A model generated the notes under the pieces. It was not told where the DNA came from. It searched no databases and was given only the letters and a program-made list of their open reading frames with translations. A DNA stretch of 64,000 nucleotides from NCBI RefSeq assembly GCF_008039615.1, contig NZ_VDUZ01000031.1, forward strand, positions 1-64,000, written 5' to 3'. The translations under genes were made by a program, and so were the position numbers. The DNA comes from Vineibacter terrae (GTDB taxonomy: Bacteria; Pseudomonadota; Alphaproteobacteria; Reyranellales; Reyranellaceae). Positions 1 through 64,000 of this stretch are shown piece after piece (position 1 is the stretch's first letter; each line of letters opens with the position of its first letter).

Positions 1-117
1 GCAAAGCTCGGCGGATGGCATGTATATGAAACCAAGCCGCCGGGACCCATCACCTTCTTCAACGGCTTGACCTACTTCCGCGCCCTCGCACAAGGTTATG
101 CCCTCAACGATCTGTAG
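1..117 (+). CDS. C-terminal end of an unrecognised protein (partial)
   Basis: The first 38 codons of the window form an open frame that ends at TAG (115-117), with a natural-looking C-terminus ...GPITFFNGLTYFRALAQ and then GYALNDL. The gene starts outside the window. I do not recognise the family. It converges on the binding-protein gene ending at 158, with only 40 bases between the two stops, and that gap holds a small CTCCC/GGGAG hairpin. The absence of frame breaks and the non-repetitive composition argue that it is real coding sequence. Confidence 0.55.
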   Translation, partial: AKLGGWHVYETKPPGPITFFNGLTYFRALAQGYALNDL

Positions 118-157
118 ACGCCCTAGCGCTCCCGCAGGGAGAGGAGAAGTACGTTCA

Positions 158-1396
158 TCACCACTTGTTCAGCATGGGCACCGGCGCGTTGCGGGCGGCG
201 GCGGTATATTTGCCGTCCTTGATCGTGCCGATGCCGGCCGCCAGCCCGGCGACCGGGAACGGCGCCTCCTTGGTGAACTTCAGGTCGGAGAAGGTGCCGA
301 AGATCTGATCGGACGCGATCGGCGTGCTCAGCATGGTCTCGCGGATGGCCTCGCCGGTGACCTTGTCGGCACCCACCCGCTTGGCCGTGGCCTCGACGGC
401 ACGCAGCGCCACCAGCACCTGGCCCATGCCCTGGATGGTCGTCACCGACCACTGGGCCTTCATGCCGTGCTTGCTGGTCAGCATGTCGAAGAAGGTGCGC
501 GCCGGCGTCTTCTCGTCGGTCGGCACCGCCATGGCATAGACCTCGTAGTCGCCTTCCATTTGCTTGATGTCGCCCATGGCACGGCCTGAATCGAACATGC
601 CGTTATGCGAGCTCATCAGGATCGGCACGCTCTTGCCCAGCGCCTGCATGGCGCGCTTGGCGGCGACCACGGCGGCGGTGTTGGTCTGGATCGAGACCAC
701 CTCGGCGCCCTTGCGCAGCACGCGGCTGATCTGGGTCGTCAGATCGGTGGGCTGCACCTCGGTGAACACCGACTCGACCACCTCGAGCTTGTCGGGGTTG
801 TCCTTGGCGTATTTCTCGATGCCCTTCTGCTGGTCGATGTAGGCCGGCGACGCCTCCGACGAGATGATGGCGACCTTCAGCGGGCCGCTGCCGCCGCGCT
901 TCTCGCGGAACCAGTTGTAGAAGGCCACGGCCTCGTGCGAGTAGGTCGGGCGCGGGTTGAAGATCCAGGGATCGGGCTTCCAGGCAAAGCCGTAGCCGGC
1001 GGTCGACATGATCATCGGGATCTTGTCGCCCGGCAGGCGGCCCTGCAGCGCCGCGACGTCCGGTCCGCCCAGCCCGAGCACCAGCACGGGGTTGAGCTCG
1101 GCCTTGATGCCCGGCCACAGGCTTGCGACCTGGGCCGCGTCGTAGCGGTGGTCGTAATCCTTGAAGGCGATCTTGATGCCGAGCTTCTGACCGACCTCGG
1201 CGTTCCACCAGTCGACGATGGGACGGCGCGAGCCGATGATGTCCTTCATCACGTCGGCGTAGGGGCCCGTGAAGTCGGCCATCGAGGCCATGTTGTACGT
1301 GGTCTGGGCAGTGGCGCCGGCCGGCGGCAACGCCCAGGCGGCCACGATCGCCCCGGCGATAGCGGCGCGTCTTGCAACGCGTTTTGCAATACGCAT
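158..1396 (-). CDS. Branched-chain-amino-acid-type ABC transporter substrate-binding protein (copy 1)
   Basis: Periplasmic binding protein of the LivJ/LivK class (Peripla_BP_6 family), 412 residues. The start at 1396 was chosen because a GGGAGGAAGC ribosome site precedes it and the protein then opens with a signal peptide (basic MRIAKRVARR, a hydrophobic stretch, cleavage near ATAQ at about residue 30). An upstream in-frame start would add an implausible leader. It is the third of three closely similar paralogues (158, 1501, 3751) in one operon and lies last. Shared blocks include TYNxASMADFTGPYADVMKD, GGPDVAALQGRLPGDK and SSEASPAYIDQQ. The ligand cannot be read from sequence; the neighbouring acyl-CoA ligase suggests a carboxylic acid rather than an amino acid. 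A 40-bp palindrome separates it from copy 2. Confidence 0.9.
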   Translation of the reverse strand: MRIAKRVARRAAIAGAIVAAWALPPAGATAQTTYNMASMADFTGPYADVMKDIIGSRRPIVDWWNAEVGQKLGIKIAFKDYDHRYDAAQVASLWPGIKAELNPVLVLGLGGPDVAALQGRLPGDKIPMIMSTAGYGFAWKPDPWIFNPRPTYSHEAVAFYNWFREKRGGSGPLKVAIISSEASPAYIDQQKGIEKYAKDNPDKLEVVESVFTEVQPTDLTTQISRVLRKGAEVVSIQTNTAAVVAAKRAMQALGKSVPILMSSHNGMFDSGRAMGDIKQMEGDYEVYAMAVPTDEKTPARTFFDMLTSKHGMKAQWSVTTIQGMGQVLVALRAVEATAKRVGADKVTGEAIRETMLSTPIASDQIFGTFSDLKFTKEAPFPVAGLAAGIGTIKDGKYTAAARNAPVPMLNKW

Positions 1397-1455
1397 GCTT
1401 CCTCCCTTTCGATTGTTCGTGCAGGAAACGCTACGCTGCTCGTTACGGGTCCGTT

Positions 1456-1495
1456 TTGCCGGGAGCGCGCCACTGCAGTGGCGCGCTCCCGGCAA
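1456..1495. repeat. Perfect 40-bp extragenic palindrome
   Basis: Bases 1456-1495 are a perfect inverted repeat without a spacer (left arm TTGCCGGGAGCGCGCCACTG). It sits between the start of binding-protein copy 1 and the stop of copy 2. Its core (GGGAGCGCGCCACT-CAGTGGCGCGCTCCC) recurs as the arms of the 21879-21987 element. As RNA it would form a very stable hairpin that could protect or attenuate the operon transcript. Confidence 0.85.
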
Positions 1496-1500
1496 TCACC

Positions 1501-2727
1501 TCACCACTTGCTCAGCACCGGTACAGCCGCGTCCTTGGCCGCCGCGACGTACTTGCCGTCCTTGATCGTGCCGATGCCGGCCGTCAGCCCGGTGACCGGG
1601 AACGGCGCCTCCTTGGTGAACTTCAGGTCGGGCAGGGTGCCGAAGATCTGGTCGGACGCGATCGGCGTGCTCAGCATGGTCTCGCGGATGGCTTCGCCGG
1701 TGATCTTGTCGGCGCCGACCCGCTTGGCCGTGGCCTCGATCGCGCGCAGCGCCACCAGCACCTGGCCCATGCCCTGCACGGCCGTGACCGTCCACTGCGA
1801 CTTCATGCCGTGCTTGGTGGCCAGCATGTCGAAGAAGGCGCGGGCCGGCGTCTTCTCGTCGGTCGGCACCGCCATGGCGTAGGCCTCGAAGTCGCCTTCC
1901 ATCTGCTTGACGTCGCCCACGGCGCGGCCGGAATCGAGCACGCCGTTATGCGAGCTCATCAGGATCGGCACGTTCTTGCCCAGCGCCTGCAGGGCGCGCT
2001 TGGTGGCGACCACGGCGGCGGTGTTGGTCTGGATCGAGATCACCTCGGCGCCCTTGCGCACGACGCGGTTGATCTGGGTCGTGAGGTCGGTGGGCTGCAC
2101 CTCGGTGAACACCGATTCGACGATCTCGACCTTGTCGGGGTTGTCCTTGGCATACTTCTCGATGCCGCGCTGCTGGTCGATATAGGCCGGCGAAGCCTCC
2201 GACGAGATGATGGCGACCTTGAGCGGGCCGCTGCCACCGCGCCTGGCGCGGAACCAGTTGAAGAAGGCTGCGGCCTCGTGGGAGTAGGTCGGGCGTGGGT
2301 TGAAGATCCAGGGGTCGGGCTTCCAGGCGAAGCCGTAGCCGGCGGTCGACATGATCATCGGGATCTTGTCGCCCGGCAGGCGGCCCTGCAGCGCCGCCAC
2401 GTCGGGGCCGCCGGCGCCCAGCATGATGATGGGATTGAGCTCGGCCTTGATGCCGGGCCACAGGCTGGCGGCCTGGGCCGCGTCATAGCGATGGTCGTAT
2501 TGCTTGACGGCGAGCTTGATGCCGAGCTTCTGGCCGACCTCGCCGTTCCACCACTCGATGGCCGGCCGCTGCGAGCCGATCAGGTCCTTCATGACATCGG
2601 CGTAGGGGCCGGTGAAATCGGCCGTCGCCGCGAGATTGTAGGTAGCCTGGCCACTGGCGCCGGCCACAGGCAGAAAGCTTCCCGCCGCGATCGCCCATGC
2701 AGCGGCAGTGCGTGTGAAGACCCTCAT
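1501..2727 (-). CDS. Branched-chain-amino-acid-type ABC transporter substrate-binding protein (copy 2)
   Basis: Second paralogue of the periplasmic binding protein, 408 residues. It starts at 2727 behind GGAGGGAAC with a signal peptide (MRVFTRTAAAWAIAAGS..., cleavage near ASGQA at about 27-28). The mature part aligns along its whole length with the copies at 158 and 3751, through the TAGYGFAWKPDPWIFNPRPT block and the TDEKTPARAFFDML block. It lies between livF and copy 1 on the same strand, so it is probably co-transcribed. Keeping three intact copies suggests related but different ligands served by one permease. Confidence 0.9.
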   Translation of the reverse strand: MRVFTRTAAAWAIAAGSFLPVAGASGQATYNLAATADFTGPYADVMKDLIGSQRPAIEWWNGEVGQKLGIKLAVKQYDHRYDAAQAASLWPGIKAELNPIIMLGAGGPDVAALQGRLPGDKIPMIMSTAGYGFAWKPDPWIFNPRPTYSHEAAAFFNWFRARRGGSGPLKVAIISSEASPAYIDQQRGIEKYAKDNPDKVEIVESVFTEVQPTDLTTQINRVVRKGAEVISIQTNTAAVVATKRALQALGKNVPILMSSHNGVLDSGRAVGDVKQMEGDFEAYAMAVPTDEKTPARAFFDMLATKHGMKSQWTVTAVQGMGQVLVALRAIEATAKRVGADKITGEAIRETMLSTPIASDQIFGTLPDLKFTKEAPFPVTGLTAGIGTIKDGKYVAAAKDAAVPVLSKW

Positions 2728-2762
2728 GTTCCCTCCGTTCGCTCGTTGGCGCAGGAATGCGT

Positions 2763-2888
2763 TCCCGTTGGAGCGAAGCGAAGGATCCTGCGGTGATCAG
2801 GGCCCTGCAATCATGCTACGCGTTCTCTACTCTCTACCGGCACTCTCCTTGACCGTCACCGCAAGGTCCTTCGCAGCGCTCAGGACGA
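2763..2888. repeat. Degenerate extragenic palindrome
   Basis: The gap between binding-protein copy 2 and livF holds an eroded inverted repeat: GGAGCGAAGCGAAGGATCCTG on one side and AGGTCCTTCGCAGCGCTCAG on the other. It resembles the bacterial GAGCGCAGCGAAGGATC type of extragenic palindrome but is too decayed to delimit well. I see no gene in 2728-2904. Confidence 0.4.
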
Positions 2889-2904
2889 CAGAAGCCGCTC
2901 GTCT

Positions 2905-3696
<792 letters not shown>

Positions 3697-3715
3697 GGCG
3701 GCCTCCCGATGCTGT

Positions 3716-3743
3716 CCTTCTCCCCGCTTTCGCGGGGAGAAGG
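3716..3743. terminator. 12-bp perfect hairpin between binding-protein copy 3 and livF
   Basis: CCTTCTCCCCGC pairs perfectly with GCGGGGAGAAGG around a TTTC loop. There is no U-tract, and the genes on both sides run in the same direction. It is therefore more likely a processing, attenuation or extragenic-repeat hairpin than a full terminator. Confidence 0.55.
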
Positions 3744-3750
3744 GAAGAGC

Positions 3751-5004
3751 TCACCACTTGTTCAGGGTGGGAACCGGCACGCCCTGGGCGGCGGCGGCGT
3801 ACTTGCCGTCCTTGATCGTGCCGATGCTCACGGTCAGGCCCGACACCGGGAACGGCGCGTCCTTGGTGAACTTCAGGCCCGGCAGGATCGAGAACATCTG
3901 GTCGGCCGTGATCGGCGTGGTCAGCACCGTCTCGCGGATGGCTTCGCCGGTGATCTTGTCGGCGCCGACCCGCTTGGCCGTGGCCTCGATCGCGCGCAGC
4001 GCCACCACCGTCTGGCCCAGGCCCTGCACGGCCGTGACCGTCCACTGCGCCTTCATGCCGTGCTTGGCGGCCAGCATGTCGAAGAAGGCGCGGGCCGGCG
4101 TCTTCTCGTCGGTCGGCACCGCCATGGCGTAGACCTCGTAGTCGCCTTCCATCTGCTTGATGTCGCCGATGGCACGGGCCGAATCGAGCACGCCGTTATG
4201 CGAGCTCATCAGGATCGGCACGTTCTTGCCCAGCGCCTGCAGCGCCCGCTTGGCGGCGACCACGGCGGCGGTGTTGGTCTGGATCGAGATCACCTCGGCG
4301 CCTTTGCGCACGACGCGGTTGATCTGGGTCGTGAGGTCGGTGGGCTGCACCTCGGTGAACACCGACTCGACGACCTCGAGCTTGTCGGGGTTGTCCTTGG
4401 CGTACTTCTCGATGCCCTTCTGCTGGTCGATATAGGCCGGCGAGGCTTCGGAGGAGATGATGGCGACCTTGAGCGGGCCACTGCCGCCGCGCTTCTCGCG
4501 CAGCCAGTTGAAGAAGGCCACGGCCTCGTGCGAGTAGGTCGGCCGCTGGTTGAAGATCCAGGGATCGGGCTTCCAGGCGAAGCCGTAGCCGGCGGTCGCC
4601 ATGAACATCGGCACCTTGTCGCCGGGCAGGCGGCCCTGCAGCGCCGCGACGTCGGGACCGCCCAGGCCCAGCACGGCGACGGGATTGAGCTCGGCCTTGA
4701 TACCCGGCCAGAGGCTCGCGACCTGGGCCGCGTCGTAGCGGTGGTCGTAATCCTTGAAGGTGATCTTGATGCCGAGCTTCTGGCCGACCTCGGCGTTCCA
4801 CCACTCGATGGCGGGACGGCGCGAGCCCAGCAGATCCTTCATCACGTCGGCGTAGGGGCCCGTGAAGTCGGCCATCGAGGCGAAGTTGTAGGTGGTCTGG
4901 GCGCCGGCCGGTGCCGACAGGAAGCCCAGCGCCACTGCCGCCGCGGCGATCGGGGCGTGCTTGAGGACAGACATGCGTACTCTTTCTCTCCGGTTTTCAG
5001 TCAT
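3751..5004 (-). CDS. Branched-chain-amino-acid-type ABC transporter substrate-binding protein (copy 3)
   Basis: Third paralogous periplasmic binding protein, 417 residues from the ATG at 5004, which has GAGGAA just upstream. A second possible start lies ten codons in (MSVLKHAPIAAAA, 4974), and either gives a signal peptide ending near PAGAQ. The mature protein aligns end to end with copies 1 and 2. It follows livM directly, so it is the copy placed in the usual position of such operons, and the other two look like later tandem duplications. Distinctive substitutions include TADQMFSILPGLKF where the others have ASDQIFGT. Confidence 0.9.
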   Translation of the reverse strand: MTENRRERVRMSVLKHAPIAAAAVALGFLSAPAGAQTTYNFASMADFTGPYADVMKDLLGSRRPAIEWWNAEVGQKLGIKITFKDYDHRYDAAQVASLWPGIKAELNPVAVLGLGGPDVAALQGRLPGDKVPMFMATAGYGFAWKPDPWIFNQRPTYSHEAVAFFNWLREKRGGSGPLKVAIISSEASPAYIDQQKGIEKYAKDNPDKLEVVESVFTEVQPTDLTTQINRVVRKGAEVISIQTNTAAVVAAKRALQALGKNVPILMSSHNGVLDSARAIGDIKQMEGDYEVYAMAVPTDEKTPARAFFDMLAAKHGMKAQWTVTAVQGLGQTVVALRAIEATAKRVGADKITGEAIRETVLTTPITADQMFSILPGLKFTKDAPFPVSGLTVSIGTIKDGKYAAAAQGVPVPTLNKW

Positions 5005-5059
5005 GGGTTCCTCGCTCCGCGAGAGCGGGGAGAGGTGTGAATGGCGCCACTGGCGCTTG

Positions 5060-6112
5060 TCAGTAGGGGAAGGGCCATAGCCGGTAGGAGCGCTTCATGA
5101 TGTTCCAGCGGTGCATCAGGCCGCGCGGCTCGAAGATCAGGAAGGCTGCGATGATGCCGCCCAGGAACACGTTCATGGTCGCGAACACGACGTCGCCGCC
5201 CAGGGCCGGGAACTGGTGCACCAGGCTGGGGCCCAGGGTGACGAAGCCCTCGCGGATGGCGGTGATGATGAACACGCCGATCAGCGCGCCGGTCACCGAG
5301 CCCATGCCGCCGACGATGATCATGGCGATGAACCAGATCGAGTGGAACAGCGTGAACTGGTCGACGGCGACGAAGCGCACGTAGTAGGCCCACAGCCCGC
5401 CGCCGATGCCGGCATAGAAGGCGCCGATCAGGAACGCGGTGGCCTTGGTGCGCACCACGTTGATGCCCATCATGCCCGAGGCGACGTCGTCATCGCGCAC
5501 GGCGACGAAGGCGCGGCCGTGGCTGCTGCGCACGATGCCGTAGGCGCCGAAGGCCATGATGATGGCGACGACCAGGCACAGGTAGTAGATCGACCGGTCG
5601 GTGGCGAGCGCGATGCCAAAGAAGGTCGCCGGCTCCAGCGACAATCCGTTGGAGGCGCCGAACCAGGACGACGGCAGGTTCAGGATCAGGAAGTGGAACA
5701 GCGCCTGCGCCGCGATCGTGGTCAGCGCCAGGTAGAAGCCCTTGATGCGCACCGCCGACAGGCCGAAGACGAAGCCGAACACGGCCGCCGCGCCGCCGCC
5801 CAGCGGGATGCTGAGCCAGAACGGCAACCCGGCCTTGGTCGCCAGCACCCCGGTGGCATAGGCGCCCACGCCCATGAAGGCCGCCTGGCCGAGATTCACC
5901 TGCCCGGCATAGCCGGTGTTGATCTGCAGGCCGATCACCACCACGGCCGAGATCATCATGGCGGTCGAGATCGCGACCAGCCGCGGCCCCACCACATAGG
6001 GCAGCACGAACAGGGCCAGGATGAAGAGGGTGAACGCGATCCATTGCTGGCGCGTGCGGATCAGCGCCTGGTCGCGGGCGAAGCTGGTGGCGAAGACGCC
6101 GGCGGGATCCAT
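5060..6112 (-). CDS. livM: Liv-type ABC transporter permease LivM
   Basis: Inner-membrane permease subunit, 350 residues and strongly hydrophobic, with the LivM landmark GYAGQVNLGQAAFMGVGAY (about 67-86) and the cytoplasmic EAA-like loop around SSHGRAFVAVRDDDVAS. It starts three bases after the livH stop (GAGG in the livH tail serves as ribosome site), which suggests translational coupling. The tail ...EPRGLMHRWNIMKRSYRLWPFPY is typical of LivM proteins in acyl-CoA-ligase-linked Liv clusters. Confidence 0.93.
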   Translation of the reverse strand: MDPAGVFATSFARDQALIRTRQQWIAFTLFILALFVLPYVVGPRLVAISTAMMISAVVVIGLQINTGYAGQVNLGQAAFMGVGAYATGVLATKAGLPFWLSIPLGGGAAAVFGFVFGLSAVRIKGFYLALTTIAAQALFHFLILNLPSSWFGASNGLSLEPATFFGIALATDRSIYYLCLVVAIIMAFGAYGIVRSSHGRAFVAVRDDDVASGMMGINVVRTKATAFLIGAFYAGIGGGLWAYYVRFVAVDQFTLFHSIWFIAMIIVGGMGSVTGALIGVFIITAIREGFVTLGPSLVHQFPALGGDVVFATMNVFLGGIIAAFLIFEPRGLMHRWNIMKRSYRLWPFPY

Positions 6113-6115
6113 GCC

Positions 6116-7000
6116 TCAGACCCTCTCGATGGTCTTCCAGCCGAACATGCCGGTCGGTCGCACGAACAGGATGAACAGCATGATGACGAAGGGGAAGACG
6201 GTGCCGACGGCGCCGCCCACGGCCGGATCGACATAGGCGGTGACCAGGCCCTGGATGATGCCCACGATCAGGCCGGCCAGCAGCACGCCGGCGATCGACT
6301 CGAAGCCGGCCAGCAGCGCCACCGGCAGCGCCGCCAGCCCGATATCGGAGGCCAGGAAGCTGAGCGACTTGCCGCTGAGGTAGATGATGGCGCCCAGGGT
6401 CGAGAGCAGGGCTCCCAGGATCCAGGCGAAGGCGATCGAGCGCTTGACCGAGATGCCGAGCGACATCGCCACCTGGTGATCCTCCGCCACCGCCGTCATG
6501 CGCAAGCCGGGGCGGGTGCGATTGAAGAACCACGACAGGCCCAGCCCAACGATGATGGTAAGGATGGCGCCGAACAGCAGCGAGCGCGGGATCAGGATGT
6601 CGCCGAAGATCACCGGCTTGAGCGGGAAGATGATCGGGAACGGCCGCACCTGCGCGCCGAACAGCACCAGAACCAGGCCCCGGATCAGGATCAGCAGGCC
6701 GATGGTCACCATCACCATGGCGAACACCGACTCGCCCACCAGGCGGGAGAAGAAGATGCGCTCGATCAGCAGGCCGAACACGGCGGCGGCGACGAAGGCC
6801 AGCGGCAGCCCCACCGCGAGCGGCATGCCCATGGCCAGCACCATCCACCAGACGATGAAGCCGCCAAAGACGACCAGCTCGCCTTGCGCGAAGTTGAAAA
6901 CCTTCGAGGCGCGGTAGATGACGATGAAGCCCATCGCCACCAGGGCGTAGAGCAGCCCGACCAGCGCGCCGTTGATGAGGTAGTTGAGGAAGTCGATCAT
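6116..7000 (-). CDS. livH: Liv-type ABC transporter permease LivH
   Basis: Inner-membrane permease subunit, 294 residues with about eight membrane segments. LivH hallmarks are the N-terminal NYLINGALVGLLYALVAMGF, VFNFAQGELVVFGG, and the loop AEDHQVAMSLGISVKRSIAFAW. Its ATG overlaps the stop of the acyl-CoA ligase by four bases (ATGA), and livM follows three bases later, so ligase, livH and livM form one tightly coupled unit. Confidence 0.93.
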   Translation of the reverse strand: MIDFLNYLINGALVGLLYALVAMGFIVIYRASKVFNFAQGELVVFGGFIVWWMVLAMGMPLAVGLPLAFVAAAVFGLLIERIFFSRLVGESVFAMVMVTIGLLILIRGLVLVLFGAQVRPFPIIFPLKPVIFGDILIPRSLLFGAILTIIVGLGLSWFFNRTRPGLRMTAVAEDHQVAMSLGISVKRSIAFAWILGALLSTLGAIIYLSGKSLSFLASDIGLAALPVALLAGFESIAGVLLAGLIVGIIQGLVTAYVDPAVGGAVGTVFPFVIMLFILFVRPTGMFGWKTIERV

Positions 7001-8964
7001 CCGGCGGCTCGCAGTTTCTCGCGGTTGGGCTGGCGCTGGGCCGCGCCGGGCTCGACGTCATGGATCTCGACCCGCGCCACGAGCGCGCCGCGGCGTCCGT
7101 CCTGGTAGGTCACGGGAATCTCGACGGTAACCTTGTCGCCGCCGTCGTAGAGCCCGTCGATCAGCGCGCCGTAGCGTTCCAGGAGGAACTCGCGCCGCAG
7201 CTTGCGGGTGCGCGTGAGCTCGCCCTCGTCGGGGTCGAGCTCCTTGGGGAAGTTGGCGAAGCGGCGCACGCGCGCGGGCTCGGGCAGGAAGCTGTTGACG
7301 CGCGCGATCTCCTCGCGGACCAGCGCCGCCACCTCGGGCTTCTGCGACAGGTCGGTGAAGGTCGAGAAGCCGATGTTGCGGTCCTCGGCCCAGCGCGACA
7401 CCACGCTCATGTCGATATTGATCAGGGCGCCGATATAGTCCCGGGTCTCGTCGCCCAGGGTCATGATGTCCTTGATGAAGGGGCTGAAGCGCAGGCGCGT
7501 CTCGATGAACTGCGGCGGGAAGCGCTCGCCCGAGCGCAGCTTGCGCAGGTCGTCGATGCGCTCCAGGAACACCAGCTCGCCGCTGTCGGTCATCGAGACG
7601 GCGTCGCCGGTATGATACCAGCCGTCGGTGATGCGCTCGGCGCTCTTGTCCGGCTTCTTGTAATAGCCCTGGAAGAAGCTGCCGCCGCGCACCAGCAGCT
7701 CGCCGTCCTCGGAGAGCTTCCATTCCAGCTTGCCGCCGGCCTCGGGATGCACGTCGACCCAGTGGCCCACGGTTTCCAGGTCGTAGCGCGCGCCCTGGTG
7801 GATGGTGACGATGCCGATCTCGGTGGCGCCGTAGAGGTTGCGCAGCGGCACGCCGATGGCATGAAACAGCCGGAACACGTCGGGCGCCATGGTCGAGCCG
7901 CCCGACAGCGCCACCTTGGCGCGCGTCAGGCCGAGCTTGTCGCGCAGCGGCTTCAGCACCAGCGCCTCGGCCAGCGGATAGGCCAGCCGCGCCGACAGCG
8001 GCACCGGCTTGCCGTCCAGCCGCGCCACGTTGACCTGGCGGCCGACCTCGACGCCCCAGTTGTAGATGCGCTGGCGCATCTTGCCGGCGTCGAGCATGCG
8101 CGCCTGGATCGTCGCCGCCAGGCTTTCCCACTGGCGGGGCGCGAACAGCAGCATCTCGACCGCCAGCTCGCGCAGGTTGCCCAGCACCTCTTCCGGTCCT
8201 TCGGGGAAGTTCACCACCAGCGGCAGGACCATGCCGATGGTGATGCCGAACAGCTGCTCGGTGCCCCAGGCCGGCGCGATGTAGGTGAGGTACTCCATGC
8301 CGGGCTTGGCGCCCGTGGCGGTGATCAGGCGATGGGCGTTGTCGATCAGGTAGCGGTGCGTGATCACCACGCCCTTGGGCTTGCCGGTGGTGCCCGAGGT
8401 GTAGGACAGCACGGCGATGTCGTCGGGCTTGCCGGCCGCCACCAGCGTGGCGAACAGCTGCGGCTCGGCGGCGTGGCGCTTGCGGCCCTCGTCCTGCACC
8501 GCCTCGAACGTGGTCAGCACCTCCTGCTGGTACGACCACATGCCGGTATCGTCCCAGTAGATGATGCGGCGCAGGCCGGGCACATTGGCCAGCACGGCCA
8601 GGCCCTTGTCGACCTGCTCCTGGTCCTGGGCCACGAGGTACACCGCCTCGCTGTCGGCCAGCAGGAATTCGGCCTCGGCGGCGGTGAGGTCGGGGTAGAG
8701 CGACACGGCCTTGCCGCCCAGCGCCAGCGCCGCGAACTCGGCCCAGAAATGCTCGGGCTCGTTCTCGCCGATGATGGCGAGCGTCTCGCCCGGCTTCAGG
8801 CCCATGGCGTGCAGGCCCAGGGCGAAGGCGCGCACATTGTCCAGCAGGTCGGCGTAGGTGTACTCGCGCCAGATGCCGCGGTGCTTGTGGCGCTCGACCA
8901 GCCGCGAGGGGTTCTCGGCGGCGCGCTCCAGCAGGAGCTGCGGCAGGGTGCGTATCGGCAGCAT
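6997..8964 (-). CDS. AMP-binding acyl-CoA synthetase (long-chain type) inside the liv operon
   Basis: Adenylate-forming ligase that would convert a carboxylic acid, ATP and CoA to an acyl-CoA. It has 655 residues, the usual size of FadD15-like enzymes. The AMP-binding loop SYTSGTTGKPKG lies at about 187-198, followed by LYGATEIGI and the hinge region YHTGDA...LRSGERFPPQFIE. There is no signal peptide, so it acts in the cytoplasm. Its start shares one base with the livG stop (TGATG) and its end overlaps livH, so it is an integral member of the transport operon. This arrangement suggests import followed by CoA activation. The substrate (fatty, aromatic or alicyclic acid) is not determinable here. 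Confidence 0.92.
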   Translation of the reverse strand: MLPIRTLPQLLLERAAENPSRLVERHKHRGIWREYTYADLLDNVRAFALGLHAMGLKPGETLAIIGENEPEHFWAEFAALALGGKAVSLYPDLTAAEAEFLLADSEAVYLVAQDQEQVDKGLAVLANVPGLRRIIYWDDTGMWSYQQEVLTTFEAVQDEGRKRHAAEPQLFATLVAAGKPDDIAVLSYTSGTTGKPKGVVITHRYLIDNAHRLITATGAKPGMEYLTYIAPAWGTEQLFGITIGMVLPLVVNFPEGPEEVLGNLRELAVEMLLFAPRQWESLAATIQARMLDAGKMRQRIYNWGVEVGRQVNVARLDGKPVPLSARLAYPLAEALVLKPLRDKLGLTRAKVALSGGSTMAPDVFRLFHAIGVPLRNLYGATEIGIVTIHQGARYDLETVGHWVDVHPEAGGKLEWKLSEDGELLVRGGSFFQGYYKKPDKSAERITDGWYHTGDAVSMTDSGELVFLERIDDLRKLRSGERFPPQFIETRLRFSPFIKDIMTLGDETRDYIGALINIDMSVVSRWAEDRNIGFSTFTDLSQKPEVAALVREEIARVNSFLPEPARVRRFANFPKELDPDEGELTRTRKLRREFLLERYGALIDGLYDGGDKVTVEIPVTYQDGRRGALVARVEIHDVEPGAAQRQPNREKLRAAG

Positions 8965-9788
8965 CAGCGGTCACCCTCGCCGAGATAGGCTTTCAGCACC
9001 ACCGGGTCGGTCTGGATCTGCTTGGGCGTCCCTTCGGCGATCTTGCGGCCGAAATCGAGCACCACGATACGGTCGGCGAGGTCCATCACCACGCCCATGT
9101 CGTGCTCGACCAGCACCACCGGGATGCTGCGCGCCTCGCGCACGTCGAGCACGAAGCGCGCGAGGTCTTCCTTCTCCTCGGTGTTCATGCCCGCCATGGG
9201 CTCGTCCATCAGCAGGATCTTCGGCTCCTGCGCCAGCGCCCGGCCGAGGTCGACGCGCTTGCGCAGGCCGTAGCCCAGGCTGCCCACCGGCTGGTGGCGG
9301 ATCGACTGGATCTCCAGCAGCTCGATGATCTCCTCGACGACCTCGCGGTGGCGGAACTCCTCGGCGCGCGCCGGCCCGAAATGCAGGAACGCGGCCGGGA
9401 TCGAGCTCTTCATGTGGATGTGGCGGCCGACCATGATGTTCTCGATCACGGTCATGCCCGAGAAGATATGCGTGCCCTGGAAGGTCCGCGCCAGGCCCAG
9501 GCGGGCGATGTCGTGCACGCTCTTGCCGCTGATCAGGTTGCCGTTGAACCGCACCTCGCCCTTCTGCGGCCGGTAGAAGCCGCTGAGGCAGTTCATCAGC
9601 GACGTCTTGCCGGCGCCGTTGGGGCCGATGATGGCGACCAGCTCGTCGGCGCCGACCGTGACGGAGACGTCATTGAGCGCAACGACGCCGCCGAAAGCAA
9701 GTCGAATGCCTTGAGCGGTGAGAACCGGTGCCCTGGCATGCACCGCATCGCGGAATGCCGAGGAGTCCGCTTGCGCCGCCGCGCTCAC
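8964..9788 (-). CDS. livG: Liv-type ABC transporter ATP-binding protein LivG
   Basis: ATPase subunit, 274 residues, first gene of the tight livG-ligase-livH-livM unit. Walker A GPNGAGKTS is at about 55-63, the Q-loop region is LGLARTFQGTHIF, the signature is LGYGLRKRVDLGRALA (the loose form usual in LivG) and Walker B is ILLMDEP. The start is GTG at 9788 with GGGCGG upstream. The first 20 residues before PVLTAQGIRLAFGG are not conserved. The 212-base gap upstream carries a palindrome and would hold the promoter. Confidence 0.93.
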   Translation of the reverse strand: MSAAAQADSSAFRDAVHARAPVLTAQGIRLAFGGVVALNDVSVTVGADELVAIIGPNGAGKTSLMNCLSGFYRPQKGEVRFNGNLISGKSVHDIARLGLARTFQGTHIFSGMTVIENIMVGRHIHMKSSIPAAFLHFGPARAEEFRHREVVEEIIELLEIQSIRHQPVGSLGYGLRKRVDLGRALAQEPKILLMDEPMAGMNTEEKEDLARFVLDVREARSIPVVLVEHDMGVVMDLADRIVVLDFGRKIAEGTPKQIQTDPVVLKAYLGEGDR

Positions 9789-9883
9789 GATCCGCCCACC
9801 ATGCAGGAAGCCGCGCGCCTCATCGAACCTCCCTCGTCACCAACATGCTGACGTCTCTTTTTTACTAGTTGGCAGTATCCATT

Positions 9884-9893
9884 ACTGATCAGT
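9884..9893. promoter_or_regulatory. Palindrome upstream of livG
   Basis: ACTGATCAGT is a perfect 10-bp palindrome 96 bp upstream of livG, next to a TTGACT that could serve as a -35 element for leftward transcription. It could be an operator for the adjacent TetR regulator, but it does not match the TTGAC-N6-GTCAA dyads found upstream of the two other genes, so the link is weak. Confidence 0.3.
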
Positions 9894-10000
9894 CAAATCG
9901 GGTCAAGTTGTTTCCCCGATGTGAAGGCTCGCTGCGCGATACAGACTCCGAAGCACCAGCTGGGAGGATGCGCGTTGATTGTCGACGCTCGTGCCCGGCG

Positions 10001-10678
10001 CTACGCCCGCGCCGACGCGCGTGATCGTGCGGCCTTTGCCGCCGGCTCGGCGGGGCTCGCCGAGATCGCCTTGTCGAGCAGGTCCGCGAAGTGGCGCGCG
10101 ATGTCGGTGCCGGGCAGCGGTCCGTCGGGCCTGAACCAGCGCGTCATCCAGTTGATCGCGCCCATGAAGAAGAACACCGTGAGCTTGGGATCGACGGCGC
10201 GTATGCTGCCGTCGGCGATGCCATCGCTGACCAGCTTGCGGAAGTGGCGGTCGAACTTGTCGCGCCGGCGCGCGATGATGGTGCGGTTCTCGGCGTCGAG
10301 CGCATCGAACTCGCCCAGCACCGCGAAGGAGCCCATCTCGCTGGTGATCAGCTCGATGTACTTCGTGGCCAGCAGCAGGATCTTGTCGCGGCCGCTGCGG
10401 CCGTTCTGCTCGCTGTGCTGCAGCGCCGTCTCGCCGAGATCCTGCGCCTGCATGTGGCACTCGAAGAGGATCTCCTGCTTGTTCTTCACGTAGTAGTAGA
10501 GCGCCGCCTTGGTGACTCCCAGCGTCTTGGCCACGTCGTCGAGCGAGGTGTCGTGGTAGCCGTGGGCGCTGAAGGCGCGCGCCGCTTGGCGCAGCAGCGC
10601 CGCCCGCTTCAGGGCGAACTGCTGGTCGCGGCTGAGCACGACGTTCTTCCAGGCTGATGAATGACGGCCGCGCCGCAC
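10001..10678 (-). CDS. TetR-family transcriptional regulator
   Basis: 225 residues with an N-terminal TetR helix-turn-helix (TSLDDVAKTLGVTKAALYYYVKNKQEIL, roughly residues 43-70) and a helical ligand-binding domain. The start is GTG at 10678 with AAGGA six bases upstream. It lies between the acyl-CoA dehydrogenase and livG, all on the minus strand. Regulators in such clusters (FadR- or PaaR-like TetRs) usually sense an acyl-CoA; that role here is inference. A TTGAC-N6-GTCAA dyad at 10738-10753, 60 bp before its start, suggests autoregulation. Confidence 0.9.
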   Translation of the reverse strand: MRRGRHSSAWKNVVLSRDQQFALKRAALLRQAARAFSAHGYHDTSLDDVAKTLGVTKAALYYYVKNKQEILFECHMQAQDLGETALQHSEQNGRSGRDKILLLATKYIELITSEMGSFAVLGEFDALDAENRTIIARRRDKFDRHFRKLVSDGIADGSIRAVDPKLTVFFFMGAINWMTRWFRPDGPLPGTDIARHFADLLDKAISASPAEPAAKAARSRASARA

Positions 10679-10737
10679 GTAAGGTCCTTGTGAGGTGCCG
10701 AAGGCCAGGGGCAGAAGACACGTCTAGGTACCGCTTT

Positions 10738-10753
10738 TTGACGACTTGGTCAA
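10738..10753. promoter_or_regulatory. Candidate TetR operator upstream of the TetR gene
   Basis: TTGACGACTTGGTCAA is a TTGAC-N6-GTCAA inverted repeat 60 bp upstream of the TetR start. The same arms with the same 6-base spacing occur at 11972-11987. A further dyad, TGACCGCCGGTCA, lies at 10780-10792 just before the dehydrogenase stop. Confidence 0.55.
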
Positions 10754-10798
10754 ATTCGCCGGTGGATCGGTCGCCTTGCTGACCGCCGGTCAAATCGG

Positions 10799-11935
10799 TC
10801 ACAGGTTGCGCGAGATGATCAGCTTCTGGATGTCGCTGGTGCCTTCGTAGATCTTGCACACGCGCACGTCGCGGCAATAGCGCTCGGCCGGGAAGTCGCG
10901 CAGGTAGCCGTAGCCGCCATGCACCTGCAGCGCATCCGAGCACACGCGTTCGGCCATCTCGCTGGCATAGAGCTTGGCGATGGCCGCCTCCTTGAAGCAG
11001 GGGATGCCGGCCTCCAGCAGGCGGGCGGCATGCAGGTAGTATTGGCGCGCCACGTCGACCTGCATGGCCATCTCGGCCAGGCGGAAGGCCACCGCCTGCA
11101 GCTCGATGATCGGCCGGCCGTAGGCCTCGCGCTCGCGGGCGTAGCGCACCGCCGCGTCCAGCGCCGCGCGGGCGATGCCCACGGCCTGGGACGCGATCGC
11201 GATGCGGCCGTCCGACAGGGCCGACATCACGGTGCCGTAACCGCCGCCGACGCCGCCCAGTACGTTCTCCTCGGGCACGCGCAGGTCCTCGAGCGCGATC
11301 TGCGCCACATGCGCGGTGCGCTGGCCCATCTTGTCCTCGACCCGCGCCACGCGGTAGCCGGCCGCCTTGGGATCGACGATGAAGATGGTGAAGCCGCGCT
11401 TGCCGGCGTCCTTGTCGGTCTGGGCCAGCACCAGGGCGGTCCCGGCCTCGCTGCCGTTGGAGATGAACTGCTTGGCGCCGCTGAGCACGAAGCCGTCGCT
11501 GTCGCGCCGGGCGCTGGCGCGGAAGGCGGCGGTGTCGGAGCCGGCCTGCGGCTCGGTCAGCAGGAAGGCGCCGATGTGCTCGCCGCGCGCCATGGCCGGC
11601 AGGTAGCGCTGGCGCTGGGCGTCGTTGCCGTGACGCAGGATCGAGGCGGCGCTGGTGTTGTGCACATGCGCGATCGTGCCGACGCCGCCGTCGGCGGCCG
11701 AGATCTCCTCCAGCACCAGGCAGTAGCCGACGAAGCCGATATCGGCGCCGCCATGGGCCTCGGGCAGCAGCATGCCCATGAAGCCCAGCTCGGCCAGGGC
11801 CTTGAGCTCGGCATGCGGCCACGCCGCCGCCTGGTCGCGCGCCGCCGCCGTGGGCGCGATCACCTCGGTCGCCACCTGGCGCGCCAAGTCGCGCACCGCC
11901 ACCTGCTGGTCGGTCAGCCCAAGCACCGTCGCCAT
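10799..11935 (-). CDS. Acyl-CoA dehydrogenase
   Basis: Flavoprotein of 378 residues catalysing alpha,beta-dehydrogenation of an acyl-CoA and passing electrons to ETF. It shows the family motif FLLTEPQAGSD, the substrate-contact block QVHGGYGYLRDFPAERYCRD, and the catalytic Glu in YEGTSDIQKLIISRNL at the C-terminus. The start at 11935 has GGAGGACGCC upstream. It heads the minus-strand cluster before the TetR gene and the ligase/transporter operon, giving import, activation and first oxidation of an acid in one locus. A TTGAC-N6-GTCAA dyad lies 37 bp upstream. Confidence 0.93.
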   Translation of the reverse strand: MATVLGLTDQQVAVRDLARQVATEVIAPTAAARDQAAAWPHAELKALAELGFMGMLLPEAHGGADIGFVGYCLVLEEISAADGGVGTIAHVHNTSAASILRHGNDAQRQRYLPAMARGEHIGAFLLTEPQAGSDTAAFRASARRDSDGFVLSGAKQFISNGSEAGTALVLAQTDKDAGKRGFTIFIVDPKAAGYRVARVEDKMGQRTAHVAQIALEDLRVPEENVLGGVGGGYGTVMSALSDGRIAIASQAVGIARAALDAAVRYAREREAYGRPIIELQAVAFRLAEMAMQVDVARQYYLHAARLLEAGIPCFKEAAIAKLYASEMAERVCSDALQVHGGYGYLRDFPAERYCRDVRVCKIYEGTSDIQKLIISRNL

Positions 11936-11971
11936 GGCGTCCTCCGATATGTTTACCGCTTGATTGATTAA

Positions 11972-11987
11972 TTGACGCTAAAGTCAA
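11972..11987. promoter_or_regulatory. Candidate TetR operator upstream of the acyl-CoA dehydrogenase
   Basis: TTGACGCTAAAGTCAA is a perfect TTGAC-N6-GTCAA dyad within the 160-base divergent region between the dehydrogenase and the TctC-like gene. It matches the dyad before the TetR gene (10738-10753) in arms and spacing. Confidence 0.55.
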
Positions 11988-12095
11988 ATACACGAACCCG
12001 TCGGGGTGTCAACTGCGGTGCACGGAAATCCTTGGGATTTGCCCCCGGCCGTGCCACATCGGCACCGGATCGTTAGCCTTCCAAGGAGACCGGAC

Positions 12096-13076
12096 ATGAG
12101 CAGACCAGTCGTCGGCCGGCGCGCCGTCATCGCTGCCGGGGTCGCGACGCTGTCGCTGCCGGCGCGGGCGCAGGGGGCGTATCCCGAGCGGCCGGTGAAG
12201 TTCGTGGTACCGTTCCCGCCGGGGCAGGCGGCCGACACGTTCGGGCGCCTGATGGCCGAGCGGCTGTCGGCGCTGTGGAAGCAGCAGGTCGTGGTCGAGA
12301 ACAAGGGCGGCGGCGCCGGCATCCCGGCGATGGAGGGCGTGAAGGCGGCGGCGCCCGACGGCTACACGCTGGCGGTCGGCAGCAGCGGCACGCTGGGGAT
12401 CAACCCGGGCCTATACGCCGGCAAGCTGCCCTACGACGCGGTGAACGACTTCGCGCCGTGCTCCAACATCTTCCTGGTGCCGCTGCTGATCACGGCCCAT
12501 TCCTCGCTGCCGGTCGCCACCCTCGCCGAGCTGATCGCGCTGGCGAAGAAGGAGCCCGGCCAGCTCGGCTACGGCTCGCCCGGGGTCGGCTCCTCGCAGC
12601 ACCTGGCTATGGAGCTGTTCAAGCACACGGCCGACGTCGATATCCGTAACATCCCCTACAAGGGCAGCGGGCCGGCCGTGTCGGACCTGCTGGGCGGCCA
12701 CATCAAGCTGATGATGGACAGCGTCACCTCGGCGCTGCCGCATGTGCGCGAGGGCCGCATCAAGGCGATCGCCGTCACCACGGCCAAGCGCGTGCCGCAG
12801 CTGCCCGACGTGCCGGCGATCGCCGAGACGCTGGCGGGCTTCGACGCCGCCGGCTGGGCCGGCGTCGTGGCGCCGGCCCGCACACCGCGCGCCATCGTCG
12901 AGAAGATCAGCGCCGACATGCGGGCCCAGATCGCGCTGCCCGAGGTGCAGCGGCGCATCATCGAGCTGGGCGGCATTCCCGATCCCGGCACGCCCGAGCA
13001 GTACCACGCCTTCATCAAGGCCGAGGTCGCCAAGTGGACCGAGGTCGTGCGCATCTCTGGCGCCAAGGTGGATTAG
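12096..13076 (+). CDS. Tripartite tricarboxylate transporter (Bug/TctC) substrate-binding protein
   Basis: Periplasmic binding protein of the Bug/TctC family, 326 residues. The start at 12096 is set by AAGGAGACCGGAC. The N-terminus MSRPVVGRRAVIAAGVATL...ARAQ is a signal peptide with an arginine pair. Family landmarks are YPERPVKFVVPFPPGQAADTF, the VVENKGGGAG block, VGSSGTLGIN, and IPYKGSGPAVSDLLGGHIKLMMD. No TctA or TctB membrane subunit is adjacent, which is common for the very numerous orphan Bug proteins of such bacteria. It is transcribed away from the acyl-CoA dehydrogenase. Confidence 0.9.
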   Translation: MSRPVVGRRAVIAAGVATLSLPARAQGAYPERPVKFVVPFPPGQAADTFGRLMAERLSALWKQQVVVENKGGGAGIPAMEGVKAAAPDGYTLAVGSSGTLGINPGLYAGKLPYDAVNDFAPCSNIFLVPLLITAHSSLPVATLAELIALAKKEPGQLGYGSPGVGSSQHLAMELFKHTADVDIRNIPYKGSGPAVSDLLGGHIKLMMDSVTSALPHVREGRIKAIAVTTAKRVPQLPDVPAIAETLAGFDAAGWAGVVAPARTPRAIVEKISADMRAQIALPEVQRRIIELGGIPDPGTPEQYHAFIKAEVAKWTEVVRISGAKVD

Positions 13077-13084
13077 GCTTTGAA

Positions 13085-13137
13085 CCCTCTCCCGCCTTGC
13101 GGGAGAGGGAGGGGCCCGTTGCGCGCAGCGCAACGGG
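13085..13137. repeat. Double-hairpin extragenic repeat (CTCTCCC...GGGAGAG type)
   Basis: Two perfect adjacent stems follow the TctC-like gene: an 11-bp stem (13085-13109, loop CTT) and a 10-bp stem (13115-13137, loop GCA). Related sequence recurs at 15787-15977 and 14419-14441. It could terminate or protect the upstream transcript. The remaining 13138-13513 holds no gene that I can support. Confidence 0.7.
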
Positions 13138-13513
13138 AGGGTGAGGGCCCAAGGACGCGGTGCCGTCAGGCCCTCATCCGCCGGGCGCTTGCGCCCGTCG
13201 ACCTGGTCTTTGGACACGAGGACACAACGGTCGGACGGCCGGAATAATCCGGCCTGATCGGGGTTGGTCAATCACGGACGTTGGATTCGGATGCGACTCA
13301 TCCGATGCGACGCAGCACCGACGCCGCGGAGACGAGCGGTCCCGCCGGCAAACGATGCGGTGCTTGCGACGCACGCCGTTTCCTCGCGCTGCCGCATAGA
13401 GAACAATCTCTGAGACTTTCTCAACCGGCCATGAGGGATGCCGTCCAGCTGGTCAGCGTACTGATGTCGAGCAAACGCTCACACATCTTCACGCGACCAT
13501 GGGAGCTCCGAAC

Positions 13514-14395
13514 ATGACCTACACCCTGCCACACACGTTCCAAGGTGGTGGATACGATGTGACCATCAACGCCGACCGCTCGATCCGGGTCAGGCAAGGC
13601 GACTGGCTGAGCAAGTATTCGATGGCGGTCTATGGCGACTTCACCCACATCAGGAAGTTCAAGGAGAAGATCGGCATCAACCTCTACCGCGACGTCCCGA
13701 ATCCCAACCTGATCCGGACCGGCGCCACCCTGTACCACCCCGACTTGCTGCCGGGCGAGGCACCTGGAGCCGGCGCGCCGGGAAGCGGGCAGCCGGGGAC
13801 CGACCCGCAGATCCCCCATAGCCGCATCAGGGCGTTCTTCGAGTGGATATGGAACCGTTTCGTGGTGTGCGACTGGGAGCTGACGGGGACGGCCGGGTTC
13901 AATCTTTCCGCGTTTTTCATCAGCGGCCAGTACATGACCGTCGACGTCAGGCAGAAGGCCACGCAGGTCACCGGCCACTTCTACAACGTCGCGGGGGGCC
14001 TGACGCTGAACGTTCCCAAGAGCCTGTTCGGCGGATCGGGCGCGCCCTCCTTCTTCCCGACATACGGCACCATCTGGCGCACGCCGTGGCGAGACCACCT
14101 GATCCTGGAAGATTTCTGCCACGGCACGCTCGTCGTGGAGTTCAGCTTCGCCTATTGGCTGGGCGCGTCGCCGTCGATGCTGTTCTTCGGCATGGGCATG
14201 CCGCCGTGGCGCATCCTCGACGCGTTGAACCGATATCTCCGGTCCGGTGACCCGACCATCTTCGCCATGCTCCTGGTGGACACCGGGCCGAAGGGCGTCA
14301 TGCTGTTCGCCGGCCCGGAATTGTCCTCGCCGGGCGTCGGTGTCGCCTGCCGGGTCGGCGCCATGTACGACCGGCTGCCCTGGAACGCCCGCTAG
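13514..14395 (+). CDS. Unrecognised protein with a LysM-like N-terminal domain
   Basis: 293 residues from the ATG at 13514, chosen because GGGAG lies eight bases upstream; a start five codons earlier has no ribosome site. Residues of about 15-75 read like a LysM fold: VTINADRSIRVRQGDWLSKY, a YGD turn, then NPNLIRTGATLYHPDLLPGE. After a Gly/Pro-rich linker comes a domain rich in aromatic residues and glycine (FFEWIWNRFVVCDWELTGTA, FGMGMPPWRILDALNRYL) that I cannot place. There is no signal peptide or obvious membrane helix. It stands alone between repeats, so the neighbours do not suggest a role. A peptidoglycan-binding or tail-assembly-like function is possible but unproven. Confidence 0.7.
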   Translation: MTYTLPHTFQGGGYDVTINADRSIRVRQGDWLSKYSMAVYGDFTHIRKFKEKIGINLYRDVPNPNLIRTGATLYHPDLLPGEAPGAGAPGSGQPGTDPQIPHSRIRAFFEWIWNRFVVCDWELTGTAGFNLSAFFISGQYMTVDVRQKATQVTGHFYNVAGGLTLNVPKSLFGGSGAPSFFPTYGTIWRTPWRDHLILEDFCHGTLVVEFSFAYWLGASPSMLFFGMGMPPWRILDALNRYLRSGDPTIFAMLLVDTGPKGVMLFAGPELSSPGVGVACRVGAMYDRLPWNAR

Positions 14396-14418
14396 CGCCG
14401 GAGTGGCCCGCCACCATC

Positions 14419-14441
14419 CTCTCCCACGTCTTGTGGGAGAG
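14419..14441. terminator. 9-bp hairpin downstream of the LysM-like gene
   Basis: CTCTCCCAC and GTGGGAGAG pair perfectly around GTCTT, 23 bases after the stop at 14395 and between convergent genes. There is no U-tract, and it belongs to the same CTCTCCC repeat type seen at 13085 and 15787. Confidence 0.5.
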
Positions 14442-14476
14442 CACGGATGGCGTCACGCCGGGTCGCCATCGCGGCG

Positions 14477-15664
14477 TCACCCCGATATCGGGCGCGTCGG
14501 CTGCAGGCTGCGCCAGGCGCCGCCGCGCATCTTCATCCCGAACAGGGGGCGCATCACATCGATGCGGCGAACCACGCCTTCATAGATCAGCCACGTGCCG
14601 AGGAACGTGGCGACGGTGGTGATCAGGAACTTCACTGTCACCGGCAGGTTCGCCGCCGCGAGGTGCCAGGCCACGATCACGGTCACCGTCTGGTGCAGGA
14701 TATAGAATGGGTAGACCGCCTCGGTGGCATAGGCCAGCGCCGCCGACCGCCGCGTCATGTGGCGGGTGAAGAAGCCGACAATGGCGAACAGCCAGGCCAG
14801 CGTGTTGACGGCCTCCAGCAGATGGTGGTCGAGGCGCCCGGCCAGGGCCGGCACCGGCCAGGCCGGGTCAGAGAAGAAGACGGCGTGGAGCACGCCGTAG
14901 GTGAGGGCGCCGACGGCCAGCGACGTCCAGCGCTGCCGTGCCAGGGTCTGCAGCAATGCCGGGCTGCGGAACAGCAGGGCGCCATAGAGCAGCAGCAGCG
15001 CCGCGCCCGCCAGCCCGACCCAGTCGCCGACCAGGCCGTTGCGGTTGGATGACAGCGGCGTCAGCCAGAACGACACCGCGGCAGGCGGCAGGGCCAGCAG
15101 CCAGAGCAGGGCGCTGTGGTCGGCGGCGCGCTGCGAGAGCCGGTCGAGCCGGGCGCTGCCGGCCCGGCCGCGCATCCACAGGAACAGCGGCAGCAGCGCC
15201 ATGGTCAGCACCAGCACATAGGCCAGGAACCAGAGATGGTGCCAGCTCATGTTGCCCGCCGGGTAGACGCCGGTGAAGGCGTGCGGCAGGAACTCGAGAT
15301 ACGAGCCGGTGAACTGGCCGCGCTGCAGGCGCTCCAGGTAGACCTGCGGCGGCACGATCACCAGCATGCCGAACGCCAGCGGCAGCAGCAGCCGCTGCAG
15401 GCGGTCGCGCACGAAGGCGCCCGGGCTGCGCCGGCCCAGCGCCAGCAGGATGGCGGCGCCCGACACCAGGAACACCAGCGGCATGCGCCAGCGGTTCATG
15501 AACCGCATGGCGATCTCCAGCCACTGCGCGTGCTGCGGGTCCTTCACATGCCAGGTCCAGGAATTGTAGGCCATGCCGGCGTGGTACAGGATCAGCAGCG
15601 CGAAGGCGCAGACCCGCAGCCAGTCGATGTCGGCGCGGCGGTCGATGACAGAAGGGGTGGTCAT
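14477..15664 (-). CDS. Acyltransferase-3 family membrane protein
   Basis: Integral membrane acyltransferase, 395 residues with about ten hydrophobic segments. It opens with DIDWLRVCAFALLILYHAGM (the family's conserved region with the catalytic-type His in LYHAG) and continues with RWRMPLVFLVSGAAILLALG and RRSPGAFVRDRLQRLLLPL, as in OpgC/OafA-type enzymes that modify glucans, O-antigens or other surface polymers. No polysaccharide genes are adjacent, so the acceptor is unknown. The ribosome site is weak. Confidence 0.85.
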   Translation of the reverse strand: MTTPSVIDRRADIDWLRVCAFALLILYHAGMAYNSWTWHVKDPQHAQWLEIAMRFMNRWRMPLVFLVSGAAILLALGRRSPGAFVRDRLQRLLLPLAFGMLVIVPPQVYLERLQRGQFTGSYLEFLPHAFTGVYPAGNMSWHHLWFLAYVLVLTMALLPLFLWMRGRAGSARLDRLSQRAADHSALLWLLALPPAAVSFWLTPLSSNRNGLVGDWVGLAGAALLLLYGALLFRSPALLQTLARQRWTSLAVGALTYGVLHAVFFSDPAWPVPALAGRLDHHLLEAVNTLAWLFAIVGFFTRHMTRRSAALAYATEAVYPFYILHQTVTVIVAWHLAAANLPVTVKFLITTVATFLGTWLIYEGVVRRIDVMRPLFGMKMRGGAWRSLQPTRPISG

Positions 15665-15786
15665 GGGATGGCCCTGGCGGTGGACGACGGCCGTGTTGTC
15701 GCCGCCAAGGACCTGATCTCAGGGCAAAAAGTGACGACCGGCGGCCCCGCCGTGACGACCGGTGGCCGGCCCGGGACGAGCGGTCA

Positions 15787-15977
15787 ACCCTCTCCGCCCA
15801 CGTAGTGGGGGGAGAGGGAGGGGCCCATGCCGCAGGCATGGGAGGGTGAGGTGGGTCGTTCGACCAAACGAGGTCTCGTGAGCAAGAGCCCGTTCGTCAC
15901 GGGCAACCCACCTCACCCTCCCATCACGCTGCGCGTGATGGGCCCCTCCCTCTCCCCCCGCTTTGCGGGCGGAGAGG
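15787..15977. repeat. Pair of extragenic repeats in opposite orientation
   Basis: A copy at 15787-15853 (CTCTCC...GGAGAGGGAGGGGCCC, hairpin, then GGGAGGGTGAGGTGGGT) faces its inverse at 15907-15977 (CCCACCTCACCCTCCCATC ... GGGCCCCTCCCTCTCC). Together they make a long imperfect inverted repeat with a unique centre of about 50 bases. It fills most of the 15665-15982 gap. I see no gene there. Confidence 0.75.
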
Positions 15978-15982
15978 GGGCT

Positions 15983-16882
15983 TCACTCCTTCACCGCGCC
16001 GGTCAGCGAGGACACGTAATAGTCCACGAAGAACGAATAGAAGATCGCCACCGGCAGCGAGCCCAGCAGGGAGCCGGCCATCAGTGCGCCCCACTGGTAG
16101 ACGTCGCCGGAGATCAGCTCGGTGATGATGGCCACCGGCACCGTCTTCTTCTCGCTGCTCTGGATGAAGGCCAGCGAATAGATGAACTCGTTCCACGACA
16201 GCGTGAATGAAAAGATCCCGGCGCTGATCAGGCCCGGCACGGCCAGCGGCAGGGTGATGCGGCGCAGGATCTGCAGCCGCGTGGCGCCGTCGATCAGGGC
16301 GCATTCCTCCAGCTCGTAGGGGATCGACTTGAAGTAGCCGATCAGCAGCCAAGTGCAGAACGGCACCAGGAAGGTGGGGAAGGTCAGGATCAGCGCCAGC
16401 GGCGAATCGAACAGGCCGAGCTGGAACACCACCGTCGCCAGCGGGATGAACAGGATCGACGGCGGCACCAGGTAGGCCAGATAGATCGCCAGCCCGACAT
16501 ACTGGCTGCCGCGGAAGCGCAGGCGCTGGATCGCGTAGGCGGCCAGCACGCTGCTGAGCAGCGACAGGGTGGTCGACGCCACCGCCACCATCATCGTCGT
16601 CAGCAGCCATCTGGGATAGGCGGTCTGGAACAGCAGCTTGTAGATGTGGTCCAGCGTCGGGCTGCCGATCAGGAACGGGTTGTAGGTCTTGTAGTCGTAG
16701 AGCTCGGCGTTGGGTTTGAACGACGTCACCGTCATCCAGTAGAACGGAAACAGCAGGATCAGCACGAAGCACGCCAGCGGCACGTACAGCAGCACCACCC
16801 GGCGCGCCCGGTTGTCCCACGCCATCGCCTCGGGCACGGCGGTGGCCGAGCCCTTGGTCTCCGCGGCCGGCACGTCAGTCAT
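15983..16882 (-). CDS. CUT1-family sugar ABC transporter permease (MalG type)
   Basis: Inner-membrane permease, 299 residues and six predicted helices, with the EAA loop ECALIDGATRLQILRRITLPLAVPGL that docks the ATPase. The conserved motif LSWNEFIYSLAF and the end FFVDYYVSSLTGAVKE are typical of MalG-like subunits. Its start, behind CAGGGAGAAGCCA, overlaps the end of the MalF-type gene by eight bases. It is the last gene of the ATPase, binding-protein, MalF, MalG operon. A decayed relative lies at 62202-62520. Confidence 0.93.
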   Translation of the reverse strand: MTDVPAAETKGSATAVPEAMAWDNRARRVVLLYVPLACFVLILLFPFYWMTVTSFKPNAELYDYKTYNPFLIGSPTLDHIYKLLFQTAYPRWLLTTMMVAVASTTLSLLSSVLAAYAIQRLRFRGSQYVGLAIYLAYLVPPSILFIPLATVVFQLGLFDSPLALILTFPTFLVPFCTWLLIGYFKSIPYELEECALIDGATRLQILRRITLPLAVPGLISAGIFSFTLSWNEFIYSLAFIQSSEKKTVPVAIITELISGDVYQWGALMAGSLLGSLPVAIFYSFFVDYYVSSLTGAVKE

Positions 16883-17831
16883 TGGCTTCTCCCTGCTGCC
16901 ATTTGCGCCGCGCCAGCGCGAAGTAGCTGAAGAGGGTGGCGAAGACCAGGAACGGGATCATCGCCACGGCGATCGCCGACCCCTCGCCCAGCTCGCCGCC
17001 GGCGATGCCGCGCTGGAAGGCCAGCGTCGCCATCAGGTGGGTCGAGTTCACCGGCCCGCCGCGCGTGATGGCGTAGACGAGCTGGAAGTCGGTGAACGTG
17101 AAGATGATCGAGAACGTCATCACGATCGCCAGGATCGGCAGCAGCAGCGGGAAGGTGACGTAGCGGAAGCGTTGCCAGGCGGTGGAGCCGTCGAGCAGGG
17201 CGGCCTCGTAGAGCGACGGTGAGATCGTCTGCAGCCCGGCCAGCAGCGAGATCGCCACGAACGGGATGCCGCGCCAGATGTTGGCCGCGATCAGCGACCA
17301 GCGCGCCGGCCAGGTCGTGCCCAGGAAGTCGAAATACTTGTCGCGCACGCCCAGCACGTCGACGAACACGTAGGAGACGATCGAGAACTGCGGGTCGTAG
17401 ATCCACCAGAAGGCGATCGCCGACAGCACCGTGGGCACGATCCAGGGCAGCAGGATGATGGCGCGCAGCAGGCTCTTGAAGGGGAGGTGGTTGTTGAGCA
17501 GCAGCGCCAGCCACAAGCCCAGGCCGAATTTCCCGAACGTCGCCACGGCCGTGTAGAAGATGCTGTAGAAGACCGCGCTCCAGAACTGCGGGTCCGACAT
17601 CAGGTATTCGAAATTCTCCAGCCCGACCCAGACGCCGCTGCGGCCGATCTTGGTGTCGGTGAAGGCGAGCCAGATCCCCAGCCCCAGCGGATAGGTGAGG
17701 AACACCGTCAGCAGGCCGACCGCGGGCAGCAGGCAGGCCACGACCAGGAACGGCTTGTAGTCGAGCAGCCGCGCCAGCCAGCTCGGCTGCGGTCGCGCGC
17801 GCGTCCAGTCGGTCACGGTGGCAACGGCCAT
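16875..17831 (-). CDS. CUT1-family sugar ABC transporter permease (MalF type)
   Basis: Inner-membrane permease, 318 residues, with the EAA loop EAALLDGSTAWQRFRYVTFPLLLP and the helix-rich profile of MalF/UgpA proteins. A ribosome site (AGGAGGGTTC) precedes the ATG at 17831. It forms the membrane channel with the overlapping downstream MalG-type protein. The gap between it and the binding-protein gene upstream is filled by the 17861-17976 inverted repeat, which could set different expression of binding protein and channel. Confidence 0.93.
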   Translation of the reverse strand: MAVATVTDWTRARPQPSWLARLLDYKPFLVVACLLPAVGLLTVFLTYPLGLGIWLAFTDTKIGRSGVWVGLENFEYLMSDPQFWSAVFYSIFYTAVATFGKFGLGLWLALLLNNHLPFKSLLRAIILLPWIVPTVLSAIAFWWIYDPQFSIVSYVFVDVLGVRDKYFDFLGTTWPARWSLIAANIWRGIPFVAISLLAGLQTISPSLYEAALLDGSTAWQRFRYVTFPLLLPILAIVMTFSIIFTFTDFQLVYAITRGGPVNSTHLMATLAFQRGIAGGELGEGSAIAVAMIPFLVFATLFSYFALARRKWQQGEAND

Positions 17832-17860
17832 GAACCCTCCTGCAAGAGAACAAGAGAAGA

Positions 17861-17976
17861 TTCACCACAGAGACACAGAGGACACGGAGATCACAGAGGA
17901 TGACTTCTAGCGCCGCAGGCGCTCAGACCTCTTCTTCTCTGTGTGTCCTCTGCGCTCTCCGTGCCACTGTGGTGAA
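17861..17976. repeat. CACCACAGAGACACAGAG-type inverted repeat (copy 1)
   Basis: A 116-bp imperfect inverted repeat begins TTCACCACAGAGACACAGAG and ends CACTGTGGTGAA. Its arms share runs such as GACACAGAGGACAC/GTGTCCTCTG. A second copy with the same ends lies at 49517-49622. It lies between the binding-protein and MalF genes of the sugar importer. Its low complexity and terminal symmetry look like a non-coding MITE- or REP-like element. Confidence 0.75.
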
Positions 17977-17995
17977 GGTTTTCTCTTTTCTGCCT

Positions 17996-19327
17996 CTACC
18001 CGCGGTAGTACCGCTTGGTGCGGCGCTCGGCTTCCTTGGCGGCATCCTCGGGCGTGGCCTGGCCCGAGGCCACCGAGGCGCACATCTGCACCTGGATGTA
18101 CTCGGCCGCGACCGTGCCGGACGCCTGGGTGATCGGCCCCTTGTAGCCGGTCCAGAACTGGTTGTTCATGCCTTCGCGATAGATCGCCAGCTTGGGATCG
18201 CTCTCCCACACCTTGCTGGCGTTGTACGCCTTCAGCGGGTGCGCCCAGTAGCCCAGGCAGCCGGTCAGCCATGTGTCGTACTGCTCGGCCTCCATCATGT
18301 AGGTGAGATACGCCTTGGCGGCGTTCTGGAACTTGGAGTGCTTGAACACCATGGCGTTGAGGACCAGCGCCGATTGCGGCTGCTTGCCGATCACGCCGCT
18401 GGGCAGCGGCGCATGGTTGGTGTCGTCGGCGATCGCCTTGGTGGCCGGATCGTTCTTGAGCGCGAAGTACAGCGACACGCCGTTGGCCGTCAGCCACACT
18501 TCGCTGGCGGCGAAGGCGCGGTTGTTGCTGGGATCGCCCCAGCTCATCGTGCCGGCCACGAAGTTGGGATAGAGCTCCTTCAGGTACTTCAGCGCCGCCA
18601 CGGTCTCCTTGCTGTTGATAGCGACCTTGCCGTCCTCGTCGACCAGGTAGGCGCCGTGCGACCACAGCAGCCAGTTGGCGAAGCCGTTGCCGTCGCCCAC
18701 CGCGTTGCCCAGCGCGAAGCCGGCCGGCTTGTTGGCCTTCTTCAGCGCCTGGCAGAGCTTCAGGAAGTCCTCGTGCGAGCTCGGCACCTTGTCGAAGCCG
18801 GCCTCCTTCAGGGCCGACTGGCGATAGGCGATCGGCCCGGTCGAGCCGCCGAACGGCAGGCCGATCCAGTTGTTGCTCTTGGCGCGCTTGCCGTATTTCT
18901 CGCCCAGGAACATCCAGCCGCCGTACTTCTTGCCCAGGTACTCGGCGATGTCGCTGAGCTCGATCAGCTTGTCGGTGTAGACATGCGGATCCTCGGCCCA
19001 GCCCAGCACGATGTCGGGGCCGGCGCCGGTGTTGGCCGACACCGCCGTCTGCTGGCGGATGTCCTCCCAGCCCACGAAATCGACGCGCACGTTGACGCCG
19101 GTCTCCTTGGCGAACTTCTCGGTGTTGGCGCGGAAGATCACCTCGTCGGGCTCGACGAAGCGCGCCGGCCGCAGCACGCGCAGCGTGGCGCCGCTTTCGA
19201 TCGGCAGCTTGGGCGCGGCCGCATCGGCCTTGGGAATCTGGGCCGAGGCGCCGTTGGACAGGGCGAGCGCCGCAGCCGCTCCGGCGCCCAGCTTGATGCT
19301 GCCACGCCGCGTGATGATGTAGACCAC
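17996..19327 (-). CDS. CUT1 sugar ABC transporter extracellular solute-binding protein (Tat-exported)
   Basis: Periplasmic sugar-binding protein of the MalE/UgpB class (SBP_bac_1), 443 residues from a GTG at about 19327, which has a near-ideal AAGGAGGAAATT ribosome site. An upstream ATG at about 19357 lacks one. The N-terminus VVYIITRRGSIKLGAGAAAA carries a twin-arginine motif (TRRGSIK), so it is probably exported folded by Tat. Later landmarks are GWEDIRQQTAVSANTGAGPDI and the C-terminal QVQMCASVASGQATPEDAAK helix. Gene order (ATPase, binding protein, two permeases) is that of a complete importer. The sugar is not known. Confidence 0.92.
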   Translation of the reverse strand: MVYIITRRGSIKLGAGAAAALALSNGASAQIPKADAAAPKLPIESGATLRVLRPARFVEPDEVIFRANTEKFAKETGVNVRVDFVGWEDIRQQTAVSANTGAGPDIVLGWAEDPHVYTDKLIELSDIAEYLGKKYGGWMFLGEKYGKRAKSNNWIGLPFGGSTGPIAYRQSALKEAGFDKVPSSHEDFLKLCQALKKANKPAGFALGNAVGDGNGFANWLLWSHGAYLVDEDGKVAINSKETVAALKYLKELYPNFVAGTMSWGDPSNNRAFAASEVWLTANGVSLYFALKNDPATKAIADDTNHAPLPSGVIGKQPQSALVLNAMVFKHSKFQNAAKAYLTYMMEAEQYDTWLTGCLGYWAHPLKAYNASKVWESDPKLAIYREGMNNQFWTGYKGPITQASGTVAAEYIQVQMCASVASGQATPEDAAKEAERRTKRYYRG

Positions 19328-19426
19328 AATTTCCTCCTTGATCGTCCAGGCATCCATCTTTTCTTGGATCGCGCGTGCGCACGCGCGCTCATGACGATGC
19401 GCGCAGACCAGCGCGCGGTCAGAGGG

Positions 19427-20479
<1,053 letters not shown>

Positions 20480-20716
20480 CGATCCTCCCAACTGAACGCT
20501 CTTCGACCGCCCATGCTTCTTCGGGCATGGTGAGAACACGACGCAGGCTAGCACGTGCACGCACGGACGCCAGTCCCTTCATGTGCGGGAACCTTCCCGT
20601 GCATTTCGGCCATTGAACTCCGCCCCGGGATGTTGCAGCCGCGCAGCTTCATCCGTTTGACAAGGCCGGCCCCGGGCCAAATAGTCCGCCATCGTCACGC
20701 CCAGGGAGGGAAGACC

Positions 20717-21871
20717 ATGAATGCCAAGGACAAGGTGATCAACACGGCTGTCGCGAACGGCGACATGCCCTTCGCCGTCGCCATGGCCGGCAATGCCAAG
20801 GGCATTTCCTATCGCGCCGCCGCCGGCGATGCGGCGCCGGGCCGCAAGGCGGCAGCCGACACCGTCTTTCGCATCTTCTCGATGACCAAGGCGGTGGGCT
20901 CGACGGCAGCGATGATCCTGGTCGACCGCGGCAAGCTCGATGTCGACACGCCCGTGGAGGCAATTCTGCCGGAGTTCGCGAGGATCCAGGTGATCGAGCG
21001 CTTCGACGGCGACAAGCCCGTGATGCGTGCGCCCAGGCGCAAGGCCACCATCCGGCACCTGGCGACGCACACGTCGGGCCTGGCCTACGAGTTCTGGAAC
21101 GCCGACGTGCCCAGGTACATGGCCGCCACCGGCCATCCCACGATCCTGAGCGGCACCAAGGCGTCGATGTTCTATCCCATGGTGTGCGATCCCGGCACCC
21201 GCTGGGAGTACGGCATCAGCATCGACTGGCTGGGCCAGGTGGTCGAGAAGATCGACGGCCGCCGCATCGACCGCTTCCTGCAGGACGAGATCCTCGGGCC
21301 GCTGGGCATGACCGACACCGCCTGCGAGGTGCAGGACCACATGAAGGACCGGCTCGCCACGGTGTCGGCGCGCGGCGAGGACGGCAAGTTCGCGCCCTTC
21401 GAGCTCGCGCCGCCGTCGCAGCCGGAGTTCTACGGCATGGGCCACACGCTCTACTCGACGGCCACCGACTACATGACCTTCCTGCGCCTGTTCCTGAACA
21501 AGGGCACGCTGAACGGCCACAAAGTGCTGTCCGAGCAGGGCGTCGAGCGCATGCTGGGCGACCACATGAACGGCCTCACCTTCGACAAGATGACCACGAT
21601 CGCGCCGGCCGTCACCGCCGATGTCGACATCTTCCCCGGCGTGCGCAAGACGCACAGCTTCGGCTTCGTGCGCAACGAGGCCGACATCCCCGGCATGCGT
21701 TCGGCCGGCTCGCAGAGCTGGGCCGGCGTCTGCAACACGCACTACTGGTTCGATCCGAAGAAGGACATCGCGGCCGTCATCATGACCCAGTCGCTGCCCT
21801 TCCTCGAGCCGCCCTTCGCCCGCGCCTACGAGGCCTACGAGAAGGCCGTCTACGCCGAAGGCGTGGCCTGA
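20717..21871 (+). CDS. Serine hydrolase of the class C beta-lactamase / EstB family
   Basis: 384 residues from the ATG at 20717, preceded by GGGAGGGAAGACC. The nucleophile motif S-x-x-K appears as FSMTKAVGS near residue 56. The second motif is YGISID within GTRWEYGISIDWLGQ, and the HTSGLAYEFW block is typical of carboxylesterase-like members of the family. There is no signal peptide, so a cytoplasmic esterase is more likely than a periplasmic beta-lactamase. It is a single gene followed by the 21879-21987 inverted repeat. Confidence 0.88.
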   Translation: MNAKDKVINTAVANGDMPFAVAMAGNAKGISYRAAAGDAAPGRKAAADTVFRIFSMTKAVGSTAAMILVDRGKLDVDTPVEAILPEFARIQVIERFDGDKPVMRAPRRKATIRHLATHTSGLAYEFWNADVPRYMAATGHPTILSGTKASMFYPMVCDPGTRWEYGISIDWLGQVVEKIDGRRIDRFLQDEILGPLGMTDTACEVQDHMKDRLATVSARGEDGKFAPFELAPPSQPEFYGMGHTLYSTATDYMTFLRLFLNKGTLNGHKVLSEQGVERMLGDHMNGLTFDKMTTIAPAVTADVDIFPGVRKTHSFGFVRNEADIPGMRSAGSQSWAGVCNTHYWFDPKKDIAAVIMTQSLPFLEPPFARAYEAYEKAVYAEGVA

Positions 21872-21878
21872 GGTAGCT

Positions 21879-21987
21879 GGGAGCGCGCCACTCCAGTGGC
21901 GCACCGGCGCGTAGCGCCGGATCATGATCCGCATGGCACGGCGGCCCGGCCCTTCGGGCCGGTGCGCCACTGGAGTGGCGCGCTCCC
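21879..21987. repeat. Inverted repeat with perfect 29-bp arms
   Basis: Arms 21879-21907 and 21959-21987 are exact reverse complements. They enclose about 50 bases with two further small hairpins (CCGGCGC-GTA-GCGCCGG and GGCCCGGCCCTTCGGGCC). The arms share the GGGAGCGCGCCACT core with the 1456-1495 palindrome. The element lies between convergent genes and could act as a bidirectional terminator. Confidence 0.85.
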
Positions 21988-22001
21988 GGCGAGCCGTACG
22001 C

Positions 22002-22952
22002 CTATGTCCGCACCGGCACGACCTTCTCGAACCGCGGTCGGTAGCGGCGGCTGAGGCTGACGACGGCGCCATCGTCGAGCTTCAGGCGCGAGTCGCCGTT
22101 GATCCACGGCTCGACCTCGCGCACGCGCGCCACGTTGACGATGTAGGATTTGTGGACCCGCACGAAGCGCTGCGGGTCGAGCTCGGCCTCCAGCCGCGCC
22201 AGCGACGAGCGGATGTCGTAGGTCTCGCCGCCGACATGCAGGATGGCGTAGTTGCCGGCGGCCTCGATCCAGGCGATGTCCGCCGCCGACACCAGGATCT
22301 CCTTGTCCTTGCGGCGCACCGCGAAGCGCTCCAGAAGCGGCGCCGCTGGCGCGTCCGCCGCGGCCGGTGCTGCCGTCGGCGCGGGCGCGGGTACAGGATC
22401 GGCTGCCGGCGCGGGCTGGGGGGCAGCAGCGGGCGCCGCCGTCTCCTGCGGCTCGGCGAAGGCGTAGCGCAGGGCCAGCAGCGCGGCGCTGAAGATCAGG
22501 TAGGTCACCGCATCCTTGCGGTACTCGTAGAGCAGCGTGCCGATATCGAGCTGGATCGGGTAGGCGCGGCCGAACAGCGGCGCCGCCAGCCAGCGCAGCG
22601 CGAACATGCCCAGCACGTGCAGCAGGCTGAACGGCACGGTCAGCGCCACATGCGCCAGCACGGTGGGGCTCACCGGGCTCACCGGGAAGCGGCGATGGAA
22701 CCAGTAGACCAGCGGCACCAGCGCTCCCAGCACCAGGTGGCTGGTGCCCTCCAGCACGATCACCCAGGCGATGTCGGGATTGCGGCCTTGCCGGCGGGCA
22801 TCGGCGCTCAGCGTGGCGACGGCGATGACCGTGACCGCCACCAGTATGGCCGCCCACAGCAGCACGAGCCGGTGGCGCCGCAGCGCCGCGCCCAGACGCC
22901 GCCATCCCGAGGGCGGCGCATCGCCGGTGGTCGCGGAGAGGTCGTCGGCCAT
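22002..22952 (-). CDS. Membrane-anchored LytTR-domain transcriptional regulator
   Basis: 316 residues. The N-terminal half (about 24-170) has four hydrophobic segments, e.g. RLVLLWAAILVAVTVIAVAT and YRKDAVTYLIFSAALLALRY. A long Ala/Pro linker follows (about 172-208), and the C-terminal ~100 residues form a LytTR DNA-binding domain: DIAWIEAAGNYAILHVGGET, RFVRVHKSYIVNVARVREVE and GAVVSLSRRYRP. There is no receiver domain, so the membrane part probably senses the signal. The target is often a neighbouring or self promoter, which cannot be told here. The ribosome site is weak, so the exact start is uncertain. Confidence 0.9.
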   Translation of the reverse strand: MADDLSATTGDAPPSGWRRLGAALRRHRLVLLWAAILVAVTVIAVATLSADARRQGRNPDIAWVIVLEGTSHLVLGALVPLVYWFHRRFPVSPVSPTVLAHVALTVPFSLLHVLGMFALRWLAAPLFGRAYPIQLDIGTLLYEYRKDAVTYLIFSAALLALRYAFAEPQETAAPAAAPQPAPAADPVPAPAPTAAPAAADAPAAPLLERFAVRRKDKEILVSAADIAWIEAAGNYAILHVGGETYDIRSSLARLEAELDPQRFVRVHKSYIVNVARVREVEPWINGDSRLKLDDGAVVSLSRRYRPRFEKVVPVRT

Positions 22953-23048
22953 CGCTGCGCTGCATACCCCGTCGCCGCCGCAGGCGGAAGAGCGTGCGCT
23001 TCCTGAAGGGGAAGGCTATGGGATCACCATGACATCCCGGAGGCACCC

Positions 23049-23672
23049 GTGAAGCTCTATCTGCTGAAGAACGGCGTCAATCCGCGCCGCGTGCGCATCT
23101 TCCTGGCCGAGAAGAAGGTGCGCCTGGGCGCCGATCTGCCGGTCGAGGAGTTCGATATGGAGAGCGCCGGCCACAAGACGCCGGACTTCCTGGCCCGCAA
23201 TCCGCTGGGCACGCTGCCGGCGCTGGAGCTCGACGACGGCACGGTGATCGCCGAATCGGTGGCGATCTGCCGCTACTTCGAGGAGATGATCCCCGAGCCG
23301 GTGCTGATGGGCCGTGGCGCGCTGGGCGCCGCCACGGCCGAGATGTGGAACCGGCGCATGGAGCTGGAGCTGCTGCTGCCGACCATCGATGTGTTCGTGC
23401 ACACGCACCCGTTCTGGGTCGGCCGGCGCCCGCAGATCGCCGACTATGGCGCCGCGCGGCGCGAGCATCTGGTGGCGCGCATGCGATGGCTCGACGGCGC
23501 GCTCAAGGACCGGCCCTTCATCGCCGGCGACACCTACGGCATCGCCGACATCACGGCCCAGGTGGCGCTCGTCACGGCGCGCGGCGCGCTGAAGCTGGCG
23601 ATCCCCGACGACCACGCCCACCTGGCGCGCTGGTTCGCCGCCGTCTCGGCCCGCCCCTCGGCGCGGGCCTGA
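23049..23672 (+). CDS. Glutathione S-transferase family protein
   Basis: Cytosolic GST-like protein, 207 residues, starting at GTG 23049 behind GGAGGCACCC. The N-terminal thioredoxin-like domain contains NPLGTLPALELDDGTVIAES, the glutathione-contact cis-Pro and ES motif, and the C-terminal half is the helical domain with RPFIAGDTYGIADITAQVAL. It lies 66 bases before the cysteine-dioxygenase-like gene on the same strand, so the two thiol-related enzymes may be co-transcribed. Confidence 0.9.
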   Translation: MKLYLLKNGVNPRRVRIFLAEKKVRLGADLPVEEFDMESAGHKTPDFLARNPLGTLPALELDDGTVIAESVAICRYFEEMIPEPVLMGRGALGAATAEMWNRRMELELLLPTIDVFVHTHPFWVGRRPQIADYGAARREHLVARMRWLDGALKDRPFIAGDTYGIADITAQVALVTARGALKLAIPDDHAHLARWFAAVSARPSARA

Positions 23673-23738
23673 CTCGGGCGGGTCGTCGCCGTATAAGAGC
23701 AGCAGGCATTCCGCTGGATGCGATCGAGGGGAGGGCCA

Positions 23739-24383
23739 ATGACAACGACGGCACAACGACCCGCGATGATGCCGAACCATGCCCGGTTGCGGCGCTTCCT
23801 CGCCGACATGACCTCGCTGGTCGGCGGCGCGAGGCAGGACCAGGACGAGGCGGCGGTGATCGAGGTCGGCGGCCAGCTGCTCGCCGCGCTGGTCGCGCAT
23901 GACGACTGGCTGCCCGAAGCCATGGCCGGCGGCGCTTCCGAAGGCTACCTGCAACATCTGCTGTATTGCGATCCGCATGAACGGTTTTCGCTGGTCAGCT
24001 TCGTCTGGGGGCCAGGCGCCCTGACACCGGTGCACGACCATACCGTCTGGGGCCTGATCGGCATGCTGCGCGGCGCCGAGGTCGATCAGCGCTACGAGCT
24101 TGACCCGGCATCCGGCCAGCTGTGCCCGGGTCCGACGACGACGCTGACGGCGGGCGATGTCGCGGCGCTGTCGCCGACGCTCGGCGACATCCACCAGGTG
24201 CGCAACGCCTTCACCGACCGCACGTCGATCAGCGTGCACGTCTATGGCGGCAATATCGGCTCGCTGGCGCGCCATCGGTTCGATCTTGCGACCAGCACGG
24301 CGCGCACCTTCATTTCCGGCTACAGCAACGCCACCATGCCCAATATCTGGGACCGCTCGCGCGACGGCGAGTCCGCCGGATGA
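23739..24383 (+). CDS. Cysteine dioxygenase-like cupin (thiol dioxygenase)
   Basis: 214 residues from the ATG at 23739, behind GGGGAGGGCC. It has the cupin metal site of the cysteine / 3-mercaptopropionate dioxygenase group: VHDHTVWGLIGMLRG supplies two His and DIHQVRNAF the third, in a double-stranded beta-helix context (SVHVYGGNIG). Such enzymes oxidise a thiol to its sulfinate with O2 and Fe(II). It follows a GST gene and faces a YeiH-type putative sulfur-anion exporter (24399-25439) tail to tail, which fits thiol catabolism. The exact thiol is not determinable. Confidence 0.85.
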   Translation: MTTTAQRPAMMPNHARLRRFLADMTSLVGGARQDQDEAAVIEVGGQLLAALVAHDDWLPEAMAGGASEGYLQHLLYCDPHERFSLVSFVWGPGALTPVHDHTVWGLIGMLRGAEVDQRYELDPASGQLCPGPTTTLTAGDVAALSPTLGDIHQVRNAFTDRTSISVHVYGGNIGSLARHRFDLATSTARTFISGYSNATMPNIWDRSRDGESAG

Positions 24384-24398
24384 CGTCGCCCGGCCGGG

Positions 24399-25439
24399 TC
24401 AGAACCAGCGCGACGCGTAGATCGTCAGGACCACCACCAGCGCCACGAACGCGGTCTGCACGAACAGCAGCGCCACCGGGCGCGGGCCGATGGCGGCCAG
24501 CGCGGCCAGCGACGTCTTGATGCCCAGCGCCGCGATGGCGACGGTGATCAGGATGCCGGACGCCATGCTGAACGCCTGCTGCACGGCCGGTGAGAACAGG
24601 CCCAGCGAGTTCAGCGCCGCCAGGGTCAGGAAGCCGAACAGGAAGAACGGGGGCCGCGGCCGGGCCGCGCCGGCTGCCTCGCCGCCGCGCGTCACCCACC
24701 AGACGATGAACAGCACCGCCGGCAGCAGCATGGCCACGCGCAGCAGCTTGGTCATCACCGCGTCGGCCAGGATCTTCGCGTCGCCCATCATCTGACCGGC
24801 GCCGGCGACCTGCGCCACGTCGTGGATGGCGCCGCCGAGGAACATGCTCATCTCGAACGACGAGTAGTGCAGGGCGCCCTGCAGATAGGGATAGGCCACC
24901 ATCGCCAGCGTGCTGATGGCGTTGACGCCCATCACGGTGAAGGCGATGTCGCGGTCGCTCGAGGGGTGGCGGGGCAGGGCGGCGCCGGCGGCCATCGCCG
25001 CGGCGGCGCCGCAGACGCCCACCGAGCAGCCCGTCAGCAGGCCGAGGTCGCGCGGCAGGCCGAACCAGCGTGCCGCCATCGCGCCGAACGCGATGGTGCC
25101 GAACACCGCCAGCGCCGCCACCACCACGGGCGCGAAGCCGCCGGACACCATGTCGCCGAACGTCAGCCGCGCGCCCAGCAGCGCGACCCCGACGCGCAGC
25201 AGGGTGCGGCCGGAGAAGTCGACGCCGGGCGCGAACAGGGGCGCGATGGCCACCGGCCGCAGCGCCATGCCCACGAACAGCGCCACGATCAGCGGCGGCA
25301 CCCACCAGCTCCCGATCCGGGTCCAGCCCAGCCGGTCCATCATGAACGCCGCCACGCCGATGGCGCTGGCCAGCGCCACGCCGGGCAGGGCGCGGACGAT
25401 GCGCGTCAGGTCGAGGTATCGCCCGACCAGGCCGCGCAC
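24399..25439 (-). CDS. YeiH/UPF0324-family putative sulfate/sulfite exporter
   Basis: Polytopic inner-membrane protein, 346 residues with about ten hydrophobic segments. UPF0324 landmarks are GVALLGARLTFGDMVSGG, LLTGCSVGVCGAAAAMA and FLGGAIHDVAQVAGAG. Members of the family next to sulfonate-degrading genes have been proposed to export sulfite or sulfate. Here the convergent neighbour is a thiol dioxygenase, whose products end as sulfite or sulfate. Only 15 bases separate the two stops. Confidence 0.88.
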   Translation of the reverse strand: MRGLVGRYLDLTRIVRALPGVALASAIGVAAFMMDRLGWTRIGSWWVPPLIVALFVGMALRPVAIAPLFAPGVDFSGRTLLRVGVALLGARLTFGDMVSGGFAPVVVAALAVFGTIAFGAMAARWFGLPRDLGLLTGCSVGVCGAAAAMAAGAALPRHPSSDRDIAFTVMGVNAISTLAMVAYPYLQGALHYSSFEMSMFLGGAIHDVAQVAGAGQMMGDAKILADAVMTKLLRVAMLLPAVLFIVWWVTRGGEAAGAARPRPPFFLFGFLTLAALNSLGLFSPAVQQAFSMASGILITVAIAALGIKTSLAALAAIGPRPVALLFVQTAFVALVVVLTIYASRWF

Positions 25440-25523
25440 CGACCGAGGGCTGGGCTCGGATGCCTTGTGTGGGGAGATGGTAATGTCAGCTACCTTGGAC
25501 CGGGCGCGGCAGCGGGGCCGGCC

Positions 25524-25745
25524 TCACGCCTCGAGCGTGGCGACGGTCTGGCCCTCGGCCACGGATTCGCCCTCGGCGACCAGGATTTCCTTCAGCGTGC
25601 CGCCGCGCGGCGCCAGCACCGGGATCTCCATCTTCATCGACTCCAGGATCATGATCTGACCCTCCTCGTCGATCTGGTCCCCCACTTTCGACTCGATTTT
25701 CCACACCTTGCCGGCGATTTCCGACTTCACGACCACCTTCGCCAT
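25524..25745 (-). CDS. Stand-alone biotinyl/lipoyl-attachment domain protein
   Basis: A 73-residue protein consisting only of a biotinyl domain. The start at 25745 is set by a textbook GGAGGTGAT ribosome site. The attachment motif is ESMKM (Lys at about residue 37) between IMIL and EIPVLAPRGGTL, and the second half repeats the barrel (EGESVAEGQTVATLE). It would be modified by biotin ligase and act as a mobile carboxyl carrier. No carboxylase subunits are next to it, so its partners lie elsewhere. Confidence 0.9.
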   Translation of the reverse strand: MAKVVVKSEIAGKVWKIESKVGDQIDEEGQIMILESMKMEIPVLAPRGGTLKEILVAEGESVAEGQTVATLEA

Positions 25746-25919
25746 ATCACCTCCGCTCATCAGTGCCGGCTTTGTCCAACAGGCGCGCCGCGAGTTCAAG
25801 CGGCCTCGTGCCCGCCGCCGGCACATGGCTGCCGTGCGGCCTGCCCTGGAACGCCGGACGCCCCGCGCCTGCGGCCTTTGGGGGCTCGCCCTGTGGCGCG
25901 CAAGCCGCTATGCGAGGCC

Positions 25920-26606
25920 ATGACCGAGATAGCGCCCACCGATGCCGCCGATTGCCCCGGCTGCGGCAAGCCCATGCCCCTGTGCGTCTGCCCGGCGCTG
26001 GCGCGGGTCGAGAACGCCATCGAGGTGCTGGTGCTGCGTCACCCGCAGGAGCAGGACAAGGATTTGGGAACGGCAGGACTGCTGTGCCGCCAGCTGGCGC
26101 GCGCCACCCTGCGCACCGGCCTGTCCTGGCCCAACCTGGCCAAGGCGCTGGGCCGCGAGGCCGATCCGCGGCGCTGGGCGGCGCTCTATCTCGGCACCGC
26201 CAGGCAGGCGCCGGCGCCCGAGCTGGGTCCGCTGGTCGTGGTCGACCGCGACGGCATGCCGCTGTCGGACCAGGATCAGGCCCGCGCCGGCATCTCGGGC
26301 CTGATCCTGCTCGACGGCAACTGGTCGCAGGCCAAGGCCCTGTGGTGGCGCAATCCCTGGCTGCTGAAATGCCGCCGGCTGGTGCTCAATCCCCAGGCAG
26401 CCTCGCTCTATGGCAATTTGCGCCGCGAGCCGCGCCGCGACAGCGTCTCGACCCTGGAGGCGGCGGCGCAGGCGCTGGCCCGGCTCGAGGCGCGGCCCGA
26501 GCTGGCCGAGACGCTGGCTGCGCCGATGCGCCTGCTGCTGAGGAAGTACCGCGCCCTGGCCCCGCGCCGCCCGCGCCCCGACCGCCGCCGCCCCCGCCGG
26601 CGCTGA
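25920..26606 (+). CDS. DTW-domain protein (tRNA-uridine aminocarboxypropyltransferase family)
   Basis: 228 residues. An N-terminal zinc-type Cys cluster (CPGCGKPMPLCVC, about 12-24) is followed by the VLRHPQEQDKDLGTAGLLCR block. The family's DTW signature appears as LLDGNWSQAKALWWRNPWL, i.e. Asn in place of the usual Thr. It then has LRREPRRDSVSTLEAAAQAL and a very basic tail (RPRPDRRRPRRR) that could bind RNA. TapT/TuaA-like relatives make acp3U in tRNA. It is divergent from the biotinyl-domain gene, with 174 bases between, and the ribosome site is weak. Confidence 0.85.
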   Translation: MTEIAPTDAADCPGCGKPMPLCVCPALARVENAIEVLVLRHPQEQDKDLGTAGLLCRQLARATLRTGLSWPNLAKALGREADPRRWAALYLGTARQAPAPELGPLVVVDRDGMPLSDQDQARAGISGLILLDGNWSQAKALWWRNPWLLKCRRLVLNPQAASLYGNLRREPRRDSVSTLEAAAQALARLEARPELAETLAAPMRLLLRKYRALAPRRPRPDRRRPRRR

Positions 26607-26977
26607 CGCCACGCTCAGAGCGCCTTTATCCTTCCCCCGTTCCCCCTCGCCCTGCGGCAGCGGGGCGAGGAGACCGCACCGGTGCTCCCATATGCGATCG
26701 CCCTCCGGGGGAAGGCGATCGCATATGGCGTGGGCTGCCGAAGATAGGCGACGTTTTCTACCTTCCCCCGCTTGCGGGGGAAGGTGGCGCGAAGCGCCGG
26801 ATGGGGGATGCTTCAACGCAAATGGTGCATCCCATCGAGCACCCGCGCTGTTGCGCCACCCCCCATCCGCCCTTCGGGCACCTTCCCCCGCAAGCGGGGG
26901 AAGGTAGTCGAAAGCCGACGCTCCCGCTCATATGCGATCGCCCTGCCCCTCCGGGGGAAGGATGAGATCGCAAACTC
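26607..26977. repeat. Cluster of GC-rich palindromic repeats
   Basis: No gene is visible. The stretch contains a pair of hairpins (26760-26785 CCTTCCCCCGCTTGCGGGGGAAGG type, and its inverted partner near 26889-26913) flanked by GGCGCGAAGCGCC and CCGCCCTTCGGGC segments. Together they make one large inverted repeat with a unique centre. A smaller inverted repeat around CATATGCGATCGCC ... GGCGATCGCATATG lies at about 26690-26727, and part of it recurs near 26931. It lies between convergent genes. Confidence 0.75.
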
Positions 26978-27706
26978 TCAGCGCTGCGCCGACACGATCA
27001 GGATCATCGGCCGCTCCATCTCCTCGGCCAGGGCGGGCGTCTGCCGCACCTGATCGTCGGTCGGGGCCCATTCCTCGACATGCCGGATCGCGAAGCCGGA
27101 CCCGATCAGCGTGTTCAGCGTCGTGCCCAGCCGGCGGTGCTGCTTGACCACACCCTCGGCGAGCCAGTCCGTCGTACGCGGGCCCTCGACGGCATAGCGG
27201 TCGACCGGCCAGGTCTTGCGGCCGGACGCATCGATCGCCCAGCCCGGACGGGTGGGCGCCATGTAGATCGGATGCTCGATGGTGAAGACGAACGGTGCCC
27301 CGGGCACCAGCGCGCGGTGGACCGTGCGCGCCAGCCGGCCGAAATCCTCGAGGTAGTGGAACACCAGCGAGCTGTAGGCGAGGTCGAACGACGCCGCCGG
27401 CAGCTCGAGCCGCTCCAGGTCGGCGATGCGGTAGGTGATGGCCGCGTCGTCGGTGTCGGCCCGGGCACGGGCGATCATGTTCTGCGACAGGTCGAGGCCC
27501 AGCACGGTAGCGGCGCCGTGCGCGCGGGCCCAGCGCGCGAACCAGCCGAAGCCGCAGCCGAGGTCGACGATGCGCTTGCCCGCCAGGTCCGGCAGCAGCG
27601 CGCGGATGGCCGGCCATTCGGCGGCGCCGGCCAGCCCGTGCACCGAGCGGCCCAGCCGGCTGTAGCCGGCGAAGAAGTCAGGTTGATCGTAGATGTTCTG
27701 TGCCAT
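26978..27706 (-). CDS. Class I SAM-dependent methyltransferase
   Basis: 242 residues from the ATG at 27706 (GGAGCAAGAC upstream). Motif I is KRIVDLGCGFGWFARWARAH, followed by VLGLDLSQNMIARA (acidic loop), and motif IV is SFDLAYSSLVFHYLEDF, as in the Methyltransf_11 family. The substrate-binding part (FTIEHPIYMAPTRPGW, GVVKQHRRLGTTLNTLIGSG) suggests a small-molecule methylase of the kind widespread in Proteobacteria. It is a single gene with no clear operon partner. Confidence 0.88.
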   Translation of the reverse strand: MAQNIYDQPDFFAGYSRLGRSVHGLAGAAEWPAIRALLPDLAGKRIVDLGCGFGWFARWARAHGAATVLGLDLSQNMIARARADTDDAAITYRIADLERLELPAASFDLAYSSLVFHYLEDFGRLARTVHRALVPGAPFVFTIEHPIYMAPTRPGWAIDASGRKTWPVDRYAVEGPRTTDWLAEGVVKQHRRLGTTLNTLIGSGFAIRHVEEWAPTDDQVRQTPALAEEMERPMILIVSAQR

Positions 27707-27923
27707 GTCTTGCTCCATCGTCTGCCGATGGGCGGGGCACATGCCGCACGCAAACAAGCCCCGTCCGTTCCGGCGGGGCTGCTGGGGTCCGTGATCCGAT
27801 GCGCTGGTCGTCAGCGAACGCGATGGCCCTGCATCCCGCCTGTTGGGATGCGCGCCACTCGGGCGACAATGTGGATGTCGATCGCGTGCATGGTGCCTGT
27901 GTCGGCGATCGCGACGGGGGCTG

Positions 27924-29105
27924 TCAACCCTTTCCCCCGGACGCATCGCGCAGGAACGCCAGGAGCAGCGCGCTCACGCGTTCGGCCTGCTCCTGCTGCA
28001 CCCAGTGGCCGGCGCCGTCGATGAGGTGGCAGCCCAGCATGCGGGTGCAGGCCGCTGACTGCATGCGCTCGATCGAGCCCGGGCGCTGGTGGATGCCCCA
28101 GTCGCTCTTGCCGGCGATGAAGCACGACGGCACGTCGATGGTGCGGCCGTCGAAGAGCTGCAGCTCGGCGGCGAAGCGCGGGTCGGTGGCGCAGCGATAC
28201 CACTGCAAGCCGCCCTGGAAGCCGGTGCGGGCGTACTCGCCGCTGTACACGCGCAGCTCGTCCTCGGGCAGCCAGCGGCAGGCGGCGATAGCGTCCTGCG
28301 ACGGCATGTGCGGCGCCACGGTCTGCGCCATGTCCTGGTCTAGGTCCATGACGTAGTAGGTCGGCAGGCGCGCCAGCTCCGGCGCGGTCCAGGCCTTCAG
28401 CGGCTCGGGCCGGTTCTCCTTCCAGTCGGCGCTCTTGTAGTGGTAGTAGGCGCGCAGGAACGCGTGCAGCCCCTGACTGCAGTCGAGCATGTCGCGGTTG
28501 GCCGCGCGCGTGCCGTAGTACCGCTGGTAGTGCTTGCGCGGCCGCGCCAGCTGTGCGAGCGCCTCGTGGATGCGATCGCCGGCCGCCGCATCGGGATGCC
28601 CCGGCTTGCCGGCCGTGTCGAAGGGCAGGGCGGGCGGCCCGGCGAACGGCGCGCTCATCAGCACGACCGACCGGAAGACATCAGGCCGCACCAGCGCGCA
28701 CCACGCCGCGACCGGCGAGCCGAAATCATGGCCGACGACGGCGGCTACCGAGCGGTGGCCCAGCGCCGTCACCAGGCCCAGCGCGTCGCGCGCGAGGTTG
28801 AGCATGCGGAACGAGGCGAGGTCGCCGTCGTAGTCGCCGTCCCAGCCGGTGGTGCGGCCATAGCCGCGCTGGTCGGGAGCCACGACGTGGTAGCCGGCGG
28901 CGGCCAGCGGCAGCATCACCCTGCGCCAGCTATAGGCCAGCTCCGGGAAGCCGTGCAGCAGCAGCACCAGGGGCCGGCCCAGTGTCTCGTGGCCGGCCTC
29001 CAGCACATGCAGGCGCAGGCCGTTGATGCCGTCCACGAAGCGCGCCCGTATCCCGGACGGCAGGGTGGGGCTGGTCAGGGCATTGTCGATCATCGGGGCC
29101 ATCAT
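27924..29105 (-). CDS. Alpha/beta hydrolase, epoxide-hydrolase-like
   Basis: Cytoplasmic hydrolase, 393 residues. The oxyanion motif is LLLHGFPELAYSWRRV, the nucleophile elbow VVGHDFGSPVAAW has Asp as nucleophile, and the catalytic His lies in DGAGHWVQQEQ near the C-terminus. The Asp nucleophile with HGFPE points to epoxide hydrolase or haloalkane dehalogenase rather than esterase. The start is either 29105 or a Met four codons later. Its upstream end abuts the palindromic element at 29123. Confidence 0.88.
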   Translation of the reverse strand: MMAPMIDNALTSPTLPSGIRARFVDGINGLRLHVLEAGHETLGRPLVLLLHGFPELAYSWRRVMLPLAAAGYHVVAPDQRGYGRTTGWDGDYDGDLASFRMLNLARDALGLVTALGHRSVAAVVGHDFGSPVAAWCALVRPDVFRSVVLMSAPFAGPPALPFDTAGKPGHPDAAAGDRIHEALAQLARPRKHYQRYYGTRAANRDMLDCSQGLHAFLRAYYHYKSADWKENRPEPLKAWTAPELARLPTYYVMDLDQDMAQTVAPHMPSQDAIAACRWLPEDELRVYSGEYARTGFQGGLQWYRCATDPRFAAELQLFDGRTIDVPSCFIAGKSDWGIHQRPGSIERMQSAACTRMLGCHLIDGAGHWVQQEQAERVSALLLAFLRDASGGKG

Positions 29106-29122
29106 ACCTTGCGGCGCGGGCC

Positions 29123-29184
29123 TGTCATCCCGCGCTGCGCTCGGGATGACAGGCGTGTCAGCGACCAGCGATTCCAGGTGCTAG
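29123..29184. repeat. GTCATCCCGAGC-type element (short copy) abutting a stop codon
   Basis: CTGTCATCCCG and CGGGATGACAG form a hairpin, followed by GCGTGTCAGCGACCAGCGATTCCAGGTGCTAG. The same outer segment flanks the copies at 36561-36680 and 62273-62405, so it is part of the element. The terminal CTAG contains the TAG stop (29181-29183, minus strand) of the Rieske-FAD gene, so the element may supply that stop. Confidence 0.7.
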
Positions 29185-30713
29185 GGAGCAGATGTCTTCT
29201 CGAAAGCGAGTTCGGCCCGAAGGCTCTCGAGATCGCGTTGGATCGTCAGGACAGCCTGCTTTCTGTCGCCGCGATAGTACACCACCATGCAGTCCCGCGT
29301 GGTGATATCGCCGTCGATGTCCGTCCTGTCCCATTTCTCGGCGTGGCCGACGTAGGAGATCGTGACGTCGTAGTGCTGGCTCCAGAAGAACGGCACGGCG
29401 TCGAAGCGCTCCCGCCGCCCGAGAATGTTGCGGGCTGCGGTCTGTCCCTGGCGTTCTGCGACCACCCAGTGCTCGACTCGGATTTTCTCGCCGGTGAGCG
29501 GATCCGGCCAGCGTGCGATATCGCCGGCAGCGAAGATGCCGGCCACGCTCGTCTCGAGATATTCGTTCACCAGTATGCCGCGGTCTGAGACGAGGCCAGC
29601 CTGTTCGGCCAGCGAGGTGGCGGGCCGCACGCCGATCCCGACAACGACGAGGTCGGCCTGGATGGTCTCACCACTCTTGAGCGTGACACTCCGTTCATCG
29701 ATCGAGGTGACCGTTGTGCCAAGATGGAACACGACGCCATGCTCTTCATGGAGCGAGCAGATGAAGTTGCCGACCTCGGCGCCCATGATGCGCTCCATCG
29801 GACGTGTTTCCGGCGCCACCACATGCACCTCAATGTTGCGCGCCCTCAGGGATGCCGCGACTTCAAGGCCGATGAAGCTCGCGCCGACAACAACCGCCCG
29901 TCGTGCGGCCGAGGCCTTGGCGACAAGAGCGCGGCTATCGGCGAGGCTGCGGAGGTAGTGCACATGGGGACACTCTGCGCCAGGAATCGTGAGCCGCACC
30001 GGATCGGCGCCCGTGGCCAGCAGAAGTGCGTCATATTCATGCCGGCTCCCGTCAGCGAGGTCGACCTGCCGCTTCCTGGCGTCGATCGCCACGACGCGCG
30101 CGCCCAGCTTGAGGTCGATGCCTCGGTCTCTGTAGAAGGTCGGCGATCGGAGCGGAATCCAATCCTCGGCAGCGCTGCCGGCAAGATAGTCTTTGGACAG
30201 ATTGGGCCGGTCATAGGGTCCTGACTCGTCGGCACTGAGCATCGTGATGCGACCAGCGTAACCCTCGTTGCGGAGAGTCTCCGCGGCGGCGTTGCCTGCC
30301 GCGCCGCCGCCCAGGATGATGATCGAGCCTGGCGTGCCGGAAGCCGTCGGCTGGGCTGGTGGAGCTGCGCTCTCCAGCTTTTCCCTGACACGAAGCACGC
30401 CGTCCTGCTGCTCGACGCGCCAGCAGGAGACGGGATCGAGGGCCGGCGCACGAAGAGCTGCGCCCGTGCGAAGGCTGAAGCAGGCGTGATGCCAAGGACA
30501 CCGGACTGTTTCGCCCACAAGAAGACCCTCGGCAAGCGGGCCGCTGTAGTGCGTGCAGACGGCGCCGATTGCAAACAACTCGTCGCCGCACCGCGCGAGA
30601 AGGATCGGTTTGCCTTGGGTGTGCCCCAGCAACATCGCGCCATCGGCGATTTCGCTGAGGGCAATCCCCTTCGCAAGGTCGGGGCCGCCGAGTGGCTCTT
30701 GTCCGTCGCTCAT
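29181..30713 (-). CDS. Rieske-domain FAD-dependent pyridine nucleotide-disulfide oxidoreductase
   Basis: 510 residues in two parts. An N-terminal Rieske [2Fe-2S] domain binds the cluster through C53-T-H55 and C72-P-W-H75 (CTHYSGPLAEGLLVGETVRC spans both). An AIF/ferredoxin-reductase-like flavoprotein follows, with the FAD motif IIILGGGAAGNAAAETLR at about 131-148, the NAD(P)H motif AVVVGASFIGLEVAASLRAR and GIFAAGDIARWPDP. It would pass electrons from NAD(P)H to an unknown acceptor. The start has a CCAAGGAGGATCAG ribosome site. It is the first gene of the AT-richer stress block and lies downstream of a sensor kinase on the same strand. Confidence 0.9.
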   Translation of the reverse strand: MSDGQEPLGGPDLAKGIALSEIADGAMLLGHTQGKPILLARCGDELFAIGAVCTHYSGPLAEGLLVGETVRCPWHHACFSLRTGAALRAPALDPVSCWRVEQQDGVLRVREKLESAAPPAQPTASGTPGSIIILGGGAAGNAAAETLRNEGYAGRITMLSADESGPYDRPNLSKDYLAGSAAEDWIPLRSPTFYRDRGIDLKLGARVVAIDARKRQVDLADGSRHEYDALLLATGADPVRLTIPGAECPHVHYLRSLADSRALVAKASAARRAVVVGASFIGLEVAASLRARNIEVHVVAPETRPMERIMGAEVGNFICSLHEEHGVVFHLGTTVTSIDERSVTLKSGETIQADLVVVGIGVRPATSLAEQAGLVSDRGILVNEYLETSVAGIFAAGDIARWPDPLTGEKIRVEHWVVAERQGQTAARNILGRRERFDAVPFFWSQHYDVTISYVGHAEKWDRTDIDGDITTRDCMVVYYRGDRKQAVLTIQRDLESLRAELAFEKTSAP

Positions 30714-30949
30714 CTGATCCTCCTTGGCAGTCGAATCTGGCGAGATTCATTTGTGTGAGCACCGGTCCTGGTGACGGAAGCACCAGGACGCGCTACTGCG
30801 CGCTCGCAAGATTTTCTGTGGCGAAGTCCCAGTCCACCCACCGGTCGAAGAAAGCCGTGGACGAAGTCCGTAAGCCGGTTCTGATGGTCGACGCAGCAAG
30901 CGGTACGCACGCTTCTCTACAACCAATCCCGGGACATATGAAGCGGCTT

Positions 30950-31732
30950 TCAGTTCGACGCTGGACCATGCCCGTCTGTTTCTCCCGAGGGGAAGAAGAG
31001 ACTTACGGTTGTCCCGACTCCCCACTCGCTCGCGATGCTTACGTGGCCATTGATTAGCCGCATGAAAGCAGACACTTGCGGCAGGCCCAAACCGGTTCCT
31101 CCTTCCCCCTTGGTCGTGAAGAATGGATCGAAGACCCTTCGGGTTACTTCCGGAAGCATGCCTTGCCCGTTGTCCTTGACCTGAACACGGACGTAGATCC
31201 CGGGCAGGGGCGCATCGACAGTCACGGTATTCACGGCCCAACGCTGCGTGCTGATCTCGATGATGCCCCCCTTCGGCAAGGCATCGCGCGCATTGATCAC
31301 AAGGTTGAGAATCGCGGCATTGAACTGCGCCCGATCAGTGAGACATTTGGGAGTATCAGTCGCGAGCTCGAGCACGATGCGGATTTCCGGACCTGCGCCG
31401 GATTTCAGGAACAGCTCGAGATCCTTCAGGCACTCATTGAGATTCTCCACACGCACACCAAGATCCTGCTCCCTCGCGAAGGTCTGAAGTTGGGTGGTCA
31501 AGTTCGCGCCGCGGCGAACTCCTTCCTGCGCCTTGCCAATGAAAGCACGCACCTTCTCCGGATCACCTGAATGTCTCTCGGCGAGCGCCAAGCTTGATCC
31601 GATGATCGCCAGGATATTCCTGAAATCGTGGACAATGCCTCCCGTCATTTCTCCGAGGATGCCCAACCGTTGTGCAACACGGGCACGCTGCTCTGATTGT
31701 TCCAGCTGGGTCAAGTCCGGTACTTGGGGCAC
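30950..31732 (-). CDS. Sensor histidine kinase without an input domain
   Basis: 260 residues. A short coiled N-terminus (TQLEQSEQRARVAQRLGIL) leads into the dimerisation/phosphoacceptor motif GGIVHDFRNILAIIG (His35) and a complete HATPase: NAAILNLVINARDAL (N box), VKDNGQGM, FDPFFTTK and GEGGTGLGLPQV. The only start before an upstream stop is GTG at 31732 with GGGAG nine bases away. No PAS or membrane domain precedes it, so it is soluble and must take its signal through a partner. A receiver protein is not next to it; the kinase/regulator at 32164 could be the partner. The 20-bp motif at 31963 lies upstream. Confidence 0.88.
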   Translation of the reverse strand: MPQVPDLTQLEQSEQRARVAQRLGILGEMTGGIVHDFRNILAIIGSSLALAERHSGDPEKVRAFIGKAQEGVRRGANLTTQLQTFAREQDLGVRVENLNECLKDLELFLKSGAGPEIRIVLELATDTPKCLTDRAQFNAAILNLVINARDALPKGGIIEISTQRWAVNTVTVDAPLPGIYVRVQVKDNGQGMLPEVTRRVFDPFFTTKGEGGTGLGLPQVSAFMRLINGHVSIASEWGVGTTVSLFFPSGETDGHGPASN

Positions 31733-32163
31733 CTCGAAATGCTCCCGCGATCAGGTCGAGGCGCCTTGGGAACGCTTACATGCTCCACTCCCCAGATGCA
31801 TCTGATCGAAACCTCGGACAAGATTCCCGTTCCACTCTGCTTCCGCCGTTCTGATCGTCATTTCACCCTCCACCTGAGCGACGCATGTCGTATCCACGCT
31901 CAGCCAGCGGGCCATGTCAGCACCGCCAACCCCGACAGTACTGACGACGCTCCAGGCATATCAGACTCGGAAACTACGGAGATAAAAGCAGTGTTGCGTC
32001 ACCGTCGGCCGCGGGAGGCTCTTGCACAGCGGCTGATGCGGTGGTGCCGACCGAGGCAGCTGGCCGCTCATCGACGCAAGCCGGGGCAGCAGCTCGTCGA
32101 GGTCGGCCATGCGCGGTTTGCCCCTCGCCATGCAAGCAATCTTTCAGCCGGCATAGGGGGCCG
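31733..32163. other. Intergenic stretch between two kinase genes
   Basis: I see no convincing gene in these 431 bases. Short minus-strand ORFs exist but lack recognisable motifs. Its notable content is the 20-bp sequence at 31963-31982 shared with the promoter region of the universal stress gene. The length suggests that the downstream kinase has its own promoter rather than relying on read-through from 32164-34047. Confidence 0.5.
31963..31982 (-). promoter_or_regulatory. 20-bp shared site upstream of the sensor kinase
   Basis: On the minus strand this reads TCTCCGTAGTTTCCGAGTCT, identical over 20 bases to 36766-36785 and in the same orientation relative to its downstream gene. It lies about 230 bases before the kinase start. 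The bases outside the 20-mer do not match, which argues for a selected site rather than a duplicated segment. Confidence 0.5.
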
Positions 32164-34047
32164 TCACGTGCCTTGCGGCGATCCGGCGATCGTCAGGTGG
32201 ATCAGTTCGGAAAGCGTCTTCGCGCCGACCTTCCTCATGGCGGTGGCACGGTGGGTCTCGACGGTCCTTTGGCTGATGCCCAGGACGTAGGCGATCTGCT
32301 TGTTCGGATTGCCCTCGACAACCATTTCTACAACCTGCCGCTCGCGCGAGGTCAGGCCTGCCATCCGCTTCGCAGCAGTCTCGCGCAACGACGCGAGCGC
32401 GGTTGAGTTTCGCGTCAACTCCAGTGCTCGCTCGATGTTGACGACCAAATCATCGTACTGGATTGGCTTTTCGAGGAAAGCCATGGCGCCGGCTCTCATC
32501 GCTCGAACTGCCAGCCGAACGTCGGCATGGCCGGTAATCATGATGGCCGGTGGTCCACCGCCCCTGATTCTGAGTCGTTCGAGCAGCTCCAGGCCACTCA
32601 TCCCTGGCATCCTGGCATCGACGACGAGACAGCCTTCCTTGCCAGGACGATAGGCCTCGAGGAATGCCATGCCGCTTGGGTACGCTTCGACTGCCCACCC
32701 CTCGTCCTGCAGCAATTCGCGCATCGCCTCCCGCAGCGCACCCTCGTCATCAACGACGAAGATGGTTGGCTGGGACGCATTGTCTTTCGGAGCACCCCGC
32801 GATGGCGAGGCTGTCCGCACCTTGGCTTCGTGAGCTGCGTCCTGCGTTGCGCCCCATCGATGACGCGTGCCTGGCGCTTCCTGCTGCCTTTCTCCAAGCG
32901 GTGCTTCGATCGCGAACACAGAACCCTTGCCCAGACGGGAATGGACATCGACGGAATGCCCTAGCAAATGCCCCAGGCGCTGCACGATGGGAAGACCGAG
33001 GCCGAAGCCGAGGATGCCATCATGGGCAGGATTGCCGGTTTGATGGAATTCCGTGAAGATTGCCTGAAGCTGCCCTTCCGGTATGCCGATGCCGGTATCC
33101 CAGACCTCGATGCGCAGCCTGTCACCGCGCCGTCGACAACCAAGCAGGATCTTGCCACGTTCGGTGTATTTCACCGCGTTCGACAGCAGATTGCGGAGCA
33201 TCAGTTCCAGCAGGTGCGGATCGCTCCAAACGCTCAGTCGGCAGGGAACCACATGCCAGCGAAGGCCGCGCTCTTGCGCATGATAGGTGAATTCGGTCCT
33301 CAGCCGCTCGAGCAGGTCGTTGATCGGGAACTCGACCTCATGTGGTTCAATGACGCCAGCTTCCAGCTGATTGATTTCGAGCAGAGCGTTCAACATGCCC
33401 AACATGACGTCCGACGTCTTGTTGAGCTGAGTGATCAGCTTCAAACCTTCCTCGTCCTTGATCTTCTTGGCCAGAACCGCCCGCATCAGGTTGAGGGTGT
33501 GCAACGGCTGCCGCAAATCATGGCTGGTAGCAGAAAGGATGCGTGATTTCCCGAGATTGGCGCGGTCCGACTGCCACTTGGCGGCAATCAGTGCCATTTC
33601 CGCTCGTCTGCGTTCGGTGACATCGTCGATCATCACCAGTATTTCTCGCGGCGTGGTCGGCTCGTTATGGATCTGCTGCCCGCTCAACAGCAGCACTCGG
33701 CTGCCTAGCGCGGGAATCTCGACTTCGATTTCACAGTCCTCGACGACCGTGCCGTGCGCTTGGATCATACTGAGAAAGTCGCGAACCCCGGCAACGTCGA
33801 GACAATGGTCGCCGATGGTCGTCAGGAGCCGACCGATGATTTCATCGCGTGAGATCGCAAAGGCATGACAAAAAGCGAGATTCGAAAATACGACATGCAG
33901 TTGATCGTTCAGTATGGCCAGTGGCTGAGAGATGATATCGACGACGCGGCTTGCAGTTGCGCAAGTGAGCTTGCCCTCGGCAAACCTCGCCGATGACGTC
34001 GCGACCACAGAGCTTGACTTCCCTCCGCGACGTCGTCCCCCCGCCAT
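32164..34047 (-). CDS. PAS sensor kinase fused to a FixJ-like receiver/LuxR regulator
   Basis: A single 627-residue polypeptide with a complete two-component circuit. It has a PAS domain (about 34-143), HisKA with LSATSHDLRQPLHTL (His176), a HATPase with LLSNAVKYTERGKILLG, VWDTGIGIPEGQLQ and FGLGLPIVQRLG, a receiver domain from 428 (TIFVVDDEGALREAM, phospho-Asp477 in VVDARMPGMSG, then TGHADVRLAVRAMRAGAMAF) and a C-terminal LuxR helix-turn-helix (LTSRERQVVEMVVEGNPNKQ, ISQRTVETHRATAMRKV). The receiver/HTH half resembles FixJ or StyR. There are no membrane segments, so it senses an internal signal. The linker at about 385-425 is low-complexity. Confidence 0.92.
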   Translation of the reverse strand: MAGGRRRGGKSSSVVATSSARFAEGKLTCATASRVVDIISQPLAILNDQLHVVFSNLAFCHAFAISRDEIIGRLLTTIGDHCLDVAGVRDFLSMIQAHGTVVEDCEIEVEIPALGSRVLLLSGQQIHNEPTTPREILVMIDDVTERRRAEMALIAAKWQSDRANLGKSRILSATSHDLRQPLHTLNLMRAVLAKKIKDEEGLKLITQLNKTSDVMLGMLNALLEINQLEAGVIEPHEVEFPINDLLERLRTEFTYHAQERGLRWHVVPCRLSVWSDPHLLELMLRNLLSNAVKYTERGKILLGCRRRGDRLRIEVWDTGIGIPEGQLQAIFTEFHQTGNPAHDGILGFGLGLPIVQRLGHLLGHSVDVHSRLGKGSVFAIEAPLGERQQEAPGTRHRWGATQDAAHEAKVRTASPSRGAPKDNASQPTIFVVDDEGALREAMRELLQDEGWAVEAYPSGMAFLEAYRPGKEGCLVVDARMPGMSGLELLERLRIRGGGPPAIMITGHADVRLAVRAMRAGAMAFLEKPIQYDDLVVNIERALELTRNSTALASLRETAAKRMAGLTSRERQVVEMVVEGNPNKQIAYVLGISQRTVETHRATAMRKVGAKTLSELIHLTIAGSPQGT

Positions 34048-34086
34048 GATCGTCCTCTCGCTGCCCTGTTCAGTGAGGAGAAAGAA

Positions 34087-34102
34087 GTGATGCTTCTATC
34101 AC
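34087..34102. promoter_or_regulatory. Inverted repeat upstream of the kinase-regulator fusion
   Basis: GTGATGCTTCTATCAC is a perfect GTGAT-N6-ATCAC dyad 40 bp before the start of the kinase-regulator fusion. Given the fused LuxR domain, autoregulation is conceivable, but only one copy is seen. Confidence 0.35.
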
Positions 34103-34238
34103 GCTTCGCTTTCTGATACTGCGATCATGTCCGGATGTTTGGCTAGCTGGAATAGCGGCAAGCCGTAAGCGCTGTTGCGGCACCACCGGAAGGTGACTTC
34201 ACCTGCAATCGATTCGTCCCTGGGGCTCGCTTCGGCCT

Positions 34239-35243
34239 TCAGGTTGTTTTTCCGATCGGCGTCACCGCTGCAAGCCGTCTCGCGGCTTCGACGAACAGCC
34301 GATATTTTACGCTGACGGCCGAAAATTCTCGTGACCAGTTGACGATGTCGTCCCATGGATCTTTGAGCTTTCCGAGTCCAGAAACGACCGCCACTACCGT
34401 GCCGACATCGACTCGACCCGTCGTCGCGAACCATCCTCCAACGCCCAATGCAGCGGCTACTGCAAGGTGATGCATGACATGCATCAGCAGATGCATCGAA
34501 TACTTCAGCTTGTAGATACCCATATTGAGCGTGAAAATATGCTCGATCCGTCTTTCATCTTCTTCCTTGACAATTGCTGGCAATGACGTCTCTGCGACAA
34601 TCGCGCTGCTGACCTCGCGCAACGTCCTGATGCGCATCTCAGCCCGGTGATTGATCGCGCGTTGCATCAATGGAACGAAAACGAACTGGGGGACCAGGAA
34701 GAGGAGGCTGAGCAATGCCATATAGGTTTCAAGATACACCATGTAACCGATCACGCTCACCATGATGCCACCTTGCAGCAGCGGCTCCGATACACTGATT
34801 CCAACGAACCCCCCGATCGGAACGGCTTCGTCGAGGATCATCGATATCTGTGTACCTGTCGTCGCAGGCGGGTTCCGCTCTGGCGAGGTGCTTGGGCTCA
34901 GGGAATAGATCCGGCGGCGCAACGCTCGAATGCTGCGTTCGCTGAGCCAAGCCCTGTACAGATTAAGAATGAGCTTCAGCACTTGTGCGCCAAGCGCGAC
35001 ACCGGCGTATACAAGCGCCGACCACAGGACAGTCTCCGTCATGCCCGCCTTGATGGCGTCGTTCACAATACGCCGCTGCAGCTCGAGTGGCATCGTGCTG
35101 AGCAAGAACACGCAAACCGACAGCAGAGCCAGAACGATCTGATGGCGGCCCGTGAACCGCACGACATATCCCATCACTGCTTGCGGCAGAGCGGTGCAAT
35201 CCATTCTGGCGCGACCGACATCCTCTGCCTTTGCAGTGCTCAA
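34239..35243 (-). CDS. ABC transporter transmembrane domain protein lacking an ATPase domain
   Basis: 334 residues matching the membrane part of type-I ABC exporters: about five to six hydrophobic segments, e.g. IVLALLSVCVFLLSTMPLEL and MALLSLLFLVPQFVFVPLMQ, and the typical SGLGKLKDPWDDIVNWSREF where the ATPase domain normally follows. It stops shortly after (...RRLAAVTPIGKTT), and no Walker motifs follow in any frame before the next gene. It is either a half-transporter whose ATPase is encoded elsewhere, a regulator derived from a transporter, or a truncated gene. Its position among stress and signalling genes gives no substrate clue. Confidence 0.8.
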   Translation of the reverse strand: MSTAKAEDVGRARMDCTALPQAVMGYVVRFTGRHQIVLALLSVCVFLLSTMPLELQRRIVNDAIKAGMTETVLWSALVYAGVALGAQVLKLILNLYRAWLSERSIRALRRRIYSLSPSTSPERNPPATTGTQISMILDEAVPIGGFVGISVSEPLLQGGIMVSVIGYMVYLETYMALLSLLFLVPQFVFVPLMQRAINHRAEMRIRTLREVSSAIVAETSLPAIVKEEDERRIEHIFTLNMGIYKLKYSMHLLMHVMHHLAVAAALGVGGWFATTGRVDVGTVVAVVSGLGKLKDPWDDIVNWSREFSAVSVKYRLFVEAARRLAAVTPIGKTT

Positions 35244-35385
35244 GTCGCATTCCTTCGAAGCTTATTCGCTGTGTCGATAAACACTGCGTTGACACACGGC
35301 CGCCGTCTTGTCGGAATGTCTTGTGTTGGTTCGTGTAGAGGACGGTTCGTCGAGATGGAATGATGCCCTGGGAGCGGAAGCCGGC

Positions 35386-35754
35386 CTAGCGTTCCAGGAG
35401 GACGTTCCTCAGCACGACCGCGTTGTTGCGAAGTTCGTCATGCGCGGCAAATACGAGCGTGATCGGGCCTTTGCGTGCCATGGCACGCAGTTCCCTAAGC
35501 CGATCGGGATGATCGTGGATCTCAGCCGCATAGCGACGGCAGAATTCCTGCCAGCGCGCAGGATCGTGCCCGAACCACTTCCGCAACGCCGTGCTAGGGG
35601 AGACGTCTTTGATCCAATGATCGATGGCTACATCGGATTTTCTCACCGCGCGCGGCCACAGCCGATCGATCAGTATCCGCGTGCCGTCTTCCACTGAAGG
35701 CGGGCTATAGGCCCGTTTCAGTTTGATATTGCATGCTGCGATTTGGTTTTTCAT
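35386..35754 (-). CDS. DUF488 (YeaO-like) family protein
   Basis: 122 residues of a conserved cytoplasmic family of unknown function. The landmarks are EDGTRILIDRLWPRAVRKSD, IKDVSPSTALRKWFGHDPAR and the C-terminal GPITLVFAAHDELRNNAVVL block. Length is normal for the family. Its start lies inside the remains of the preceding gene (35755-35932), so the original spacing has been lost. Such genes often sit in stress or low-oxygen clusters. Confidence 0.88.
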   Translation of the reverse strand: MKNQIAACNIKLKRAYSPPSVEDGTRILIDRLWPRAVRKSDVAIDHWIKDVSPSTALRKWFGHDPARWQEFCRRYAAEIHDHPDRLRELRAMARKGPITLVFAAHDELRNNAVVLRNVLLER

Positions 35755-35932
35755 CGGATTGCCGAGCCTTTCGATATTGGTGGCCGAGTTTCTCCTCGAC
35801 GGCTCCGCTCGCTGGCGAGCAGGCTTAACTCGACGCGATGGAAGCCCGATTGCATCAGGTCGTCGATGGCCGCCTGGAACGCCTCGGCGCTTTTTGAGAC
35901 GCCGACGGCTTCGGCTGCTGCTTTACGGGCAT
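35755..35932 (-). pseudogene. Frameshifted, truncated remnant of a small stress-type protein
   Basis: After GGAG and an ATG at 35932, the protein signal is split over frames. The first codons give MPV; then, one frame over, comes KAAAEAVGVSKSAEAFQAAI continuing DDLMQSGFHRVELSLLASE; then, after a second shift near 35805, AVEEKLGHQYRKA. Joined, these read like the N-terminal part of the small proteins with an AAxxxLxxxGFxRxxLSVLAS...EEKLGHxY pattern, which usually continue into a glycine-zipper membrane segment. That segment is missing: the frame runs into the DUF488 start. Two frameshifts plus loss of the C-terminus indicate decay. I recall the family pattern but cannot name it. Confidence 0.6.
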
Positions 35933-36013
35933 TTCCGCTCACTCCAGCCTTTGGCAAGCTACATGTCGTAGAGCAACCTGAGGAAATGGATCCTTCGGCA
36001 TGCCGACGCCCGG

Positions 36014-36490
36014 TCAACCACCACCCTTGTTGTCGATAATGCCGATGCGGTGTCGGAAGACGAGCTCGCCGCCAAGCCAGCCCGTAACGAGAAATAGGGC
36101 AACGACCACTGCCGAGAGAATGATTCCGAACGGAACGACCGCGGCACTGGGGTCGCTTTCCGTTCGATACAGGAGGTTCCCGAGTGCGATCAGTATCGCT
36201 GCCGCGTTTCCCAGGAAATGGACCCAGCCCGCTGTCAGTGAGCGGACGCGGCTTATGGCAATGAACTCGATCAAGCCGGCCACTGCCGCGAGAACTCCCA
36301 TGATCACGCCGGCTGCCAGCAGCCACACCGAAGCGCGTGCCCAGAAGTTGTCGCCGGTGCCCCAGAAGGCAAGGTCTGTCGCAAGCGCACCTGCCAGGAA
36401 GGCGATTGGAAACATCACGAGCATGGGGTGGATCGGATGGCCACCGACAGCGGCGGTGCTTGGCGTGCCATGATAGTCTGAGGCGTTCAT
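36014..36490 (-). CDS. DUF2231 family membrane protein
   Basis: 158 residues with four hydrophobic segments and the family's N-terminal signature VGGHPIHPMLVMFPIAFLAG, whose conserved His-Pro pairs hint at metal or heme binding. Later segments include ASVWLLAAGVIMGVLAAVAG and GIILSAVVVALFLVTGWLGG. It would sit in the inner membrane, with no known activity. A GTCATCCCGAGC-type element lies directly upstream and may separate its promoter from the universal stress gene on the other strand. Confidence 0.85.
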   Translation of the reverse strand: MNASDYHGTPSTAAVGGHPIHPMLVMFPIAFLAGALATDLAFWGTGDNFWARASVWLLAAGVIMGVLAAVAGLIEFIAISRVRSLTAGWVHFLGNAAAILIALGNLLYRTESDPSAAVVPFGIILSAVVVALFLVTGWLGGELVFRHRIGIIDNKGGG

Positions 36491-36560
36491 CCTGGTTCTC
36501 CTGCCAACGATTGCACGAGGATATTGGTGTGCGGCGGGGATGGGCAGCCTCGGAAAATAC

Positions 36561-36680
36561 CTAGTGCCCGGAATCGCTGGTCGCTGATACGTCCGTCATC
36601 CCGAGCGCTGCGAGGGATCTCCTGCGCGGGACGCACGGTGCGCCATTCGCGGGAGATCCCTCGCTGCGCTCGGGATGACG
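36561..36680. repeat. GTCATCCCGAGC-type element (full copy)
   Basis: The outer segment CTAGTGCCCGGAATCGCTGG plus TCGCTGATACGTCC is followed by a long hairpin from GTCATCCCGAGCGCTGCGAG through GAGGGATCTCC / GGAGATCCCTC to CTCGGGATGAC. It has the same architecture as the copies at 29123, 53802, 62273 and 63907. It lies between the divergent DUF2231 and universal stress genes. Confidence 0.8.
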
Positions 36681-36765
36681 GCAGCGGCTGACCTTTCATC
36701 GATAGCCGATACTGGAGGGCTCAATAGTTCTTCTGCGCAGCAGAGAGGATACCTTGGTTGCCGGG

Positions 36766-36785
36766 TCTCCGTAGTTTCCGAGTCT
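36766..36785 (+). promoter_or_regulatory. 20-bp shared site upstream of the universal stress gene
   Basis: TCTCCGTAGTTTCCGAGTCT lies 115 bases before the universal stress start and is identical to the minus-strand sequence at 31963-31982. Its distance from the gene suits an activator or repressor site. The LuxR-type regulator at 32164-34047 is an obvious but untested candidate to bind it. Confidence 0.5.
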
Positions 36786-36899
36786 ATTGCTCGATTTTCA
36801 GCCGCTTATGGTTGGGGCAGCTGGTGCGCTGGAACTCAGGTTTTCCGGGCCGCGATCCACGGCGAAGACCAGATCGACCGCACGAAGGAGGCAGCTGGA

Positions 36900-37709
36900 A
36901 TGTCTTTGCGAACGTTGTTGGTTCATGCCGACACAGACGAACAGTTGATGAATCGCGTGACGCTGGCCGCCGGTCTCGCTCGTGCGCACGATGCGAAGCT
37001 GATAGTCGCCTTTCCGTTGCAGGCGCCCTTGGACGTCACATTCTACTCCGAGTACGTGGCGGTGGAGACGATACAAGCTCTGATCGGGGCTGAGCAGCAG
37101 CGTGCCGCGGATGTACGAGCCAAGGTCGCTGACCGATTGGCAGGCGAAGGTATCTCCTGGCAATGGCGCACTTGTGACGGGGGTGCGCAGAATACGCTTC
37201 CCAGGATCGGTGCCGTCGCAGATGTCATCGTCATGGGCCAGGGCGCGGTCGATACACACGCGTCACTGGTGGCCGCCGTGGCGCTGACTGCAGGTCGGCC
37301 GGTCCTATGCATGCCGAACGGCGCGAGGTTCGAATCCTGCGGAAAGCGGATCCTTCTGGCATGGAACGGCAGCCGTGAATCGGCGCGCGCGGCTCATGAT
37401 GTCCTGCCCTTCTTGAAGGGCGCCGACCAGGTTGTAGTCTTCACTGCCGGCCGAATCACGGGACACGACGCCAGCGTGGCCGATATCGCCGCATACTTCG
37501 CGGCCCACGGCACCAGAATCGAGGTCAGGCACGCGATGCTGGCCGAAGTGGACACTGGTACCGGAATCCTGCAGGCCGCGGCTGAGAGTGACGCCGACAT
37601 GATCGCCATGGGTGCCTATGGTCACAGCCGGCTCCGTGAATGGGTCTTCGGCGGGACCACCCGCACCATCCTGACCGCGATGACGATACCGGTGCTGCTG
37701 TCTCATTGA
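36900..37709 (+). CDS. Universal stress protein, two UspA domains
   Basis: 269 residues from the ATG at 36900 (AAGGAGGC upstream); longer in-frame starts add unrelated sequence. Two tandem UspA domains are present. The second has KRILLAWNGSRESARAAHDV and the ATP-type motif GAYGHSRLREWVFGGTTRTI (G-x2-G-x9-G-S/T form). The first (MSLRTLLVHADTDEQLMNRV) has lost that motif, with GQGAVDTHASL in its place. It leads a plus-strand set with Rnk, glycogen synthase and glucoamylase, and carries the 20-bp site upstream. Confidence 0.92.
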   Translation: MSLRTLLVHADTDEQLMNRVTLAAGLARAHDAKLIVAFPLQAPLDVTFYSEYVAVETIQALIGAEQQRAADVRAKVADRLAGEGISWQWRTCDGGAQNTLPRIGAVADVIVMGQGAVDTHASLVAAVALTAGRPVLCMPNGARFESCGKRILLAWNGSRESARAAHDVLPFLKGADQVVVFTAGRITGHDASVADIAAYFAAHGTRIEVRHAMLAEVDTGTGILQAAAESDADMIAMGAYGHSRLREWVFGGTTRTILTAMTIPVLLSH

Positions 37710-37806
37710 AGCTTGGTGCGGAACGTCAGTGACGGCAGGAGTCCGGCACCGCAGCACATTTGTTGCCGTACAACTCGTCCAACGCGTCCTTCGAAAGGGG
37801 GGAGAT

Positions 37807-38409
37807 GTGATCCACGCAGCTGTGCGAACGGCGGACATCGCGCCGGAAATCATCATGACGGAGCGAGATCATGCCAGACTCGACAATTTGCTCCGCGAGC
37901 ATGCGTCCATCCGGTCCTGGAAGGCTGTCGTCTTCCTGACAGGTGAAATGAAGCGGGCGAGAATCATCGCCGACGACGAGATCGATGAGACCGTCGTGAC
38001 GCTTCACACGCGCGTCGCTTTTCTTGACGACTACAGCGACGAGCCAACCATCGTCACGCTGACATTGCCGGGCGAGCGAGGTTTGTACGTGGATGCGATC
38101 TCCGTGCTGACGCCGCCGGGGGCTGCGCTACTGGGCCTTTCCGAAGGGCAGTCGATCACGTACGCCGCCCCGGATGGTGGTGTGAAGACCATCACGGTCA
38201 CCAAAGTGCTGTTTCAACCTCAAGCAGTCCGGACTCGGACGGTGCGCAGCTTGAGGGGCTTCAGCTCGACTTCAAACAATTTGGACGCGCCCGGCGAGGG
38301 GGGGCATCGAGCATCGGGGCCTACGGACATTCGCGGAAAGTCGGACTGTTTGCGGGCCGGGCGCGACGCGATCGCGACCGGCGGTTCTGGTCGGTTCTCC
38401 AGCTTCTAG
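37807..38409 (+). CDS. rnk: Rnk/GreA-type nucleoside diphosphate kinase regulator with C-terminal extension
   Basis: 200 residues from a GTG at 37807 that has GGGGGGAGAT directly upstream. The Rnk pattern runs from PEIIMTERDHARLDNLL to the FKBP-like GreA C-domain (TLTLPGERGLYVDAISVLTP, GAALLGLSEGQSITY, VTKVLFQPQAV). Rnk-family proteins bind RNA polymerase in the secondary channel. Normal members end at about residue 140. Here about 55 Ser/Gly/Arg-rich residues follow, which may be a non-conserved tail or read-through of a lost stop. It lies 97 bases after the universal stress gene. Confidence 0.85.
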   Translation: MIHAAVRTADIAPEIIMTERDHARLDNLLREHASIRSWKAVVFLTGEMKRARIIADDEIDETVVTLHTRVAFLDDYSDEPTIVTLTLPGERGLYVDAISVLTPPGAALLGLSEGQSITYAAPDGGVKTITVTKVLFQPQAVRTRTVRSLRGFSSTSNNLDAPGEGGHRASGPTDIRGKSDCLRAGRDAIATGGSGRFSSF

Positions 38410-38475
38410 CCTGTGAGCGTGAGCTCTGGCGCGATACCGGCTCGAAACAACGAATCGGCGAAGGATGGGAGTGAG

Positions 38476-40041
38476 ATGATGGATGATAGGCATCGTATTG
38501 CCGGCTCAGCGCCGCGCATTCTGTTCGTCTCGTCGGAAGTCTTTCCGCTAGCCAAGACCGGCGGCCTTGCCGACGTCTCGAGCGCTCTGCCCGCGGCCCT
38601 GTCATGTTTGGGAGCGGACGTCCGTGTCATGCTCCCCGGCTATTCGCAGGCGCTCGATCTCGCAGGCTGCCTGGATGTCGTGAGCGGCTGCGAGTTGCCC
38701 GACGGCAGGCTCCTCATGGGTCGTCTGCCGGATTCGGGTGTGCCGATCATCTTGTTCGATGCACCAGCGCTGTTCGCGCGTGAGGGTGGCATCTACCAGG
38801 ACAGCGACCGCAAGGATTGGCCCGACAATGATCACCGCTTCGCCGCGTTCTGCCGGGCAGCAGCCTTTGTCGCGCTCGGAAGGACCACGCTCGGCTGGCG
38901 CCCGCAGATCGTTCACGCCAATGACTGGCACACCGGGATGATCTCCGCTTTCCTGCACTTCAGCGGCCAAATTCGTCCGAAGACCGTCTTCACCATTCAC
39001 AACCTGGCCTTTCAGGGCAACTTCCCGCTGACGGCGTTCTCCAATCTGGGTCTGCCGAGCGAAGCTTTGTCGCCGGAGGGAATCGAGTTCTACAATCAGA
39101 TATCCTTCATCAAGGCCGCCATCCGCTACAGCGACCGACTTACAACGGTCAGCCCGACCTACGCGCGCGAGATCCTGACGCCGGAGCATGGCTGCGGCCT
39201 CGATGGCCTGCTGCGTGCCCGCGCCGCCGACCTCACCGGTATCCTCAACGGCGTCGACTACGATGTTTGGGATCCAGCAAACGACACCGAGCTGCCATGC
39301 CCATACAGCCACGACGACCTCGCTGGAAAAGACGACTGCAAGGCGAGTCTCCGCCACGAGATGGGGCTCTCGCAGGCTGTGGGTGCACCACTCATAGGCT
39401 ATGTGAATCGGCTGACCCATCAGAAGATGGCGGACGTCGTGCTGGACGTCGTGCCGCGAATCGTCGCCAACGGCGCGCAAATCGTGGTCCATGGCAAGGG
39501 CGACCGCGCTTTCGAGGAGCGCTTCGAAAGCGTCGCACGGGCACATCCCGACAACGTTGCGGTACGGCTTGGCTATACCGAGGCATTGGCGCATCGGATT
39601 GTCGGCGGATGCGATCTTTCCCTCACGCCGGCCCGCTTTGAGCCCTGCGGACTGACGACGATGTACGCCATGCGATATGGTGCGCTACCCGTCACGCGCG
39701 CTGTCGGAGGCCTCGTGGACACAGTCGAAGATGCGGGGACAGTGAATGCCGACGATGATCTCGGCTCTGGCTTCGCGTTTGCACGGGCGACGGTCGATGA
39801 TATGGAAGACAGCCTGATAAGGGCTTCGTCGTGGTATCACGACAGCGATGCCTGGAAGCGTCTTCAACGTCGCGCCATGCTGCGGGACTTCGGCTGGAAA
39901 CGATCGGCACAACGGTACTTGGAGCTTTACGCCGCTCTCCTCGGCGGAGCGCCACCTCGGTTTGACGAGCGGCCGCCGGCGCGTGATGAATATCCGATTG
40001 CTCCTTCCGTCCCATGTGATGCCCTTCAGATGGGAGGATGA
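38476..40041 (+). CDS. glgA: Glycogen (starch) synthase GlgA
   Basis: ADP-glucose-dependent alpha-1,4-glucan synthase (GT5), 521 residues. The start at 38476 follows GGGAGTGAG; the next codon is also ATG. Landmarks are the N-terminal ADP-glucose motif FPLAKTGGLADVSSALPAAL, VHANDWHTGMISAFLHFSGQ, TVFTIHNLAFQGNFP, GILNGVDYDVWDPANDTELP and the acidic LTPARFEPCGLTTMYAMRYG near the C-terminus. Its stop overlaps the next gene, so glycogen synthesis is co-expressed with a glucan-hydrolysing enzyme. No glgB or glgC is present in the window. Confidence 0.94.
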   Translation: MMDDRHRIAGSAPRILFVSSEVFPLAKTGGLADVSSALPAALSCLGADVRVMLPGYSQALDLAGCLDVVSGCELPDGRLLMGRLPDSGVPIILFDAPALFAREGGIYQDSDRKDWPDNDHRFAAFCRAAAFVALGRTTLGWRPQIVHANDWHTGMISAFLHFSGQIRPKTVFTIHNLAFQGNFPLTAFSNLGLPSEALSPEGIEFYNQISFIKAAIRYSDRLTTVSPTYAREILTPEHGCGLDGLLRARAADLTGILNGVDYDVWDPANDTELPCPYSHDDLAGKDDCKASLRHEMGLSQAVGAPLIGYVNRLTHQKMADVVLDVVPRIVANGAQIVVHGKGDRAFEERFESVARAHPDNVAVRLGYTEALAHRIVGGCDLSLTPARFEPCGLTTMYAMRYGALPVTRAVGGLVDTVEDAGTVNADDDLGSGFAFARATVDDMEDSLIRASSWYHDSDAWKRLQRRAMLRDFGWKRSAQRYLELYAALLGGAPPRFDERPPARDEYPIAPSVPCDALQMGG

Positions 40042-40043
40042 AC

Positions 40044-42446
40044 ATGTCCTTCGAGAAACCCGCGCCGGGATGGCCTGGCAGTCCGGCGCGGTGGACGTCG
40101 AGCGCCAAAAGCGGCGTCGGCACGGCGCTGCAGCCGCAGAGTCGGGTCTGGTTCACCCTGAGTCACGGTATCCTCAACGAGATCTACTATCCACGAGTTG
40201 ATCAGGCGTGCACGCGGGATCTGGGCCTCATCGTCACCGACGGGCACAGCTTCTTCTCGGAAGAGAAGCGTGATGCGAACAGCACAATTCGACAGATCGC
40301 CGAGGGCGTGCCGGCCTTCATCGTCACAAGCGTATGCAATCAGAAGCGCTACCAGATCGAAAAGTTGGTGTTCGCTGATCCTCGCCGGGATGTCGTGCTT
40401 CAACGCGTGACGTTTGAGGCGCTCGCCGGCGCCGCCCGCGACTACAAGCTTTATGCGCTCCTTGCACCACATCTTGTGAACAAGGGCGCTGGCAACACGG
40501 CATGGATCGACGATTACAAGGGCGTATCGATGCTCTTTGCCGAGGGCGACGGAACGACGCTGGCCTTTGGCTGCTCGATTCCCTTTGCCGGGAGCTCGGC
40601 GGGCTTCGTCGGAGTCTCGGACGGCTGGCAGGATCTGCGGCAACATTTCGAGCTGCGCTGGCGCTACGATGTTGCGCGCAACGGCAATGTCGCGCTCACC
40701 GGCGAAGTGAACCTGGCAGAGTGTGATGGCAGCTTCATTCTCGCATTGGGGTTCGGCAGGACGGCCGCAGAAGCCGCGCTTCGGGTTCACATCAGCCTCA
40801 ACAAGGATGTTGACGAGGCGCTCGGCGAATATGTGGCTGGATGGCGCGCATGGCAGGACACGCTCCTGCCGCTCGACCATGCCGGGCATTCGAAAGGACA
40901 CAATGCATATCGGGTGAGCACAGCCGTGCTGCGGACGCACGAGGCTCGCTCGTTTGCCGGCGGCTACATCGCCAGCTTGTCCGTTCCCTGGGGCTTCGCC
41001 AAGGGCGACCATGATCTTGGCGGCTATCATCTCGTCTGGCCGCGCGATCTCGTCGAGACCGCCGGTGGGCTCTTGGCCGCGGGAGCGAAGAAAGAGGCAC
41101 GACAGGTCATCGATTACCTCCAGGGCATTCAGGAAGCCGATGGCCACTGGCCGCAGAATTGCTGGCTCGACGGAACGCCTTATTGGAACGGTGTGCAGCT
41201 CGACGAATGCGCTTTTCCCATTCTTCTCGTCGATCTCGCACTCCGCGAAGGTGCCTTGTCCGGAGCCGATCTGCCCGGTCTGTGGCCGATGATCGCGAGA
41301 GCCGCTGGATATATTGTCAGAAACGGACCGGTTACTGGACAGGATCGTTGGGAAGAAGATGGCGGCTATTCGCCCTTCACTCTCGCGGTCGAGATCGCCG
41401 CGCTGCTGGCTGCAGCCGAACTGGCCGATGGCATCGCTGCACCGGGTTCAATCACCTACCTTCGCGAGACCGCCGATATCTGGAACAGTCTGATCGAGCA
41501 GTGGACCTATGCCACCGATACGCCGCTCGCCCGGCAAGTGGGCGTCGAAGGCTACTACGTTCGTATCACTCCGCCGGAGACTGCCGATGCCGCATCGCCC
41601 ATGAGCGGCTTCGTTCCCATCAAGAACCGCCCGCCTGAAGCGAGCCGCGAGAGAACGTCGCTTGTGGTGAGTCCCGATGCGCTCGCGCTCGTGCGCTTCG
41701 GGCTGCGAGCCGCCGACGATCCACGCGTTCTGAATACCGTGCGGGTCGTCGATGCCCTGCTGAAGGTGGATTTGCCCGCGGGGCCGTGTTGGCATCGTTA
41801 TAACAATGACGGGTACGGCGAGCACGAGGATGGTCGGCCGTTTGATGGTACTGGCATCGGTCGCGCTTGGCCGTTGCTCACGGGCGAGCGGGCGCATTAT
41901 GAGCTCGCGGCGGGTAACCGGGCCGGCACCGAGGCATTGGTTGCGGCGCTCGAAGGTTTCGGCAGCGATGGTCATCTCATCCCCGAGCAGGTGTGGGACG
42001 TGGCGGACATCCCCGAGCGCGAACTCTTCCATGGCAGGCCTTCTGGCTCGGCGATGCCGTTGGCCTGGGCGCATGCGGAGCATGCCAAGCTCCTGCGCTC
42101 GCTGGCGGACGGGCGTGTGTTCGACATGCCGCCGCAGCCGAAAGAGCGCTATCAGGCTCAACACCTACGCCCTCTCCCCTCCATCTGGCGTTTCAACAAC
42201 AAGTGTCGCTGCTTGCCGGCAGGACGTGTTCTGCGAGTCGAGCTTCTTGCGGCGGCGTCGGTCCACTGGAGCGTGGACCGCTGGCAAACCATCCGGGATA
42301 CGCCGACGAAAGATAGCGGCCTCGGTATCCACTTCGTCGACCTCGATACAGCGAGCCTCAGGCGGGGTAGCGCGATCGTCTTCACGCTCTATTGGCCTGT
42401 CGAAGACCGATGGGAAGGTGTTGACTATGATATCGTCGTTGAGTGA
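40044..42446 (+). CDS. GH15 glucoamylase (glucan 1,4-alpha-glucosidase)
   Basis: 800 residues. ATG 40044 was chosen because GGGAGG lies six bases upstream; an ATG two codons earlier (40038) overlaps the glgA stop as ATGA. It has an N-terminal beta-sandwich (about 15-270) with YYPRVDQACTRDLGLIVTDG, a six-hairpin catalytic domain with GYHLVWPRDLVETAGGLLAA, the general acid Glu in QDRWEEDGGYSPFTLAVEI, the base in RAWPLLTGERAHYEL, and a C-terminal accessory domain (RVLRVELLAAASVHWSVDRW). No signal peptide is visible, so it probably trims internal glycogen. Confidence 0.92.
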   Translation: MSFEKPAPGWPGSPARWTSSAKSGVGTALQPQSRVWFTLSHGILNEIYYPRVDQACTRDLGLIVTDGHSFFSEEKRDANSTIRQIAEGVPAFIVTSVCNQKRYQIEKLVFADPRRDVVLQRVTFEALAGAARDYKLYALLAPHLVNKGAGNTAWIDDYKGVSMLFAEGDGTTLAFGCSIPFAGSSAGFVGVSDGWQDLRQHFELRWRYDVARNGNVALTGEVNLAECDGSFILALGFGRTAAEAALRVHISLNKDVDEALGEYVAGWRAWQDTLLPLDHAGHSKGHNAYRVSTAVLRTHEARSFAGGYIASLSVPWGFAKGDHDLGGYHLVWPRDLVETAGGLLAAGAKKEARQVIDYLQGIQEADGHWPQNCWLDGTPYWNGVQLDECAFPILLVDLALREGALSGADLPGLWPMIARAAGYIVRNGPVTGQDRWEEDGGYSPFTLAVEIAALLAAAELADGIAAPGSITYLRETADIWNSLIEQWTYATDTPLARQVGVEGYYVRITPPETADAASPMSGFVPIKNRPPEASRERTSLVVSPDALALVRFGLRAADDPRVLNTVRVVDALLKVDLPAGPCWHRYNNDGYGEHEDGRPFDGTGIGRAWPLLTGERAHYELAAGNRAGTEALVAALEGFGSDGHLIPEQVWDVADIPERELFHGRPSGSAMPLAWAHAEHAKLLRSLADGRVFDMPPQPKERYQAQHLRPLPSIWRFNNKCRCLPAGRVLRVELLAAASVHWSVDRWQTIRDTPTKDSGLGIHFVDLDTASLRRGSAIVFTLYWPVEDRWEGVDYDIVVE

Positions 42447-42544
42447 TCTCGCTGCCAGCGAGAGATTTCAGCAGCGACAGCGTTGTTGCGTCCTGCTTCG
42501 CGGTATCCGCGACGACCGGGGATGGGACGGCAGACGCCGCATGC

Positions 42545-43813
42545 CTACGGCCATGCGAACGGCTGTGGATACGGTCGCCCGAACGGCCGTCCGGCCTTCA
42601 CCGTCTGCACCGGCTTGATGTGGCGCTCGCCCTTGCGCTGGTTCTGGCGGGTGTCGACGAAGTCCACCGGGCCTTCCACCAGCGCGACGATGGACAGGTC
42701 GGCCGGCGCCCCGACCTGCAGCGTGCCGAGCCTGGGCACGCGGCCGATCGCGGTCGCGGGGTTGATCGTCGCCATGGCCACGACATGCTCCAGCGGCACG
42801 CCGAGGTTCAGGAACTTGCTCATCACCCACGGCAGGAACGGCTTGCCCGGCGTGTTCACGCTGACGGCGTGCACGTCGCTGCTGATGATGTCGGGGGTGA
42901 AGCCCTGCTGCAGCGCCGCCTCGCAGACCGTGTAGTCGAAGCTGCCGCCGCCATGCCCGACATCGATCAGCACGCCGCGGCGCTTGGCGGCCAGCGCCGC
43001 GTCCAGGACGCGTCCGTTGACCACGGTGTTGTTGCCGGCGCCGCTATAGGCGTGCGTCAGCACGTCGCCCGGCCGCAGCAGGTCGAGCAGCGCCGAGAGG
43101 TCGCCCGGCGCGTTGCCGATGTGGCACATCACCCGCGCGCCTTCGACGCCTGAGCGTTCGGTCGCCGCGATCGCGCGCTTCAGCGGCTCCAGGCCGTTCT
43201 GGCCGACGACATCGAGCGTCTCGCGCACCTTCATGCCCAGCAGCACGTCGGGGTTCTCGGCCAGCATCTTGGCCGCGGCATCGACCCGGGCGTGGTCGAT
43301 GTTGAGCATCTCGCCGACCGGGAAGCCCGACAGGCCGATCGACGAGATGTGCAGGAAGGCGAGGATGCGGGTGCGCGACTGCGCGATGACTGCACGCTTG
43401 AAGGCCGAGAAGCTGCCGACGCCGGCATCGCCGGCGCTGACATAGGTCGTGGTGCCGGTGTAGGGCACCAGCTCGTCACCCGACAAGCCGATGCCGCCGC
43501 CATGCAGCACATGCGCATGGAAATCGATCAGGCCGGGCAGCACGAGCTGGCCGGCGGCGTCCAGCGTCTGCGTGCCGCGCTGGGGCGCAATCTCGCGCTC
43601 GACCGCGGCGATCATCGCGTTGCGGATGCCGATGTCGCGCCGCCCGCGCAGGTTCTGGCTCGGATCGATCACCTCGCCGCCGCGCACGACGAGGTCGTAG
43701 GGATCATCGGGCCCGAAGGCGGCTACGCGCGCCATCGCCTCCTGGATGAAGCCGGCCGCCGCCAGCGAGGCGCCGGCACCGTGCAGCAATGTCCTGCGGG
43801 TCACGTCATCCAT
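42545..43813 (-). CDS. Tat-exported amidohydrolase/deacetylase-family metallohydrolase
   Basis: 422 residues, start behind GGGGAGACGATC. The N-terminus DDVTRRTLLHGAGASLAAAG is a twin-arginine signal. The barrel has the metal motif PGLIDFHAHVLHGG (His99, His101), the bridging-Lys region LLGMKVRETLD, ARVMCHIGNAP and the Asp motif DIISSDVHAVS, as in the Atu3266/EF0837 amidohydrolase group, whose characterised members cleave acyl groups from small molecules. The composite beta-sandwich closes at the end (LGTLQVGAPADLSIVALVEG). It converges on the glucoamylase gene. Confidence 0.9.
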   Translation of the reverse strand: MDDVTRRTLLHGAGASLAAAGFIQEAMARVAAFGPDDPYDLVVRGGEVIDPSQNLRGRRDIGIRNAMIAAVEREIAPQRGTQTLDAAGQLVLPGLIDFHAHVLHGGGIGLSGDELVPYTGTTTYVSAGDAGVGSFSAFKRAVIAQSRTRILAFLHISSIGLSGFPVGEMLNIDHARVDAAAKMLAENPDVLLGMKVRETLDVVGQNGLEPLKRAIAATERSGVEGARVMCHIGNAPGDLSALLDLLRPGDVLTHAYSGAGNNTVVNGRVLDAALAAKRRGVLIDVGHGGGSFDYTVCEAALQQGFTPDIISSDVHAVSVNTPGKPFLPWVMSKFLNLGVPLEHVVAMATINPATAIGRVPRLGTLQVGAPADLSIVALVEGPVDFVDTRQNQRKGERHIKPVQTVKAGRPFGRPYPQPFAWP

Positions 43814-43858
43814 GATCGTCTCCCCAAGGTTCCGCCGCCGTCCCGTCCTGCCGCCGGC

Positions 43859-45508
43859 TCACGCCGCCGCGCGCCGGCACAGGCACGAGGCGCGCACCGG
43901 CACGTCGGCGCGGGCCTGCGCCAGGTCGAGCCGCGCCTTGATCAGCGGCGCCTCCACCGTGTCGCCGCGCCGCGTCAGGCACTCGTGCAGGCCATGCAGG
44001 CTCCAGACATTGTCGGGGTGCTGGCAGGCGCGGCTGAGCGTGTGGTCGAAGCCGAGATCGGCGCGGTAGACCGCCTCGGCCTCGGCCAGCCGGCCCTGCT
44101 CCAGCAGCAGGGCGCCCAGCGCATGCCGCGTCGGCTGCATCCAGCCCCACGGCTCGTCGTAGGGCAGCGCATCCTCGAGCGCGACCGAGCGGCGCAGATG
44201 GGCGAAGGCGATGTCGATGTTGCCGCGGCGGTATTCGAGCTCGCCCGTCAGCATCTCGTCGGCGATGGCGAGCAGGTCGACGACCGTGTTGTTGTGCACG
44301 CGCCGTGTGTCGGGCACGCGGGCGCGCGCCTCGCGGAACGCCGCGCGCGCCTGCTCCGCCGCCGCGATCTCGCCCAGGACCGAATGCGCCAGCCCCTTGG
44401 CGTAGAGCATCATCGCCGTCGTCGCGCAGTAGAGGTCGCGGTCCCGGGGCAATTCCTGGTCGATGATCTCGCGCCATTTGCCGAAGCGCACCAGCACATG
44501 CTGCTTCATCGGAATGTAGCCCTCGACGAAATCGGCCATCGGCGGCGAGGGGATGCGCATCAAGGCTTCCGGCGTGGTGTCGATCAGCTCCTGCGCCGCC
44601 TGCAGCGCCGGCGCGTACTGGCCCAGGAACATCGCGCCGTAGATCGCGAAATGGTGGTTGTGGGTGCGGTAGAGCGCATAGACGTTCATCGCCCCTTCGC
44701 GCGCCAGGTACTTGCGGTCGACGGCGATCGCCTTCTGGTTATAGACCAGCACGTCGCGGTAGTTGCCGCACAGCACGTCGATATGGGTCGGCATGTGGAT
44801 CAGGTGGCCGGCATCGGGCACCAGCTCGCGCAGCCGGTCGCCGGCGCGCAGCGCGCGCTGCGGAAACGGCGACATCTCCATCAGGTGGACATAGAGGTGC
44901 AGCAGGCCGGGATGGTCCCACGCCGCCGGCTCCTTCTCGAACAGCCCTTCCAGCAGCGCGACCGCCTCGCGCGTGCCGGCGTCCTGCGCGACATCGCCGG
45001 TCGACAGGTCCCACATCTTCCACGGCGTCTCGTTCATGATCGCCTCGGCCAGCACGCAGGCGACGTCGAGGTCGCCGCCGAAATCGCCGAACACAAGGCG
45101 CATCTGCCTGGTGTAGGCCTTGTCCCAGCCGGACTGGTCCTCGATCGGCTCGCGCTGCGGATAGCGGGCGGGCAGGGCGCGGATCAGGGCCTGCTCGACC
45201 GGGCTGGCGCCACCGGCCAGCGACAGCGCCGCCTGCATCGCGTCGTAGGCGACGGCCAGCGCCTGGGCCTTGCCGGCCGGGTCGTAGAGGTGCCAGGGCA
45301 GGTTGTAGTTGGGGCCGGCCGCATAGGCGATGCCCCATTGCGCCATGGCGCAGCCCGGATCGTGCTGCAGCGCGTTGCCGAAGCACTTGATTGCCTCGGC
45401 GTGGTTGAAGCCGAACACCCAGTTCAGCCCGCGGTCGAACCACGCCTGCGCCGCGGCGGACGTCGTGGTGATCGGGCGGGAATAGGCACCCAGCTCGTAG
45501 TAGCTCAT
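43859..45508 (-). CDS. Tetratricopeptide-repeat protein of unknown function
   Basis: 549 residues from the ATG at 45508, set by GGGAGGCGAGAC. It consists of helical repeats throughout: the first TPR (AAQAWFDRGLNWVFGFNHAE plus AIKCFGNALQHDPGCAMAQW) is canonical, and later ones are looser. The conserved core HPGLLHLYVHLMEMSPFPQR with HLIHMPTHIDVLCGNYRDVL contains several His and is typical of a bacterial TPR family with no known activity. There is no signal peptide. It lies 45 bases upstream of the amidohydrolase, probably in one transcript. Confidence 0.85.
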   Translation of the reverse strand: MSYYELGAYSRPITTTSAAAQAWFDRGLNWVFGFNHAEAIKCFGNALQHDPGCAMAQWGIAYAAGPNYNLPWHLYDPAGKAQALAVAYDAMQAALSLAGGASPVEQALIRALPARYPQREPIEDQSGWDKAYTRQMRLVFGDFGGDLDVACVLAEAIMNETPWKMWDLSTGDVAQDAGTREAVALLEGLFEKEPAAWDHPGLLHLYVHLMEMSPFPQRALRAGDRLRELVPDAGHLIHMPTHIDVLCGNYRDVLVYNQKAIAVDRKYLAREGAMNVYALYRTHNHHFAIYGAMFLGQYAPALQAAQELIDTTPEALMRIPSPPMADFVEGYIPMKQHVLVRFGKWREIIDQELPRDRDLYCATTAMMLYAKGLAHSVLGEIAAAEQARAAFREARARVPDTRRVHNNTVVDLLAIADEMLTGELEYRRGNIDIAFAHLRRSVALEDALPYDEPWGWMQPTRHALGALLLEQGRLAEAEAVYRADLGFDHTLSRACQHPDNVWSLHGLHECLTRRGDTVEAPLIKARLDLAQARADVPVRASCLCRRAAA

Positions 45509-45647
45509 GTCTCGCCTCCCAAGCCTGGCCTGTTGTGTCGACGCGGTACCGGGATGCGCTGGCGCTCGGCAGCCCCGGCCAGCCTCGGGAGCCGTGCCGA
45601 AGCGTAGGCCAGCCCGGCGGCCGGCGGAAGACATAAGCCGGCGCCGA

Positions 45648-46196
45648 ATGGGTACGCAAAAGCCTGCGTTGATCATGCCGGCCGACGGCAGCACCATCGG
45701 CCTGATCGATCACCTGGGCGCCAGGCGGTTCCTGGTGGTGGGCTACTGCATCGGCGGCCCGTTCATCTGGAACCTCATCAGGCGGGCGCCCGATCGCGTG
45801 GCCGCGGCGGTGCTGGTGCAGCCCAGCGGCTTCCGGCCGGAGCTGCCCGACCAGTTCCATGACAGCAACATCGCCAACTGGGGACCGGCGCTGTGCGCGC
45901 GCCGGCCCGACATCACGATGGACATGGTGAGCGCCTTCCTCGAGAGGATGTACCGCGCCAACGCCGATTTCGTGTTCACCGTGACGCGCGACTTCGTGCG
46001 CAGCTGCCAGGTGCCCGTGCTGGTGCTGCCCGACGACATCCCGCCGCATCCGCTCGCGGTGGCGATGGAGACGGTGCGGCTGGCGCCGAGATCGGAGGTC
46101 AGCCTCTACCCCTGGAAGGAGCCCAAGGAGATGATCCCCGTGGTGGTGCGCCAGGTGCGCAGCTTCCTGCGCGCGCACCAGCCCCCGCCGGATCAT
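45648..46196 (+). pseudogene. N-terminally truncated dienelactone-hydrolase-like fragment
   Basis: The frame preserves the second half of an alpha/beta hydrolase: LIDHLGARRFLVVGYCIGGP (Cys nucleophile elbow G-x-C-x-G), then AAVLVQPSGFRPELP and a final VRQVRSFLRAHQPPP. The first third, with the oxyanion strand, is absent. The preceding sequence is the divergent promoter of the TPR gene, and the frame has no native stop but runs on into the antisense of mtgA. A broken remnant is the simplest reading. Confidence 0.7.
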
Positions 46197-46212
46197 GACG
46201 GGGATTGCCGCC

Positions 46213-47067
46213 TCAGCCGGTCACGCATGTCGCGAGCGGCGCGATGTTGCGCATCCGGCGCAGCAGCACGGGCACGCGTTTCGCCGCGTAGCCGCGGTTC
46301 GGCGACCAGTCGCGCGGGTCCGGCAGGATGGCCGCGATGCCGGCCGCCTGGCGCGCCGACAGCGCCGCGGCGCTCTTGCCGTAGTAGCGCCGCGCCGCGG
46401 CCTCGACGCCGAAGATGCCGCGGCCGGTCTCGGCGACGTTGAGGTAGAGCTCGATGATGCGCTGCTTGCCCAGCAGCAGCTCGACCACCGGCGTCCACAG
46501 CGCCTCCAGCGCCTTGCGCGGCCAGCCGCCGCCGGGCCACAGGAACAGGTTGCGGGTGAGCTGCATCGAGATCGTGCTGGCGCCGCGCAGGCGCTCGCCG
46601 GCCTGCGCGTCCTCGATGGCTTCCGCGATCGCGCCCCAGTCGAAGCCGTGATGCCGGCAGAAGCGGTTGTCCTCGGCCGCCATCACGGCCAGCGGCATCG
46701 CGTCCGGCAGCGCATCGAGCGCCACCCAGGTGCGCGACGCGCCGTCGCCCTCGAGCGCGCGGATGACCATCAGCGGCGTCGCCGGCGGCGGCACGAAGCG
46801 ATAGAGCCCGGTCAGCACCACCGGCAGCAGCAGCAGCGCGGCGAGGGCGAACGCGGCGCCGTGCAGCAGCCGCCGTGCCCACACCCGTCCGGGCGATGCC
46901 CGCGAAGCGACGGGCGTCGGCGGGGCCGTGATCGGGAAGGAGATCGGCTCTTCTTCGGCGGCTCGTGCCTCGGCATGCCCGGCCGGCTCAGGGCACTGCA
47001 TCGGGCATGCGCGAGCGGGTCGTCCACGCCGACCGCGCATCCATGCCGTGGGGAGCCATATGTTCAT
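46213..47067 (-). CDS. mtgA: Monofunctional peptidoglycan glycosyltransferase MtgA
   Basis: 284 residues from the ATG at 47067; no good ribosome site is visible, and starts about 9 or 22 codons later are possible. An N-terminal membrane helix (LLHGAAFALAALLLLPVVL) precedes the GT51 domain. This has the catalytic Glu in MAAEDNRFCRHHGFDW, GASTISMQLTRNLFLWPGGG, and KQRIIELYLNVAETGRGIFG. It polymerises lipid II in the periplasm and lacks a transpeptidase domain, as expected for MtgA. Confidence 0.92.
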   Translation of the reverse strand: MNIWLPTAWMRGRRGRPARACPMQCPEPAGHAEARAAEEEPISFPITAPPTPVASRASPGRVWARRLLHGAAFALAALLLLPVVLTGLYRFVPPPATPLMVIRALEGDGASRTWVALDALPDAMPLAVMAAEDNRFCRHHGFDWGAIAEAIEDAQAGERLRGASTISMQLTRNLFLWPGGGWPRKALEALWTPVVELLLGKQRIIELYLNVAETGRGIFGVEAAARRYYGKSAAALSARQAAGIAAILPDPRDWSPNRGYAAKRVPVLLRRMRNIAPLATCVTG

Positions 47068-47205
47068 GTCGCAGGGAAGCGTGCGCTCTGAGGGATCGAT
47101 CGCCGAGGGCCGAACGGTAGCAGTGTATAGCGTATGCAAGAAAGAGGCGAGACGGCGGCGCCGATGCCGATTGACCGACGGCCCGTCGGACCCTAGCCTC
47201 GCCCC

Positions 47206-48132
47206 ATGACCGATTCGCACATCTTCGCGCCGGATCACGACGCACCGATCGAGTACATGCGCCGCACGCGGGAGTATTACCTCGCGCTGGGCTACGACAA
47301 TCCCTATCGCTGGGCGCACTACATCGATGCGCCGTTCCAGCCGCTGGCCCGGAAGCTGGCCGACAGCACGGTGGCGCTGATCACCACCGCCGCGCCGTTC
47401 CAGCCCGACAAGGGCGACCAGGGGCCGGGCGCGGCCTACAACGCCGGCGCCAAGTTCTACACCGTCTATTCGGGCGACACGTCGGTCGACCACGACACGC
47501 GCATCGCCCATATCGGCTACGACCGCAAGCACACGACGGCGGCGGACAGCAACACCTGGTTCCCGCTGCCGCTGATGCGCCGCTTCGCCGCCGAGGGCCG
47601 CTTCAGGCTGGCGCCGCGCTTCCACGGCGCGCCCACCAACCGCAGCCAGCGGGTGACCCTGGAGACCGACGCGCCCGAGATCCTGGCGCGCTGCCGGCAG
47701 GACCAGGTCGATGCCGCGCTGCTCGTGCCGACATGACCCGTCTGCCACCAGACCGTGAGTCTGGTCGCCCGACATCTGGAACGCAACGGCATCGCCACCC
47801 TCGTTATGGGCGCTGCCAAGGACATCGTCGAGCACGCCGGCGTGCCGCGCTTGCTGTTCAGCGACTTCCCGCTGGGCAATTCCGCCGGCAAGCCGCATGA
47901 GCCCGACACCCAGGCCTTCACCCTCGACCTGGCGCTGAAGGTGCTGCAGAGCGCCGTCGGCCCCCGCACCACGGTGCAGTCGCCCCTGCGCTGGGCCGCG
48001 GACGGCGACTGGAAGCTCGACTTCTCCAACGTCGAGCGCATGAGCCCGCAGGAGGTCGCCAGGAAGCGCGCCGAGTTCGACAAGGCCAAGCAGGTGGCGC
48101 TCGGCCAGCGCAAGCAGGCCGGGGTAGGGTAG
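47206..48132 (+). CDS. GrdB/PrdB-like reductase, probable selenoprotein with in-frame TGA
   Basis: Read through one in-frame TGA (47734-47736), this is a single 308-residue protein with Sec at 177. The part before it (PIEYMRRTREYYLALGY, ALITTAAPFQPDKGDQ, LETDAPEILARCRQDQVDAALL) and the part after it (VCHQTVSLVARHLERNGIAT, AKDIVEHAGVPRLLFSDFPL) are consecutive pieces of the glycine/sarcosine/betaine/D-proline reductase component B family. Relatives I remember have C-P-V-C-H-Q at this place; here it is U-P-V-C. The frame shows no other damage, and a hairpin follows at SECIS distance. A plain nonsense mutation or sequencing error is the alternative. It is divergent from mtgA. Confidence 0.75.
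47747..47765 (+). promoter_or_regulatory. Candidate bacterial SECIS hairpin
   Basis: ACCAGAC (47747-47753) pairs perfectly with GTCTGGT (47759-47765) around the 5-base loop CGTGA. Two more pairs are possible below one mismatch. The loop begins 18 bases after the TGA and has GU at its second and third positions, as expected for bacterial SECIS elements, in which a G near the start of the apical loop contacts SelB. The Ser codon in the stem is AGT, uncommon in this GC-rich setting and needed for the pairing. Confidence 0.6.
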
Positions 48133-48163
48133 CGGCTGCCGCTGGCGGCGCTGGCAAGAGGCC

Positions 48164-48237
48164 GGGCCGCGCCGCTCCAGCGGCGCCTCTTCCACATCAC
48201 ATCGTCTGCCATGAGCGTCGCTGGAGCGACGCGGCCC
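48164..48237. repeat. Imperfect inverted repeat after the selenoprotein gene
   Basis: GGGCCGCGCCGCTCCAGCGG on the left faces GCGTCGCTGGAGCGACGCGG on the right, with two mismatches over 23 bases. The CGCTCCAGCGGCGC core resembles the GCCACTCCAGTGGCGC core of the 21879-21987 element. It could terminate the selenoprotein transcript. Confidence 0.6.
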
Positions 48238-48292
48238 GACCGATCACCCAGCAAGGGCCCCCCTTCACTGCGCTCCGGACAATGAGAGAACC

Positions 48293-49486
48293 ATGACCAA
48301 GCCTTTCACCGGCATCCGGATCCTCGACTTCACGCGGGTGCTGGCGGGACCCTACGCGTCCTATCAGCTGGCGCTGCTGGGCGCCGACGTGATCAAGGTC
48401 GAGGCGCCCGGCGGCGAGGACATGCGCTACGGCAACCGCGCCGATGACTGGGAGAAGCGCGGGCTGGCGGCGCCGTGGATGGCCGTCAACGCCAACAAGC
48501 GGTCCGTGACGCTCGACCTCAAGAAGCCGCGCGCGATCGAGGCTGTGAAGCGTCTGGCCGCCAAGGCCGATGTCGTGATGGAGAACTTCCGGCCCGGCGT
48601 GATGGACGGGCTGGGCATCGGCCACGAGGTGCTGCGCGCGATCAACCCGCGGCTGATCTACTGCGCCGTGTCGGGCTTCGGCCAGACCGGGCCGCAGCGC
48701 GCCACGGCGGCGTTCGACGGCATGATCCAGGCGATGTCCGGCCTGATGTCGATCACCGGCTTCGAGGCCAACGGACCCACGCGCGTGGGCTTCGCCGGCG
48801 CCGACGTGATGTCCGGCGCCACCGCCGCCTTCGGCGTGGCTTCGGCGCTGTTCCAGCGCAGCCATACCGGCAAGGGCCAGCTGGTCGATGTCGCCATGCT
48901 CGACGCCGTGATGGCCTACATGGCGCAGCAGGTCAGCGAGCACCTCGTCACCGGCCGCGTGCACGGCCAGAGCGCCAACCTGTCGGTCACGAAGAAGCCG
49001 ACCGGCGACCTCTACCGCACCCGGGACGGCTGGATCGTGCTGGCGGTGATGACCGAGCCGCAGTTCCGGCGTCTGATGCCGGCCCTGGGCCGCGCCGACG
49101 CGCTCGACGATCCGCGCTTCGCCGACTGGCCCGGCCGCATCGCGCATGCCAAGGATCTGCACCAGATCATCGAGGACGCGCTGATGCGCGAGACCTCGGC
49201 CGAATGGGCACGGTGCCTGGCCCAGGCCGATGCGCCGGCCGCGCCGGTGCTGGGCATCCCGCAGACGGTGCAGCTGGAGCAGCTCGCCGCGCGCGACATC
49301 CTGCAATCCATCGAGACGCCGCACGGCACGGTGCGGCTGGCCGGCTCCGGCTTCCGCCTCGAGCATGGCGGCGGCAGCGTCGAGCGCGCGCCGGCGATGG
49401 CCGGCCAGCACACCGACGAGGTCCTGGCCGAGGCCGGCTATTCCCCGGCCGACATCGCCGCGATGCGCGCCGACGGCGTGCTCTGA
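48293..49486 (+). CDS. CaiB/BaiF CoA-transferase family III protein
   Basis: 397 residues. Family III CoA transferases move CoA between carboxylates through an enzyme-bound Asp. The landmarks are TGIRILDFTRVLAGPYASYQ, KVEAPGGEDMRYG, KRSVTLDLKKP, VMENFRPGVMDGLGIG and LVDVAMLDAVMAYMAQQ. Cytoplasmic, normal length. It follows the selenoprotein gene by 160 bases with a repeat in between, so co-regulation is uncertain. The CoA donor and acceptor cannot be inferred. Confidence 0.93.
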   Translation: MTKPFTGIRILDFTRVLAGPYASYQLALLGADVIKVEAPGGEDMRYGNRADDWEKRGLAAPWMAVNANKRSVTLDLKKPRAIEAVKRLAAKADVVMENFRPGVMDGLGIGHEVLRAINPRLIYCAVSGFGQTGPQRATAAFDGMIQAMSGLMSITGFEANGPTRVGFAGADVMSGATAAFGVASALFQRSHTGKGQLVDVAMLDAVMAYMAQQVSEHLVTGRVHGQSANLSVTKKPTGDLYRTRDGWIVLAVMTEPQFRRLMPALGRADALDDPRFADWPGRIAHAKDLHQIIEDALMRETSAEWARCLAQADAPAAPVLGIPQTVQLEQLAARDILQSIETPHGTVRLAGSGFRLEHGGGSVERAPAMAGQHTDEVLAEAGYSPADIAAMRADGVL

Positions 49487-49516
49487 GCTGATCGGCACAT
49501 TCGGGAAAAGAAGGCT

Positions 49517-49622
49517 TCACCACAGAGACACAGAGATCACAGAGTGGCACAGAGAAAGAAAAGGGCATGCTGCTCCACTCTGCTCTCTGTGTGCCTCTGT
49601 GATCTCTGTGCCTCTGTGGTGC
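49517..49622. repeat. CACCACAGAGACACAGAG-type inverted repeat (copy 2)
   Basis: It starts TTCACCACAGAGACACAGAG and ends CTCTGTGCCTCTGTGGTG; the arms pair over most of their length with a short unique centre around GGGCATGCTGC. It has the same ends and orientation-free symmetry as the copy at 17861-17976. It lies between the CoA transferase and the amidase and separates their transcripts. Confidence 0.75.
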
Positions 49623-49722
49623 ATTTTTCGCCAACGCCGGCAGAGAGCTACGTGCCTACGCGATTGACCCCGCGCCCCGTTCCTCTAGCCTTGCCGCCTT
49701 CACGCAGGAGCCATGGAACGAC

Positions 49723-51198
49723 ATGACGTTGGCAATGAGCTGGGACGAGTGGGCGGGGCACGATGCGCTGGGGCTGGCCGAGCGCGTGCGCCAGGGCGAG
49801 GTGACGCCGGCCGAGCTGGCGGCGCAAGCGTCCGCCGCCATCGCCGCCACGAACCCGGCCCTGAGCGCTGTGGTCGAGGTGTTCGACGATGTCGTGGCCG
49901 ATCCGCTGAAGGACGGCATGAACCCGCGCGGCACCTTCGCCGGCGTGCCCTACCTGATGAAGGATCTCGGCCCGACGCTGAAGGGCCGGCTGCAGGAGAT
50001 GGGCTCGCTGCTGATGCGCGGCAACCGTGCCGCCGCCGACAGCCACCTGACCGGCCGCATCCGCCTGGCCGGGCTCAACATCATGGGGCGCAGCACGACG
50101 CCGGAATTCGGCTGCTGCAGCTCGGCCGAGAACCCCGCCGTCTACATCACGCGCAATCCCTGGGACACCGATTACACCACCTGCGGCTCCTCGGCCGGCA
50201 CCGGCGCCATGGTGGGGGCGGGGGTGGTGCCGATCTCGCATGGCAGCGACGGCGGCGGCTCGATCCGTATCCCGGCCGGCGTGAACGGCGTCATCGGGCT
50301 CAAGCCGTCGCGCGGCGTCTTCTCGATCGCGCCCGGTGCGTCCGACCTGACCGGGCTGGTCTCGACCCAGGGCTGCCATACGCGCAGCGTGCGCGACACG
50401 GCCGCCTTCTTCGACAGCTGCCGCGGCGGCGCGCCGGGCGAGTTCATGCCCTACTGGACGCCGGCCGAGCCCTATGTCGAGCTGATCCAGCGCGACCCGG
50501 CGCCGCTGCGCATCGCGCTGTCGCACGAATGGGGCGACTATCGCGCCACGCCGCATATCGCCGCCGAGCTCGCCCGCGTCGGCCGCTTCCTGGAAGGGCT
50601 GGGGCACCGCGTCGACTGGGCGCTGCCCGAGGTCGACCTGCGCGCCGCCTTCGCCGCCCAGACGACCTGCTACATCAGCAACTTCGCGCAGACGATCACG
50701 AACCTGATCGCGCCGCTGGGCCACGAGCGGCCGCCGGCCGACCTGGTGGAGCCGGTGAACATCCGCATCTGGGAGGCCGGCCGGACCATGTCCTTCACCG
50801 AGCGGGCGCGCATGCAGGCGGTGTTCAACACCACCGCCCGCGGCTTCGGCGCCTTCTTCGAGGAATGGGACATCATCCTGACGCCGATCACGGCGCTGCC
50901 GACGCCGAAGATCGGCACGCGCGAGTTCCTGACCATCAGCGACAACCCCTCGGTGCTCGACTGGTTCGGCAATCTCTGGCGCTTCTTCTCCTACACGCCG
51001 CTGGCCAATCTCTGCGGCATCCCCGGCATCTCCCTGCCGCTGGCGGCGCACGAGAACGGCCTGCCGCTGGGCATCCAGGCGCAGGCGCGCCAGGCCAATG
51101 ACGGGCTGCTGCTGCAGCTCGCCGCCCAGGTCGAGCGCGCCATCGGCGGCAAATGGAACCAGGGCGGCGTCCCCAAGGTCCACGTCACCCGCGCCTGA
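49723..51198 (+). CDS. Amidase (amidase signature family)
   Basis: 491 residues with the Ser-cisSer-Lys triad of the amidase signature family: Lys80 in GVPYLMKDLG, Ser156 in CGSSAGTGAMVGAG and Ser180 in DGGGSIRIPAG. No GatB or GatC is nearby, and the C-terminal half (FAQTITNLIAPLG, LANLCGIPGISLPLAAHENG) is that of a stand-alone enzyme acting on small amides or 6-aminohexanoate-type substrates. The start could also be four codons later. It converges on the degenerate ABC ATPase gene. Confidence 0.92.
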   Translation: MTLAMSWDEWAGHDALGLAERVRQGEVTPAELAAQASAAIAATNPALSAVVEVFDDVVADPLKDGMNPRGTFAGVPYLMKDLGPTLKGRLQEMGSLLMRGNRAAADSHLTGRIRLAGLNIMGRSTTPEFGCCSSAENPAVYITRNPWDTDYTTCGSSAGTGAMVGAGVVPISHGSDGGGSIRIPAGVNGVIGLKPSRGVFSIAPGASDLTGLVSTQGCHTRSVRDTAAFFDSCRGGAPGEFMPYWTPAEPYVELIQRDPAPLRIALSHEWGDYRATPHIAAELARVGRFLEGLGHRVDWALPEVDLRAAFAAQTTCYISNFAQTITNLIAPLGHERPPADLVEPVNIRIWEAGRTMSFTERARMQAVFNTTARGFGAFFEEWDIILTPITALPTPKIGTREFLTISDNPSVLDWFGNLWRFFSYTPLANLCGIPGISLPLAAHENGLPLGIQAQARQANDGLLLQLAAQVERAIGGKWNQGGVPKVHVTRA

Positions 51199-51264
51199 GC
51201 AGGAGCATGTCCCAATCGAACGGAATCGGCCCTCCTGCGCGGGCTGCTCCAAGCAGCGGGGAGC

Positions 51265-51978
51265 TCAATGCAATACTGCGCTTAGAAACGTCTCCAGCTC
51301 GGGCGTGCGTGGCCGGGTGAGCGTCGCGGCGGCGGGGCCTTGCTCCCAGATCTTGCCCTGGTGCATGAACATCACGCGGTTGGCGACCTTGCGAACGAAG
51401 CCGATCTCGTGGGTCACCAGCATCATGGTCATGCCGTCGCGCGCCAGCGCCTCCAGCACGTTGCGTGCCTCGCCGACCAGCTCCGGATCGTCGAGCAGCA
51501 GGAGCTGCGGCGACATCGCCAGCGAACGCGCGATGGCCACGCATTGCTGCTGGCCGACGGAGAGCAGGTCGGGATAGGCGTCGATCTTCCCGGGCAGCCC
51601 CACCTTTCGAAGCACGGCTTCGGCCAGGCGCCGTGCCTCGGTCGGCGGCACCCCCTTCATCACATTGGGGGCGAGCGTGATGTTCTTCTCGACGCTGAGG
51701 TGCGGGAAGAGATTGAAGCTCTGGAACACGATGCCGACATGCTGGCGCAGCTGGCGCAGGTCGGTGCCGGGATCGTTGACCACCGTGTCGTCGACGCAGA
51801 CGGTGCCGCCCTGGATCGGCTCCAGTCCGTTCACGCAGCGCAGCACGGTGCTCTTGCCCGCGCCCGAACGACCGATGATGGCGACGGTCTCGCCCTTCTC
51901 GACGATGAGCGACACGCCGTTCAGCACGGTGTGCTGGCCATGGCGCTTGATGACGTCCCTGAGTTCGACGAGCGACAT
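51265..51978 (-). CDS. Amino-acid-type ABC ATPase with a degenerate active site
   Basis: 237 residues of the GlnQ/HisP class, start set by GGAGGGTGGC. Walker A is intact (GRSGAGKSTVLR), and VFQSFNLFPHLSVEKNI is normal. The signature reads LSVGQQQCVAIARSL instead of LSGGQQQRVAIARAL. At Walker B the sequence jumps from LLLLDDP to ELVGEARNVL, so the catalytic Glu is Asp and the five or six residues of the TSALD loop are deleted. No permease or binding protein is adjacent. It may be inactive, or a gene in decay whose frame is still open. Confidence 0.85.
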   Translation of the reverse strand: MSLVELRDVIKRHGQHTVLNGVSLIVEKGETVAIIGRSGAGKSTVLRCVNGLEPIQGGTVCVDDTVVNDPGTDLRQLRQHVGIVFQSFNLFPHLSVEKNITLAPNVMKGVPPTEARRLAEAVLRKVGLPGKIDAYPDLLSVGQQQCVAIARSLAMSPQLLLLDDPELVGEARNVLEALARDGMTMMLVTHEIGFVRKVANRVMFMHQGKIWEQGPAAATLTRPRTPELETFLSAVLH

Positions 51979-52286
51979 GCCACCCTCCGCTCGAGTCGTC
52001 TTGATCAACAATGAGTGAGCAAGCTGACCAATCGCCGATGCGCGTCACTTTCCGTCCCTGACCGATGGCGGAAGGCGATCACGCGGGGTAGGATGCCAGC
52101 GTCCCACACTGGCGGGAGCGCGACAATGCCCTCCTGCACAACGCCCGTTGCTGCGTGGTCGCAAGTAAGTTGTCCGGTGGGGACTCCTGATGGTTGTCTG
52201 GTGCGGTTGCTATCCTGGATCAAGCCGCGGAAATTCCGCGTCCTGGATCTGCTCGGCGGACATCTTAATTAAACAGGGAGACCGAA
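51979..52286. other. Divergent intergenic region
   Basis: No gene is seen. It must hold the promoters of the ABC ATPase and the GYD-domain gene. A CGCGGAAATTCCGCG palindrome (52226-52240) is flanked by two TCCTGGAT direct repeats (near 52213 and 52241), about 50 bases before the GYD start, and could be an operator. Confidence 0.4.
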
Positions 52287-52619
52287 ATGCCTACGTTCAT
52301 CACCTACGCTTCCTATTCCCGGTCCGGTGCCAAGGGATTGATCGACAAGCCCTCGGATCGCTCCGGCGCGATCAAAGCCTTGATCGAGAAAGCCGGCGGC
52401 AAGCTGATAGCACTATATTTTACGACGGGGTCGAACGACGTCGTCATTGTCTCCGAAGTCGCGGATGGATCGGATGCTGTGGCCATGGGAATGGCCGTCA
52501 CGGCAAGTGGCACGTTATCGAGGATCGAGACCGTTCGTGCCTGGACCTCGAGCGAATTCAAGGGCATCGCGGAAAAGGCTGCCAAGGTTGCAGGTGCCTA
52601 CACGCCGCCCGGAGAATGA
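52287..52619 (+). CDS. GYD domain-containing protein
   Basis: 110 residues of the ferredoxin-like GYD family. It shows TFITYASYSRSGAKGLIDKP, the central IALYFTTGSNDVVIVSEVAD (a variant of the GxYD turn) and SGTLSRIETVRAWTSSEFKG. These small cytoplasmic proteins are common in Alphaproteobacteria; their role is unknown. The ribosome site is GGGAGACCG. It is a single gene with a short downstream hairpin around GAGCCGCCTCCGGGCGGCTC (52678-52697), followed by TTCTTTT, which looks like a genuine terminator. Confidence 0.88.
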   Translation: MPTFITYASYSRSGAKGLIDKPSDRSGAIKALIEKAGGKLIALYFTTGSNDVVIVSEVADGSDAVAMGMAVTASGTLSRIETVRAWTSSEFKGIAEKAAKVAGAYTPPGE

Positions 52620-52677
52620 TGGGCAATGCGAGGTGTCCTTAGTGGCGCCGTGCGCAATCACAAGGTGTGAATTGGAG

Positions 52678-52704
52678 AGCCGCCTCCGGGCGGCTCTTCT
52701 TTTG
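52678..52704 (+). terminator. Rho-independent terminator of the GYD-domain gene
   Basis: GAGCCGCC-TCCG-GGCGGCTC forms an 8-bp stem with a UUCG-like loop and is directly followed by TTCTTTT. It lies about 58 bases after the stop. It is the clearest intrinsic terminator in the window. Confidence 0.8.
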
Positions 52705-52731
52705 AATGCGATGCCGGTGCGACGGGACGCT

Positions 52732-53082
52732 TCAAAGCCCCAGCAACGCCAAGGCAACGACACCGCCCATCAGGTACCCGCCAACGTGCCGGCCGCGCGT
52801 GGCCACGGCGTTGCCCACGGCGGCATACCCGTAGACGACGACGGCGACGGCGATGATCCATCTTCGTGCGTCCTCCGAGCCGAATGCCGGCGCGGCGATC
52901 AGCAGGATGCCCAGCCCGATCCAGTCGATGGTGCTGGCCTGCCAGACCATCCGCAGCAGGCGGCGCGTCCATCGCGGCTCGATATGCGATCGGGCGAACA
53001 CGCGCAGCTCGGCGATCGCCCCGTGCGCGAGGGCGATGAGGATCGCCAGCACGCCCGCGGCCTGAAGTGCTATATCCCGCAT
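52732..53082 (-). CDS. Small integral membrane protein under TetR control
   Basis: 116 residues with four hydrophobic segments (ALQAAGVLAILIALAHGAIA, STIDWIGLGILLIAAPAF, WIIAVAVVVYGYAAVGNAVA, GGYLMGGVVALALLGL), starting at 53082 behind GGAGGTGGCA. I do not recognise a named family with confidence. It is divergent from a TetR regulator with only 81 bases between, and one of the two operator-like dyads (53091-53108) lies immediately upstream of its ribosome site, so it is very likely repressed by that regulator. Confidence 0.8.
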   Translation of the reverse strand: MRDIALQAAGVLAILIALAHGAIAELRVFARSHIEPRWTRRLLRMVWQASTIDWIGLGILLIAAPAFGSEDARRWIIAVAVVVYGYAAVGNAVATRGRHVGGYLMGGVVALALLGL

Positions 53083-53090
53083 TGCCACCT

Positions 53091-53108
53091 CCATACAGGA
53101 GTGTATGG
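53091..53108. promoter_or_regulatory. TetR operator candidate O1
   Basis: CCATACAGGAGTGTATGG is a perfect CCATACA-N4-TGTATGG dyad nine bases upstream of the membrane-protein start codon, overlapping its ribosome-site region. A near-identical dyad lies 46 bp away at 53137-53154. Confidence 0.7.
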
Positions 53109-53136
53109 AGAGCCTATTCGCGCCGATTGCGGGATT

Positions 53137-53154
53137 CAATACAGGACTGTATGG
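53137..53154. promoter_or_regulatory. TetR operator candidate O2
   Basis: CAATACAGGACTGTATGG matches O1 at 16 of 18 positions (ATACA-N4-TGTAT core perfect) and ends nine bases before the TetR start codon. The symmetrical placement at both divergent starts fits simultaneous repression of both genes. Confidence 0.7.
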
Positions 53155-53163
53155 TGCGACCTC

Positions 53164-53754
53164 ATGACCAAACGGCTGACGGTGCAGGACTGGATCGATT
53201 TCGCGCTGGCGACACTGGCGCAGGAGGGCTTCCACGCCTTGAAGGCGGATGTCCTGGCGCGCCGGCTCGGAGTCTCGCGCGGCAGCTTCTATTGGCACTT
53301 CGCGGACCTGGAGGCCTTTCATGCCCGGGTGATCGGGCAGTGGCGGCAGACGGCGACCGAAGCGATCATTTCAGGCCTCGAGCGGCATGAAGGACATGAG
53401 CAGCGTCTCGACGTGCTCTTGCGCGGCGCCTTCGGACATGACTCCCTGCTGGAGGTCCGCATGCGCGCCTGGGCCGACAACAACGCTGCGGCCGCACGCG
53501 TCGTGAGCGACATCGACCGCAGGCGACGGCAATACATCGAGCGGCTGCTGGTGGCGGCGGGCATCGCGCCGGCGCTGGCGGCGACCCGCGCCCAGCTGCT
53601 TTACTGGACCTATCTCGGCGCTGCGCTGAGCCGCAGCAGGCTGGCCGGCGAGCAGCTCGATCGGGTCGTGGCCGAGCTGAAGACGATCGGGCTGGGCGGC
53701 GCCGCCCCGCCGGCACGCGGCCTCCGGAACCGATCCGGGCTTCAGCGAGTGTAG
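53164..53754 (+). CDS. TetR-family transcriptional regulator
   Basis: 196 residues with an N-terminal helix-turn-helix (FHALKADVLARRLGVSRGSF then YWHFADLEAFHARVI, about 23-58) and a helical C-domain typical of the group near PF00440 members that regulate a divergent small membrane protein. The start at 53164 lacks a strong ribosome site. It is divergent from the membrane protein at 52732-53082, with two matching dyads between. Confidence 0.9.
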   Translation: MTKRLTVQDWIDFALATLAQEGFHALKADVLARRLGVSRGSFYWHFADLEAFHARVIGQWRQTATEAIISGLERHEGHEQRLDVLLRGAFGHDSLLEVRMRAWADNNAAAARVVSDIDRRRRQYIERLLVAAGIAPALAATRAQLLYWTYLGAALSRSRLAGEQLDRVVAELKTIGLGGAAPPARGLRNRSGLQRV

Positions 53755-53801
53755 TGTCTCTTTGCCCCGCGGTAGCGCTACGGCATTCACACATTTTCAC
53801 T

Positions 53802-53889
53802 GTCATCCCGAGCGCCAGCGAGGGATCTCCCGCGAAAGACGCACGGTGCGTCATTCGCAGGAGATCCCTCGCTGGCGCTCGGGATGACA
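53802..53889. repeat. GTCATCCCGAGC-type element
   Basis: A long hairpin runs from TGTCATCCCGAGCGCCAGCG and GAGGGATCTCCC to GGAGATCCCTCGCTGGCGCT and CGGGATGACA, with the centre GACGCACGGTGCGTC itself a palindrome. It is the most symmetrical copy in the window. It follows the TetR gene. Confidence 0.85.
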
Positions 53890-54046
53890 GTCCTATTTTT
53901 CGGGACGCAAGCTCTCTGGGACTGGATGTGTGAACGCCGTAGCGCTGCCGCGGGGCGAGGGGTGAACGGCAGCATGGGCGATCGCCCTCGCGGGCCTTGG
54001 CGATCACCCCTACAATGGCTGGCAGCATTTTATCCGGGGAGCAGAA

Positions 54047-54577
54047 ATGGCGATCTACGCGTTCGAGGACTTCCGGCCCGTCCTGCCCGGGAATGGCCGG
54101 TTCTGGGTGGCGCCGGGTGCGCATGTGATCGGGCAGGTGAGGATCGGCGCCGACGTCAGCATCTGGTTTGGCGCCGTCGCGCGCGGCGACAACGAGCCGA
54201 TCGACATCGGCGAGGGCACGAACGTGCAGGAAGGGGTCATGCTGCATGCCGATCCCGGCTTTCCCCTCGTCATCGGCGCCGGCTGCACCATCGGCCATCA
54301 CGCGATCCTGCATGGCTGCACGGTTGGCGCCGGCACGCTCATCGGCATGGGGGCGACGGTGCTGAACGGCGCCAGGATCGGCGCCAACTGCCTCGTCGGC
54401 GCCAACGCGCTCGTCACCGAGGGCAGGGAGTTCCCGGACAATTCGCTGATCATCGGCGCGCCGGCCCGGGAGGCCCGGCCGCTGCCGGCGGGAGCGCTCG
54501 AGAAGATCCGCAGCGACACGCTGGGCTACGTGGCGCGATCGCGCCGCTTCGCGGCGGGGCTGAAGCAGATCGATTGA
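54047..54577 (+). CDS. Gamma-class carbonic anhydrase family protein
   Basis: 176 residues of left-handed beta-helix hexapeptide repeats (VRIGADVSIW, CTIGHHAILH, CTVGAGTLIG, ARIGANCLVG). The zinc-ligand histidines of the YrdA/PaaY/CamH group are present: His67 in VMLHADPG, His84 and His89 in IGHHAILHG. The ribosome site is GGGGAGCAGAA. Many members show little carbonic anhydrase activity, and some act as thioesterases, so the reaction is uncertain. It is cytoplasmic and monocistronic. Confidence 0.9.
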   Translation: MAIYAFEDFRPVLPGNGRFWVAPGAHVIGQVRIGADVSIWFGAVARGDNEPIDIGEGTNVQEGVMLHADPGFPLVIGAGCTIGHHAILHGCTVGAGTLIGMGATVLNGARIGANCLVGANALVTEGREFPDNSLIIGAPAREARPLPAGALEKIRSDTLGYVARSRRFAAGLKQID

Positions 54578-54662
54578 GGTCGACGCCGCAACTCCCTGCG
54601 GACACTGGCGCCGGCCGACGCGTGGCTGCGCCGCCTGTGCCGACGTCCCGAGCGTGCTGCGT

Positions 54663-55475
54663 TCAGTCCTGCGGGCGCAGGGTCGCTTCGATGCGCCGGA
54701 TCAGCCGCTCCCGCTGGGCGCTCGCCGCCCCACCGAGGAGGACACGGACGCGGACGATCGGCAGGTAGGGCTCCATCGCCGCCGTCAGCGCCGCCGGGGA
54801 CATGCCGGCCAGCCGCGCGTACGCGCACTGCGCGGCCGCATTGACGGCGCGCGGCCGCTGCGGGTTGTCGACGAGCGCCGGGGCGATCTCGGTCAGGACG
54901 ACGTGGCAGATCCCGAGGTCGAAAGCGGCGGGCGCGCGGACCGCGGCCATCCAGTCGACAATTCTCGGCCCGTCCGCCGTCATGATCACGTTGTCGGGGT
55001 GGAGGTCGCCGTGGCACAGCCCGTCGCCCGGCCGCAGGCGCTCGATCAGGGCGAGGATGCCGGTGGCGATGTGCTTCGGAACAATGCCGCCGGCGCTGCT
55101 CAATGCGCCGTCCATCCAGTCGCGCAGGGGGAGGACTTCCCATGTCGGCGGCGTCTTGTGAACGGACATGAGGAGGGACGCGAGGATCGCCCCCGCCTGC
55201 CCGAACGTCATGGCGCCGCTGCGCGTGAGCCGCAGCAGGGTCGGTCCGTCGAGGCGACGGAGCACGATGCCGAAGCGCCCCTCCAGGGTCACCACGTCGA
55301 GCACCTCGGGCGCCGGGGCGCCGGCGGCGAAGACGGCGCGGGTCATGTGCGCCTCGTGCCAGCCGAGCTGCCGCGGGACGCCGGCCTTGAACAGCTTCAC
55401 AATCTGGCCAGGCGCCCAGGCGTGAATGTCCGCCGAAGCGCCTTCGCCGATCTTCTCGCCCAGGGATCCCCGCAT
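54663..55475 (-). CDS. APH-like phosphotransferase
   Basis: 270 residues from the ATG at 55475 (GGAGG eight bases upstream); a start ten codons earlier is less likely. Kinase fold: glycine-rich start EKIGEGASADIHAW, lysine in QIVKLFKAG, the Brenner motif LCHGDLHPDNVIMTADG (catalytic Asp) and metal-binding IVDWMAAVRAPAAFDLG. The family includes aminoglycoside, choline and homoserine kinases. A resistance role should not be assumed, because such general phosphotransferases are common chromosomal genes. Confidence 0.88.
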   Translation of the reverse strand: MRGSLGEKIGEGASADIHAWAPGQIVKLFKAGVPRQLGWHEAHMTRAVFAAGAPAPEVLDVVTLEGRFGIVLRRLDGPTLLRLTRSGAMTFGQAGAILASLLMSVHKTPPTWEVLPLRDWMDGALSSAGGIVPKHIATGILALIERLRPGDGLCHGDLHPDNVIMTADGPRIVDWMAAVRAPAAFDLGICHVVLTEIAPALVDNPQRPRAVNAAAQCAYARLAGMSPAALTAAMEPYLPIVRVRVLLGGAASAQRERLIRRIEATLRPQD

Positions 55476-55743
55476 CGTCGGTCCTCCGCGGCGCGGAGCA
55501 AACACCTGATGCGGGCAAAGAAAACCCGCTTCTTTCGCCTGGCTGGCAGAGAAGCTTGACAGCAGATCTGACGGTGTCGCATCGTCAGGATTGCAAGGAT
55601 GAAGATTGCGCCAAGGCCGGCCGGTGACCCCGCGCCGGCCTTCGTGTTGGGCGGCTCATGTCCGACCCGCGCAGCCCACCGCCGAAGCCCAGCCCTGTGC
55701 CGAAACGCGCCGCGCAGTCGTGAACGCCCAAAGATGCCGTCGA

Positions 55744-56631
55744 TCAATACACCTCGGGGACGAATCTCTGGGACGACATCTGGGGGCGTTTGTAGCCCGT
55801 ATCGGATTGACGCGGCGGAACCTCGATCTCCACCGGCTTCATATCCTGATAGGGGATCTGGTCGAGCAGGTGCCTGATGCAGTTGAGCCGGGCCCGCTTC
55901 TTGTTGTCGGCGTTCACGACAAACCACGGCGTCTTCTTGAGGTCAGTGTGCTCGAACATCTCGTCCTTGGCTCTGGAATAATCCACCCAGCGCTTGCGCG
56001 ACTCCAGATCCATCGGGCTCAGCTTCCAACGCTTGATCGGATTGCTGATACGCTCCTGAAACCGCCGCTCCTGCTCCTCGTCGTTCACCGAGAACCAGTA
56101 TTTGATGAGGTAGATACCCGACCGGACAAGCATCTCCTCGAACAGCGGGCAGGCGCGAAGGAACTCCCGATACTCCGCCTCGGTGCAAAAGCCCATGACA
56201 CGCTCGACACCGGCGCGGTTGTACCAGCTTCGATCGAACAGGACGATTTCGCCCTTCGTCGGCAACTGAGCGACATAGCGCTGGAAATACCACTGACCAC
56301 GTTCGCGCTCCGTCGGCGTGCCAAGCGCCACGACACGGCAGATACGAGGGTTCAGAGACTCGGTGATGCGCTTGATCGAACCGCCCTTGCCTGCAGCGTC
56401 CCTGCCCTCGAACAGCACGGCAACCCTCAACCCGTTCACCCGCACCCACTCCTGCAGCTTGATGAGCTCGAATTGCAAATGAGCGAGTTCTTCGACGTAT
56501 TTGTAGTCTTTGGGCGGCGTGCGTGCCTTTGACCGGTCGGCCAGGTGCCAATATTGCTCGATTGCCGCCGCTTCCGTGACGTCGCGCAGCACCGACAGCT
56601 TGGGCTCGCCAGACTTGTGCTTCTTGGACAT
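55744..56631 (-). CDS. ppk2: Polyphosphate kinase 2 (PPK2)
   Basis: 295 residues from the ATG at 56631, behind GAGGAGGCC. The P-loop is VLFEGRDAAGKGGSIKRI, followed by NPRICRVVALGTPTERERGQ, FDRSWYNRAGVERVMGFC and the lid region DLESRKRWVDYSRAKDEMFE, all hallmarks of class I PPK2, which phosphorylates nucleoside diphosphates from polyphosphate. It is cytoplasmic and heads its own transcript. A longer start at 56724 has no ribosome site. Confidence 0.93.
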   Translation of the reverse strand: MSKKHKSGEPKLSVLRDVTEAAAIEQYWHLADRSKARTPPKDYKYVEELAHLQFELIKLQEWVRVNGLRVAVLFEGRDAAGKGGSIKRITESLNPRICRVVALGTPTERERGQWYFQRYVAQLPTKGEIVLFDRSWYNRAGVERVMGFCTEAEYREFLRACPLFEEMLVRSGIYLIKYWFSVNDEEQERRFQERISNPIKRWKLSPMDLESRKRWVDYSRAKDEMFEHTDLKKTPWFVVNADNKKRARLNCIRHLLDQIPYQDMKPVEIEVPPRQSDTGYKRPQMSSQRFVPEVY

Positions 56632-56735
56632 GAAGGCCTCCTCTGCCCCAATCAGACCACCTTCCCGGCGGCGGCGAGGTGTGCCGATCATATCATCGTC
56701 GCACGGCTTCTCGAAGTCCGCCATGACGATATCCC

Positions 56736-56840
56736 ATGCGTAAGCCTATGGCGGTCCTCAATATCAAGATCGCCAACGCGTCGGACCTCACCGTGCCGCC
56801 CTCACTGCTCGCGCGCGCAGATGAGCCAATAGTAACGACG
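56736..56840 (+). pseudogene. C-terminal scrap of an ABC_sub_bind substrate-binding protein
   Basis: The frame encodes [20 protein letters not shown] followed by ARADEPI, which closely matches the usual end of ABC_sub_bind (PF04392) proteins ([25 protein letters not shown]). Nothing upstream belongs to that family; the PPK2 promoter is there instead. The rest of the 56632-57046 gap shows no gene. Confidence 0.55.
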
Positions 56841-57046
56841 CTGTTTGTCGCGATTCAGGAGTCCGTTTTTAACCTAACTCGGAAGGGCCGCTCTGAATCA
56901 ATCATGTCCGGTCATTGGGAGCCAGCAGACGTGTCCAACCTGCGCTGAAACTGACACAATTGACCCATCTCGGACGTTCGGCCTAGTCGGACGTCGGCCC
57001 ATTCTCTGCTAGATAAGGCATTCGATTTCCTGGGCCGAGGTGCGTC

Positions 57047-58057
57047 TTGAGCGACAAGCGCGTGGAACGGAAACCGCCAGCCGTCCTGACGGCAGATGTC
57101 GAGTACAGGCACTTGTCGGCGGCTGATGAAGCGAAGGGCGAGCCCGTCCTGCAGGATATGGCTGCACGGACCGAGCTGCATTCAATTCATACCCTGACGC
57201 TTTCGGACACGCAGTTCTTGCGCGGTGATGCCAACGGGAAGGCAACGACGACCTCGGGACAGCTCCGGCTCGCAAGGAGCCCGGGTCGGTTGCCGGTTGT
57301 GGTACTGCAGCATGGCTCCGCCGGGATGGCACCCAACGTCGAGATGTGGGCAAGGGAGCTCAACAAAATCGGCGTTTCGACATTTGCACTCGATGGCTTC
57401 ACCGGGCGTGGGCTCACCGAGGTAAACACCAACCAAGCCCTGCTCGGCCGCCTCAATTTCATACTCGACATCTATCGCGCCCTCGATGTGCTGGCGAACC
57501 ATCCGAGCATTGATCCGGCACGCATCGCGCTGATGGGCTTTTCACGTGGAGGTCAGGCCACGCTCTATGCGAGTCTCAAGCGATTCCACCGGTTGTGGAA
57601 CAAGTCAGGCGTTGAGTTTGCGGCCTACGTTCCGTTCTATCCGGATTGCATGACGACATTTCTGTCCGATACCGACGTTGTCGGTCGACCGATCCGCATC
57701 TTCGGCGGTACGCAGGATGACTATAACCCGATCGCTGCCTGCAAGGCGTATGTCGAGCGGCTGCGAGCCGCAGGCGCGGATGTTGAGGTGACTGAATATC
57801 CGAACGCCTCGCACGCGTTCGACAACCCGCTCGGCGCGCAGCCGGCGATGTTGCAGCCCAGATTCCAGAGCGCGCGCAACTGCAAGATCCAAGAGGAGGC
57901 CGAAGGGCTTCTGATAAACACCGAGACGAAGCGCCCATTCACCTACACCGACGCCTGCGTCGTTCACGGCGTGCACATTGGCCACGATCCGATCGCCACC
58001 AGGGAAGCCAAACAAACGGTCAAGGAACTCTTCAAAACGGTGTTCCAACTCCACTGA
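57047..58057 (+). CDS. Dienelactone-hydrolase-like alpha/beta hydrolase
   Basis: 336 residues from a TTG at 57047, with GAGG six to nine bases upstream. The oxyanion strand is LPVVVLQHGSAGMAP, the nucleophile Ser lies in IALMGFSRGGQATLYAS, the Asp in FGGTQDDYNPIAACKAYVER and the His in YPNASHAFDNPLG. This is a DLH-type fold with Ser instead of the classical Cys. No signal peptide is obvious. It lies 135 bases before the FAD-protein gene on the same strand. Confidence 0.85.
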   Translation: MSDKRVERKPPAVLTADVEYRHLSAADEAKGEPVLQDMAARTELHSIHTLTLSDTQFLRGDANGKATTTSGQLRLARSPGRLPVVVLQHGSAGMAPNVEMWARELNKIGVSTFALDGFTGRGLTEVNTNQALLGRLNFILDIYRALDVLANHPSIDPARIALMGFSRGGQATLYASLKRFHRLWNKSGVEFAAYVPFYPDCMTTFLSDTDVVGRPIRIFGGTQDDYNPIAACKAYVERLRAAGADVEVTEYPNASHAFDNPLGAQPAMLQPRFQSARNCKIQEEAEGLLINTETKRPFTYTDACVVHGVHIGHDPIATREAKQTVKELFKTVFQLH

Positions 58058-58192
58058 TCGGGTGACGACTGGATGTCGCCTTCTGATCCGAAGCGGACTC
58101 TGTTTTCTCCTGGTCAATTTGATTATCCTGCGTCGTATACTCTGGGCAGCCTGGAAGATTCTGCGGGCCACGAACAACGAAGAACCGTTTCG

Positions 58193-59536
58193 ATGACCAT
58201 CCCTTCGATCGCCATTGTCGGCGCGGGAGCGAGCGGTACGCTGCTTGCGCTACAGCTGTCGCGGAAGGTTCCTGCGGGCACCCGTATCGTATTGATCGAG
58301 CGCAACGCGCAATTTGGCGTCGGTCTGGCCTATTCAACACAGAACCCAAACCACCTCGTGAACATTCCGAACGGCCGCATGAGCGCGTTCGACGATCAAC
58401 CCAATCATTTCGTCGACTGGATGCAGCGCCAGTCCCCGCACATTCTGGACGGTGCGCCGGCAGCAGGATCGGCCTTCGCGCCGCGGCGCGTATATGGTGC
58501 CTATCTGCGCGACTTGCTGATCGCTGTGAAGCCTGCGCCCAAGATACTGCACGAGGAAGTCGTATCGATCGAGGTTAGGGGAGGCCTGTCTCGGCTAAGA
58601 TGCGCCTCGGGGCGGGTGCTACCGGCGAGTCTAGTCGTGTTCGCGACTGGCAACGATCGTCCCGCGACGCCGGACGCACCAGGCTTGAAGGAGGCGCCAT
58701 TCTGGCGCCCCGATTCATGGCGGATGGACGCATTCGCGACACTCGATCCGGGCCTGCCAGTCTTGTTGATTGGCACCGGACCGACGGCGGTCGATGCTGT
58801 GATCACTTTACTCGACCAGGGGCACGTCGGTCTGATCTATACGGTGTCGCGGCGCGGCCTGCTGTCGCGTTCTCACGGTCCCAGCGTCGTGATGCCCATC
58901 CAACTGCCGCTCCATGCTGGTCTGGGCGAACTCACGCGCTTCGTGCGTCAGGAAGCGGATGCCAGTGGCGGGAATTGGCGGGGCGTGATCGACGCGGTGT
59001 TCCCTTTCCTCCAAGATATTTGGCGGTCGTTGTCACTCGCAGAGCGGCAGCGGTTCCTGCGCCACCTCCGCCCGTGGTGGGATGTGCATCGCCAGCGCAT
59101 GCCGGAAAAAGTTGCTGCGCGGATCGACGCCGCGTGCACAAGCGGCCAATTGCACATTCTTGCGGGCCGAATCACGCAGTGCGAGTCGAACGCCGTGTGG
59201 CTTCGTCTGCGCGGCGGGCGTGACACGAGGCTCGAGGTAGGCCGAGTGGTGAATTGTTCTGGCCCGTGTACCGATCCGGCCCGCAGTGACGATCCACTGA
59301 CCCAAGCGATACTGCGTGATGGGCTGGCGCGGCCGGATGAATGTCGGCTCGGGCTCGACGTAACGCGGGCGGGCGCACTGCTCAGCCGGCCGGGGACGGT
59401 CTCTCGGAGCCTATTCGCCCTCGGCCCACCGACCCGCGGTGCCTTTTGGGATATTACCGCCATTCCGGTCATCCGCCGCCAATCCGAGGTTCTCGCTCAG
59501 CATCTGGCAGACCTGATGCGCGAGCACGCTGATTGA
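58193..59536 (+). CDS. FAD/NAD(P)-binding protein (NAD_binding_9 family)
   Basis: 447 residues. It opens with the dinucleotide motif SIAIVGAGASGTLLALQLS and continues RIVLIERNAQFGVGLAYSTQ, NHLVNIPNGRMSAFDDQPNH and VVFATGNDRP, the pattern of the HpnW/lysine-N-hydroxylase-like FAD-NAD(P) proteins. A second nucleotide motif follows (PVLLIGTGPTAVDAVITLLD). The substrate is unknown. The start at 58193 has only a weak GAAGAA site. A terminator-like hairpin follows at 59604. Confidence 0.87.
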   Translation: MTIPSIAIVGAGASGTLLALQLSRKVPAGTRIVLIERNAQFGVGLAYSTQNPNHLVNIPNGRMSAFDDQPNHFVDWMQRQSPHILDGAPAAGSAFAPRRVYGAYLRDLLIAVKPAPKILHEEVVSIEVRGGLSRLRCASGRVLPASLVVFATGNDRPATPDAPGLKEAPFWRPDSWRMDAFATLDPGLPVLLIGTGPTAVDAVITLLDQGHVGLIYTVSRRGLLSRSHGPSVVMPIQLPLHAGLGELTRFVRQEADASGGNWRGVIDAVFPFLQDIWRSLSLAERQRFLRHLRPWWDVHRQRMPEKVAARIDAACTSGQLHILAGRITQCESNAVWLRLRGGRDTRLEVGRVVNCSGPCTDPARSDDPLTQAILRDGLARPDECRLGLDVTRAGALLSRPGTVSRSLFALGPPTRGAFWDITAIPVIRRQSEVLAQHLADLMREHAD

Positions 59537-59603
59537 AGTAAAACCCGATGTCCGCTTCTGGCCCATCGCGGACACGCCTTTGTCCTGCGCCAATGGCCGG
59601 TTT

Positions 59604-59633
59604 GCGGGCAAGGCGAATATTGCCTTGTCCCGC
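59604..59633. terminator. Hairpin downstream of the FAD-protein gene
   Basis: GCGGGCAAGGC pairs with GCCTTG-T-CCCGC (one bulged T) around GAATATT, 68 bases after the stop. There is no U-run, so termination would be inefficient or factor-dependent. Confidence 0.5.
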
Positions 59634-60037
59634 ATCAGCAGGGCCTGCTTATGAGCACCGGGCGGGCTTGAGATTCAAGCGGACGGCGATTCTCCGACAC
59701 CATTCGTGGATTTCCCGCTAATATCGGCGCGCGGCCGGTAGCTCCTGGCAGCGAGGTCAGGCTTGCAGAACGGCAAAGCCTGCGCGGTGAAGCCGACCGG
59801 CGTCGCGTGCGGGAATGCAAGCCTGCTCCAGCATCTGTGTGATGTGGGCGTGGTCTGCGTCAAGGCGTTGCAGCGCTTGCTGTCGAAGGCCTTCGACCCG
59901 ATCAGGCCGCCAACGGGGGAGCGAGCCGACAAGCAAGCGGTGGCGTCGCGTGGAGGGCGGACAGCGGCTTGGCGGCCCGAGCAGCGGATCGCGTCACGAT
60001 GCCGGGCCTCGAGCGTGCGCAAGGGGAGGCCGTTCGC
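59634..60037. other. Intergenic region upstream of hflK
   Basis: I see no recognisable gene in these 404 bases. Overlapping open frames on both strands lack motifs and look GC-driven. It must contain the hflK promoter. Confidence 0.4.
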
Positions 60038-61096
60038 ATGTTATCACCGGACGACAACGGCAGGCGGGGCGGTCCCTGGAGCCGCGGGACCAGGCCTGGT
60101 CCCGATCTTGAGGATCTGTTGCGGCTGGGTCAGGTTCACGTCAGGCAGATCATGTCGCCCGGCGGCACGCGTCGGGTCATCGCCCTTGCCGTCATCGGCC
60201 TGGCAGCGGTGGGCGCCTGGACAACCTACTACACCGTGCCGAGCGATTCGGTCGCCGTCGTGCAGCGTTTCGGCAAGTACCTCAAGGACGTTCCTCCGGG
60301 ACTGCATTTCAAGCTGCCGCTGGGCATCGACACGGCGACGATCGTTCCCGTCAAGCGGCAGTTGAAGCAGGAGTTCGGGTTCACGACCCCGCGCGCCTCC
60401 GATCCGTACCAGGCCTCGCGCGATGGCAGGCGCGAAACACAGATGGTGACGGGCGACCTGAACGCCGCATTGGTGGAATGGGTCATCCAGTACCGCATCA
60501 CCGATCCCGTCAAATTCCTCTTCGACGTTCGGGAGCCGCAGGAAACGCTGCGCGATGTTTCCGAATCCGTCATGCGGGAAGTCATCGGCGATCGCACCGT
60601 GGACGAGGTGATCACCATCGGCCGCCAGGAGATCGAGGCGGAGGCGCTGGCCAAGATGCAGGCGCTCTCGAACAAATACGAAATGGGGATCAGCATCGAT
60701 CAGGTGCAGCTGAAGAACATCAATCCGCCGGAAGCGGTGCAGGCGTCGTTCAACGAGGTCAACCAGGCCCAGCAGGAGAAGGAGAAGCTGATCAACGAAG
60801 CGCGGCGCGACTACAACAAGGTGATCCCGCTGGCCGAGGGCGAGAAGGATCAGCGGGTCCGCGAGGCCGACGGTTACCGGCTCAAGAGGATCAACGAAGC
60901 GGAAGGCGACGTTGCCCGGTTCAACGCCCTGCTGGCGGAGTACATCAAGGCCCCCGTGGTCACGCGTCGCCGCATCTATATCGAGACGCTGCAGGACGTC
61001 ATGCCGGGCATACGCTCCAAGATCATTATCGACGAGCAGGCGCGCAGCATCCTGCCATTGCTGGACATCGACTCCCACAAAGGAGCCCGGCCATGA
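60038..61096 (+). CDS. hflK: Membrane protease regulator HflK
   Basis: 352 residues from the ATG at 60038 (GGGGAGGCC upstream). The N-terminus has the HflK-type disordered start (DNGRRGGPWSRGTRPGPDLEDLL), then one membrane helix (VIALAVIGLAAVGAWTTYY), then the SPFH/band-7 domain (VPSDSVAVVQRFGKYLKDVP, DLNAALVEWVIQYRITDP) and a coiled coil (VNQAQQEKEKLINEARRDYN). With HflC it surrounds FtsH in the periplasm and modulates its proteolysis. It is followed by hflC with a 4-base ATGA overlap. Confidence 0.93.
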   Translation: MLSPDDNGRRGGPWSRGTRPGPDLEDLLRLGQVHVRQIMSPGGTRRVIALAVIGLAAVGAWTTYYTVPSDSVAVVQRFGKYLKDVPPGLHFKLPLGIDTATIVPVKRQLKQEFGFTTPRASDPYQASRDGRRETQMVTGDLNAALVEWVIQYRITDPVKFLFDVREPQETLRDVSESVMREVIGDRTVDEVITIGRQEIEAEALAKMQALSNKYEMGISIDQVQLKNINPPEAVQASFNEVNQAQQEKEKLINEARRDYNKVIPLAEGEKDQRVREADGYRLKRINEAEGDVARFNALLAEYIKAPVVTRRRIYIETLQDVMPGIRSKIIIDEQARSILPLLDIDSHKGARP

Positions 61097-62097
61097 CCAG
61101 GATCAGGCTGATCGCTCTGCTGGCGGTCCTGGGCATCGCGATGTACCTTGCGATGGGCTCGATCTATACGGTGAGCGAGGTCGAGCAGGCGATCGTCACG
61201 CAGTTCGGCAGGCCCGTCGGCGATCCGGTGACGACCGCCGGCTTGAAGTTCAAGACGCCCTTCATCCAGGACGTCAACTTCATCGACAAGCGCGTCCTGG
61301 AATGGGACGGCAACCCGTCCGACATGCCGACCAAGGACAAGCTCTACATCTCGGTCGACCTGTTCGCGCGCTGGCGGATCGTGGATCCTCTGCAGTACTT
61401 CCTGCGGCTGCACGACGAACGCAGCGCCCAATCCCGCCTCGACGACATCCTGGGCAGCGAGACCCGCAACGCTGTCGCCAAGCATGAGCTGATCGAGATC
61501 ATCCGCACCACCAAGGACCGCGTGCCCCTGCGCGATGCTCTGCTGGCCGACCCGGGGCAGGAGCTCAAAATGGGGTCGCTGGTGCCGATCCAGAAGGGAC
61601 GCAAGCTGGTCGAGCAGGAGATCTTTGCCGAGGCTGCCGCCAAGGTCCGCGTGTTCGGAATCGAATTGCTCGATATCCGGTTCAAGCGGATCAACTACAA
61701 TGAAAGCGTGCGGCCGAAGATCTATGACCGGATGATCAGCGAACGGCGGCAGATCGCGGAACGCTTCCTGTCGGAAGGCAACGGCGAGGCCGCCAGGATC
61801 CGCGGCAATCGCGTGCGCGACCTGAACAAGATCCAGTCCGAGGCCTATCGGCAGGTCGAGGAGATCCGGGGTCTTGCCGACGCAAAGGCCACCGAGATCT
61901 ACGCCAGGGCCTACAACCAGAGCCCCGAAGCGGTCGCGTTCTATGAGTTCACGCGCACGATGCAGGCCTACAAGCCGATGATCGGCGAGAACACGACCCT
62001 CTTGCTCTCTACGGGAAGCGACCTCTTCAAGTTCCTGAAGGGCATGTCGCCGGATGGCGGCGTCGCGCCGGCCCCACCTTCCAGCAGCAGCCGATGA
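61093..62097 (+). CDS. hflC: Membrane protease regulator HflC
   Basis: 334 residues, ATG overlapping the hflK stop, ribosome site AAAGGAGCCCGG. It has an N-terminal membrane helix (IRLIALLAVLGIAMYLAMGS) and an SPFH domain: YTVSEVEQAIVTQFGRPVGD, GLKFKTPFIQDVNFIDKRVL and DIRFKRINYNESVRPKIYDR. The coiled coil is SERRQIAERFLSEGNGEAAR followed by EIYARAYNQSPEAVAFYEF. Partner of HflK. A short Ser/Pro tail ends the protein. Confidence 0.94.
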   Translation: MTRIRLIALLAVLGIAMYLAMGSIYTVSEVEQAIVTQFGRPVGDPVTTAGLKFKTPFIQDVNFIDKRVLEWDGNPSDMPTKDKLYISVDLFARWRIVDPLQYFLRLHDERSAQSRLDDILGSETRNAVAKHELIEIIRTTKDRVPLRDALLADPGQELKMGSLVPIQKGRKLVEQEIFAEAAAKVRVFGIELLDIRFKRINYNESVRPKIYDRMISERRQIAERFLSEGNGEAARIRGNRVRDLNKIQSEAYRQVEEIRGLADAKATEIYARAYNQSPEAVAFYEFTRTMQAYKPMIGENTTLLLSTGSDLFKFLKGMSPDGGVAPAPPSSSSR

Positions 62098-62201
62098 GAA
62101 CGCGCGCACGCAACGCGGACGACGCCGCGATCCGCCGGCGCTGAAGAGACCTGTCGCATTCACACTTCTGCCCTGGCATCCCGGGCAAAGTGAAGGGTCT
62201 T

Positions 62202-62520
62202 TCAACCCTTGACGGAGCCGGCCGTCAGTCCCGCGCCGTAGTGCCCGCTATCGGTGAAAGGTGAGTCGCCACTGTCATCCCGAGCGGAGCGAGGGATCTC
62301 CTGCGAGGGACGCACGGTGCGCCGTCCGCGGGAGATCCCTCTCCTGAGCCTGTCGAAGGGGCGCCCGGGATGACAGGTGTGTCACCGACCCGTGATTCCA
62401 AGTAGTAGCGCTCGATGAAGAACGAATAGATGATCGCCACCGGGATCGAGCCGAGCAGCGTCGCGGAAGTCCCAACGCTGCAGGTCGACGGCCGATCATT
62501 CGATCATCTCGTTCCACGGA
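62202..62520 (-). pseudogene. Decayed MalG-type sugar permease gene split by a palindromic element
   Basis: Minus-strand pieces in order are WNEMIE (near 62510), LQRWDF, LLGSIPVAIIYSFFIERYYL (62455-62400), then the GTCATCCCGAGC element (62273-62405), then HYGAGLTAGSVKG and a stop at 62202. Together they spell the last third of a MalG-type permease; compare GSLLGSLPVAIFYSFFVDYY in the intact gene at 15983. Frame changes and deletions precede the element, so the gene is dead. Confidence 0.7.
62273..62405. repeat. GTCATCCCGAGC-type element inserted in a permease remnant
   Basis: The hairpin runs from TGTCATCCCGAGCGGAGCGA to the CGGGATGACA arm, with an extra CTCCTGAGCCTGTCGAAGGG segment in its right arm. 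The outer segment GTGTGTCACCGACCCGTGAT plus TCCAAGTAGTAG matches the outer segments at 29123-29184 and 36561. Coding fragments of the same permease flank it on both sides. Confidence 0.8.
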
Positions 62521-62521
62521 T

Positions 62522-63451
62522 CTACAACAGGTCAGCCACAGCAGCGCGGTAGCGGGTGAGCGCTGCCAGGTGTTCCGCTGCGGTGCGGCCACTGACACGT
62601 CGGTGATGATCGCTGACATAGGTCGTGTGCGCGGTCACGTGCGTGACGCCGGCGGTACTCCAGAAGGTGATTTCCCGCCGCCAGTCATCCTCGCTTCCGG
62701 CGCCAGGGGACACCCATACTTCGAGGCCCACGTCCTGCGGCCTGCGACCGGCCTCACGGATGAGCGTACGGAGCTTCTCAAAGGCAGCCAGGGCTTGATC
62801 ACCCGGTGCGTAGTTCAGCGGCATGTACCCGTCGCCGTATTTGGCGACGCGGTGGAACGTTGCCTCCGCGTGTCCGCCGAACCAGACCGGAACACGGCCC
62901 GACTTCGGGCGCAGGGTAAGCCCGCCATCGTCGAGGTGGTGGAACTCGCCGTGGAAGGTCGTGTGCGGCTCTGCCCAGAGCGCCTGCATGAAGCGAACCT
63001 GTTCTTCGGATCGACGGCCGCGCGTGCGAAAATCGGTGCCAAGGCCCTGAAATTCAATCTCATTCCAGCCGACGCCGATGCCGAGACGGAACCGGCCGCC
63101 GCACAACTCGTCAAGTGAAGCCGCCTGCTTGGCGACGATGGCTGCCTGTCGCTGCGCAAGGATCAGGACGCCCGAAGCGAAGCCAATCTTGGTGGTGCAA
63201 CCGGAAAGAAAGCCGAACAGGACCAGCGGATCGTGAAAGGCAAGCGCTGTTGTCCCGATCCGACGTGCGTGCTCGATGGATACGCCGGTGCTGGCGCCGT
63301 GTCGAAGCGTGGCGACGGGGTTCTTTCCGAGCACGTGATCGGCCGCCAGCAGGTAGTCGTACCCAAGTCCTTCGACCGCCTGCGCGTAGTCGCGCAGCAC
63401 GTTGGGGCCGGTGCCGATGTCGCTCACCGGCATTGACGCGCCAAGCTGCAT
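62522..63451 (-). CDS. LLM-class flavin-dependent oxidoreductase
   Basis: 309 residues of the bacterial luciferase-like TIM-barrel family, start behind AGGAGGAGATC. The landmarks are YDYLLAADHVLGKNPVATLR, HDPLVLFGFLSGCTTKIGFA, LILAQRQAAIVAKQAASLDE, GRFRLGIGVGWNEIEFQGLG and FRTRGRRSEEQVRFMQALWA. It probably uses FMN or F420, and the sequence alone does not settle which. The upstream permease-like remnant hints that it once sat beside a sugar transporter, but no function follows from that. Confidence 0.9.
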   Translation of the reverse strand: MQLGASMPVSDIGTGPNVLRDYAQAVEGLGYDYLLAADHVLGKNPVATLRHGASTGVSIEHARRIGTTALAFHDPLVLFGFLSGCTTKIGFASGVLILAQRQAAIVAKQAASLDELCGGRFRLGIGVGWNEIEFQGLGTDFRTRGRRSEEQVRFMQALWAEPHTTFHGEFHHLDDGGLTLRPKSGRVPVWFGGHAEATFHRVAKYGDGYMPLNYAPGDQALAAFEKLRTLIREAGRRPQDVGLEVWVSPGAGSEDDWRREITFWSTAGVTHVTAHTTYVSDHHRRVSGRTAAEHLAALTRYRAAVADLL

Positions 63452-63906
63452 GATCTCCTCCTAAGACGCTTCGTGGCGACACAGGAACGCGCAGGCAGTG
63501 CGGACCAAGCTTGGGGGCGATATGTCGGCCAGCGAACCGGCGCCCGATGAAGTGCGGCCTTTTCCCGCTCTACGGACCCAATGGCGAGAATTGCTGCTGC
63601 TCGATCACCTCGGCCGGCGCCTCGAACATGCCCGCCTGTCGGACCCGCAGGCCCGCAGGCGAGATCGACACGCCGGAGCGTCGTCTCCCCTGACTTCCGA
63701 CGCCGCATCCTGGCAGCTTTCTGCGTCGCCTTCCAGAATGTGATGGACGTCGGGTCCAGCCGCGGAACAGTGCCGTCGCACATGGGACAACATCGATTAC
63801 GCAATGACCTCCGCCAGGACGCCAAACGGCGACGGCATGGCATCGTTATGGCGGTGCTGGGGCGTTTACTTTCCCCCGCTTGCGGGCAGGGCATTCACAT
63901 ATGCCC
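63452..63906. other. Intergenic region without a recognisable gene
   Basis: Several overlapping short frames exist on both strands. A minus-strand stretch at about 63579-63700 (VSISPAGLRVRQAGMFEAPA, then EVIEQQQFSPLGP and a stop) looks natural enough to be the tail of a decayed gene, but I cannot name it, and its upstream sequence is not coding in that frame. Confidence 0.35.
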
Positions 63907-63995
63907 GTCATCCCGAGCGTAGCGAGGGATCTTCCGCGAATTGCGCACCGTGCGCCTTGCCGCAGGAGATCCCTCGCGGGCGCTCGGGATGACAG
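63907..63995. repeat. GTCATCCCGAGC-type element
   Basis: The hairpin runs from GTCATCCCGAGCGTAGCGAG and GGATCTTCCGCG to GGAGATCCCTCGCGGGCGCT and CGGGATGACAG, with the centre GCGCACCGTGCGC. It is the fifth copy in the window and is cut close to the window end. Confidence 0.8.
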
Positions 63996-64000
63996 CGGGG

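Follow-up and report, generated by a model that had tools for sequence, protein, structure and literature searches.

An in-frame UGA probably read as selenocysteine in a GrdB/PrdB-like protein of Vineibacter terrae

Results

One frame with a single internal TGA

The window analysed here, a stretch of 64,000 nucleotides from Vineibacter terrae (contig NZ_VDUZ01000031.1), carries a putative selenoprotein gene followed on the same strand by a CoA-transferase gene (Table 1). Translated with TGA as U, the frame 47206-48132 shows exactly one in-frame stop before its end. This lone TGA (47734-47736) is residue 177 and stands in the context LLVPT-U-PVCHQTVSL. The translation thus bears out the original prediction of a 308-residue product encoded in one frame that is interrupted by a TGA alone. 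ORF calling with translation table 11 yields two ORFs at this place, 47206-47736 (176 aa) and 47755-48132 (125 aa, GTG start).

Table 1. Features of the locus, with window coordinates and the basis of each assignment
Feature	Position	Strand	Basis
Putative selenoprotein gene	47206..48132	+	Translation with TGA as U; TIGR04483 match; dN/dS on both sides of the TGA
ATG start codon	47206..47208	+	Alignment A1: relatives of at least 80% identity have M in the same column
In-frame TGA, predicted Sec177	47734..47736	+	Kept in 34/37 orthologue-grade hits; relatives with TGC/TGT in the column
Predicted redox motif U-P-V-C (Sec177, Cys180)	47734..47745	+	Columns 177, 178 and 180 of A1; AlphaFold2 model
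Predicted bacterial SECIS hairpin	47748..47764	+	Covariation; codon constraint; stem and loop in 0/87 Cys sites
Gene for a class III CoA-transferase (CaiB/BaiF type), perhaps in one operon with the selenoprotein gene	48293..49486	+	Downstream neighbour on the same strand

TGA is the terminator of 10 of the 11 neighbouring genes that were checked, so there is no general reassignment of this codon. The GC content at third positions is 0.94 before the TGA and 0.93 after it. A stop-free run of 131 codons, as present after the TGA, would arise by chance with a probability of about 8.5% at the local composition, and the open frame is therefore weak proof when taken alone; chance is excluded by conservation, that is by the dN/dS ratios on both sides and by the retention of the TGA in 34 of 37 orthologue-grade hits described below. 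An antisense ORF of 660 residues (window 46213-48195, minus strand) spans the selenoprotein gene. By eye it looks like a real gene, a transglycosylase, only outside the selenoprotein gene; the rest of it is probably an effect of the high GC content.

The best NCBIfam match is TIGR04483 (PrdB). It spans the TGA (residues 44-250, E 7.3e-22) and leaves residues 1-43 and 251-308 unmatched, and its 78 bits are far below the curated cut-off of 300. No NCBIfam model is matched above its cut-off by the window protein, and such genes therefore risk being split or mis-called. The Pfam family PF07355 (GRDB) scores 25 bits against a gathering cut-off of 22, over residues 43-176 only.

Conservation of the TGA and of the flanking halves

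Matches to the protein were found in 38 of 61 genomes, namely its own genome and 60 relatives. The orthologue-grade hits (at least 64% identity) comprise 37 hits in 36 genomes, own genome included: 34 with one TGA, and three without any stop, which bear TGC in the TGA column (G012, G016 and G029). Two other genomes of the same bacterial family, G001 (87% complete) and G033 (89% complete), contain paralogues only. The own genome has four further matches to the protein family, all with TGA, one each on contigs C15 and C49 and two on C4 (one partial). In-frame TAG codons were seen only in distant or partial members, G011:C4:47432-47737 (L093) and G107:C321 (L200), which are possibly true pseudogenes.

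Measured against 30 other orthologues (at least 79% identity), dN/dS is 0.09-0.36 upstream of the TGA and 0.13-0.36 downstream; 27 of the 31 aligned orthologues, own included, retain the TGA. The motif columns 177, 178 and 180 are invariant over the 29 rows of alignment A1, in which Sec is written as C. Among the findings that would speak against it, the original prediction had named reads with TGC or TGT at 47734-47736 and further inactivating mutations in close relatives. Recurrence in dozens of independent assemblies rules out a read error at the TGA, and no stop beyond the one TGA was found in any of the 37 orthologue-grade hits.

The two separate ORFs obtained with table 11 are also what a pseudogene would give, with the TGA as a true nonsense mutation and both halves decaying. 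We rejected this explanation, which is exceedingly improbable: dN/dS lies well under 1 on either side, the TGA is conserved in 27 of 31 aligned orthologues, and, as described in the following, the hairpin covaries and TGA forms are concentrated in genomes with selB.

A hairpin just downstream of the TGA

The predicted hairpin begins 11 nt after the TGA. It consists of a stem of 6 bp, CCAGAC (47748-47753) paired with GTCTGG (47759-47764), and the loop CGTGA (47754-47758). Bacterial SECIS elements have a G early in the loop at a spacing of roughly 16-37 nt from the UGA; here the loop G at 47755 is separated from the TGA by 18 nt, in agreement with this spacing rule. No Rfam family matched in the window at gathering thresholds, and covariation was therefore used to assess the hairpin. 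When the window was scanned for TGA followed by 16 nt and CCGTGRG, this site was the only one returned, with 0.45 sites expected by chance, so that the short pattern by itself is not significant.

For the covariation analysis each distinct 40-nt site was counted once and L180, the site from Peptoclostridium, was excluded, which reduced 84 TGA sites to 63 distinct Sec sites, far paralogues with a stem of the GCGCGC-CGTGA-GCGCGC type among them. In these 63 sites 95.5% of the stem cells are paired. Two-sided changes occur at five of the six pairs and amount to 82 cells, compared with a mean of 22.6 for the shuffles and at most 19 for slid controls. The count of further pair types (11, shuffled 11.4) was the one of five covariation measures that did not exceed the shuffles. 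RNAalifold recovered the identical six pairs.

Stem and loop occur together in 60 of the 63 Sec sites and in 0 of 87 Cys sites, the test demanding at least five pairs and one of the loops CCGTGAG, CCGTGGG or CCGTTGG (letters 20-26), which were chosen after the Sec sites had been seen. The three Sec sites failing it are L204, L208 and L227. Mean folding energies differ little (-12.1 for TGA sites, -10.5 for Cys sites) because GC-rich coding sequence folds anyway; it is the specific stem and loop alone that discriminates.

The hairpin is also reflected in codon usage. Codons 182-186, which form most of it, are each represented by one single codon in all 27 Sec orthologues, and the same is true for codon 187 in the 23 Sec orthologues that keep Val. 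The serine at position 185 is encoded by AGT in 27 of 27 Sec orthologues; AGT stands at this codon in 5 of 87 Cys sites and accounts for 7 of the 191 Ser codons of nine neighbouring genes.

The codons between the TGA and the hairpin bear on a further explanation, in which two proteins are made, translation stopping at the TGA and restarting at the GTG at 47755, where table 11 indeed places the start of an ORF. In that case PVCHQT (178-183) would be left untranslated, yet these amino acids are kept in the 27 Sec orthologues, in which the codons of Cys180 and His181 vary synonymously, and the Cys relatives hold the same residues in one unbroken frame. The restart was consequently rejected and has very little probability left.

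Exchange of selenocysteine and cysteine

A total of 137 distinct sites was compiled, 53 with TGA, 66 with TGC and 18 with TGT. That the TGA column would correspond to a conserved Cys of the homologues had been part of the original prediction, and relatives lacking the TGA do carry TGC or TGT there. The majority of the Cys sites were supplied by a contig scan whose peptide pattern demands Cys and is blind to TGA forms; the Sec/Cys ratio of the scan is therefore meaningless, and the scan served as a source of Cys homologues only. For the same reason the statement that sites without TGA always have Cys is founded on the 23 non-TGA sites from codon-blind searches, not on 84; all 23 are Cys (21 TGC, 2 TGT). 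As most Cys sites belong to other families and were picked by a Cys pattern, the Sec/Cys contrast is partly phylogenetic.

Both forms also occur at close distance. A locus from a MAG labelled REYR1 (L098) encodes a Cys form (TGT) that is 86% identical to the window protein and probably represents a recent change from Sec to Cys. In this locus and in the TGC orthologues of G012, G016 and G029, three to four of the six stem pairs are left and the loops are different; these three genomes still possess selB. In RefSeq, proteins named 'glycine/sarcosine/betaine reductase selenoprotein B family protein' on Roseomonas and Haematobacter plasmids are 64-66% identical to the window protein. They have the same frame with Cys at the Sec column, but the codon is TGC, not TGA, and stem and loop are absent.

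For a quick tree the site was masked, rows below 42% identity or with short matches were dropped, and thinning at 93% identity within each label reduced the remaining 147 rows to 102 (36 Sec, 66 Cys). The tree shows 7 state changes, of which the starred branches force at least two, compared with about 30 for shuffled labels on the same tree; 35 of its 99 inner branches are drawn open. Two MAG contigs titled Bordetella parapertussis (L109 and L154) encode proteins that group with betaproteobacterial Cys forms, and these labels look doubtful. At another locus two TGA genes stand in tandem, L090:10154-10894 and L090:9163-10044, both on the minus strand. The upstream one reads U-P-L-D-H-Q, the resolving Cys being gone and TGA and hairpin being kept; a corresponding Cys form, CPLDHQ, is present in L210.

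Readthrough of UGA occurs at a low level in bacteria, as is generally known, and a near-cognate tRNA (Trp or Cys) might thus suppress the TGA with no involvement of selenium. The Cys found at 23 of 23 codon-blind sites without TGA, the covarying hairpin and the presence of selB in TGA genomes led us to reject plain readthrough, which we regard as highly improbable.

Selenocysteine machinery

The own genome (8.76 Mb, completeness estimated by the tool at 100%) was searched for the sel genes, as the original prediction had proposed, and all four were present: selA (575 bits, cut-off 268), selB (431 bits, cut-off 242), selD (269 bits, cut-off 125) and the tRNA-Sec gene selC (75 bits, cut-off 47; anticodon tca). 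All lie on contig C5. At L081:14280-18775 selA, a Sel1-repeat-like gene, selB and the tRNA-Sec gene are consecutive; the gene between selA and selB has sub-cut-off matches only and we presume it to be Sel1-repeat-like. The tRNA-Sec gene follows about 50 nt behind selB, whereas in other Alphaproteobacteria it is nested in selB according to the available text of PMC8124441.

Within the family of the organism selB scored above the cut-off in 36 of 37 genomes; the exception, G033, contains a TGA paralogue. For a wider view 385 genomes of the class were drawn evenly, the protein family was searched at E 1e-10 and six candidates per genome were scored. The protein family was found in 51 of the 385 genomes and its TGA form in 38 of the 51. 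As many as 34 of the 38 TGA genomes have selB as opposed to 0 of the 13 family genomes without the TGA form (Fisher 5e-9, genomes of the same lineage not being independent). The four TGA genomes without selB above the cut-off are G048 (77% complete), G348 (95%), G299 (100%) and G372, the last having a partial selB hit at a contig end. Twenty genomes have selB without the protein family, as is expected if they carry other selenoproteins. Seven of the 38 TGA genomes show from 4 to at least 6 family matches.

In G299:C98 (L223) and G348:C107 (L229) the TGA form is accompanied by the hairpin; the missing selB of these two genomes may reflect a gap in the assembly, contamination or a recent loss. 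Of 398 genomes sampled from the phylum, 16 had a match at E 1e-20; TGA was found in two only, both belonging to the same bacterial family as the window.

A linked CoA-transferase

The best NCBIfam match of the downstream neighbour is succinate--glutarate CoA-transferase, below the cut-off of that model. The two genes are 160 nt apart in the window. In a first set of 20 loci a CoA-transferase was found downstream on the same strand in 14, with Sec and Cys forms alike; its identity is 70-88% in 13 loci and 34% in one, and a gap of 10-16 nt separates the two matches in 8 of the 14. Among 20 further loci it was found in four (54-55% identity), so it is missing from 6 of 20 loci of the first set and from 16 of 20 of the second. 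The few neighbours of TGA paralogues that were examined included no CoA-transferase. A CoA-transferase next to the selenoprotein gene hints at activation of the substrate to a CoA thioester.

At L063 Pfam matches on the divergent side comprise a family 5 solute-binding protein, two permeases, ABC ATPases and a 2-hydroxyacid dehydrogenase. The divergent neighbour in the window differs from this arrangement.

A second branch in sel gene clusters

A widespread group of far paralogues, about 30% identical to the window protein, has the motifs UPFC, UPAC, UPQC and similar ones. By our reading of the hit table, 29 of the sampled genomes of the class have its TGA form, which shares a contig with selB in 12 of them. 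In those 12 (L211-L222) the paralogue, selA, selB and the tRNA-Sec gene are found within about 4-18 kb, for example at L211:6532-7155; a UP-x-C PrdB-like selenoprotein is thus often part of the sel gene cluster. In the own genome the far paralogue and selB are on different contigs. This paralogue may be the most informative relative as far as function is concerned.

Predicted structure

AlphaFold2, supplied with 29 rows in which Sec was written as C, returned a model with a mean pLDDT of 87.3. The model places residue 177 between a strand (170-174) and a helix (178-193). Such strand-to-helix spots are common for redox nucleophiles. A search of the PDB with the single sequence gave one match (E 0.76). 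The best hit of a profile search (E 0.0002) was to a brief segment of a designed protein, which we regard as chance. With Foldseek nothing matched at an E of 0.001 or below. VIA-align 2 matched many folds of the Rossmann and LacI kind, with Z of 6.6-9.1 among the 50 matches listed; these reflect a common alpha/beta arrangement and indicate no function. None of the solved structures was thus a clear match.

Relation to PrdB and GrdB

With PrdB (TIGR04483) the window protein has in common a core of about 200 residues and the UxxC motif. The site of the Peptoclostridium PrdB is U-G-T-C-H-R as against U-P-V-C-H-Q in the window, and the hairpin stem and loop of the window family are not seen there. 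The match to GrdB/GrdF/GrdH (TIGR01917, TIGR01918, NF040794, NF040795, PF07355) concerns the C-terminal half of models of 431-435 residues; the profile is aligned from position 219 on, and no match extends into the N-terminal half (about 215 residues). Scores of 35 bits (cut-off 65.45) and 30.7 bits (cut-off 602.2) for TIGR01918/TIGR01917 are below the NCBIfam cut-offs.

The partner subunits were searched for as well. PF09338 (GrdE/PrdA) was found in 0 of 41 genomes, own included, so no PrdA-type pyruvoyl subunit and no GrdE turned up in the own genome; this result was used only after three hits had been obtained in a Peptoclostridium plasmid record as a positive control. GrdA (PF04723) was found in 0 of 6 genomes, own included, with one hit in the Peptoclostridium control record. 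Since the curated scores are missed and the partners were not found, the protein falls outside both PrdB and GrdB. The designation as a GrdB/PrdB-like reductase in the original prediction is accordingly sound as a resemblance but not as a membership.

Discussion

From the comparative evidence UGA 177 is almost certainly decoded as selenocysteine. The sel genes, the conserved TGA, the exchange with Cys and the covarying hairpin all support the selenoprotein reading that was originally put forward. The product is very probably a GrdB/PrdB-like redox enzyme that works without partner subunits. To the explanation as a whole we assign a probability of about 0.9.

Glycine and D-proline reductases depend on a pyruvoyl partner, and their Sec attacks an activated carbon. 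In the mechanism that we propose for the window protein, SelB and tRNA-Sec would deliver Sec at UGA 177, the signal being the hairpin immediately downstream of that codon. Distantly related to PrdB and, within GrdB, to the C-terminal half, the product would be a single-chain alpha/beta enzyme whose Sec-Pro-Val-Cys redox pair stands where a helix begins. The selenolate of Sec177 might attack the activated carbon of a small substrate and displace a leaving group, and Cys180 might then resolve the selenium-carbon adduct, giving the reduced product and an Se-S bond, which would be reduced by a cellular thiol system. Unlike in glycine and D-proline reductases, no pyruvoyl subunit GrdE/PrdA would be needed. 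The substrate-cleaving chemistry of Sec177 and Cys180 is drawn from analogy with these reductases and is offered tentatively, at somewhat less than even odds.

Alternatively, Sec is decoded as described and the protein acts as a general thiol/selenol-disulfide oxidoreductase or a peroxide-linked reductase, with UPVC used in a thioredoxin-like manner. The position of UxxC at a helix start in the AlphaFold2 model and the negative searches for GrdE/PrdA and GrdA would fit such a function, and in the available parts of a 2026 review UxxC is given as a motif of many redox selenoproteins. The relatives of the family, however, are substrate-binding reductase subunits. The neighbouring CoA-transferase and, at L063, the ABC importer and the 2-hydroxyacid dehydrogenase point to the metabolism of a specific compound, and the occurrence of up to at least six matches per genome suggests several substrates. 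We therefore consider a general oxidoreductase unlikely, though worth keeping in mind beside the partnerless substrate reductase.

Proteins of this general kind have been reported before. In the parts accessible to us, the 2026 review describes the subunits of these reductases and lists UxxC as the PrdB motif, the Sargasso Sea study (PMC1088965) reports 42 genes for a 'proline reductase PrdB' that contains Sec in UxxC, the GOS study (PMC2398784) has 235 UxxC sequences under pfam07355, and in a 2016 survey selenoproteins number 131 for proline reductase and 261 for GrdB. The marine 'PrdB' selenoproteins share the loose label and the UxxC motif with the window protein, a likeness by description, as given in PMC1088965 and PMC2398784. 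For Synergistota, the accessible text of one report proposes fluoroacetate reduction by a GrdB-like protein with predicted Sec and a GrdE-like partner, which suggests that other leaving groups are open to the family. In the open PMC literature, to which our search was confined, we found no paper on a partnerless GrdB/PrdB-like selenoprotein of Alphaproteobacteria. As far as searched, the claim of a new selenoprotein accordingly holds for this partnerless alphaproteobacterial branch, which looks new, and not for the kind, UxxC PrdB-like selenoproteins being already described in the available parts of PMC1088965 and PMC2398784.

On a broader scale one might speculate that an unnamed and widespread set of alphaproteobacterial selenoenzymes exists, with several copies in a genome, carrying out selenol chemistry of the GrdB/PrdB type without a pyruvoyl subunit, the branch of the window acting on CoA-activated substrates and the paralogue of the sel clusters perhaps serving selenium metabolism. 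We hold this to be rather improbable at present.

The accessible text of a 2006 survey (PMC1794560) gives FdhA as the sole selenoprotein of the Alphaproteobacteria sequenced by then, as against TGA forms of the present family now found in 38 of 385 alphaproteobacterial genomes. The occurrence of Sec and Cys orthologues in one bacterial family, with selB retained in the genomes of the TGC forms, would permit a direct comparison of what selenium buys. The partnerless branch together with the linked CoA-transferase offers a concrete and testable pathway.
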